Source: a virus. Taken from it: a stretch of 32,054 nucleotides of DNA. Both the position numbers and the translations under genes were made by a program. The DNA lies in IMG/VR virus record IMGVR_UViG_3300032294_000445, positions 1-32,054 of that record; one strand, 5' to 3'. Shown here one piece after another: positions 1 through 32,054 of this stretch (position 1 is its first letter; each line of letters opens with the position of its first letter). The notes below the pieces were generated by a model, which ran no database searches, had not been told where the DNA came from, and worked only from the letters and a program-made list of their open reading frames with translations.

Positions 1-123
1 ATTTACCTATTTGTCATGGAGCTGGGCTGTAGATCAGCTTCTCCAGCAAGATCCTGCTGCTACTTGGACTTATGGTGAGCCAATCTACTTTGCTGAAACC
101 CTGATGGTATTTTGCTCGGTAAC
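1..123. repeat. Left copy of 123-bp terminal direct repeat
   Basis: These bases are identical to 31932-32054. The repeat lies wholly inside the annealing-protein reading frame, and joining the two ends restores that frame exactly. It therefore looks like the overlap of a circular or circularly permuted assembly rather than a functional terminal repeat with its own signals. The unique length is 31,931 bp. Confidence 0.95.
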
Positions 124-478
124 TGCTTTTGGCAAAACAATGACGGCTCAAATGCCAGTCATCAACAACCAAAACAAAGCCATTCAAAACCCTGATGCAA
201 TGGCTGTAAATACTGCAATGCAGCGTTGCCTGGTCAAGGCAATAGCCCTTCATGGACTGGCTTTATACATATATAGCGGAGAAGATTTGCCTGATGAAGA
301 TCCAGTTGATCTAAGCGCTGAATCTAAGTTATGGGAAGATTCAATCAAAAACTGTGCAACCATTGACGAATTGAAAGCTACTTATGCAAAAGCCTATAAC
401 ACCCTCTCAAAAGATAAATCAGCAGTTGCCACGATTTCAGCAGCAAAAGATGCCAAAAAAGCAGAGCTGGGAGCATAA
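2..478 (+). CDS. sak: Sak-type single-strand annealing protein (DUF1071), 3' part
   Basis: This is the C-terminal 158 residues of a 179-residue recombinase whose start lies at 31870 across the circular junction. Sak proteins coat single-stranded DNA ends and anneal complementary strands during phage recombination; they belong to the RAD52/ERF-like group. Family signatures are visible: LSWSWAVDQLL near the N-terminus, a beta-rich core, and the C-terminal stretch MQRCLVKAIALHGLALYIYS followed by GEDLP. The tail is Lys/Ala-rich. An exonuclease follows 140 bp downstream in the same operon, the usual SSAP-exonuclease pairing. A TTG at 11 is only an artefactual start created by the cut. Identification is strong from the conserved blocks. 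Confidence 0.93.
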   Translation, partial: FTYLSWSWAVDQLLQQDPAATWTYGEPIYFAETLMVFCSVTAFGKTMTAQMPVINNQNKAIQNPDAMAVNTAMQRCLVKAIALHGLALYIYSGEDLPDEDPVDLSAESKLWEDSIKNCATIDELKATYAKAYNTLSKDKSAVATISAAKDAKKAELGA

Positions 479-527
479 GGCCCTATTTGACGAAATCCTC
501 AAAAAAGAAAGGGAAGCTAGAAAATGA
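450..527 (+). CDS. Possible 25-aa peptide overlapping the end of sak
   Basis: A short ATG frame begins inside the last codons of the annealing gene and ends with ATGA overlapping the start of the next small gene at 524. The product begins MPKKQSWEHKALFDEI and is highly charged, with a Lys/Glu/Arg helix at its end. No ribosome binding site is visible. The stop-start overlap is the only support, so it may just be a coupling frame that carries ribosomes to 524. Confidence 0.25.
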   Translation: MPKKQSWEHKALFDEILKKEREARK

Positions 528-622
528 ATGAGTTGATATTTCTATTCTTTTTGTTTACTGGGGTTTTTGTTTGGTTATTTATATTTGCAGTTGTTATTTA
601 CATTTGGATGGATAAGAAATGA
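524..622 (+). CDS. Tiny single-pass membrane peptide (32 aa)
   Basis: The product begins MNELIFLFFLFTGVF and is almost entirely one hydrophobic segment (about residues 4-27), ending in a positive MDKK tail. It should be a single-span inner-membrane peptide. A purine-rich GGGAAG lies about 8 bases before the ATG, and its stop overlaps the exonuclease ATG as ATGA, so the two are probably translationally coupled. No family is recognised. Tiny hydrophobic early peptides in phages include host-takeover and superinfection-exclusion factors, but nothing here shows which. A second peptide of the same type lies at 31457 in this operon. Confidence 0.6.
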   Translation: MNELIFLFFLFTGVFVWLFIFAVVIYIWMDKK

Positions 623-1269
623 CTACCTTTACTACAGAAGATCGAATTGAAGCAGTCCAGCAGGGATCGGAAGCCTGGCATCAAATGAGGCTTGGAAAAG
701 TAACCGCTTCAAGGGTTGCTGATCTGTTGGCTAAGACAAAAACAGGCCCTTCAGCCAGCCGAGGAAACTACCTGATTGAGCTTGCCCTGCAACGAGTTAC
801 AAAGACCATAGAGGAATCATATACCAATGCTGCAATGGAATGGGGAACACAAACCGAGCCACAAGCTAGAGTTGCTTACGAGGTTAAAACAGGGAATTTT
901 GTGGATCAGGTTGCATTTATTGACCATCCTACTATTGCTGGGTTTGGCTGTTCTCCTGATGGAATTGTGGGTTCTGATGGGCTCATTGAGATCAAGTGTC
1001 CCAATTCCGCAACTCATTGGAGTTACATAAAAGCCAATGAGCCACCGAATAAATACTTTATTCAAATGCAAGCTCAAATGTCCGTTACAGGGGCTAAATG
1101 GTGTGATTTCGTATCTTTTGACCCTAGGATGCCTGAGAGAAGCCAGTTGCTTGTGGTACGAGTTTTGAGAGATCCTGAATACATTCTTTATATGGAAGCC
1201 GAGATCAGCTCATTTTTAAAAGAAGTAGAAAAGGAAGTTCAACTCATGGAGAAGCGTAATGAATCTTAA
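619..1269 (+). CDS. YqaJ/lambda-Exo family recombination exonuclease
   Basis: A 216-aa PD-(D/E)xK nuclease of the YqaJ family, which resects double-stranded DNA ends 5'-3' so the annealing protein can load. Visible motifs are GSEAWHQMRLGKVTAS (about 16-31), MEWGTQTEPQARVAYE (73-88) and the active-site block with D114 (CSPDG) and E124-x-K126 (IEIKCP), followed by the helix QMQAQM (149-154). Length is normal for phage members. It starts at ATG 619, overlapping the upstream peptide by 4 bases, and its last 11 bases overlap the next gene. Pairing with sak upstream and an SSB-tailed protein downstream supports a Red-like recombination module. Confidence 0.93.
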   Translation: MTTFTTEDRIEAVQQGSEAWHQMRLGKVTASRVADLLAKTKTGPSASRGNYLIELALQRVTKTIEESYTNAAMEWGTQTEPQARVAYEVKTGNFVDQVAFIDHPTIAGFGCSPDGIVGSDGLIEIKCPNSATHWSYIKANEPPNKYFIQMQAQMSVTGAKWCDFVSFDPRMPERSQLLVVRVLRDPEYILYMEAEISSFLKEVEKEVQLMEKRNES

Positions 1270-1444
1270 AGAAGTGGTAGTTACCTTTGATTGCCAGGTT
1301 GCAGGGTACAAAGCGGATCAAATAGATAAAAGCGATCTGTTTAAGTATTTGGAACACCAGTTAAAGGCTTATGTAGGCGCAAAAGATATTGGAATTATGG
1401 GCAACGCAAAACTAACTATTGAAAGTAAAGAAAATGGCAATTAA
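1259..1444 (+). CDS. Small hypothetical protein (61 aa) in recombination operon
   Basis: I do not recognise the product, which begins MNLKEVVVTFDCQVAGYKAD. It looks like a small alpha/beta protein: a strand at 4-10, a helix around 24-38 (SDLFKYLEHQLKAYVG), and a final strand with IGIMGNAKLTIES. It starts inside the exonuclease gene (11-base overlap) and ends inside the next gene (11-base overlap), so it is firmly embedded in the operon. A role beside the exonuclease or SSB-like protein is inferred from position only. Confidence 0.7.
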   Translation: MNLKEVVVTFDCQVAGYKADQIDKSDLFKYLEHQLKAYVGAKDIGIMGNAKLTIESKENGN

Positions 1445-1688
1445 ATATTATGTAAAAGCAGCAATTTCCGAGTTCAAAGCGGATGACGGCACTATGAAAA
1501 AGCGCTATCAATCTATTGGAATTGTCATGGAAACTAAGCATGGCCTTATGCTAAAGATTGAGTCCTTGCCTGTTTTTGCCATGAAAGAAGGATCTATTCT
1601 CGCTTACCTAAATGAGCCTGAAGATAAAGCAGCACCAGCAGCAAAAGCAACAAACCTTAGCAATCTTGAATCAGACATTCCATTTTAA
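1434..1688 (+). CDS. Putative small phage ssDNA-binding protein with SSB-like C-terminal tail
   Basis: An 84-aa product starting MAIKYYVKAAISEF. The body has alternating beta strands (IKYYVKAAI, YQSIGIVMET, GLMLKIESLPV, GSILAYLNEP), compatible with a small OB-like barrel. It is followed by an Ala/Pro/Lys linker (about 63-72) and the acidic-aromatic end ESDIPF. That end closely matches the DDDIPF tip bacterial SSB uses to recruit partners. I chose ATG 1434 because AAAG/AGAAA purines precede it; an in-frame TTG at 1419 has little support. The SSB role is inference from tail, fold pattern and position after sak and the exonuclease; the body alone does not identify a family. Confidence 0.65.
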   Translation: MAIKYYVKAAISEFKADDGTMKKRYQSIGIVMETKHGLMLKIESLPVFAMKEGSILAYLNEPEDKAAPAAKATNLSNLESDIPF

Positions 1689-1699
1689 GGAGAAATACC

Positions 1700-1831
1700 A
1701 TGTTTAAAAAAGCACTTGCAGCAATGGCAGCTTTCTTTGTAGTTGGTTTGGTAATGGCCCAACACGCTAACTGCTGGCAACAGTATGTCTGCGGAGGAGG
1801 CGGATGCCAATGGGTAACGATTTGCCGATAG
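1700..1831 (+). CDS. Small secreted four-cysteine peptide (43 aa)
   Basis: A strong Shine-Dalgarno (AAGGAG at 1687-1692) precedes ATG 1700. The product has a clear signal peptide: MFKK, a hydrophobic core to about residue 19, and a likely signal peptidase I cut after VMA (20). The predicted mature peptide has 23 residues with C25, C31, C36 and C42, including CGGGGC. It has no lipobox. Four cysteines in so short an exported peptide suggest two disulfides in the periplasm or a metal site. The next gene's Shine-Dalgarno overlaps its stop. Function is unknown; envelope modification or superinfection exclusion are possibilities only. Confidence 0.7.
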   Translation: MFKKALAAMAAFFVVGLVMAQHANCWQQYVCGGGGCQWVTICR

Positions 1832-1839
1832 GAGGTTTT

Positions 1840-2040
1840 ATGCACCATATATGGACTGCTGCTGGAACTGATATTACGCTGAGATGGAGGCTTGCTGGCT
1901 GGATTCCTCCATCAGAGCAGCAAGAATATCGAGATAAATGGGCCTACTGGCAGAATCTGCCTTTGCGTAAGTTAGATGACCAGGCTAAACAGCAATACGA
2001 GGCTGTATTGCGTAAGGCTAAAGTAGCGAGGATCAAATGA
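1840..2040 (+). CDS. Hypothetical protein (66 aa)
   Basis: The frame opens at 1804, but ATG 1840 is the better start because AGGAGG (1830-1835) sits just before it. The product begins MHHIWTAAGTDITLRWRLAG and is rich in Trp, Arg and Lys, with a long basic helix in its second half (residues about 28-66). No family is recognised. The stop overlaps the next ATG as ATGA. A basic helical early protein could bind nucleic acid, but that is a guess. Confidence 0.65.
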   Translation: MHHIWTAAGTDITLRWRLAGWIPPSEQQEYRDKWAYWQNLPLRKLDDQAKQQYEAVLRKAKVARIK

Positions 2041-2228
2041 TTTACGAAAAAATCCCTTTTGCAGGAGAAATAGCAGTTCCTGAAAATGAATGTGAAAGGC
2101 AGTTTTTTGAAACTTTTCCTGATGTTTTTAACCACGATCCATTAGTTTTAAAGATATGGACTTACGCTTGGATTAAAAGCCGTTTGTTTACCCTTAAAGA
2201 CATGGAACAGGAATTTAAAAAGTTTTAA
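2037..2228 (+). CDS. Hypothetical acidic protein (63 aa), last gene of the rightward operon
   Basis: Starts MIYEKIPFAGEIAVPENECE and ends EQEFKKF. It is aromatic-rich (FFETFPDVFNHDP, IWTYAWIKSRLF) and mixed in charge, probably a small helical fold. It is coupled by a 4-base overlap to the previous gene. Its stop overlaps the stop of the convergent leftward gene (2225-2228), so the two operons meet with no spacer. Function not recognised. Confidence 0.65.
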   Translation: MIYEKIPFAGEIAVPENECERQFFETFPDVFNHDPLVLKIWTYAWIKSRLFTLKDMEQEFKKF

Positions 2229-2413
2229 TACTTTCGCATTGATGGCAGAGGCGCATCTTTTTGGCTTGATCCTTTGGACTTGCTCTCAGGATGCGCCTTA
2301 CTCATTGGCTCTTTTTCATGCTTTTTCAGCTCTTGTTTGACTTCATAAACTGCATTACGCAAGTTAATGATTTGAGTTTCTTCACGCTTTTGCTGCTTTT
2401 TAGATTCTTGCAT
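2225..2413 (-). CDS. Small basic hypothetical protein (62 aa), last gene of the leftward operon
   Basis: A very hydrophilic Lys/Glu/Gln-rich product. The N-terminal half (MQESKKQQKREETQII to about residue 34) is probably one amphipathic or coiled-coil helix; the rest is Ser/Lys/Pro-rich and likely disordered. It follows the endolysin by 2 bases and ends tail-to-tail with the rightward operon. A 9-bp inverted repeat lies in its coding sequence. It has no signal or membrane segment, so it is not an obvious lysis factor. Confidence 0.55.
   Translation of the reverse strand: MQESKKQQKREETQIINLRNAVYEVKQELKKHEKEPMSKAHPESKSKGSSQKDAPLPSMRKY
2249..2298. repeat. Perfect 9-bp inverted repeat at the operon convergence
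   Basis: AGGCGCATC at 2249-2257 pairs perfectly with GATGCGCCT at 2290-2298 across a 32-base loop. It lies within the last leftward gene and just beyond the end of the rightward operon. There is no U-run directly after either arm, so it is not a classical intrinsic terminator, but it could pause or protect the 3' ends of both transcripts. Confidence 0.4.
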
Positions 2414-2415
2414 TT

Positions 2416-3012
2416 TTATGCTCCTAGTATGTCCATTGCTTTATGGGTACGATCAATCCGATCTTGTAAGCCATGAGTTCCACCATTGATCCGCTTGGTA
2501 ATAGTATTCCAATCCTCATTATCTGCCAAGGCATTTAAACCACGCTTATTCCAAAACCAGCCAGCAGATAGGGCAGCATACTCAGGCTCTATTAAAAGCT
2601 CAGGATTGGCTATTAAATCAACTCCTAGGGCATCTCCACAAGTCTTGTAGTTATTGCGCCCAGTTAGCTGAATAAGCCCTTTTCCTGAGAACTTCCAACC
2701 ATCCCCATCCTCAGTATTGCCTAGATCGGCTCTACCGCCATAGACCTTGTTTGCTATGCGCTCAGGCTTACGCTCAAATTCCATAGCTTGTTCAATGTTT
2801 GGAAAACGACTGGGCCATGTAGCCGTCAATCCTTTGGCGCTGTAATTGAGGTTTTCACGCAACACTTTAAACGAGGCAGACTCATGCCCACATTGACCAA
2901 TAAAAGCTGCTTGCCTTCTTGGAGTGTTTATTTCGTATTTTTCAAAGGTTTTTAATAAAGGCTCAAGCCACTTGCCGTCAATACCTAGGGCTAATAATTG
3001 AGATTCAATCAT
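2416..3012 (-). CDS. GH19-type endolysin (chitinase-like lysozyme)
   Basis: A 198-aa glycoside hydrolase family 19 protein, the class of phage endolysins that cut the peptidoglycan glycan backbone. Visible features are the first catalytic Glu in QCGHESASF (E44), the second in LRENLNYS (E53), and the family block GDGWKFSGKGLIQLTGRNNY (104-122). There is no signal peptide, so release should depend on the holin encoded just upstream. The start overlaps the holin stop by 4 bases. Length is typical of phage GH19 lysins. Identification is firm. Confidence 0.92.
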   Translation of the reverse strand: MIESQLLALGIDGKWLEPLLKTFEKYEINTPRRQAAFIGQCGHESASFKVLRENLNYSAKGLTATWPSRFPNIEQAMEFERKPERIANKVYGGRADLGNTEDGDGWKFSGKGLIQLTGRNNYKTCGDALGVDLIANPELLIEPEYAALSAGWFWNKRGLNALADNEDWNTITKRINGGTHGLQDRIDRTHKAMDILGA

Positions 3013-3515
3013 TTTTTCATCATTTCCTGTATTTCTTTGTTTTTGTCCTTACTGCCTTGGCTAGAACCAAAGTAAAACGATAAGACTTGCCCTGCAGAGC
3101 TGGTAATAAAGCCTAATGCAAAAATAACCATTTGCTGTTGATCTACTGGCACATCCTTAAACATCAAAATACCAATAAAACCAAAGGCTAAAGTTACTGT
3201 GCCCAGGGCTAGTAACGGCACAACTGCCTTATCCAGTTTAGTAGCGTGTTCACTAGTAGCAACTTCAGCATAAGCCTTTCGAGCTGAATCCCTGTCGGCT
3301 GCATCTAATTTAGCGTACTCAAGATCAAGTTCTTTGAGCTTCATAGTCATTTCAGGATTGCCTTGCAATGCAGCAGTAACTCCTTCTATGGTGTCATCGT
3401 CAATGCCTAGCTTAGAAGCAATCCAGCCCACAGCAGCTCCGCCAGCAGGGCCAGCAACAGCAGTAGCCAAGACAGGAGCAACACCTTTAAGAAGTCCAAT
3501 TAGTGTATCCATCAT
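3009..3515 (-). CDS. Holin, 3-TM family (Holin_3TMs-like)
   Basis: A 168-aa membrane protein with a Gly/Ala-rich N-terminal hydrophobic stretch (about 9-34), a charged middle helix (about 55-92), and two strong transmembrane segments (about 97-120 and 128-148). The end has the family motif YFGSSQGSKDKN, common in 3-TM holins found in phages and gene-transfer agents. It should form the inner-membrane lesion that lets the endolysin out. It overlaps the endolysin start and the upstream small membrane gene by 4 bases each. Two tandem ATGs (3515 and 3512) are both usable; dual starts are used for timing in some holins, but that is not shown here. Confidence 0.85.
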   Translation of the reverse strand: MMDTLIGLLKGVAPVLATAVAGPAGGAAVGWIASKLGIDDDTIEGVTAALQGNPEMTMKLKELDLEYAKLDAADRDSARKAYAEVATSEHATKLDKAVVPLLALGTVTLAFGFIGILMFKDVPVDQQQMVIFALGFITSSAGQVLSFYFGSSQGSKDKNKEIQEMMKK

Positions 3516-3772
3516 TTCTTGTTTCTTTCCTCTATCAATTTAACTCTTACATGAAGGTCTTGTATCTCTTTATGCAGTTCAGCTCTTAATGCGTGTCGTT
3601 TTTCTGCTGACAATGGACTATCAGTTGGCACACCTTCAGTAGTAATTAGAGCTGGCATTTTGCCTTCAATTTTAGTAAGGCGCTCTTGAAATGAAGATAC
3701 TTGACCAAGTAGCCAAGCTATACAGGCAACCAAAATTGGAATAACCGCTTTTAGTAAATCTTGCATATTCAT
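3512..3772 (-). CDS. Small N-terminally anchored membrane protein; i-spanin-like candidate
   Basis: An 86-aa product starting MNMQDLLKAV, with one transmembrane segment at about residues 6-23 and then a charged helix-rich tail with heptad-like spacing (about 24-38 and 57-83). This matches the topology of inner-membrane spanin subunits: N-terminal anchor and periplasmic coiled coil. I use ATG 3772, which overlaps the upstream stop as TGATG, not the TTG 3 bases earlier. It sits directly before the holin and endolysin. I found no lipobox partner, so the spanin role is only a suggestion; holin accessory is an alternative. Confidence 0.55.
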   Translation of the reverse strand: MNMQDLLKAVIPILVACIAWLLGQVSSFQERLTKIEGKMPALITTEGVPTDSPLSAEKRHALRAELHKEIQDLHVRVKLIEERNKK

Positions 3773-4227
3773 CAAAATGCTTTCAATATAAATTTAAGCC
3801 ACAAAGTTACAATCAATGCAGCAAGAAAACAATAAAATTGAACTTGCCTTATTGCTTTTAAATCATGCTGAAATTCTTCATTAGCTTTGCGTTCTATGTT
3901 TTCAATATCCAGCTTAATCTTTAATACCGCATCCCACTCTTTAGCGCCATATTTCTTAACAAATCCAATCTTTAAATTGGCTTCCTCATCGGATATTTGT
4001 TTTTTGCGCTTCCATTCATCTAAAGCCTTTATTAAGGCTCGCTCCTTCTTAAACTCAGCTTCTCGCCTAGCTCTTATGCGTTCTTGCGCTCTTTGCTGGG
4101 CTACATCTAATCCATCTTTTTGTATATTTTCAATTTGCTTAGAAACAGATTTGCCAGCTTCCCTGGCTGAATCTAAGCCACTACTTAACCCTTTTGCTCC
4201 TTCGGATAATCCAAGTAAATCTGACAC
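3772..4227 (-). CDS. Coiled-coil protein with C-terminal membrane anchor in the lysis region
   Basis: The GTG at 4227 is preceded by GGAG and follows the upstream stop by 1 base; an ATG at 4263 would run 35 bases into the upstream gene. From the GTG the product has 151 residues: a Gly/Ser-rich start (SDLLGLSEGAKGLSSG), a long charged coiled coil (about 25-125), and a C-terminal transmembrane segment (FYCFLAALIVTLWLKFIL). It resembles tail-anchored phage proteins of unknown role near lysis genes. Possible roles are virion-membrane anchoring or lysis timing. No enzymatic motif is visible. Confidence 0.6.
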   Translation of the reverse strand: MSDLLGLSEGAKGLSSGLDSAREAGKSVSKQIENIQKDGLDVAQQRAQERIRARREAEFKKERALIKALDEWKRKKQISDEEANLKIGFVKKYGAKEWDAVLKIKLDIENIERKANEEFQHDLKAIRQVQFYCFLAALIVTLWLKFILKAF

Positions 4228-4228
4228 A

Positions 4229-4459
4229 TTATTTATCTCCAAACCAATGAAGCGCCCAGCCAACTAAAGTGCTAAGTGCTGAAACAATCATCATTCCAAC
4301 CCAAAAACCACCCCTAGATTGATCTGCTAAACCAACCAATTTTTCAAGTTGTGCTTCCATTTTGTCTATTTTGCGTTCCATAGAATCAAACTTTTTTTCG
4401 TAATCTTCTACTTTTTGCCAAAGAACCCCATATTTAACAGGATCAATTTCAAATGCCAT
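4229..4459 (-). CDS. Small coiled-coil plus TM protein (76 aa), holin/XhlA-like architecture
   Basis: I choose the ATG at 4459 because AAGGA lies 6 bases before it; an ATG two codons upstream would touch the Shine-Dalgarno. The product starts MAFEIDPVKYGVLWQKVEDY, has a coiled coil from about 10-45 (MERKIDKMEAQLEKL) and one transmembrane segment at about 53-71. This layout, coiled coil then C-terminal membrane helix, is common in small phage lysis-cassette proteins such as hemolysin XhlA-like ones. It begins the run of four membrane proteins ahead of the endolysin. Confidence 0.6.
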   Translation of the reverse strand: MAFEIDPVKYGVLWQKVEDYEKKFDSMERKIDKMEAQLEKLVGLADQSRGGFWVGMMIVSALSTLVGWALHWFGDK

Positions 4460-4468
4460 AATCATTCC

Positions 4469-5230
4469 TTACGACTTTTGAATATATGCCAAAGCATAAT
4501 ATGGAGGAATATTTGCACCAGTTCCGCTTACACCAGCAGAAGCGTTTGAAACGCTAATACTTGTTCCTGATGATTGCGTTCCTGAGCTAATACTTCCAGC
4601 AGGGCCTGTACCCTCACCCAAAGTTGCGCCACCCAAATTTCCTTGATTGCCTACAAAAGCAACACTTGCTCCATTAACATCAAGCCTATATGCGTGTTGA
4701 TGCCCAGGATCTGTAACAGTTGCAGCATGAGTATGGCTTACAACAACAGCATCAGCAGTTCCGCCAGTAGCATTTACAGCATAAGAATTACCAGCGCCAA
4801 TAATGAAACGATCTCTTAAATCAGGAGTTCCGTTTGTTCCATCGCAAAGTAAATATCCGCTAGGAATAGATCCTGTTGATCCTGACCATAACAAAATTAC
4901 ACCTGATGGAACTACTGGGGATGAAGAAGGGGCATTTTGCAATATTGGGTAAATATTGTCTAAAGTTTGAATTAAAACTGCATCAGAATTTTGAAGAACA
5001 AACTTGTAAGAAAAGCCAGTTAATAACCAAATTTGTTGAGGAATTCTGCCTGAAGCATCTAAAACAATAGGATTAGGATTTGCTATGTTTCCGCTATTGG
5101 TTGTATAAGTTACTAGTGGAGTGGAAGATCCTGCTTGATATGTATAAATCAAGCCTCCAGCTAAAGGAACTCCATTGTCATCAAAGAATTGCTGACCTAT
5201 TCCAAATGGGGATAAAAGAACTGTTGCCAT
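4469..5230 (-). CDS. Short tail fibre with tail-collar domain
   Basis: A 253-aa virion protein. Residues 1-95 look like a beta-rich attachment domain (FGIGQQFFDDNGVPLAGG, LDASGRIPQ), similar in style to podoviral tailspike head-binding domains. Residues about 105-145 are a phage tail-collar domain (SGVILLWSGSTGSIPSGYLL, then CDGTNGTPDLRDRFIIGAG). The tip is Gly/Ser/Thr-rich and contains SHTHAA and GHQH, which recalls the metal-binding His pairs of T4 short tail fibre tips. It ends IPPYYALAYIQKS, the usual collar-fibre terminus. It probably binds a host surface receptor. It lies between the ejection proteins and the lysis genes. Confidence 0.8.
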   Translation of the reverse strand: MATVLLSPFGIGQQFFDDNGVPLAGGLIYTYQAGSSTPLVTYTTNSGNIANPNPIVLDASGRIPQQIWLLTGFSYKFVLQNSDAVLIQTLDNIYPILQNAPSSSPVVPSGVILLWSGSTGSIPSGYLLCDGTNGTPDLRDRFIIGAGNSYAVNATGGTADAVVVSHTHAATVTDPGHQHAYRLDVNGASVAFVGNQGNLGGATLGEGTGPAGSISSGTQSSGTSISVSNASAGVSGTGANIPPYYALAYIQKS

Positions 5231-5232
5231 GA

Positions 5233-7728
5233 TTATTCCTTGCCTATATCTTTAAGTTTAATTCCTGCTTTTGGAGAAAGTCTTTTTTGGGATTCCTCTT
5301 GAGCTGCTTTTGCTGCTGCTTCAGCCTCTCTTTTAGCTTTCATTCCGCCAAAAGTGCTTCTTAAAATTGTTCCGCCAAAAGGAACTTTCATGTTAATTGC
5401 CGATTCTGTAAGTCCAGCAGCTATATTAGAAGCAGTTTCTTTTGCAGCTCTAGCAGCGTTTTCTTGTCTAAGAACTTCTGTATTTGAAACATTAACAGAA
5501 TGAACACCTTTTCTAGGCTCGCTTAAATTTGCCACATCAGCCAAATCTTGCAAATCTTTAGCAATCGTATTGCCAAACATTACTGGCAAATTGGATTGGT
5601 TTTGATGATAAATAATTTTATTTAAAGCTGCCTGATTTACAGTTCCTGAATCATTTTTTATTCCTGAGCTTAATTTAAATTCGTCAAGTTTTAACTTATT
5701 TAAAGCCTGATGCTCAGGAGAATTTCTGCCAATTAAATCCAACATTCTTTCAATGTTTACTTGTGGAGTTTTTGCAGCGTAATGATTAGCCAAAAAATTA
5801 TTGGCAGCAGGATGGGGAACTCCAGCCTCTATTTCGTCTAAAGTTCTATTGTCTGATATAGCAGCTTTATAAGCTGGATTCTTTTCTTTTGCTTTTAATG
5901 CAGCAACGGCTTTTCTAGCCTCATCATATAAAGGCTTATATTGAGCAAATTCGTCTTTAATTGGCACTTGCTCTAATTTTTCTCTAATAATACTTGCTGC
6001 TTGGGCTTCTAAAGGATCTTTTGAAGTTCTTGCAATGGTAGCTGTATCAGTTCTAAAGTTTTCATATTGTTCAGGTGTCATAAACCCTTGAGCCAATACT
6101 TCATCTAAATCAGCCTGTAGCCTTGCAGGAACATACCTAGTTCTTTGTTTTTCTTTAAGGCCGTTGATAATGTTTTCTCTTAATGCCCCAATATCTATAG
6201 GCGCTTGTGATCCGCCAGCAGCTCTATTGGCTTTATCGTACAAAGTTCTAATATTGGCTTGTTCACTAATGTAATCATTTTTCATTCTATCCAATGGCAT
6301 TGAGGCCAATCGAATAGGATCATTTTCAAAAACATCAGGAGATAAATCTTCTTTGATTCTATTAAAGCCTTGAATTAACTTAGGATCTCGCTCCTCAAAC
6401 CTGGCTTGCAAGTTTGGATCTGTTTTTCTAGCATTAAATTCATTAGACATTAAAGAAGAATTTTGCAATGCCTGACCTTCAGTCGGAACTAAGCCAAATT
6501 TAGCAAATTTATTATGGTTTTCAATAACTTTAAGATTTTCTTCTGTTGCCAATTTATTAACAGGAGTATCTTTTAATGACTGTTTTAAATAATCAGGTGC
6601 TTCATTTAATGCAGTTTGAACTCTATTTTGTAGGTCTGTTTCAGCAGCGCCAACTCCAACCATAGGCTGTTTTTGACCAGCAACAGGAGCTTCTTCAATT
6701 TTAGGAAAGCGTTTTTCAAGTTGTGCCTGTAATTTAGGCAATGCTTGTGTAGCGCTTGGCAATTTAGCTCCAACACCAGTTGAAATTGTTTCAAGCATAT
6801 TCTGAACATCTTCTTTTGGTATGCCTGTTTTCCTAGAAATAGCTTCTGCGCTTTCTCCAACAAATTGACCAACAATTTCCATTGCCCTGCGACTAGCCTC
6901 GCCCTTATATTCAGGGGTTTCAGTAATGCCCAAAGATTTACCAAATGGCTGAGAAATAGGCTCAGTAATGCTTTGAGTAAGTTTTGTGGCTTGTTCAGGG
7001 CTTTGTCCTAATGCTCTTGCTACAGGGTATGTAACAGTACCTACAACCCCTGGCACTATGCCAGTAAGTGTGTCGGCTAATGAAGCAACTGGAGCAATCG
7101 CTTGCTTTCCTGCCTCCCTTGCTCTTTTAGAGCGCTCCTCAAACTTTTCATAAAAACCCTTGCTACTGTCTGCCATGCCTTCAGCTCTGCCAAATAGCTT
7201 TGGTTTTAATGCTGTAGGTTGCTGACCCTCTACAGCAGAAGGCTGCGCTTGACCACCCATTATAAAACTAGCAAATGGATCGGATTGATCCTGCGCTTTT
7301 GTTTGAACTGCGGATTTGCTGCCAAAAATATTTTTACCGCCCTTTTCCATCAAAATCATAGGGCCTGAAATTACATGGCGAACAGCAGGATTTGTAAGAT
7401 CAATTTCTTGATTTGGATCAAGGCCAGTTCTCTGTGCTACAAACTTAATATAATTTTCAGTATCGTTTTCTGAGGCAGGAGCATATCGAGAAATAACACC
7501 TCTTAAAGTGTTAATTTTGTGTTTAGTGCCATAGACCTCTAAATTTTTGTCCATAGCCCTAATGCCTTCTTCATAGCTGGCTGGCTGTTGAAATCCTGTG
7601 GATTGTCCTACTGGTCTTAAATTACCAACATTGAATTGATTTGTGCCAGTAGGATTTGCTGGAGCAGGAGGGGCTTTTGGACTAGCTTTTGGTTGTCCTC
7701 CCATTAAGAATTGACCAAAATCATCCAT
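5233..7728 (-). CDS. Large ejection/internal virion protein (831 aa)
   Basis: The last and largest of three consecutive genes in the position of the P22 ejection proteins (gp7, gp20, gp16). Residues about 40-125 contain a conserved phage module: a G-I-R-A-M-D-K-N-L segment, then TLRGVISRYAPASENDTENY and GLDPNQEIDL. This module recurs in large internal proteins of podoviruses and is sometimes suspected of cell-wall activity; I see no catalytic proof. The rest is a long helical, Ala/Lys/Gln-rich protein with Ala-rich stretches near residues 200-240. Its ATG overlaps the upstream stop by one base. It probably enters the cell envelope with the DNA. Confidence 0.75.
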   Translation of the reverse strand: MDDFGQFLMGGQPKASPKAPPAPANPTGTNQFNVGNLRPVGQSTGFQQPASYEEGIRAMDKNLEVYGTKHKINTLRGVISRYAPASENDTENYIKFVAQRTGLDPNQEIDLTNPAVRHVISGPMILMEKGGKNIFGSKSAVQTKAQDQSDPFASFIMGGQAQPSAVEGQQPTALKPKLFGRAEGMADSSKGFYEKFEERSKRAREAGKQAIAPVASLADTLTGIVPGVVGTVTYPVARALGQSPEQATKLTQSITEPISQPFGKSLGITETPEYKGEASRRAMEIVGQFVGESAEAISRKTGIPKEDVQNMLETISTGVGAKLPSATQALPKLQAQLEKRFPKIEEAPVAGQKQPMVGVGAAETDLQNRVQTALNEAPDYLKQSLKDTPVNKLATEENLKVIENHNKFAKFGLVPTEGQALQNSSLMSNEFNARKTDPNLQARFEERDPKLIQGFNRIKEDLSPDVFENDPIRLASMPLDRMKNDYISEQANIRTLYDKANRAAGGSQAPIDIGALRENIINGLKEKQRTRYVPARLQADLDEVLAQGFMTPEQYENFRTDTATIARTSKDPLEAQAASIIREKLEQVPIKDEFAQYKPLYDEARKAVAALKAKEKNPAYKAAISDNRTLDEIEAGVPHPAANNFLANHYAAKTPQVNIERMLDLIGRNSPEHQALNKLKLDEFKLSSGIKNDSGTVNQAALNKIIYHQNQSNLPVMFGNTIAKDLQDLADVANLSEPRKGVHSVNVSNTEVLRQENAARAAKETASNIAAGLTESAINMKVPFGGTILRSTFGGMKAKREAEAAAKAAQEESQKRLSPKAGIKLKDIGKE

Positions 7729-9059
7729 TACAAAGTTCCAGTTTTTGTTAATTTCTGAATGTTATTCCATTTTTCATTAAAAATCTGTATTTGCTTTTTA
7801 TCTTTTCCAATTAACTCATCTCTTGCCTTAGCTTTTTGCTCAGGAGTCATAGATTTATCATCAAATATGCTTTTAAGTTGGAAAATCTGTGGATCAGCAT
7901 TGCTAGACCACATTTGATTAAATGCGCTAATATTTTGATCTCCAAATCTATCCGCAAACTTTTTAATTGCTGTTGCTTTTAAATCAAGATTTGTCATATC
8001 AGCTTGAGTTCTACGAGCAATTTCAACCAATATTTTTGGCGGATAGGTTACATCACCATTAGCCATTGCAACTAATTGCTTGCCAGCATCGGTAGCCAAT
8101 GAACCGCCTGAAGCCGTAATATTAGCAATCTGAGCATTAGCCAAATCTTTAGAAAGTTCTTTATATCGAACTCCTTGCTCAGTTCCCAAAAATGTAGAAA
8201 GATTTCTTTCAATAACACCGCCAACACCAGCAGTCGGTAAAGTGGCTTCTTTTTCAAGTTCTTGAGCTTTTTTAATTACTTCATTCATTGTTCTTTGAGC
8301 TTGCGGAATTTCATTTTGCCGAGCAATCAAAGCAGATTTAGCAGCAGTTCCCATTTTGCGCTCATCTTCTTCCTGTGGTAGGGCTGTAAATGCTTGACCA
8401 GCTTGCCTTACAGGATAAGACAATGGAACAGGCTTGCTAAAGTCTGATCTTTGAGGCTGGCCCATTTGTTCAGCAGTTACACCAGTAGGAGCAGGAGCGC
8501 CAGCAGGAGCAGAAGGCTGTCCGCCAGGCACAAATCCACCTTCAGCACTTGCAGGAGAAGGCTGATAAGACTGTGGTAACTGAGAAGGAAGAATACCGCC
8601 TGGGTACATTTTTTCAAGCTGAGATTGAGCGCCTAAAGTTTTAGCCAAATTAGTAGCCAAATAAGCCCTTAACTCGGAAGGAGTTCCATTCTTAGGGATT
8701 CCTGCCAAGGCTTGATCTAATGCTACTTTAGGAGTTCCTATTCTTGTAGCTTGTTCATTAGCTGCTTTAACAATGTCATCAGCAGTTAAATCAGGTTTTG
8801 TAAGCAAAGTTTGTTGATTTTGAATAATGCTTTGAATATGCTTGTATGTATTTTCTAATTGCGTTGTATCAGCTTGCAAAGTAGCAGTTTTGGCTTGTGC
8901 TTGTGCTTGCTCAATTTGAGATGGCAATAAAGTTTTTTCTCTTTGGAAAGCAAGGTTTGTCCTACCAAGACTAACTAAGTCTTGCAATGGCATGGCTTGT
9001 TGAGCAGGAGGCTGATTAGCATAAATGCTTGGATCAGCTAATTGGCTAATTGCTGGCAT
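7728..9059 (-). CDS. Internal virion/ejection protein (443 aa)
   Basis: Middle gene of the ejection block. The N-terminal third is a Gln/Ala/Thr-rich helical region (LLPSQIEQAQAQAKTATLQA). Residues about 160-215 are Pro/Gly/Ala-rich and probably flexible, and the rest is helical. No catalytic motif is seen. Size and position resemble P22 gp20, but I cannot claim sequence homology. The composition, many Gln/Ala and no cysteines, is typical of proteins that unfold and refold on ejection. It starts 1 base after the upstream gene stops and overlaps the downstream ATG as TAATG. Confidence 0.7.
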   Translation of the reverse strand: MPAISQLADPSIYANQPPAQQAMPLQDLVSLGRTNLAFQREKTLLPSQIEQAQAQAKTATLQADTTQLENTYKHIQSIIQNQQTLLTKPDLTADDIVKAANEQATRIGTPKVALDQALAGIPKNGTPSELRAYLATNLAKTLGAQSQLEKMYPGGILPSQLPQSYQPSPASAEGGFVPGGQPSAPAGAPAPTGVTAEQMGQPQRSDFSKPVPLSYPVRQAGQAFTALPQEEDERKMGTAAKSALIARQNEIPQAQRTMNEVIKKAQELEKEATLPTAGVGGVIERNLSTFLGTEQGVRYKELSKDLANAQIANITASGGSLATDAGKQLVAMANGDVTYPPKILVEIARRTQADMTNLDLKATAIKKFADRFGDQNISAFNQMWSSNADPQIFQLKSIFDDKSMTPEQKAKARDELIGKDKKQIQIFNEKWNNIQKLTKTGTL

Positions 9060-9060
9060 A

Positions 9061-9828
9061 TTATGTCCTTATATTTAAAGTGCTTAAATTTCCGCCTGTT
9101 TCAGTAGGCCCAACTGGATTGTTATAAGTGTAGCCAGTTGATTGATTTCCGCTTATGCCCATATTTTGATATGGATTCTGCGCTTGATTCATGCCATAGT
9201 AAGAAGCAGCATTAGTAACACCGCCAATAGCGTTTGTGTACGCATTACCCTGTGCAATTTGTGATGCAGCCTGAGCGTTACCTAAGCCACTAGAAATGTT
9301 TGCAACATTAGTGCCAGTTCCAATCATTGCATTAGCTTGACCTGTTGTTGCAGTCAAGCCCATATCCGCAATACCTTTTAATTGGTTGTAAATATTAGTT
9401 CTTTGCGCTTGAAATTGATTAAAAGCAGTTCCGTATTCGCCTGAAGCAAAGTTTTGCGTATAGTCTTGAAGGCTACGCAAAGCATTTCCACTCACAGCGC
9501 CACCAGTTAAATTAGTGGCTTGTAAGTTAGCTTTTTGTCCTTGACCCAATCTAAATGCATATCCTGGCGATAAATTTGCATTTAAATCGGCATTTGTAAA
9601 CTGTCTAGAAAAATAAGGATCATCGGCTAATTTATTAAGATTTGTAACTCCTTTAGCAACATAAGGGGCATAAAAATCAACTGCCTTTTCGCCAGTTTCT
9701 AATAACTGTCCTTGCGCTCTAGCAGCAGCATCCGCTTGAGTCTTTGCAGCACTTTTAGCTGCTTGACCTTGTAAGTAGCCACCAGCTACCGATCCTACTA
9801 CTACCGCACCAGCTACCCATCCTGACAT
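9061..9828 (-). CDS. gp7-like DNA-transfer/ejection protein (255 aa)
   Basis: First of the three ejection-type genes. It begins MSGWVAGAVVVGSVAGGYLQ, a Gly/Val-rich hydrophobic segment, then an Ala/Gln helix (KSAAKTQADAAARAQG), then conserved-looking GYAFRLGQGQKANLQA and the patch SGNALRSLQDYTQNFASGEY. The C-terminal third is Asn/Gly/Ala-rich and low in complexity. This pattern recurs in many podoviral internal virion proteins near the P22 gp7 position. It overlaps the SET-domain gene by 16 bases, so the two are translated together. Confidence 0.75.
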   Translation of the reverse strand: MSGWVAGAVVVGSVAGGYLQGQAAKSAAKTQADAAARAQGQLLETGEKAVDFYAPYVAKGVTNLNKLADDPYFSRQFTNADLNANLSPGYAFRLGQGQKANLQATNLTGGAVSGNALRSLQDYTQNFASGEYGTAFNQFQAQRTNIYNQLKGIADMGLTATTGQANAMIGTGTNVANISSGLGNAQAASQIAQGNAYTNAIGGVTNAASYYGMNQAQNPYQNMGISGNQSTGYTYNNPVGPTETGGNLSTLNIRT

Positions 9829-10676
9829 GGTAACTCCCCCATTATATTAAGACCAAAATTAACCCTCATTGATGCCCTGTAATCAACCAGCAATTCTTCA
9901 TTTGCATGAATTTTGCGAGTTGCTACTGCATAAATGTCATTTCCCACTAGTTGCGGAAGAAGATTGCTTTCAAATGAATGGTTAATAAATCTTCCAGCAG
10001 GAGTTCTTTTTCCATCCAATCTACCAGGGCAAATTATTTCCCCAACTTCAAAATCTTTTAACGCAAACATACCCAAACCATGAATCTTAGACTTCCTGAT
10101 TTCTACAGCATATCCTTCAGGCATTTCCATAAGATCGGATTCAATAGTTACTATTTTATCCATTTCTTCTTGATTTATCCCTATTTGGGATAAAAAAAGA
10201 CTGTAATCATTTTGAGCGTTTTTAATCTGTAGAGCAACTCTATTCTCGCCAAGTCCACATTCAGGAACTACATAAAGGCGATCTTCAAGAATTGCTAAAT
10301 CTTGGCAGTTATCAGGATTATCATAAATATCCTTCCAAACTACTTCTTCATCAAAAACCCTGCCAACTCGCTGCTCTCCTGCTTTAGCTTCCAAATCAAA
10401 TGGAGCAGTCAAAATCTTGACTTCAGTTCCCACATTTACGGCAATAGTGCCTTTTTCAAGCCTAATCTTGTAATCCGTTTTATGAGCAGCTCCAGTTAAT
10501 ACAGTCCAAGGAGGAATGGTAATAACTCGCTCATATACTCCATCAGCAAAGATATGCTCTGTAACAATCTCAGATTGAGGCATTTTTAAAAGCTCATCCT
10601 GCAAATTCTCTATTTGCGCCTTTTGAATATTGGCGCTTAGAGCATTGGAGGATAGGCTTTCAACAATTTGATTCAT
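9813..10676 (-). CDS. Cupin-like/SET-domain fusion protein (putative lysine methyltransferase) in the virion cassette
   Basis: A 287-aa two-part protein. Residues about 40-118 form a cupin-like beta barrel candidate (IPPWTVLTGAAHKTDYKIRL, EKGTIAVNVG) with H65 and E74 as possible remnants of cupin metal ligands. Residues 191-266 are a SET domain: RKSKIHGLGMFALKDFEVG (194-212), the cofactor/active-site motif RFINHS (229-234), and ELLVDY (261-266) after DIYAVATRKIHANE. These motifs bind S-adenosylmethionine and hold the catalytic Tyr in lysine methyltransferases. There is no post-SET Cys cluster. It overlaps both neighbours (4 and 16 bases) between neck and ejection genes, so it may act on, or be part of, the virion. 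Substrate unknown. Confidence 0.85.
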   Translation of the reverse strand: MNQIVESLSSNALSANIQKAQIENLQDELLKMPQSEIVTEHIFADGVYERVITIPPWTVLTGAAHKTDYKIRLEKGTIAVNVGTEVKILTAPFDLEAKAGEQRVGRVFDEEVVWKDIYDNPDNCQDLAILEDRLYVVPECGLGENRVALQIKNAQNDYSLFLSQIGINQEEMDKIVTIESDLMEMPEGYAVEIRKSKIHGLGMFALKDFEVGEIICPGRLDGKRTPAGRFINHSFESNLLPQLVGNDIYAVATRKIHANEELLVDYRASMRVNFGLNIMGELPCQDG

Positions 10677-10912
10677 AGGTTGTAGTAAGGAACTTTAACA
10701 ATTTTGCCGTTTACTGTAACTTCAATAAATCCGACAGGATTTGGAGGCAAAACAGCCCCTCCTGGGGTTGCTGATGGTGCTGTTCTAGTAAAATTAAGCA
10801 GATTTGAAAAGAATATTTGCCATGCCCTAGTAGGTCTTTTGGTCTGCTCATCCATAAATTCAGTCTGTGGATAAGGATTGTCTTGGCTTGGCCCCCATAT
10901 TTGATTAGCCAT
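10673..10912 (-). CDS. Small conserved-type virion-region protein (79 aa)
   Basis: Starts MANQIWGPSQDNPYPQTEF, then FMDEQTKRPTRAWQIFFSNL (about 19-38), a Pro/Ala linker, and a C-terminal strand GFIEVTVNGKIVKVPYYNL. Similar small proteins (FxD...RAWxxFF...) often lie near podoviral neck and ejection genes. A beta-strand end with an aromatic terminus suits a minor structural or adaptor subunit. Its ATG overlaps the gp10-like stop as TAATG, and its own stop overlaps the SET gene by 4 bases. Role unproven. Confidence 0.65.
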   Translation of the reverse strand: MANQIWGPSQDNPYPQTEFMDEQTKRPTRAWQIFFSNLLNFTRTAPSATPGGAVLPPNPVGFIEVTVNGKIVKVPYYNL

Positions 10913-13041
10913 TAGTTTTCCCCAACCGATGCTTTAAGGTTAGCCGAAATAATTACTGCTTTGACTGGATCGGTAACAACTACTTCATAAATACGATCCC
11001 TTGCTTGACCCAATCTGCGCCAAATAATACGATTTTGGTACTTGCCAACCTTGCCAATACCAGCCCAATGTTCATTTGACCAAGTAGAACCGCCATCATT
11101 AGACCAACGGAGCATGGCTTGAGGGTTAATACCTATGTCGTTATCGCCTAATGGGAAGGTTTCAATGCCTTGCAATCCAACCCCAGGCTGAAACTGGATT
11201 TGCAATTCATCAAAATATTGGCGCTGAAAGTCTGCAACTAAATGGGGGCATCTACGCATCCTGCGAATATGTTGCCCATTATCGGTATAGTTGTTAGGAT
11301 CTAATCTGTAGATTTGACCATTTTCATAATCCCCAACCAATACTTGCCCTTGAAAAAAAGCTGAACAATTAGAGCGATGGCGCTTGTAATTGTTTTGATT
11401 GTCGCACCATAGCCATTTATGCCACATTTGGGTAGATCCGTCATATACCCAAGTTAATTCTAGGCTGGGGAAAGTAACTACATAGCACTCATGCCCCTCA
11501 AGTTGATAAGTATAGGCTACTGCATCGCTAATATTTTGATTAACAAGAGTATTTTCTACAGCATGGGTTGAGATGCGCTGTGGGAAATAGCCATTCATTT
11601 GCACAACAACTGCTTGACCACGATCATTTCTTGAAACATAGGCAAAAGAATTACCAAATCGAGCCATACTAAATTCGGCAGCTATTCCATGTTGGCTAGA
11701 TGCGCCAGGAATCCTTTGAAATGGGAATGGGAAAGTTCCTACATCCGCCCAAACTTCAGAAGTCTTTTCGCCCAATAAATAGATTTGACCATGATCCACA
11801 ATTAAAGAAACAAGGTCATCAGGGCCTGTAAATTTAGATGCAAAAGCTAATCCATAGGTAATGGGAGATAACAGATCAGAAGATGCATATTGTTGGGTAT
11901 GAGGTCTGTTATAGACAAAATAGTTATCCACTACATCAACGGAAGAAGCTCCTGTAAATGCTCCGTCTGTAGCTGGTAATACGCTAAAGTTCAAAGCATA
12001 CATAGTCCTAGAGCTAACAGTTTGACTATTATTGATAACATAATTGCCAGTATTTCCAGTTCCTGTTCCAAAGGTCAAAGTAAGGGTTAGCCCTGATCCT
12101 GATCCATCTGAAACAGTAGAAACATTATTAGAAGGAACAGAAGTATATTGCCCTGAAAAAGTCCTTGTAAGCCCTGTAACAGCTCCTGAACCGCCAATAG
12201 AGGTAACTGTATAAGTGGCTGGACTTGAACCAAAAACACCGCCCAAAACAGTAATATTTTCATTAACTGAATAGCCTGTTCCTCCAGCAACAATGGATTC
12301 ACTAAGAACAGTTCCGCTACCTAAAGCAGTAATAATTGTTTTTGGGGTTACTGTAGATCCTGTAATGGTTTGACCAACAAACAAAGTTCCACTAGCTACA
12401 GCCGTTACAGTTAAGGTAGTTGATGCCATAGAAGCTGTTATTACGGCAGCTACTGTTGCTGTATTCATGCGAATAACAGTTCCAACAGTATTGGCTTGAT
12501 TTAAAGTCCAAGTGCTTCCTGATCCGCTAACGATAACAGTTTCATTAGAAACCCCAATTCCAAACAAAGATTGATTTGCAACAATCGTTCCTGAAATAAC
12601 TCTAGTTACAGTTAATGTTGTTCCGCTAATTGTGCCTTCAAAAACAGCAGAATTTGGATTAGAAATGCGCCAAGTGTAGCGATTTGCCCCATCTACGATA
12701 TAGACATTTAATCCATTGTCTGTAATTCCAACTTGACCAGTTGAAGTGTCTAATTGACCAATAATGGTTGCTGTAAAGTCTGAACCCATAACATAGACAT
12801 AAGGGCCACACACCACAACAAGGTAATCTTGACCTGAAATCGCTCTCATTCCTCTAACTGATTGAGCAGTTTGAAGTGTTACGACATTGGTTAAGCCTGG
12901 AGTTGGATATAGCGCAACTACTCCTCTAGACCCTGGGGGCTTAGTAGGATCAATTTCAGGTCTAAAGTTTATGCACTCCTGAGCATTTTGATAAATACTC
13001 GGAGCTTCATAAGCCGAACCAACAAAGCCAAAATCAGCCAT
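10912..13041 (-). CDS. P22 gp10-like packaged-DNA stabilization (tail hub) protein with a large insertion
   Basis: A 709-aa adaptor resembling P22 gp10, the hub closing the portal channel (about 470 aa in P22). The start FGFVGSAYEAPSIYQNAQEC then INFRPE, and the later blocks (VDNYFVYNRP, WADVGTFPFPFQRIPGASSQ, ARFGNSFAYVSRND, GQIYRLDPNNYTDNG) fit this family. The extra length is mainly residues about 130-350, a Gly/Ser/Thr/Val-rich stretch with repeated GTxLTVTxVxSGT and GTVI patterns. The same module type interrupts the gp4-like gene next door. The insertion is probably a surface-exposed beta domain on the neck or hub. Confidence 0.8.
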   Translation of the reverse strand: MADFGFVGSAYEAPSIYQNAQECINFRPEIDPTKPPGSRGVVALYPTPGLTNVVTLQTAQSVRGMRAISGQDYLVVVCGPYVYVMGSDFTATIIGQLDTSTGQVGITDNGLNVYIVDGANRYTWRISNPNSAVFEGTISGTTLTVTRVISGTIVANQSLFGIGVSNETVIVSGSGSTWTLNQANTVGTVIRMNTATVAAVITASMASTTLTVTAVASGTLFVGQTITGSTVTPKTIITALGSGTVLSESIVAGGTGYSVNENITVLGGVFGSSPATYTVTSIGGSGAVTGLTRTFSGQYTSVPSNNVSTVSDGSGSGLTLTLTFGTGTGNTGNYVINNSQTVSSRTMYALNFSVLPATDGAFTGASSVDVVDNYFVYNRPHTQQYASSDLLSPITYGLAFASKFTGPDDLVSLIVDHGQIYLLGEKTSEVWADVGTFPFPFQRIPGASSQHGIAAEFSMARFGNSFAYVSRNDRGQAVVVQMNGYFPQRISTHAVENTLVNQNISDAVAYTYQLEGHECYVVTFPSLELTWVYDGSTQMWHKWLWCDNQNNYKRHRSNCSAFFQGQVLVGDYENGQIYRLDPNNYTDNGQHIRRMRRCPHLVADFQRQYFDELQIQFQPGVGLQGIETFPLGDNDIGINPQAMLRWSNDGGSTWSNEHWAGIGKVGKYQNRIIWRRLGQARDRIYEVVVTDPVKAVIISANLKASVGEN

Positions 13042-13050
13042 TTTTTAGCC

Positions 13051-14247
13051 TTATCTAAAGAATCCGCCATTGAGAATCCAGCCAGCATCTTTTTGACGGC
13101 TAGAAAGCATTGCATCAGCAAATTGAGCTGTCTGCATTGGCTTCATATTTGTGCGTTTTAAAGTTGCTTTAGCTTGAGCAGCATAAGCGTTAATCATCGT
13201 TATTTGCGTTGCAGAGGCTTTGCCATACATAGGCATCAAACGCTCTGCCAAACACCATCTAAGGCACATTGAATAGCCCTGTGGAAGCACTATATCGTCA
13301 TACATAGTTCCGTAGTTGCTAAACAGGGTTTGAGCAAATAAATGGACTTCGCCTTGTGATGGGTTAGGCCATAGAAAAATATTGCCTGATTGCTCATTTG
13401 GATTGAAATAAACAGCTTTAGGCCAAGGCCCATTTAGAGTTTTAAGTCCAATCGAGTTGTAATTGTCATATTGCAATACAGCCATTTGGTAATCTAGACC
13501 GCCATTGTAGATTGGCTGACCATTAGAGCTAGTGTTTACCCTTACATAAGCAGAATCTATGCCTAATGGTTTTTGATAGTAAGCAGTAATGGTTGAATCT
13601 ACGATTGTTCCAGTAATCGTTGTAGAGGCTACAGTTTGAGATGCGCTAACTGTATAAGTGCCAACTCCGCCTGTTCCGCTTATCAATGCAGAAATAGTTG
13701 TCCCAGCAGTAATGCCAGTTCCGCTAATTACAGAGCCAATATTGACTGCGCCTGAAGCAACAGCCGTTACAGTTAGGGTTGTCCCTGATATAGATCCTGT
13801 AAATACTGGGGTTTGAACACCTTGAACAATATTAAGCAAGTAAGTGCCTTGCTCATTTACATTACCGCCAGCACCAGTTAAATTGCGAACAATCCGAGTT
13901 CCCTGGGCAATTCCTTGACCGCTTAAATACTGCCCTTGAGCTACAGCTCCTGAGTTTATTCCAGTAACAGTAAGAACATTTCCTGAAAAAGTGCCTGTAA
14001 ATGAAGCGCCAACAAAGTTTGCCGTAGATGGATCAGGGCCTATCGTGTATTGAACTTGCCCTGCAATTACTGGAAAAATAATCTCAGTAATGTTAAAAAC
14101 CATCATATCCTCATTTGACCATTGGTCTATGAGGTCATTCATCATATCAAAAGCATCTTTAGCGGAATCGGCTGAAGGCTGTTCTCCAGCTTCTAAAGCG
14201 CCAATATCTTTTAATGCTCTTGAAATTATGTCAATCGGCTTGGTCAT
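13051..14247 (-). CDS. P22 gp4-like head-completion/tail-adaptor protein with an inserted beta module
   Basis: The N-terminus ([20 protein letters not shown] then [20 protein letters not shown]) is typical of P22 gp4-type connector proteins that bind the portal before the hub. P22 gp4 has 166 residues; this protein has 398. The extra sequence is residues about 80-220, with at least two copies of a unit like FTGxxSGxxLTVTxVxSGAV...GTxI....TGxGGxGTY. After it, the connector fold resumes ([40 protein letters not shown]) and ends [10 protein letters not shown]. Adaptor identity is good; the insertion's function is unknown. Confidence 0.8.
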
Positions 14248-14255
14248 AACAGTTC

Positions 14256-14567
14256 CTATTCAATAGTGAATGTATTGGCTAACCAAGGAAAATCAGCCTT
14301 ATCACTACTTTTTAATGATTCTAATTGCTTCTCTAGATTCAATTTTATGATGTTTACTTCATCTTTGGTAGTATCTTGATCTAGCCAACGAATTAAATCT
14401 TCTTCTTTGATTTCTGTAAAGGGCTTGTTTACAGACCCTTCTAAATAAGAATGATAGCCTTCAGTTTCAACACTATTTTGCTCATCTTGAGCTTGTAACC
14501 CAAAACGAACCTTAGCGATTGTTTGATCTCCAAAAACCTCTAAAATTGACCATTTATAAGTAATCAT
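14256..14567 (-). CDS. Small tail-fibre-region protein (103 aa)
   Basis: Begins [20 protein letters not shown] and ends [13 protein letters not shown]. The layout, an N-terminal beta half (TYKWSI..., [11 protein letters not shown]) and a helical C-terminal half ending in PW, matches a small phage protein type often found by tail-fibre genes. In my judgement it is a fibre accessory or assembly protein. The 9-bp spacer on each side keeps it within the structural operon. No enzymatic residues are evident. Confidence 0.6.
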
Positions 14568-14576
14568 TCTTATTCT

Positions 14577-14786
14577 TTATTTAAGAGTTTTTACAAAGTC
14601 TATTGCTTGTTCAGCAGTCATTAAATTGCCATCGGCATCTTCAAGTTCTGCTTCTTTTTCAAGAATTTCTTTTTTAAAATTTTTATATTCAGAGTTAGCT
14701 GGCTCAAATGGAATGTAAGGGCCATAAGGCAATTTAACAAAACAACTTGGCTTAATGCCAAAAGTTATAGGTAATAATTTATACAT
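14577..14786 (-). CDS. Likely tail-fibre assembly protein (69 aa)
   Basis: The frame extends to an ATG at 14813, but the ATG at 14786 overlaps the fibre stop as TAATG and is the better start. The product begins MYKLLPITFGIKPSCFVKLP and contains PYIPFEPANSEYKNFKKEI (about 25-43), which resembles the YIPxDPANxDYxxY pattern of small XkdW/tail-fibre-assembly proteins. A short Glu/Lys helix and the end AEQAIDFVKTLK follow. The position right after the fibre gene supports a chaperone or trimer-assembly role. Confidence 0.65.
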   Translation of the reverse strand: MYKLLPITFGIKPSCFVKLPYGPYIPFEPANSEYKNFKKEILEKEAELEDADGNLMTAEQAIDFVKTLK

Positions 14787-17668
14787 TATGCTAACTCCGC
14801 AGATGCAGTCCATTGATAAAGCAATTCGGCAATACTTGCCCCTGTGTAATCAACAGTAAAATTATTTTCTGATGGGCCTCGCAGCACATAACCTGTTTGA
14901 CCATCACCAGCACTTGTACGAACTCTGTTAGCAGCACCATTCCAATCATAAGGAACAACCGCAGCAGAAGTTCTCATTGGTGTTGCAAATCTTGTTGTTG
15001 TGGCTATGCGACCACTATAAGAGCTAATAGTAAACCACTCAGAGCCAATATCTGTAGCTGTTCCAACGGCAGTAGTTAAGTTATAACTTTTTTGGAAATA
15101 GCGTTGGCATAATTGCAATTCTTCTCCAATTTTTCTGTATTCAAAACTAGTAGCTTGTGCGCCTTTTTCTAATTGAATTCCAGTAACAAAAAAAGTTGCG
15201 CCACTTGTAGCAATCCAATTTACTGTGGATGAAGTCCTAGCACCAACAAACCCTCCTGCCGTATTCCAAGTGTTTGCTGTGCCATTGTTGGCAGACCCTG
15301 AACCTAAATCAAATCGAACTGTAAAACCAATGCCATTATTTGTAAGCCAAGTTCCGCCAGTATCTCCTGGAATAGTAAGGATAATTTTTTGCCAAGTATT
15401 TGCTACTGAAATGGTAAATGTTGCAGGATAGCATCTGCTTCCATTATCGTTAATAATTGCTACTGCGTATAAACCAGTTACACTTGATCGCACCCAAAAC
15501 GACAAAGTTATTGTTTTGGCTGAAGCAGTACCAAACATTAAATCAGCAATGTTATATCCTTCAATAAATTGACCATAAGAATAATAATCACTAGACCCAA
15601 TAGATGCATCTGCTGTTGTAACAGTTAATAAATTAGAATTTACAAATCCTTCTCCTGATGGAACAGTAGTCGATTGAACTGCTGTAAATACACCACCACC
15701 ATTTGCAAAATTAAAAAATCTATCTACTCCATAAGTTCCGCTTACAGAAGAAGTAACAGTACCGCCACGCTGATTTATAACCATTGCGCCATTGATAATA
15801 CGATTTCTCATTACCGATGAAACAGGCGCTACTGATCCGCCTTGGTTGTCTGTCATCAAATTGGAGGTGACTGAATCCGATGCAAGAACAGTAGAGGATA
15901 GAGTTCCAGTAAAAGGGTTGTATTGCAGCTTGGTAGAGCTTACATTTTGACCAGTAATAGAACCGCTTGTAGCGCTTGTAAACGCTAAATAACGAGTGGC
16001 ATTAGTGGTTGTATCGTCTGTAATTGTTAAGCCATTGGCATTTGCTTGCCAGGTTGGAGCAGAAGCCCCATTAGAAGTCAAAACAAATCCAGCAGTTCCA
16101 GTAGTTCCAGCCAACGAAATAGTGCCATTTACTCTTAAATCAGTAAATGTTCCAGCTAAAGGAGTTGTTCCACCAATAGCCACATTGTTCATTGTGGATG
16201 CAGTTGTTGGATTAACAGTTAATGCGCCAGCAGGAGCAATAGAAACAGTTCCTGTCCCTGTTGGATTTATTTGAATAGCTGAATTAGCGCCATTCATATT
16301 AATTGGGCCATCTATGGTGACATTAACACCACCGCCACCGCCCCATTGCAAGCAAGCAGATCCGCCATTAGTCCTTAAAGAGCCACCGCCTGATCCTGAA
16401 GCATCAAAAAATGAGCCTACAAAGCTAGAAGTTGCAGTAACAGTTGTTCCACGAACAGTATTAGCAGCAGTTCCGCCAATAGCAGGAGGGCTTGAAAGGT
16501 CTAAAGTTCCGCCTAATGTAAGGCTTCCGCTTGTAGTTACTGTGCCAGTTAAAGTTAATCCATTAACTGTTCCAGCTCCGCTAACTGAAGTTACTGTTCC
16601 AGTTGTAGGAGTTGCCCAGGATGGAACTCCTGAAGCCAAAGTAAGGACTTGACCATTTGTGCCAGCAGCCAAGAATCCAGTAGCGCCTGAAGCTGTTTGA
16701 TAGGGAACAGATCCAGCAGCTCCGCCAGCAATATTTGTTGCTGTAGTTGCTGAAGTAGCAGTTGCAGCATTTCCTGTAATAGAACCAACAATGTTGTTAG
16801 TTACAGTTAAATCTGTAAGAGTTCCTAGACCAGTAATTCCAGTATAAGAACCGCTTAAACGAGCAGAATCAATCGTTCCGCTAGTGATCTGAGTTGCGCC
16901 AATAGCAATATTGGTATTCGTTACAGCAGATACTTGACCGCTTGCGTTGGTAGTAAAGACTGGAACTGTGCTTGCTGATCCATAGGTTGAAGCTGTTCCT
17001 ACTGGAGTAATGCTAAATACTGTGCCAGTAAGCGTTAATCCTGTGCCAGCAGAATAGGTTGCGGAAGTAGTAAATTGCGCCCAATTAACAGCCGTTACTC
17101 CTAATGTTCCGCCATCTTGTGCCGTACAAAACCATGCTCCGCCAGCCTGAGTGCCATATTCAATAAAGGAAATGGCACAAATTAACTCATCCCATGAATT
17201 TGCATCGGAAGATCGTGTCCAAGCGCTTGCAGAAGCTATATAAATGCCGTTATTGGCAGCAGTTGATTGGTCTTTTACAAGAACTCGATCACCAGCAACT
17301 ACGGCTTTACCATCAATAGTTTGCAATCCTGACAAGGTAATGTTTGTCAAGGTTGCAGCTACGCAAGGCTGCTTCCAGCTAATGCCAGCAGCATACGATT
17401 GCAGAGCCAATAAATTGACTACATCCGTTGCGCCTACTGGCTGGCTTAATACTGTTGCTGTCGTAAAGTTGCCAGCAGCAGGAGTTATTCCACCAATTAC
17501 AGAGCTGTTAATTGTGCTGTTAGTGATTTGCAATCCTGATTGTTGAGGATCAGGAGTTGCATAAAACGGCTTATTTTGACCAATAAATGTATTAAATGAT
17601 CCATCTACATTGAAATAAGCCTGAACAGGCAATAGATTCTGAACTTCAGATTCTGCTGGATTAGCCAT
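14786..17668 (-). CDS. Long tail fibre/receptor-binding protein (960 aa)
   Basis: Starts MANPAESEVQNLLPVQAYFN, a short virion-attachment region. Residues about 85-200 contain a phage fibre module (GISWKQPCVAAT, GDRVLVKDQS, NNGIYIASASAWTRSSDAN). Residues about 200-600 are Gly/Thr/Ser-rich beta repeats, including GTVTSVSGAGTVNGLTLTGT. Residues about 625-870 are a common receptor-binding module: RNRIINGAMVINQRGG, YGVDRFF, ITLSFWVRSSVTGLY, GTWLTNNGIGFTVRF, QLEKGAQATSFEYRKIGEEL, QLCQRYFQK. It should be the main host-recognition fibre. The following one or two small genes probably assist folding. Confidence 0.87.
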   Translation of the reverse strand: MANPAESEVQNLLPVQAYFNVDGSFNTFIGQNKPFYATPDPQQSGLQITNSTINSSVIGGITPAAGNFTTATVLSQPVGATDVVNLLALQSYAAGISWKQPCVAATLTNITLSGLQTIDGKAVVAGDRVLVKDQSTAANNGIYIASASAWTRSSDANSWDELICAISFIEYGTQAGGAWFCTAQDGGTLGVTAVNWAQFTTSATYSAGTGLTLTGTVFSITPVGTASTYGSASTVPVFTTNASGQVSAVTNTNIAIGATQITSGTIDSARLSGSYTGITGLGTLTDLTVTNNIVGSITGNAATATSATTATNIAGGAAGSVPYQTASGATGFLAAGTNGQVLTLASGVPSWATPTTGTVTSVSGAGTVNGLTLTGTVTTSGSLTLGGTLDLSSPPAIGGTAANTVRGTTVTATSSFVGSFFDASGSGGGSLRTNGGSACLQWGGGGGVNVTIDGPINMNGANSAIQINPTGTGTVSIAPAGALTVNPTTASTMNNVAIGGTTPLAGTFTDLRVNGTISLAGTTGTAGFVLTSNGASAPTWQANANGLTITDDTTTNATRYLAFTSATSGSITGQNVSSTKLQYNPFTGTLSSTVLASDSVTSNLMTDNQGGSVAPVSSVMRNRIINGAMVINQRGGTVTSSVSGTYGVDRFFNFANGGGVFTAVQSTTVPSGEGFVNSNLLTVTTADASIGSSDYYSYGQFIEGYNIADLMFGTASAKTITLSFWVRSSVTGLYAVAIINDNGSRCYPATFTISVANTWQKIILTIPGDTGGTWLTNNGIGFTVRFDLGSGSANNGTANTWNTAGGFVGARTSSTVNWIATSGATFFVTGIQLEKGAQATSFEYRKIGEELQLCQRYFQKSYNLTTAVGTATDIGSEWFTISSYSGRIATTTRFATPMRTSAAVVPYDWNGAANRVRTSAGDGQTGYVLRGPSENNFTVDYTGASIAELLYQWTASAELA

Positions 17669-17692
17669 AAAGCATCCTTTTAGGGCAAAGTA

Positions 17693-18043
17693 TTAAGACT
17701 GATTGCCAACTGGTGTAATGTAAACAAGAGCAGGGCCAGCAGCAGAGCCAATAGCCGAAACTTGGAAGTTATTGGCTGGAGTGGCTAAAACCATAGGCTG
17801 TGTCATTAAAGGAGGCAGTAAGAATGAGCCTGGAGTGCCAGCAGCAGGAAGCGTAGCTGTTGTGGCAGTTACTCCTGTTGGTGAAATCTCAATGGCTACA
17901 GAATTAGCGCCAGTATTTAAAAACGCTGCGTAATTAACTTGATTGTTGCCAACTGAAGTAACTGTTACAGGGGTAATAGCTGATGCCGTAACAGATACAA
18001 CAGTTGTTTTCGCCTGAAGGCGCAAAACAGTAGTTATAGACAT
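17693..18043 (-). CDS. Small beta-rich virion protein (116 aa)
   Basis: Almost wholly Ala/Val/Thr/Ser/Gly with no cysteines (TTVVSVTASAITPVTVTSVG, then LPAAGTPGSFLLPPLMTQPM). This looks like an immunoglobulin-like beta sandwich, such as those used to decorate capsids or fibres. The N-terminus MSITTVLRLQAKT may form a short lead strand. It lies between the 76-aa protein and the long fibre, in the structural operon. No family name can be defended from sequence alone. Confidence 0.6.
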   Translation of the reverse strand: MSITTVLRLQAKTTVVSVTASAITPVTVTSVGNNQVNYAAFLNTGANSVAIEISPTGVTATTATLPAAGTPGSFLLPPLMTQPMVLATPANNFQVSAIGSAAGPALVYITPVGNQS

Positions 18044-18052
18044 AATTTGTCC

Positions 18053-18283
18053 TTAAATAGCTGCAAGTTGCTGCCACTTAGAACCATCAGACATCCACAA
18101 TTTACCAGTACCAGTAGCGTTTGAAGTAACGGCTAGGCTGTTTTTTGGTGAAGTAGTGGTAGTTACATTGTCTGTAATAGCAATATCAAGGGCTAAAATT
18201 TCAACTAAACCAGTTGTGAGGGTAATGCTGTCTAATTGGGGATCTGCGTAAGCTACACCTACGGCTTTGGAATTTGAAGTCAT
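18053..18283 (-). CDS. Small virion-associated protein (76 aa)
   Basis: Begins MTSNSKAVGVAYADPQLDSI and ends GKLWMSDGSKWQQLAAI. The closing GKLWxSDGSKWQ pattern recurs in phage decoration and fibre-associated proteins. The middle is Thr/Asn/Ser-rich. GAGCAAAC precedes the ATG, a modest ribosome site. It is 10 bases upstream of the next small virion gene. It probably decorates or trimerises, but this is inferred from composition and position. Confidence 0.55.
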   Translation of the reverse strand: MTSNSKAVGVAYADPQLDSITLTTGLVEILALDIAITDNVTTTTSPKNSLAVTSNATGTGKLWMSDGSKWQQLAAI

Positions 18284-18332
18284 GTTTGCTCCTAAAAAGA
18301 GGGTTTTGAGGCTAGTTAAGTTTAATCTTATA

Positions 18333-19007
18333 TTATCTGTTTCGCAAATAATTTCCTAGGTGTCCTTCAAATACTTTTAGTCCAATATGCCCCATTCCAA
18401 TCTCAGGATCAATCCATACTTTTCCACCGATTGAGATCCATTTATAGCAAAAACTGTAATCTTCGCCATGTTTAAATTTCAGCCCATTTTTCTCAACAAT
18501 ATAAGATTCAAATAAAGGGTAAAACTCATTATCTTTGGCGCTTGCATGAAAGTATTTCTCAGGAAACGCTTCAATCATCTTTTCAATGCAATTACGGCTA
18601 AATTTGGTAAATCCAGCAGGAATGGCTTCTACTTCTAATAGTTTAGTAACAGGATCAGCCCATAATTGGGGTTTATCCAAGTATTTCACCATGTATTTAA
18701 CTGGCTCTACCCTAGATGGGTATATTCCGCCCACCAAATCAACAGGATGATCTATTAGTTTTAATAAAGATCCACGCTCCCAGCATACATCCGAGTCAAT
18801 AAATACGAGCTGATCGCAATCGGAATGGTAAAAATTAGTAGCAATTACCCCTCTGCAATCAGCAATCAAAGCGTTGCCAATGTCATCAACTAGGGTAAAT
18901 CTATCGCCTCTAGCAACTAATTGAATCAAATCATCAACCAGGCTGTGCATCATTCCGATATGAACTGTTCCTGTATATGCAGGAATAGCAATCATTACAT
19001 GAGTCAT
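18333..19007 (-). CDS. GT-A fold glycosyltransferase (224 aa)
   Basis: A GT-A type nucleotide-sugar transferase of the kind found in phage structural operons. Visible are the N-terminal MIAIPAYTGTVHIGMMHSLV (5-24), the metal-binding DxD in DQLVFIDSDVCW (D71-S-D73), GGIYPSR (93-99), the acceptor-side GEDYSFCYKW (181-190, with E182/D183 as likely base) and a late GHIG (206-209). It may glycosylate a virion protein or modify the host surface. GAAGGAAAG is a good ribosome site. It begins directly after a strong terminator, so it is transcribed by read-through or from a promoter I could not place. Donor sugar unknown. Confidence 0.83.
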   Translation of the reverse strand: MTHVMIAIPAYTGTVHIGMMHSLVDDLIQLVARGDRFTLVDDIGNALIADCRGVIATNFYHSDCDQLVFIDSDVCWERGSLLKLIDHPVDLVGGIYPSRVEPVKYMVKYLDKPQLWADPVTKLLEVEAIPAGFTKFSRNCIEKMIEAFPEKYFHASAKDNEFYPLFESYIVEKNGLKFKHGEDYSFCYKWISIGGKVWIDPEIGMGHIGLKVFEGHLGNYLRNR

Positions 19008-19025
19008 TTTCTTTCCTTCACAAAG

Positions 19026-19054
19026 AAAAAGCCCCTCCTTTTTGGGGAAGGGCT
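19026..19054 (-). terminator. Intrinsic terminator after the 77-aa capsid-accessory gene
   Basis: On the minus strand AGCCCTTCC pairs with GGAGGGGCT (arms 19046-19054 and 19030-19038; 9 bp with one G-U, 7-base loop) followed by TTTTTC. On the plus strand the same hairpin is followed by GTTTTT, so it may act in both directions. It separates the capsid block from the glycosyltransferase and fibre block. Confidence 0.85.
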
Positions 19055-19074
19055 GTTTTTACTACATTTAGCTA

Positions 19075-19308
19075 TTAAGCAGTTACACCGATGTTTTTCA
19101 ACGCTGTAATGATAGCGTTTACGGCTGTTGCAAGTGCTGTACCAGTAGCAGTATCGCTAACAGTAGTAATTGCAGCAGCTTGAACAACTGGAGTTTCGCC
19201 ATAAAAGCCGATTTCGCCACCAGCTACACCTAGGGCAATACCATCTGCTGCATTGCCGTTAAATAGATAGACTGGGGTAATTGTTGATGCTGGGCCTGGA
19301 TTTGCCAT
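19075..19308 (-). CDS. Putative capsid decoration/head-fibre-like protein (77 aa)
   Basis: Begins MANPGPASTITPVYLFNGNA and ends VNAIITALKNIGVTA. The Gly/Ala/Thr-rich body followed by a short C-terminal helix, AxAVNAIITALKxxG, resembles the tail of small phage head-fibre or decoration proteins. AAGGAAATAATC precedes its ATG. It lies between two intrinsic terminators (19331-19353 upstream, 19026-19054 downstream), only 22 bases after the first. Its expression should therefore depend on partial read-through of coat mRNA, fitting a subunit made in lower amount than coat. Function is inferred. Confidence 0.65.
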   Translation of the reverse strand: MANPGPASTITPVYLFNGNAADGIALGVAGGEIGFYGETPVVQAAAITTVSDTATGTALATAVNAIITALKNIGVTA

Positions 19309-19330
19309 GATTATTTCCTTTTATTTGGTT

Positions 19331-19353
19331 AAAAAGCAGGGGTTTCCCCCTGC
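19331..19353 (-). terminator. Intrinsic terminator directly after the coat gene
   Basis: On the minus strand GCAGGGG pairs perfectly with CCCCTGC (7 bp) around a GAAA tetraloop, followed by TTTTT (19331-19335). It starts 6 bases after the coat stop. GAAA is a stabilising GNRA loop, so this should be an efficient terminator that isolates coat mRNA from downstream genes. Confidence 0.9.
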
Positions 19354-19358
19354 GATCA

Positions 19359-20588
19359 TTACGATGCGATACGGCAAGCCAACTCAGGATAGAGTGGGGC
19401 CCAGCCATAAAGGACATCCAAACGAGTAGGAATGGAGTCATTGTTAATGGTGTATTGACGAACTACACGCATTGACAGACCAATTTCCTTGTCGCTTGCA
19501 CGACCAGCAAAATGAACACCTTCAGGCAGCTCAAGATCGGCTACTGCGAGAGTAAACGCATTTTTGTGCATGAGGATGTTTTGTGGGCTGGTTACACCAG
19601 TTGAGTTGAAGAAGGCTACAGCTTGTGCGCCTGAGCTGGTAACGCTGATGTTTTGGAACTGACCAGCAGAAATAGGAGCAGGGCTTACATTAACTGTAAT
19701 TGTGCCACCTGAACCGCTAACAGCAGTATTAACAACAAAGTTACGCAACTTGCCATAAGACTGACGATTTTGTGGGTTTACCGCAAATACACCAGCGATG
19801 GTGAATGTATCGCCTTGATTCAAGCTAACAGCGTTAGTCAAAGTCAAAGTGATGTTTGCAGAAGAAGCCCAACCGCTTGTCAAGAAGCCAGTAGCTGTAG
19901 TCACATTGACTGTAGCTGTGCCAGCGAAATTGCCGTAGGTTTGGTTTACGATGTTCTGATCCATCTTCCAGTTCATACCAGCAGAATCACGACCCATCAG
20001 ACCTTTACGATACTGAGTGGAAATGGCTTCTTGTGGCACAAACAGACCCTTCAAGCTATCAACGATAGTTGCGCTTGAGAATGGATCAATAATGACTGAT
20101 CTACGACCATCTCGAGGAGCGCCTTCAGAATCAAGGTAAGCACCAGCGTTTAGGAAGGTAATCAAGCCAGTTGGAGGAGTTCCTGCTGTGCCTACTGTGT
20201 TGTAGGTAGCATTTTTAGCCATTGTTAAGCCGTCAAGGTCAATCTTGTTGGCGATAGCTGCAACTGCTGGCTTTAGAACACGATCAGAGAACATATCAAG
20301 GCTCAATGCCAAGTCCTGAGTTGTGAATTGTGTATCCACATGGAACTGGGTAGAGAGAGTTACAGGAACTGAAGTTTCGTTGAAATCTTCAACATTCAAT
20401 GCAGGGCCTGTAGTACCGATGAAACGACCTGGTCTGCGTACATTGACTGTATTACCAATCTTTGCACCAACAACTGCGAACTGGTCATCATAGTTACGAT
20501 CTACTTCGGAAGTGAAGGTTAATTCGTTTTCCAAGACCATCAACGCTTCATTGGTGATCTTGCTAATGGTTAATAAAGTATTACTCAT
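19359..20588 (-). CDS. Major capsid protein, P22 coat (gp5)-like
   Basis: A 409-aa coat protein (P22 gp5 has 430). The start NTLLTISKITNEALMVLENE, the block NTVNVRRPGRFIG and the segment TTQDLALSLDMFSDRVLKPA fit the P22 coat family. Residues about 225-330 are a Thr/Val/Gly-rich beta region (GTATVNVTTATGF... GTITVNVSPAPISAG), in the place of the P22 inserted I-domain that helps folding and head assembly. The fold then resumes (NILMHKNAFTLAVADLELPE, RLDVLYGWAPLYPELACRIA). Scaffold lies just upstream and a strong terminator just downstream, as expected for the most highly made protein. Confidence 0.9.
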   Translation of the reverse strand: MSNTLLTISKITNEALMVLENELTFTSEVDRNYDDQFAVVGAKIGNTVNVRRPGRFIGTTGPALNVEDFNETSVPVTLSTQFHVDTQFTTQDLALSLDMFSDRVLKPAVAAIANKIDLDGLTMAKNATYNTVGTAGTPPTGLITFLNAGAYLDSEGAPRDGRRSVIIDPFSSATIVDSLKGLFVPQEAISTQYRKGLMGRDSAGMNWKMDQNIVNQTYGNFAGTATVNVTTATGFLTSGWASSANITLTLTNAVSLNQGDTFTIAGVFAVNPQNRQSYGKLRNFVVNTAVSGSGGTITVNVSPAPISAGQFQNISVTSSGAQAVAFFNSTGVTSPQNILMHKNAFTLAVADLELPEGVHFAGRASDKEIGLSMRVVRQYTINNDSIPTRLDVLYGWAPLYPELACRIAS

Positions 20589-20618
20589 TTTCTTTTTTCC
20601 TTAAAAGAAATTAGGGGT

Positions 20619-21575
20619 TTACCTGATCTTCCCTGCTTTTCGAGCTGCTTTCCACGCTTGAAACGACCCATGAAACTCGCCATCCGAGCCAATAGGTGTA
20701 TCCATTGCGCTTCCAGTAGCCTTAATAGGACTGAGAGGAGCAGGAGCTTTAGACTTCTGAACAACAGGCTTACTTCTTACGGCAGTTTCTTCAGCAGCTT
20801 CCTGCTTTTCAAACCGAGCCTCCAATTTCCCAATCTCTCTAAGCGCTTTTGCTACAGGCATGGCTTGGAACTTATCAGCTTCTTCACCTTCTAGACCAGC
20901 TAAATGATAAAGAATCTCAGGCCCAACATCCGACTCAATAATCGCATCTCTAACTTCGTCTGAAACGACTACGCTAGTTGAATTAACTATTTCATCAAAA
21001 TCAGCTAGATTTGGCTTCGCTTTTTCGAGTTTTTCAGCCCAAGTTTTTAATAACTTGCTCCGTTGTTCCTCAATCTTGCGATTCGCTTCCTGCTGATCCC
21101 TGTCATACAACGCTTTCTCTGCCGACCATTCCGCTAATGCCTTTGCATATTCAAAAGCATCATCAAACTGATCTGCCCTAGGCTCTCTGCCGATTGGACT
21201 CTCATCAGCTTTAGGCTGTTGAGGTTGCCGATCTTCATATTCCCTAAGTCTAGCTTCCAGCGCTTCTTTCTCAGCTTGGGCTTTGGCAGCGTTTTCTTCT
21301 GCCTGTTTCCTTGCCTTAGTTAGCTCTGAAAACCGCTTTTCGAGTTTAGGATTTTGTTTCCGTTCCTCTGTTGCTTTACCTTCAGGCTCTTGATCGTGTT
21401 CACTCTCACCTTCTTCTGCTACTGGCTCTGATTCAGGAGTTTCCTCAACTGCTTCAGCCTCAGTAGGAGCTTCTTCGGTAGCTAAACCCATCCGATTCAA
21501 AGTCCATTCGGTTAAATTCTCACTAGTGACTACATTACTAGCTTGTTTTGCTTCTACAGCTTGTGCTTCTGACAT
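20619..21575 (-). CDS. Scaffolding protein
   Basis: A 318-aa very hydrophilic helical protein between portal-side genes and coat, the usual scaffold position. Residues about 30-80 are strongly acidic (Glu-rich), 75-185 form a charged coiled coil (Ala/Glu/Lys/Gln), and the end is basic (FQAWKAARKAGKIR). This matches the coat-binding basic helix of P22-type scaffolds. There are no cysteines or membrane segments. GAGGAAATCTC precedes the ATG. Scaffolds are too divergent for motif proof, so the call rests on composition and order. Confidence 0.8.
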   Translation of the reverse strand: MSEAQAVEAKQASNVVTSENLTEWTLNRMGLATEEAPTEAEAVEETPESEPVAEEGESEHDQEPEGKATEERKQNPKLEKRFSELTKARKQAEENAAKAQAEKEALEARLREYEDRQPQQPKADESPIGREPRADQFDDAFEYAKALAEWSAEKALYDRDQQEANRKIEEQRSKLLKTWAEKLEKAKPNLADFDEIVNSTSVVVSDEVRDAIIESDVGPEILYHLAGLEGEEADKFQAMPVAKALREIGKLEARFEKQEAAEETAVRSKPVVQKSKAPAPLSPIKATGSAMDTPIGSDGEFHGSFQAWKAARKAGKIR

Positions 21576-21596
21576 GAGATTTCCTCAAGATTTTAC

Positions 21597-21659
21597 CCAT
21601 TGAATCCAATGGTAGATTTACAACAATTCTTTTTTACCACTAAATCTTACATAAAACAA
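21597..21659 (-). promoter_or_regulatory. Possible capsid-gene promoter region with palindrome
   Basis: This 86-bp gap is the largest spacer in the capsid block. On the minus strand TTGTTT (21654-21659) and TAAAAA (21631-21636) are spaced by 17 bases, a weak sigma-70-like pair. Downstream, CCATTG/CAATGG form a perfect 6-bp hairpin (21597-21612) about 22 bases before the scaffold ATG. It could give extra capsid transcription. The match is weak. Confidence 0.3.
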
Positions 21660-21661
21660 TA

Positions 21662-22009
21662 TTATTGCTGATCGTAATATTTTTGAACTTTAGGAAATAG
21701 CTCTTTATCAATAGCTCTGCGCTTATTTGAATCTTCATCATCAAGGTAACCACGCTTTTCATGGCGCTCCATGATGCCTCTAGCTGCTTCTTCATGTTCT
21801 TTGTGGCCTAAAAACTTAGCTAATTCCACAGTATTTTCAGAATGAAAGTTTTTATCTTCATTTTTACGATACTTTTTCATAAAGGCTTTAATCTTTTTAA
21901 GATCAAATTCTTCTTCTTTACCTGATTTATTTGCAGATTTACCAGCTTTTTTTGCTAGTTCTTTGGCAATAAATTCTTCACGATTTTCGCTAGTTACTGT
22001 AGTTACCAT
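21662..22009 (-). CDS. Hypothetical charged protein between portal and scaffold (115 aa)
   Basis: A Lys/Glu-rich helical protein with AKKAGKSANKSGKEEEFDLK near the start and NTVELAKFLGHKEHEEAARG in the middle. It has no hydrophobic segment or catalytic pattern. Its ATG overlaps the portal stop by one base and it precedes the capsid promoter-like region. Small charged genes here are often head-assembly accessories, but no family is recognised. Confidence 0.65.
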   Translation of the reverse strand: MVTTVTSENREEFIAKELAKKAGKSANKSGKEEEFDLKKIKAFMKKYRKNEDKNFHSENTVELAKFLGHKEHEEAARGIMERHEKRGYLDDEDSNKRRAIDKELFPKVQKYYDQQ

Positions 22010-24225
22010 TATTGGACTCCTGGTTGCATTGGTTGTTGAGGTTGCATAGGAGCTTGCTCCATAGGCATTTGTTGAGGTTGCTGCATAGGTTGAGCGTTCA
22101 TCAATGGATTCTGCTCCTCATCTATATCCGATATGGATTGCTGGGCAAAAGCCAACTGCTCGGCATTTCTACGATCCATCTCTGCTTTTAGCGTAGTTGT
22201 GTCCAAATTGGCAACCAACATCTTCACAATGGCATCAATTTCAGTCTTATTTTGCGAGGTAATCGCTTTCATATTGACCTGATTTGCAATAGATTCAGAC
22301 TTGAGTTCAGAATCATGCGCCTTGGCAGTAGCTTGCATTAGAGTTCTAGCTGTAGCGCCACGCTCCTTGGTTTCAGCAACAGTTTGACCATATTTAATGT
22401 CTAATCCCATTGTCTGAATCTGCTGTTGCATTTGGTCAATCGTCTGTTTAGCTTGGGCCAGTTGCATTTGAACTTGTGGCGGAATGTCTGATTTCTCATC
22501 AATTTGAGCCAATGGATTAGCAGCAGCCATGCGATCCGCAATAATCTCAGCTCCTGGGAAATCCATGTTACGGAAGATCAAATCGCCAGCAGTCTGCATA
22601 AGCGTTGGATCGGCAGCAAGCAAAGTCATCATAGAATTAACTGCTTCGCCTCGCTTAGTAGCAAAGCCAGGGCCTGTGTCCATAACTACATCATAGCGAC
22701 CAACTGATACATCATTAAGAATCTTCTCAACTCCATCCTCAGTTGTAACTCTTTGATTTAGCGTAATAATTTCAGGCTTTTCATCAGCGCCAATGATTCG
22801 CATAACACGCTCTGTATCGTAAATCTGAGGAATTAAATCAAGAATGATGCGACCACAATAAGCGATTGAGCGAGTCAAATTGTCGTAATAGTGGAAGTTC
22901 ACCATATCGACTTGTTGCTGCTGACCAGCAATAGCTTTGCCTGACATATTGCCCTGTGGCAACTGGCTTGGATCATAAATGCCAACTACAGTCATCAAGT
23001 CATTGCTCATGCCCTGAGTAGCAGTAACAATGCCAGCAGGAGGAGGCTCAGGCTGCAAGCGAGTAGGAGTAGGAGCAACTCTGCCCTCAGTATCTGTTTG
23101 TTTGTAACGCAATACAGGCATGGCTTTAATGTTTGCCATTGCCCATTCGTTTTCATGGCCCTCATCCTGTCCTTCAGCCATAAGCCACTTAGCTTTAGGA
23201 GCAAGCGCTACGGACTCGGTTAGAGCTGTAGTCCAGTAGTTATACATACGCTGTGGATCTTTAGCCATCCGAACTAAGCCAAATTTCTTGTGCTTTGCAT
23301 CAATTACGGCTGTTTGACCATAAACAGGAATAACTGGAATGTATTTACCAGCCCAATCTGTTTCTTCAAGCACTTCCATTGCAGTTAATTTGCACCACTT
23401 AATCTGCTTTTTGTATGTATCTCTACGCTCTACAATCTCAATGCCAGCATCTTCTAGCACTTCGGAACTAGGCAGCTCATCCTCATATACGCTTGTGCCA
23501 TCCGATAAAAGGACTAGTTTTGTAGGAGTTCTAACTGTGTAGAAATATTCGGCAATCCGAACATCTTCTTTAGTTACCCATTCTGCATCCGAATCGCCAG
23601 TTCCACGACTGGTAAAGCCTTGCCCATCATTCTTGCCAGGGTACATTGCCCTAAACTGCTTCTTGCTGACTACAGTAGTAATCAGGCAGCGCTCTGCATC
23701 CGAGCCATCAGGGAGCTGTGAATTAGGATCAAAATAGACTGTAAATGGGTTATCAATCGGTCTAATGTAGATTTCCTGCTCAAAGGAATCAGGGCTAATG
23801 TAATCCGTAGTTACTCGGAAATAACCCCAACCCATCTTAACTGCATATTCAGCAGCCGTATCGTAAGCCACATCAGCAGAGGATTGGTATTCAATATGAC
23901 GGCAAACACCACTTAAAATGTCGGCTAACTTAGCATCAGCCTCATTGTTCATGCCTTGGACTTTGATTCGAGGTCTTTGCTGGCGGATTTGATTACAGAT
24001 TTGACGAACATAGGCATCAACCTTGTTAATCGTCAAACAAGGTCTAGATTCAAGAACTCGGCTGTTTTGCACATCAACAGGCCATTGATCCCCAGCGCAA
24101 AAGCGCACATCGTCTAGAGCCTCAGCTCTATTGTTGGAATCAACATCATTGCAAAGGTTTAAAAACTTCTTTGCATCATTGATCCGAGTATCTTCGCTTG
24201 AATCCTGATCTTGATAATCTGCCAT
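22009..24225 (-). CDS. Portal protein, P22 (gp1)-like
   Basis: A portal of about 738 aa (P22 gp1 has 725), forming the dodecameric DNA channel at one capsid vertex. Family features: FLNLCNDVDSNNRAEALDDV and RFCAGDQWP near the N-terminus, LTINKVDAYVRQICNQIRQQ then RPRIKV, and a C-terminal helical barrel tail rich in Gln/Met/Pro (PMQQPQQMPMEQAPMQPQQP). I use ATG 24225, 2 bases after the terminase stop; an in-frame ATG at 24240 would overlap terminase. A long Ala/Gln-rich barrel like that of P22 is seen at about residues 570-690. Confidence 0.9.
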   Translation of the reverse strand: MADYQDQDSSEDTRINDAKKFLNLCNDVDSNNRAEALDDVRFCAGDQWPVDVQNSRVLESRPCLTINKVDAYVRQICNQIRQQRPRIKVQGMNNEADAKLADILSGVCRHIEYQSSADVAYDTAAEYAVKMGWGYFRVTTDYISPDSFEQEIYIRPIDNPFTVYFDPNSQLPDGSDAERCLITTVVSKKQFRAMYPGKNDGQGFTSRGTGDSDAEWVTKEDVRIAEYFYTVRTPTKLVLLSDGTSVYEDELPSSEVLEDAGIEIVERRDTYKKQIKWCKLTAMEVLEETDWAGKYIPVIPVYGQTAVIDAKHKKFGLVRMAKDPQRMYNYWTTALTESVALAPKAKWLMAEGQDEGHENEWAMANIKAMPVLRYKQTDTEGRVAPTPTRLQPEPPPAGIVTATQGMSNDLMTVVGIYDPSQLPQGNMSGKAIAGQQQQVDMVNFHYYDNLTRSIAYCGRIILDLIPQIYDTERVMRIIGADEKPEIITLNQRVTTEDGVEKILNDVSVGRYDVVMDTGPGFATKRGEAVNSMMTLLAADPTLMQTAGDLIFRNMDFPGAEIIADRMAAANPLAQIDEKSDIPPQVQMQLAQAKQTIDQMQQQIQTMGLDIKYGQTVAETKERGATARTLMQATAKAHDSELKSESIANQVNMKAITSQNKTEIDAIVKMLVANLDTTTLKAEMDRRNAEQLAFAQQSISDIDEEQNPLMNAQPMQQPQQMPMEQAPMQPQQPMQPGVQ

Positions 24226-24227
24226 AT

Positions 24228-25514
24228 CTAGCCCATCCAACTGCCCCCAAGGGCATAAGTTTGTTTAACTGGTTGCCGTTTTTTAGGCTCATTTACCATC
24301 AAGCCTATATATCGCCAAGCATCAGCGCCATGCGAATAAATGTCATGGAGTGGCTTTTGACTAAAAGTCCCATGCTCATCAACATCATAGCGATAATGTC
24401 TAAGGCAGTTTAATCCTTCTTCTGTATTTTTTCTATCAAAATAACACCGATTGAATATAGTTCTTGCAGCATTTATTGAGTCTGTAACTGGAACTCTGCC
24501 AAGGATCTGTACCTTCATCCCTGTAGCTCTGACTATTTCCTCGATGGATTTGCCTGTTCCAAGCGACTTTGCAGCAGCATCATGGGGTAGCCAAATAGTG
24601 TCGTACATATATCCAAAAGTCTGCATCAATGCTAGGTAATGCTGAATTGTCTTTTGGCTATCCTCAAAATATCTTAGGACTCGGATCTCAAAGCCCACAA
24701 ATTGTATGAGCCAACAAGCTGTATTATCGGCCCAGCCAAGGTCAAAAACTGCATGAACTGGCTTAGTAGAGTCATAAGGAACAGTTGTAATCCTGCCCTC
24801 CAGCTCCGCCATTTCCATCTCTTTTGCAAAGATAGCGCCATCAACTGTATTCCTTGTAGTGCCTTCCCAAACATTGTTGTAAGCGCTCATATCCCTTTGT
24901 TTTAAGGATAAACGCTCTAAATTAAGGGTTTCAGGAAACCAAGGATTGTCATTCCAGTTTACTTTTACGACTACTGAGCTTTCAGGAGGGCTTTCAACAA
25001 AACGCTTCCAAGTGTCATCCGTAGGCAATTCAGGGTTAAACGATACCCAAATCTCTGAATCTTGCTTACGGATTGTTGGAATCAGCACATTCCAGCTATT
25101 AGCCGATACAGACTGGGCTTCCTCTACCCAGCAAATATCAATGCCCTCAATGGATTTAACATTATTGGTATTGTTTTTGATGCCTACAAAGATAAATTCT
25201 GTGCCATTCACCCCTCGGATAGAGGTCTGAGTAATCTCATAAAAGGTTTCCATGCCCAGTTCATATATCTGATCCGACAAGAGTTTATGAACAGAATCCT
25301 TGATGGAGGTCTGAAATTCCCTGGCGCATAGAATCCGCAATGGATCTTTAGTGCCTTTAGCAAGCAAGGCCCTTGCAAAGCACCACGACTTTGCTCCGCC
25401 TCGACCACCATAGAATATGCGATACCTTACCTTCTCAGGCTGAAATAAAGCCTCAAATTTCTTAGGAAATCGTATCCTAGAAATTGCATCCTTAATCTGC
25501 TGGTTTACTTGCAT
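24228..25514 (-). CDS. terL: Terminase large subunit (packaging ATPase-nuclease)
   Basis: A 428-aa packaging motor. Walker A is YGGRGGAKSW (35-44), Walker B IDICWVEEA (125-133), with coupling motif WVSFNP (156-161). The nuclease half has VFDLGWADNTA (D258), WLPHDAAA (D312) and GADAWRY (D398), the metal-binding acidic triad of RNase H-like terminase nucleases. Length is normal. It starts 23 bases inside the small-subunit gene and its stop lies just ahead of portal, the standard packaging order. The TerL type suggests headful or pac cutting, but this cannot be decided from sequence alone. Confidence 0.95.
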   Translation of the reverse strand: MQVNQQIKDAISRIRFPKKFEALFQPEKVRYRIFYGGRGGAKSWCFARALLAKGTKDPLRILCAREFQTSIKDSVHKLLSDQIYELGMETFYEITQTSIRGVNGTEFIFVGIKNNTNNVKSIEGIDICWVEEAQSVSANSWNVLIPTIRKQDSEIWVSFNPELPTDDTWKRFVESPPESSVVVKVNWNDNPWFPETLNLERLSLKQRDMSAYNNVWEGTTRNTVDGAIFAKEMEMAELEGRITTVPYDSTKPVHAVFDLGWADNTACWLIQFVGFEIRVLRYFEDSQKTIQHYLALMQTFGYMYDTIWLPHDAAAKSLGTGKSIEEIVRATGMKVQILGRVPVTDSINAARTIFNRCYFDRKNTEEGLNCLRHYRYDVDEHGTFSQKPLHDIYSHGADAWRYIGLMVNEPKKRQPVKQTYALGGSWMG

Positions 25515-25908
25515 TAGGATCTACAAAGCTGATTTCCACACCTTTTAAGGGAGCGCCATCAGCCCCAGTTAGTTCTTGTTTAATACGCTCTGAGTATTTT
25601 TTAGGGAATCGAGCTGCCATTGATCTAGACCATAAACCAACATTTAGCCTTTCCCCATCTTTATGCTCTACAAGGTAAGCCTGAGCGTGTTCTTCCCACC
25701 AAATCATCTCTCGAATCTTGGCTTCCTCCAAGGCATGACAAAATTCATCATGTTCTTCTCTCCAACGGCACAAAGTCCTGTAAGTAATGCCTAATGCACC
25801 TGAAATCTGTTCTAAGGATTTACCCTTAGTTCCAAGTTCGATAGCCTTCTCACAAAAGGAAGGATCGTAATCAGTAGGTCTGCCTACAGGATTTGCTGTT
25901 TCACTCAT
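25492..25908 (-). CDS. terS: Terminase small subunit
   Basis: The ATG at 25908 (MSETANPVGRPTDYDPSFCE) gives 138 residues; a longer frame to 25941 would add 11 residues inside the upstream gene. Residues about 30-52 form a helix-turn-helix (KSLEQISGALGITYRTLCRW) that should recognise the packaging site. A helical oligomerisation region follows (EEAKIREMIWWEEHAQAYLV) and a short acidic tail. It lies immediately upstream of terL, overlapping it by 23 bases. Identification is strong from HTH, length and position. Confidence 0.87.
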   Translation of the reverse strand: MSETANPVGRPTDYDPSFCEKAIELGTKGKSLEQISGALGITYRTLCRWREEHDEFCHALEEAKIREMIWWEEHAQAYLVEHKDGERLNVGLWSRSMAARFPKKYSERIKQELTGADGAPLKGVEISFVDPNASKPAD

Positions 25909-26101
25909 TTGCCATTGAATCCGAGTTAGCTTCTGCCTCATCTACATCAGCTTGCACTTCAGGGCTGTTTTCAGCGTTTAACACTTGATCCTGCAATTCT
26001 TGAGGAACTTCAGGCTGGTTTACCAATGCTTGAATATCAGCCTTCAGCTCATTTAAGTTTTGAGGATAGGGATAAGGCATATATACATTTGGAGCAGTCA
26101 T
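25901..26101 (-). CDS. Small acidic hypothetical protein (66 aa)
   Basis: Begins MTAPNVYMPYPYPQNLNELK and ends in a Glu/Asp/Asn-rich, probably disordered tail (VDEAEANSDSMANE). Helical middle, no cysteines. Overlaps the terminase small subunit start by 8 bases and sits 2 bases after the preceding gene. Such small acidic genes before terS are common and uncharacterised; a packaging accessory role would be a guess. Confidence 0.55.
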   Translation of the reverse strand: MTAPNVYMPYPYPQNLNELKADIQALVNQPEVPQELQDQVLNAENSPEVQADVDEAEANSDSMANE

Positions 26102-26103
26102 TA

Positions 26104-26307
26104 TTAGCTTTCGGCTGTCTTTTCCGTATTCTCTACCATTTCTTGCGCTTTTGCATCTGCTTGTGCTTGAGCAATAGCTTGAGCCTGTGGAATAGCTTGC
26201 ATTTTGATCTTGTCGATCAATGCTGCAACCAGCTTATATTCCCCAGCAGATAGCGCTGCCAAAATAAATTCTACTTCTTTGATTTCTAGGTCTTTTAAGG
26301 TAATCAC
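26104..26307 (-). CDS. Small Ala/Gln-rich helical protein (67 aa)
   Basis: Starts at GTG 26307, overlapping the previous stop as GTGA. Product begins MITLKDLEIKEVEFILAALS, followed by a helix AGEYKLVAALIDKIKMQA and an Ala/Gln repeat (QAQAIAQAQADAKAQEM). The repeat looks like a coiled or low-complexity helix. Function not recognised. Confidence 0.55.
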   Translation of the reverse strand: MITLKDLEIKEVEFILAALSAGEYKLVAALIDKIKMQAIPQAQAIAQAQADAKAQEMVENTEKTAES

Positions 26308-26459
26308 TTAGTTTTTCCTTTGGTTGTTGGTTTTTTTGCTGCTTCACGCTTTACTGAATATGCAATGGCAACTGCCTGAGCTGGTTTTTTTCCAGCAGAC
26401 AGCTCTGCCTTTATATTGGACTGAAATGCTGATTTACTAGTGCTTTTTTTGAGAGGCAT
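26304..26459 (-). CDS. Small basic DUF6496-like phage protein (51 aa)
   Basis: A 51-aa basic protein beginning MPLKKSTSKSAFQSNIKAEL and containing SAGKKPAQAVAIAYSVKRE (about 21-39). The pattern, MPLKKG-type start then AGKPxKQAVAIAxxxxR, is characteristic of a widespread small phage protein type. It overlaps both neighbours (TAATG upstream, GTGA downstream). The basic character suggests nucleic-acid contact, not proven. Confidence 0.7.
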   Translation of the reverse strand: MPLKKSTSKSAFQSNIKAELSAGKKPAQAVAIAYSVKREAAKKPTTKGKTK

Positions 26460-26740
26460 TATTTACATCCCCAATTTTTTAATGATGCTTTAGCTCGTTC
26501 AGCAGGGCCTTTAGCGTTTTTAACAACTCCTTCCATCCTTGCACAAAAAGAGGCTTTTCTTCCAGCATCAGCCTTGGTTTTTGGGTTTGGAGCAGGAGGC
26601 TTTAAATTTGCATTGTTCTTAGCGTTGTATTCAGCTCTGCCTTTAGCAGTCATTCCAGCGCCTTTTTCCGTAGGATTGTAGGTTTTGTCTTTGCCTACAG
26701 TCTTATGCGGAATCGGTTTGTCATGTTTTTTAGTAGCCAT
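26459..26740 (-). CDS. Basic DUF6321-like phage protein (93 aa)
   Basis: Lys/Asn/Ala-rich product with GMTAKGRAEYNAKNNANLKP (about 29-48), SFCARMEGV (64-72) and the end LKNWGCK. This set (KGxTAKGRAxYN..., FCARMxG, LxKWxC) marks a small protein family common in podovirus-like phages, of unknown role. Two cysteines lie in the C-terminal half. It is 2 bases after the preceding gene and just upstream of the DUF6496-like gene, a frequent pairing. Confidence 0.7.
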   Translation of the reverse strand: MATKKHDKPIPHKTVGKDKTYNPTEKGAGMTAKGRAEYNAKNNANLKPPAPNPKTKADAGRKASFCARMEGVVKNAKGPAERAKASLKNWGCK

Positions 26741-26742
26741 GA

Positions 26743-26910
26743 TTACTTCTTTGCTGTCTTAGCTGCTGCTTTGAAGGCTGCTGCCGTAGGAGCGCCTTTA
26801 GTGCCAGGCTTACGCATGGTTTCTACCTTTTTAGCGCCTGAAGCCTTTTGTTGTTCGATCCGTTCCTGTTTTTTATGGATATTTGAATAAAGACCAGGTT
26901 TAGTTGCCAT
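26743..26910 (-). CDS. Conserved small phage protein (55 aa), possibly with a longer upstream-start form
   Basis: The strong Shine-Dalgarno AAGGAGAAG precedes ATG 26910, giving MATKPGLYSNIHKKQERIEQ and the end KPGTKGAPTAAAFKAAAKTA. This combination (KPGLYxNIHxK..., MRKPGxKGAPTAxAFKxxAKTAK) is a recurrent small basic phage protein of unknown function. The frame stays open upstream to ATGs at 27033 and 27057, adding a hydrophobic lead (MFNWLKFLFVKQ) and a basic linker, so a longer 96-aa form is possible. The short form has the better support. Confidence 0.75.
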   Translation of the reverse strand: MATKPGLYSNIHKKQERIEQQKASGAKKVETMRKPGTKGAPTAAAFKAAAKTAKK

Positions 26911-27025
26911 TTTCTTCTCCTTTGGTTGAGGTAATTCGCCTTTAGTTACCACGACTGCTTGTTTATAAAGCCTAGGGCGCTTTTTAGGTGCTACAGGCTG
27001 TTTTACAAATAAGAATTTAAGCCAA

Positions 27026-27334
27026 TTAAACATTTGCATCCTCCATAAAGCAGACATCTTGCCAGCTCATAATCAGATAACGCTGCCCATCTTCAAAATA
27101 TTCAGGAAATTTAAGATATTCCTCGCCTCGATCTTTGTTCATAGTGCCAAAGCGGACTCTAGCACCTACTTCAACTGGCATATCTTCTCTGCGACCATTG
27201 CGGACTTTGCCTGGGCCTACAGCAATGACTGTCCCCATATTGTCCACTTCCTTGTTATCCACAAAGATAATTGAACTTAATTCCCTTGTATCAGGCTTGA
27301 CCACGATTCGGTCTTGTAATGGTTTTAGATTCAT
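27026..27334 (-). CDS. GroES-like co-chaperonin (phage Cpn10)
   Basis: A 102-aa Cpn10-type protein (host GroES has about 97). It starts MNLKPLQDRIVVKPDTRE, the classic GroES opening, followed by a shortened mobile-loop region with SSIIFVDNKE (20-29), where IIF could stand for the GroEL-docking IVL, and then NMGTVIAVGPGK (32-43). The fold continues VGARVRFG and YLIMSWQDVCFM. It should cap host GroEL, as T4 gp31 does, to help fold phage proteins such as coat; no GroEL partner is encoded here. It overlaps its upstream neighbour by 4 bases. Confidence 0.88.
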   Translation of the reverse strand: MNLKPLQDRIVVKPDTRELSSIIFVDNKEVDNMGTVIAVGPGKVRNGRREDMPVEVGARVRFGTMNKDRGEEYLKFPEYFEDGQRYLIMSWQDVCFMEDANV

Positions 27335-27627
27335 TCCACCACCTTTTTAGGTCTGCCTTTGGGTTTTGGCTCTACTTTGCCAGCTTCCTCAATAACCTTT
27401 TTCCGCTTTTCCTTGGCTTCTTCAGCAATCTGAACAGTAATTTCTAGATCCTGAACTAATGCCTCAAATACTGGGTTTGGCGGAACAATGACAAATTCCC
27501 CACACCATTCCGTTCCATGTCGGTTTTGGTAAGTAGGGAATCGTCTGCATGAGCCTATAAAATCATTATCTGTTGATAAGAAATATATACAGGAACTGCA
27601 ACCATCTTTAGAATTTACAACAGCCAT
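27331..27627 (-). CDS. Four-cysteine small protein with AT-hook-like tail (98 aa)
   Basis: The N-terminal half has C10, C13, C27 and C42 in the pattern CSSCIYF...GSCRRFPT...WCGEF, a recurrent phage/proteobacterial small protein type probably binding zinc or folding by Cys pairs. The rest is a charged helix (about 55-85) ending KPKGRPKK, like an AT-hook core. GGAG precedes the ATG. It is directly upstream of, and overlaps, the co-chaperonin gene. A DNA-binding role is inferred from the tail. Confidence 0.7.
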   Translation of the reverse strand: MAVVNSKDGCSSCIYFLSTDNDFIGSCRRFPTYQNRHGTEWCGEFVIVPPNPVFEALVQDLEITVQIAEEAKEKRKKVIEEAGKVEPKPKGRPKKVVE

Positions 27628-27655
27628 CTAGTTCTCCGATTACTAGTTTGGTTAG

Positions 27656-27686
27656 AAATGCTCTAGACCTTCACGCTAGGGCATTT
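27656..27686 (-). repeat. Intergenic hairpin (11-bp imperfect stem)
   Basis: AAATGCTCTAG (27656-27666) and CTAGGGCATTT (27676-27686) pair with one mismatch around a 9-base loop, in the 65-bp gap between two small genes. There is no long U-run after it on the minus strand, so it is not a textbook terminator. It could be an mRNA stabiliser, processing site or protein-binding palindrome. Confidence 0.5.
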
Positions 27687-27692
27687 CGCTTT

Positions 27693-27914
27693 TTAGCAAG
27701 GGTTACAGTCACCACGCTTATGCTCATAGCAGATGCCAGCAGTTTTGCCAGTATTGAACTGTTTGTCTTTGCCAGTTGCATCTTGCATACCCATAGCAAC
27801 TCCGCCAACTTTCTTTTCCATGCGCTCACCTGATTTGTCGCTTGAGGAAGCGCCAGCAGGAGCTTTTGCACCAGTAACTGAAGGAATACCCTTCATAGAA
27901 TCCATTTTGCCCAT
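27693..27914 (-). CDS. Small Gly/Lys-rich protein with terminal Cys cluster (73 aa)
   Basis: The ATG at 27914 has a good Shine-Dalgarno (TAGGAG); longer frames upstream lack one. It begins MGKMDSMKGIPSVTGAKAPA, is flexible and Gly/Ser/Lys-rich in the middle, and ends GICYEHKRGDCNPC with three cysteines and one His in 13 residues. That end could be a small metal site. No family recognised. Confidence 0.6.
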   Translation of the reverse strand: MGKMDSMKGIPSVTGAKAPAGASSSDKSGERMEKKVGGVAMGMQDATGKDKQFNTGKTAGICYEHKRGDCNPC

Positions 27915-27957
27915 ATTATTTCTCCTATAGAAATGGGGTTTGAAACCATATTTTGCC

Positions 27958-28251
27958 TTATTGATCGGCATTGTCAAGCAGTTTAACCAACCTAATTGCG
28001 CCTTCAATATCGTTAATCCGAACTACAGTTGAGCCTCGCCAGTTCATCATAAACATTTCTTGAGCTGAGGTGTAAGTTGCTTTTTCGGATGACTTAATTT
28101 CCACCAATATTGTTTTCTTATTACGGCCCACCAGCAAATCAGGAAACCCTCCAGCAACTCGGCTGCAATCAAATACCGAGCAGCCAAGCTGTTTAAAGAC
28201 TTTAATTATCTCGGATTGATTTACATCAACTCGCCTGGCATATTTACTCAT
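27958..28251 (-). CDS. VRR-NUC nuclease
   Basis: A 97-aa single-domain VRR-NUC nuclease (PD-(D/E)xK fold). Motifs: N-terminal RRVDVNQSEIIKVFKQLG with E14, GGFPDLLVG with D38, LVEIKSS with E51-x-K53, and Q64 in YTSAQEMFM. Stand-alone VRR-NUC proteins of this size are found in phages and cut structured DNA such as Holliday junctions. It begins 8 bases inside the Ref-like HNH gene. Its product may resolve packaging or recombination intermediates. Confidence 0.88.
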   Translation of the reverse strand: MSKYARRVDVNQSEIIKVFKQLGCSVFDCSRVAGGFPDLLVGRNKKTILVEIKSSEKATYTSAQEMFMMNWRGSTVVRINDIEGAIRLVKLLDNADQ

Positions 28252-28531
28252 CTAGCAGCTCTCGGACTTTATCAATGAGATCCTCTTGTGTAAACCCCCA
28301 ATAAGCAGAGAATCCTTTAGCCCCAAGCTGGTGAATTGAGGAATCTCCAAGCCTATGATGAAAGCTGCACAAGGGGATGACTGGGCTGAGGTGTCTAGGC
28401 ATACCGAATTTTCTGCAATGGTGCATTTCTGTTGGCGAATCCTCGGTTTCTCGAACTCCGACTTGTTTACACAAAATGCAGCCCAATCGTGCCAAGCGAG
28501 CATAGTTATCCTTTTCTTTTGCAGTTGCCAT
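28244..28531 (-). CDS. Ref-like HNH endonuclease
   Basis: A 95-aa protein resembling the P1 Ref (recombination enhancement) superfamily of HNH-type nucleases. Visible residues: CILC (C18, C21), EMHHCR (H37, H38), IPLCSFHHR (C55, H58, H59) and H67 in SSIHQLGAKGFSAYWGF. These supply zinc and catalytic ligands. Ref proteins cut RecA-coated DNA; whether this one needs RecA is unknown. It overlaps the preceding nuclease-like gene by 1 base and the VRR-NUC gene by 8. Confidence 0.85.
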   Translation of the reverse strand: MATAKEKDNYARLARLGCILCKQVGVRETEDSPTEMHHCRKFGMPRHLSPVIPLCSFHHRLGDSSIHQLGAKGFSAYWGFTQEDLIDKVRELLDE

Positions 28532-28959
28532 TAGAACAAATCCCTTAAATCAACGAATTTAAACAGATTTCTAGGCACATCATAGTAAAACTCATGCTTT
28601 GTATCATCCTTCATTTCCCAGTAAGGATGGGCCAAGGCAGTTTCGCCTTTAATCCAATAAGCATGAGTCATGCCTTGGGTTAAAGCAAAAAATAGCGTTT
28701 TAGGGGCTTCTAGCATATGTTTTTTACGAACTGGTACATGGATTGTTTCAAATGGGCAAAATTGATCCCATTGGCGAACTTCCACTTCAGCGTAGCCAAC
28801 TGGCCTTCCATCCCTATGAACAATTAGGTCTGTTCCGTAAATATCAGGATTATCCAAAGCCTGTAAGCCCCATTTCATTTGAATCCAATCCGCTACAGCC
28901 TTTCGAGCTGGCGGATCGTATTTGTCATGGAGTTGCTGGTCAAACTTCTTTATTTTCAT
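28531..28959 (-). CDS. Putative PD-(D/E)xK-like nuclease (142 aa)
   Basis: The first ATG is at 28959 (a TTG frame extends five codons). The product starts MKIKKFDQQLHDKYDPPARK. It shows a D-xn-E-x-E pattern: IYGTDLIVHRDGRP (D44), then GYAEVEVRQW (E58, E60), followed by conserved-looking VPVRKKH (76-81). Spacing and beta-strand context suggest a PD-(D/E)xK-like fold, but the usual Lys after ExK is replaced by Val/Arg here, so activity is uncertain. It sits in tandem with two other nuclease genes. Confidence 0.55.
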   Translation of the reverse strand: MKIKKFDQQLHDKYDPPARKAVADWIQMKWGLQALDNPDIYGTDLIVHRDGRPVGYAEVEVRQWDQFCPFETIHVPVRKKHMLEAPKTLFFALTQGMTHAYWIKGETALAHPYWEMKDDTKHEFYYDVPRNLFKFVDLRDLF

Positions 28960-29113
28960 CTCTGCTGCCAGCAATATCTTGCAGTTTTAGGGCCATATCC
29001 ACCAAATCAGTAGCAACTTGATAGGCTTTGTCTTGTTGCCTGGAAAGCATGGCTTCCTCATAATTCTTGGATAATCTGCGTAAAACCAGTAAAGGTAGTG
29101 AATAATCGTTCAT
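28940..29113 (-). CDS. Small helical protein (57 aa)
   Basis: Begins MNDYSLPLLVLRRLSKNYEE and ends DIAGSRDENKEV. Apparently two helices with no cysteines. It overlaps the downstream nuclease-like gene by 20 bases and is linked to its upstream neighbour by an ATGA overlap. Function unknown. The tight coupling is the main evidence that it is real. Confidence 0.6.
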   Translation of the reverse strand: MNDYSLPLLVLRRLSKNYEEAMLSRQQDKAYQVATDLVDMALKLQDIAGSRDENKEV

Positions 29114-29250
29114 TTTTGTTGTGCCTTTCTTAATTCTTCTTGTAATTCTTCGTTTTCTTTTTGTAGCCTACGCAATTCTTCAGCAGCTTTTTGAATATGA
29201 GTTCCTGAATAGAACTGTTCTAATCTATCAGCCAAATCATTAGCGTTCAT
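29110..29250 (-). CDS. Small coiled-coil peptide (46 aa)
   Basis: Starts MNANDLADRLEQFYSGTHIQ, and its C-terminal half is a clear heptad-rich Leu/Glu/Lys helix (KAAEELRRLQKENEELQEEL) that should dimerise. It overlaps both neighbours by 4 bases (ATGA). It may act as an oligomerising cofactor for an adjacent protein. No family recognised. Confidence 0.6.
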   Translation of the reverse strand: MNANDLADRLEQFYSGTHIQKAAEELRRLQKENEELQEELRKAQQK

Positions 29251-29438
29251 TTGGTCACCTTTTTTGCATATTTAGGGATGTTAATTTTTAAAGTGCAAGC
29301 CGTACATTTCCATCTGTTCACTTTTCCTGCTTTAATCATTTTGCCGTAGTCTGCTGGGCGCATAACCTCGCAACTGGTGCAATAACGCTTTTCAGTCACG
29401 CTTGCGCCTGTATCTACAACATGGGGAATATTGTTCAT
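29247..29438 (-). CDS. Zinc-ribbon-like small protein (63 aa)
   Basis: The start at 29438 (MNNIPHVVDTGASVTEKRYC) follows AAGGG and overlaps the upstream stop as ATGA; a longer frame to 29477 is less likely. It has C20-x2-C23 and C45-x2-C48, a four-cysteine zinc ribbon, in a context RYCTSCEVMRPADYG and RWKCTAC. The rest is basic (KYAKKVTK end). Probably a nucleic-acid or protein-binding zinc ribbon. Confidence 0.7.
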   Translation of the reverse strand: MNNIPHVVDTGASVTEKRYCTSCEVMRPADYGKMIKAGKVNRWKCTACTLKINIPKYAKKVTK

Positions 29439-29767
29439 ATATTCCCTTGTCTGCGATTGCTGGATAAAGTGCGCCAAATATCAATAATTCGTTGTTCATG
29501 CTGGCGCTCATTATCTATTTTTTTAAATTGCACATAAGCCTGTAAATGAGCATCTAAAGCCTGGGCATATCTTTCGCTTGCTATGGCTTTTTGCTCTCTT
29601 TCCGATACTCCGCCTTCAGCCAGCAAAAAAGCATGAGCCTTAGCTTGTTTAATACCTTCAGAAAGATAATTTACTTGACCGCCTAAAGCAGCATGGAGTT
29701 CATTAGTTTCAGCCAATTTCATCAATGCCATTTCAACCCTGTTTTCATCTAATTTATCTAAATTCAC
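29435..29767 (-). CDS. Helical hypothetical protein (110 aa)
   Basis: The best start is GTG 29767, 8 bases after AAGGAG and overlapping the upstream stop as GTGA; an earlier GTG lies directly against the Shine-Dalgarno. The product has Leu/Ala/Gln helices (MALMKLAETNELHAAL; QAKAHAFLLAEGG) and a basic end (SSNRRQGN). Likely a coiled-coil or helical bundle. Function not recognised. Confidence 0.6.
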   Translation of the reverse strand: MNLDKLDENRVEMALMKLAETNELHAALGGQVNYLSEGIKQAKAHAFLLAEGGVSEREQKAIASERYAQALDAHLQAYVQFKKIDNERQHEQRIIDIWRTLSSNRRQGNI

Positions 29768-29949
29768 TTCCACTCTCCTTTTTCGCCATCTCTATTGCCT
29801 TTTGCCCATTGATCCTCATAATCTCTAAGCACTTGCCAGGGCAGCTTATGTTTCCACAAATATTCCCTAAAAACCTTTAATCCCCATTGTTTCCGCCAAA
29901 TAATGAGCTGCCGAACAGCGCATCTATGCTTATGGGTTTGTTCATCCAT
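29764..29949 (-). CDS. Small Trp/Lys-rich protein (61 aa)
   Basis: Begins MDEQTHKHRCAVRQLIIWRK, with six tryptophans and many Lys/Arg (KVFREYLWKHKLPWQVLRDY). Probably a compact basic helical protein contacting DNA or protein. It overlaps the next gene by 4 bases and starts 1 base after the previous stop. No family recognised. Confidence 0.6.
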   Translation of the reverse strand: MDEQTHKHRCAVRQLIIWRKQWGLKVFREYLWKHKLPWQVLRDYEDQWAKGNRDGEKGEWK

Positions 29950-30102
29950 TTAAAACAAAGCATTTTCAAATTTAAAAACTGACTGCTTTATTTTTTTAGC
30001 CACAATTTTCCAATCAGGCCGTAAAGAAACAAGATATTGAGCCTCAGTTTTGCTTTTAACTTGGCGGATTAGGCCCAATTCGTCATAAATGTAATAAATC
30101 AT
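29950..30102 (-). CDS. Small basic protein (50 aa) after the replication gene
   Basis: Starts MIYYIYDELGLIRQVKSKTE, followed by AQYLVSLRPDWKIVAKKIKQ. The fold seems to be two strands, a helix and a strand. Its ATG overlaps the DUF1376 stop as ATGA, so it is coupled to the replication protein. Short basic alpha/beta proteins of this style recur after phage replication genes; role unknown. Confidence 0.65.
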   Translation of the reverse strand: MIYYIYDELGLIRQVKSKTEAQYLVSLRPDWKIVAKKIKQSVFKFENALF

Positions 30103-30878
30103 GCAGCCCTCTTTTTATCTCGCTTGTCCAGGATAAATTTCTTCATCTCAAAATAGCTGTTAAAACGAGCTAGGCGAGGATCTCCGCCACATTCGATCCT
30201 GTATGCTTCCTCTATCTGTTGCTCTGTTCCTAAGGGCATTTCTGAGGCTTTCTGAGCTGCTTGAGTGATCCATGTAGCATCAAATGATCTCCAGCCCTTA
30301 AAAATGATAGTTTCCAAGACTTGATCTAATGGCATTTTGGCTAAATCAGCTTCTTTTATCAATCTTGCAAGAACTCGATCTGTAACTGGGGCTTTAAGCC
30401 TTTTCCTATAAATCAAAAAATCATTCCATAAATCATCACTCACTCCGTTAGGAGTGGGAGTAGTTTTTATATGGTTCTTGGTTAATGGTTCTTGGTTCTT
30501 GGTCTTGGTTGCTATAGGGGTAGCAATAGGGAGGCTATTAGGATTGCTTTGGGTATGCTTTTCTTCCCTATTTCCCCAGCGTTTTTCAGCACCTTTTTTG
30601 CCTGATTCTTGCAAGTAATGATATTTAGCAATCTCTTTATCAGCCCTAGAGCTGTGCCAAAAACCATCATCTAACAACTCAAAATATTCATTTAGCAAAG
30701 TCAAAACGATTGCTGGATTAGATTTAACTCTACGAGCTATCCAAGCAGCATCATCAGGAAAAGGCACTTCTCCCATGTAGTAAAGATCAATCATGCGCCT
30801 ATATGCCAAATCTTCCTCATCAGTAAGATGGCTGGTATGGCTTATGTAATCCCCAATATGAAATGGGTAAAAGTTCAC
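30099..30878 (-). CDS. DUF1376/YdaU-like replication protein
   Basis: A 259-aa protein. Residues 1-95 carry the DUF1376 signature: MNFYPFHIGDYISHTSHLTD, EEDLAYRRMIDLYYMGEVPF, and later EIAKYHYLQESGKKGAEKRW. Proteins of this type replace lambda O-like initiators in many phages. A Thr/Pro/Asn linker (about 105-140) follows, then a C-terminal helical region (VSDDLWNDFLIYRKRLKAPV) similar to DnaT/replication proteins. The linker DNA holds tandem repeats and palindromes that look like an origin. No helicase gene lies next to it, so host DnaB may be recruited. Confidence 0.8.
   Translation of the reverse strand: MNFYPFHIGDYISHTSHLTDEEDLAYRRMIDLYYMGEVPFPDDAAWIARRVKSNPAIVLTLLNEYFELLDDGFWHSSRADKEIAKYHYLQESGKKGAEKRWGNREEKHTQSNPNSLPIATPIATKTKNQEPLTKNHIKTTPTPNGVSDDLWNDFLIYRKRLKAPVTDRVLARLIKEADLAKMPLDQVLETIIFKGWRSFDATWITQAAQKASEMPLGTEQQIEEAYRIECGGDPRLARFNSYFEMKKFILDKRDKKRAA
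30441..30526. repeat. Iteron-like repeats flanked by palindromes; candidate replication origin
   Basis: Inside the DUF1376 linker coding DNA, GGTTCTTGG occurs at 30473-30481, 30487-30495 and 30494-30502, with a shortened copy GGTCTTGG at 30501-30508. A perfect 6-bp hairpin CACTCC-GTTA-GGAGTG lies at 30441-30456, and TTGCTA-TAGCAA flank a 6-base loop at 30509-30526. In lambda the origin lies inside gene O as tandem iterons; the placement here is analogous. Origin function is inference. Confidence 0.55.
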
Positions 30879-30880
30879 AA

Positions 30881-31081
30881 TTAGTCCTTTGCAAAAATAT
30901 CAGGTCTTAGCATTTCCCTAGTGATGCGACCCTGGGAAAGCTCCTCGATCTTGCGGATATGTTTAATTGGAATGTTTGTCCTTGATTTCCATTGATAAAT
31001 AGCTGTTTCCCTAATGTTTAAAAGCATCGCCAGCTTATAAAGAGTCCCAAATTCGACCTTTAATTGATAAAAAATGTCCAT
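30881..31081 (-). CDS. Cro/YdaS-like HTH regulator (66 aa)
   Basis: A 66-aa DNA-binding protein. Residues about 11-45 form a Cro/YdaS-type helix-turn-helix (GTLYKLAMLLNIRETAIYQW, then KSRTNIPIKHIRKIEEL), ending with RITREMLRPDIFAKD as in YdaS-like proteins. AAAGGAG lies 7 bases before ATG 31081. It is the first gene of the leftward operon, facing the rightward operon, and the gap contains repeated AAGTGYT sites. It probably regulates both directions. No CI-like partner is seen. Confidence 0.85.
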   Translation of the reverse strand: MDIFYQLKVEFGTLYKLAMLLNIRETAIYQWKSRTNIPIKHIRKIEELSQGRITREMLRPDIFAKD

Positions 31082-31241
31082 AAAATCTCCTTTTGTTACG
31101 CTACTCTACCACAGAATAGCACTTTCATACCTAGGGAATGTCCTAATAAATATTTTATTTAAAAGTGTTGATAAGTGCTATTTTCGTGTATAGTCACACC
31201 TATGCAGTAAATTTTATTAACAAGTGTTGAAGGGAAAGAAA
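31082..31241. promoter_or_regulatory. Divergent control region with four AAGTGYT operator-like sites
   Basis: This 160-bp gap separates the HTH regulator from the rightward operon. AAGTGCTATT at 31173-31182 has its exact reverse complement AATAGCACTT at 31115-31124. AAGTGTTGA occurs at 31163-31171 and 31222-31230. On the plus strand TTGATA (31168-31173) and TATAGT (31189-31194) form a possible promoter with a short 15-base spacer, covered by the operator-like sites. On the minus strand TGCTATTCT is an extended -10 candidate (TATTCT = 31113-31118) within the first site. The regulator could therefore repress both promoters. The promoter calls are tentative. Confidence 0.65.
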
Positions 31242-31460
31242 ATGCAAGATCAAGAAATCAAAATGCTAGGTTGCCCAGCAGTTATGTTGGAAAAACAATT
31301 TAAAAGCCAATACAACATCAATATGTATGTAGCTGGTCTTTTATCTGATGCTCAAGAGTTGTTAGCAATGGGCAAAACAGAAGAAGCTAATCAACTTATG
31401 AATCAAGTTAAGTATTACTTCTTTGAGTTTACCGACACACGCAATGAGGTGACTGTATGA
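31242..31460 (+). CDS. First rightward early protein (72 aa), unknown
   Basis: ATG 31242 follows AAGGGAAAG; the frame is open to a GTG at 31224 within the operator, which is unlikely. Product begins MQDQEIKMLGCPAVMLEKQF and contains helices (YVAGLLSDAQELLAMGKTEE; ANQLMNQVKYYFFEFTD). One cysteine, mildly acidic. It probably forms a helical bundle. As first gene under the divergent promoter, it may have an early regulatory or takeover role, not shown. Confidence 0.65.
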   Translation: MQDQEIKMLGCPAVMLEKQFKSQYNINMYVAGLLSDAQELLAMGKTEEANQLMNQVKYYFFEFTDTRNEVTV

Positions 31461-31561
31461 AGCAGCCAACCAATCTTGAGGTAATTGCCTCAATGCTCTT
31501 AGGAGCTTTTATCGGAATCTCAGTAGCCCTTGTCTATGTTTTTAGAACAGGAGGCTTCTAA
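31457..31561 (+). CDS. Tiny single-pass membrane peptide (34 aa)
   Basis: Good Shine-Dalgarno (GAGGTGA) and an ATGA overlap with the previous stop support it. The product begins MKQPTNLEVIASMLLGAFIG and has one transmembrane segment (about 9-28), ending in RTGGF. The next gene's ATG overlaps its stop by one base. It is a second tiny membrane peptide in the same early operon as the one at 524. Function unknown. Confidence 0.65.
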   Translation: MKQPTNLEVIASMLLGAFIGISVALVYVFRTGGF

Positions 31562-31860
31562 TGATGTCTATGCACGACAGATACTATGAGCCTGAAGATG
31601 ACGATTCAGACTTGCTTAGTGAGCGCATTTCCGAGCTTATGAAAGACGAATACAGCCCTAATCAATACGACCATTTTGCAGAGGCTATTTCAGAAGCTGC
31701 CAAATCGGATCGTGAGGCTGTGGAAATGATTCTTCAGCAGCACCCAATTAACTATGAAGCGCTGGGCCGTAAGCTATTTGGCATGGCTTATGACTACATG
31801 GAGAAGTTTGCCGAAAACCATGCTCAGGAAGATTTGAGCGCTGGCTATTTAAACGACTAA
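31561..31860 (+). CDS. Acidic hypothetical early protein (99 aa)
   Basis: AGGAGG sits just before ATG 31561. Starts MMSMHDRYYEPEDDDSDLLS and contains acidic helices (ERISELMKDEYSPNQYDHFA; EAISEAAKSDREAVEMIL), ending with the acidic stretch QEDLSAGYLND. Strong negative charge and size resemble phage DNA mimics and other early inhibitors, but no family is recognised and no activity can be assigned. Confidence 0.7.
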   Translation: MMSMHDRYYEPEDDDSDLLSERISELMKDEYSPNQYDHFAEAISEAAKSDREAVEMILQQHPINYEALGRKLFGMAYDYMEKFAENHAQEDLSAGYLND

Positions 31861-31869
31861 GGAAAAGTG

Positions 31870-32054
31870 ATGACTAAATTTCTAGAATTACGCAAAATCA
31901 ATGTAAACGAGCATACAGAGAAAAAAGGTAAATTTACCTATTTGTCATGGAGCTGGGCTGTAGATCAGCTTCTCCAGCAAGATCCTGCTGCTACTTGGAC
32001 TTATGGTGAGCCAATCTACTTTGCTGAAACCCTGATGGTATTTTGCTCGGTAAC
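31870..32054 (+). CDS. sak: Sak-type annealing protein, 5' part (continues at 2..478)
   Basis: ATG 31870 is preceded by AAGGAAAAG. The frame reads MTKFLELRKINVNEHTEKKG then KFTYLSWSW and runs off the right end at 32054; since 31932-32054 equals 1-123, it continues in frame at position 2, giving a 179-aa protein. The INVNEHTEKKGKFTYLSW opening is a strong Sak/DUF1071 signature. The split is purely an effect of where the circle was cut. Confidence 0.93.
   Translation, partial: MTKFLELRKINVNEHTEKKGKFTYLSWSWAVDQLLQQDPAATWTYGEPIYFAETLMVFCSV
31932..32054. repeat. Right copy of 123-bp terminal direct repeat
   Basis: Exactly equal to 1-123. It restores the annealing gene when ends are joined; see the left copy. 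It shows the window is a closed or circularly permuted genome with unique length 31,931 bp. Confidence 0.95.

Follow-up and report, generated by a model that had tools for sequence, protein, structure and literature searches.

Most known SET-type protein-lysine methyltransferases act on eukaryotic chromatin or serve intracellular bacteria as effectors. Two of their elements, the SET-I insert, which helps to form the substrate groove, and the post-SET cysteines, are common and variable and are not required of the superfamily. Our searches of the open-access literature turned up no work on a SET enzyme from a bacteriophage. In the chlorella virus PBCV-1, vSET is a virion-packaged H3K27 methyltransferase, which is thought to repress host transcription (PMC3946773, PMC7019647). 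Among phages, the same full-length cupin-SET architecture as the one analyzed here is catalogued, with no assigned function, as PHROG 34170, whose members (P26218 gp30 and PH1 ANY29560.1) occupy the same gene slot and are 27-32% identical to our protein; P26218 gp30 is annotated only by its similarity to a putative tail fiber protein. A homologous cupin without SET is represented by PHROG 12032 and PHROG 24280 (BPP-1 Bbp23, Thalassomonas BA3, Shewanella X14 and Vibrio phages). In BA3 and X14 the cupin-only gene lies in the same slot before the ejection gene, whereas in BPP-1 the Bbp23 gene is flanked by a GNAT gene on one side and virion genes on the other, unlike the arrangement described below. 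The genes of P22 gp14 (DUF2824) and T7 gp13 are likewise small and, as here, directly precede the gene of the first ejection protein.

The window, that is, the whole stretch of DNA analyzed, is a 32,054-base viral contig with a GC content of 41%. It carries a leftward virion block of P22 type in the order terminase, portal, scaffold, coat, gp10/Hc3, a 79-aa protein, cupin-SET, a gp7-like protein, a 443-aa protein and an 831-aa protein, and its portal matches P22_portal at 1.4e-177 in profile search. The original prediction had placed a SET methyltransferase fused to a cupin-like domain at 9813-10676, and this ORF proved to be real; it reads from 10676 to 9813, ATG to TAG, on the minus strand in the ORF translation of the window. 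The features of the gene and its neighbours are as follows.

9813-10676, minus strand: cupin-SET fusion gene (ORF of 287 aa; phrog_34170, E=2.2e-33 over residues 14-271; under purifying selection)
10269-10574, minus strand: cupin (RmlC-like) barrel, the constant part of the family (residues 35-136; AF2 model; phrog_12032 and phrog_24280 matches)
10149-10250, minus strand: helical lead-in of the SET module (residues 143-176; AF2 helices; common to the separate or stand-alone SET genes of L103, L107 and L109)
9867-10124, minus strand: SET domain core (residues 185-270; Pfam PF00856; no SET-I insert, no post-SET cysteines)
10071-10079, minus strand: GxG (G200, G202), SAM-site glycines of SET motif I (invariant, 89/89)
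9975-9983, minus strand: NHS (N232-S234), SAM/pseudoknot motif (N and H invariant, 89/89; aligned to MLL1 NHS)
9879-9881, minus strand: Y266, catalytic-type tyrosine of ELLVDY (invariant, 89/89; aligned to MLL1 GEELTYDY)
9813-9828, minus strand: overlap of the cupin-SET gene with the ejection gene start (16 nt; PCQDG in one frame, MSGW in the other)
10673-10912, minus strand: 79-aa protein in the tail-needle slot (N-terminus like the needle-like proteins of BA3 and X14, by eye)
10912-13041, minus strand: gp10-like head closure (Hc3), neck (phrog_578, 2.4e-103)
9061-9828, minus strand: gp7-like DNA-ejection protein, the constant downstream neighbour (phrog_598, E=8e-27)
5233-9059, minus strand: two further ejection-cluster genes (by position; order as in P22 and PMC8954989)

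It had also been claimed that the gene overlaps neck and ejection genes on both sides. Both overlaps exist: the gene shares 4 nt with its upstream neighbour and 16 nt with the ejection gene, but the upstream partner encodes the 79-aa protein and is not the neck gene itself. The claimed place inside the virion operon stands, with the ejection gene downstream and the neck gene (gp10/Hc3) as the second gene upstream. Because the last codons of the cupin-SET gene also encode, in another frame, the start of the ejection protein, the conservation of the C-terminal peptide PCQDG is accounted for, and its candidacy as a functional C-terminal tag was thereby ruled out. The 79-aa protein gave no family match in profile searches. 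The P22 order gp10, needle gp26, gp14, gp7, gp20, gp16 is the order found in the window, and the cupin-SET gene therefore sits in the slot of P22 gene 14; by gene order the 443-aa protein falls in the gp20 slot, while the 831-aa protein (gp16 slot) has an endolysin-type N-terminal domain and matches phrog_873/2276. The ejection trio is a known gene cluster in short-tailed phages (PMC8954989). The gp7-like ejection gene directly follows 165 of 181 cupin ORFs (duplicates included), and most fused cupin-SET copies lie in the virion block. Homology of P22 gp14 to the cupin was considered and rejected (hhalign probability 0.6%; different Pfam families), the slot alone being in common. By eye, both P22 gp14 and T7 gp13 look GNAT-like, and if they are, a protein-modifying enzyme beside ejection genes would be a recurring theme. 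Two other observations concern the neighbouring genes. The head closure protein (10912-13041) and the gp4-slot protein (13051-14247) contain inserted repeats of the same type as phrog_21413 and phrog_38233, apparently a mobile beta-rich insertion domain present in two neck proteins. The ejection-cluster proteins encoded at 5233-7728 and 7728-9059 diverge far faster than their neighbours, with identities of 34-47% and 43-75%, respectively, between phages whose coat proteins are 97% identical.

The AlphaFold model of the full protein, built on a 49-sequence alignment, had a mean pLDDT of 86.8, and its predicted N-terminal barrel matched the cupin 4e2g with a VIA Z of 12.0 and 2.9 A over 92 aligned residues; Foldseek likewise returned a cupin fold match at E 6.9e-7. 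Pfam gave no match for this half, and the support for a cupin comes from fold only. The metal-binding histidine motif HxH..E is absent from cupin residues 62-76 (GAAHKTDYKIRLEKG), and because these usual metal histidines are absent the cupin half is best read as a structural barrel and not as a canonical metal cupin. Among distant cupins no conserved blocks sufficient for an alignment scan were found. The pairwise dN/dS of the cupin half was 0.05-0.13.

The SET half matched Pfam SET with 38.6 bits (E=1.6e-9; curated cut-off 22.4 bits), as did all 49 aligned family members, and the three signatures named in the original prediction were located at GLGMFA (200-205), RFINHS (229-234) and ELLVDY (261-266). 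A PDB profile search with the family profile returned MLL1 SET at 2.8e-13 and PBCV-1 vSET at 2.1e-8. When the SET half was modelled alone, the predicted AF2 fold had a pLDDT of 88.9 and superposed on the 7u5v structure of MLL1 SET with SAH at a VIA Z of 10.5, with 78 residues aligned at 1.6 A and 37% identical. Thus SET, by Pfam and PDB profile, and cupin, by fold, are indeed joined in one protein; both halves matched in the proposed comparison of predicted structure with known SET enzymes and cupins, and the concern that the fold might lack a SAM pocket was not borne out at fold level, where the predicted core superposes on MLL1-SAH. The SET domain of MLL1/KMT2A is the best-matching solved SET core, although MLL1 has SET-I (67 residues from GxG to NHS), post-SET and partner proteins, while the phage SET has 32 residues in this interval and lacks SET-I and post-SET. 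The GxG-to-N spacing was 32 residues in all 139 family ORFs measured (139/139), and in the window protein a single Cys follows Y266, with post-SET cysteines absent. With SET-I and post-SET missing, a lysine channel would have to be completed by the cupin, by the lead-in helices or by dimerization.

Ten positions, S196, G200, G202, R224, T225, G228, N232, H233, E261 and Y266, were identical in 89 of 89 distinct SET segments, and S234 was kept in 94% of them. This invariance extends to about 30% overall identity and includes stand-alone and separate-gene forms, in which the helical lead-in also precedes SET. The pairwise dN/dS of the SET half was 0.07-0.22, which indicates purifying selection. 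Such conservation of SAM-site and catalytic-type positions is what would be expected of an enzyme, a reading well supported by the sequences. It might be argued that SET here is a catalytically dead fold which serves as a structural or protein-binding domain, as SET-I and post-SET are missing, the cupin itself appears to be a structural barrel without a metal site, and SET is frequently lost. But exactly the SAM and catalytic positions are the invariant ones and the SET half is under purifying selection, and we regard a dead fold as improbable. The invariant motifs, the low dN/dS and the superposition on MLL1-SAH argue for a working enzyme rather than a structural relic; we take the SET half to be, most likely, an accessory module with SAM-dependent protein methyltransferase activity, which would probably be directed at lysine.

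A pattern search built from the fusion recovered at least 498 confirmed cupin-SET relatives in IMG/VR, and a further 13 came from genome assemblies of bacteria and archaea. Several of these were from Burkholderiales, among them one relative, 58% identical, in a Burkholderiales MAG. Full-length relatives are carried by the cultured phages P26218 (Rhodoferax) and PH1 (Pseudoalteromonas). The whole architecture was thus found again in hundreds of viral contigs and in cultured phages, and a chance match was ruled out by these hundreds of homologues with invariant motifs. The cupin-SET protein had no defence-system match in PADLOC and no match in NCBIfam. A Paraburkholderia MAG has two distinct cupin-SET genes (L098 and L108) on the same contig, about 83 kb apart and each beside ejection-type genes; these are probably two prophages in one genome. 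Cupin and SET also occur apart. In a Paraburkholderia prophage-like region (L103) they are separate adjacent genes with a 4-nt overlap, downstream of replication genes, and stand-alone SET genes were found in L107, L109, Kolga and P-RSM6. The SET half of both L107 and L109 is a gene of its own that follows the last of the replication genes, and in L107 it lies two genes before a protein which resembles an ejection protein by eye (no PHROG match).

Cupin-only proteins of 150-190 aa are present in BPP-1, BA3, X14 and many Vibrio phages, where annotations call them 'short tail fiber', 'tail fiber adhesin', 'RmlC-like jelly roll' or 'structural'. We found no experimental basis for the fibre and jelly-roll labels, and nothing usable in the literature on BPP-1 Bbp23, on Shewanella phage X14 proteomics or on T7 gp13. 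In BPP-1 (L011 7480-8399, bbp24-bbp23) the cupin-only gene shares 4 nt with a GNAT acetyltransferase gene, and therefore a different type of protein-modifying enzyme stands beside the same cupin in that phage. Taken literally, the labels given in PHROGs ('short tail fiber', 'tail fiber adhesin') would make the fusion a tail fibre or adhesin, with an N-terminal virion anchor and a receptor-binding tip derived from SET, and indeed phrog_12032 and phrog_24280 match residues 5-118 of the fusion protein. We consider this very improbable: the N-terminus is predicted to be a cupin and not a fibre fold, the C-terminus evolves slowly and keeps its enzyme motifs invariant, unlike receptor-binding tips, a separate collar/fibre gene is present in the window at 4469-5230 (PHROG match), and the labels appear to be propagated annotation. 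From the gene order and the 'short tail fiber' labels on the cupin-only relatives, it is nevertheless plausible, as suggested originally, that the N-terminal cupin binds the virion.

Of the two halves, the cupin is constant across the family and SET is optional: among 120 distinct cupin domains, 83 had SET and 37 did not. On the cupin tree the presence of SET requires 12 changes, at least four of which are forced by well-supported branches; the figure of 12 is indicative only, because branches are short and many forks unresolved. Comparison of L117 with L003 showed a clean in-frame deletion of SET, which leaves in place the opening turns of the lead-in helix and the final residues, the latter coinciding with the start of the ejection gene. 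In another phage (L005) SET is lost and a degraded tail is left, while coat and gp7 are 97% and 84% identical to those of the window; this SET-less phage is closer to the window than is the SET-bearing L002 (gp7 84 versus 59%, gp10 93 versus 88%, terminase 95 versus 91%). Cupin and SET distances were strongly correlated (r = 0.91 overall and 0.79 in the close clade; Mantel test, 0/999 permutations), and for this reason swapping of SET modules among phages was unsupported and losses of SET probably outnumber gains. A single old fusion followed by repeated loss would fit these sequences better than repeated capture.

The original prediction, which allowed for a phage structural or a host target, had named coat, portal and ejection proteins as places to look for methyl-lysine, and we argued that if SET modified the virion, lysines in virion proteins should follow its presence. 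No conserved lysine was found in the gp7-like neighbour among 70 sequences from SET-bearing phages, and it was rejected as a substrate on this ground; its best lysine column reached 56% with SET and 45% without, in a protein of about 2% K. In gp10, in the small protein and in the cupin itself (self-methylation) no lysine was conserved only with SET, the one conserved lysine of gp10 being equally kept in phages without SET. Apparent K differences in the 443-aa protein came from 9 versus 6 sequences of single clades and were not counted as signal. A whole-genome comparison of three SET-bearing and five SET-less genomes, seven relatives of the window among them, showed no excess lysine loss in the SET-less phages (K 4.3%, other residues 1.4-8.7%). 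These lysine tests, over the neighbouring genes and the whole-genome set, are of low power, as the genomes are few and substrate sites need not be conserved. Methylation of a coat, portal or ejection protein is so far unsupported, since the gp7-like protein lacks a conserved lysine and the comparison of phages with and without SET gave no lysine-specific signal.

A role as virion modifier, in which the cupin would place SET to methylate lysines on an ejection, neck or coat protein late in assembly and thereby tune ejection or evade host sensing, is a possible reading that rests on gene position: the gene has needle/neck genes on one side and ejection genes on the other and overlaps the adjacent gene at each end, the ejection gene is its constant downstream partner, and virion-type labels ('short tail fiber', 'structural') are found on cupin-only relatives. 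Against it stand the lysine results for the gp7-like protein and gp10, the loss of SET in a phage with nearly the same coat and a closely similar gp7, and the stand-alone SET genes, some of which come last in replication blocks, and we regard it as rather unlikely, though less so than a dead fold. Because SET was lost repeatedly with virion proteins unchanged, and no virion lysine tracks SET, a host protein would be a likelier target than a conserved virion site; taken together, the lysine tests, the easy loss and the stand-alone SET genes outside the virion block mildly favour a host or non-conserved target.

Our preferred explanation, to which we give about an even chance, is a late cupin protein with an optional minimal SET methyltransferase whose target would more likely be in the host than in the virion. 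The cupin part would do a job common to all relatives, probably in late assembly or in a virion-associated role beside the ejection proteins, and the SET part would be an accessory effector, produced together with the cupin and kept in place by it. The target protein would be modified in the host, late in infection, or on entry if cupin-SET travels with the ejection proteins. The case for a host target depends chiefly on the missing virion signal, and the virion-block location of most fused copies would equally suit a virion target.

These proteins form a large, strongly conserved SET family in bacterial viruses, unusual in its core without SET-I and in being joined to a conserved late protein encoded in the ejection operon. 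The repeated natural losses of SET offer ready-made comparisons, and since cultured phages with known hosts (P26218 and PH1) carry the gene, substrate and function are directly testable. A related minimal form is PHROG 28741 (P-RSM6 CPXG_00131 and Pelagibacter phage Kolga gp27), with the same RTPxGxxxNHS and a similarly short GxG-to-NHS spacing of 36-37; its proteins are of about 100 aa, have no cupin and belong to other phage types. CPXG_00131 (L111 2974-3273) is a 99-aa stand-alone SET without SET-I, directly upstream of baseplate genes (gp25-like, wedge), and the T4-like cyanophage P-RSM6 is a second phage type with a mini-SET in the virion block. PBCV-1 vSET (1n3j, 3kma) is a minimal viral SET without post-SET, as here, with a match in sequence and fold, but it belongs to a eukaryotic virus, acts on a histone and has no cupin, whereas here GxG and NHS are 32 residues apart and there is no histone target. 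By analogy, and not by membership, vSET, virion-packaged and used on the host, may serve as the closest working model for cupin-SET. More speculatively, and with only tentative confidence, short-tailed phages may carry a SET-I-less methyltransferase on a cupin with the ejection machinery, either bring it into the bacterium or use it there, and so methylate a host protein, as a counterpart of vSET which was gained early and is lost again and again as hosts change. What is new relative to the known systems is a phage SET whose core is unusually reduced, joined to a conserved late cupin and repeatedly lost.
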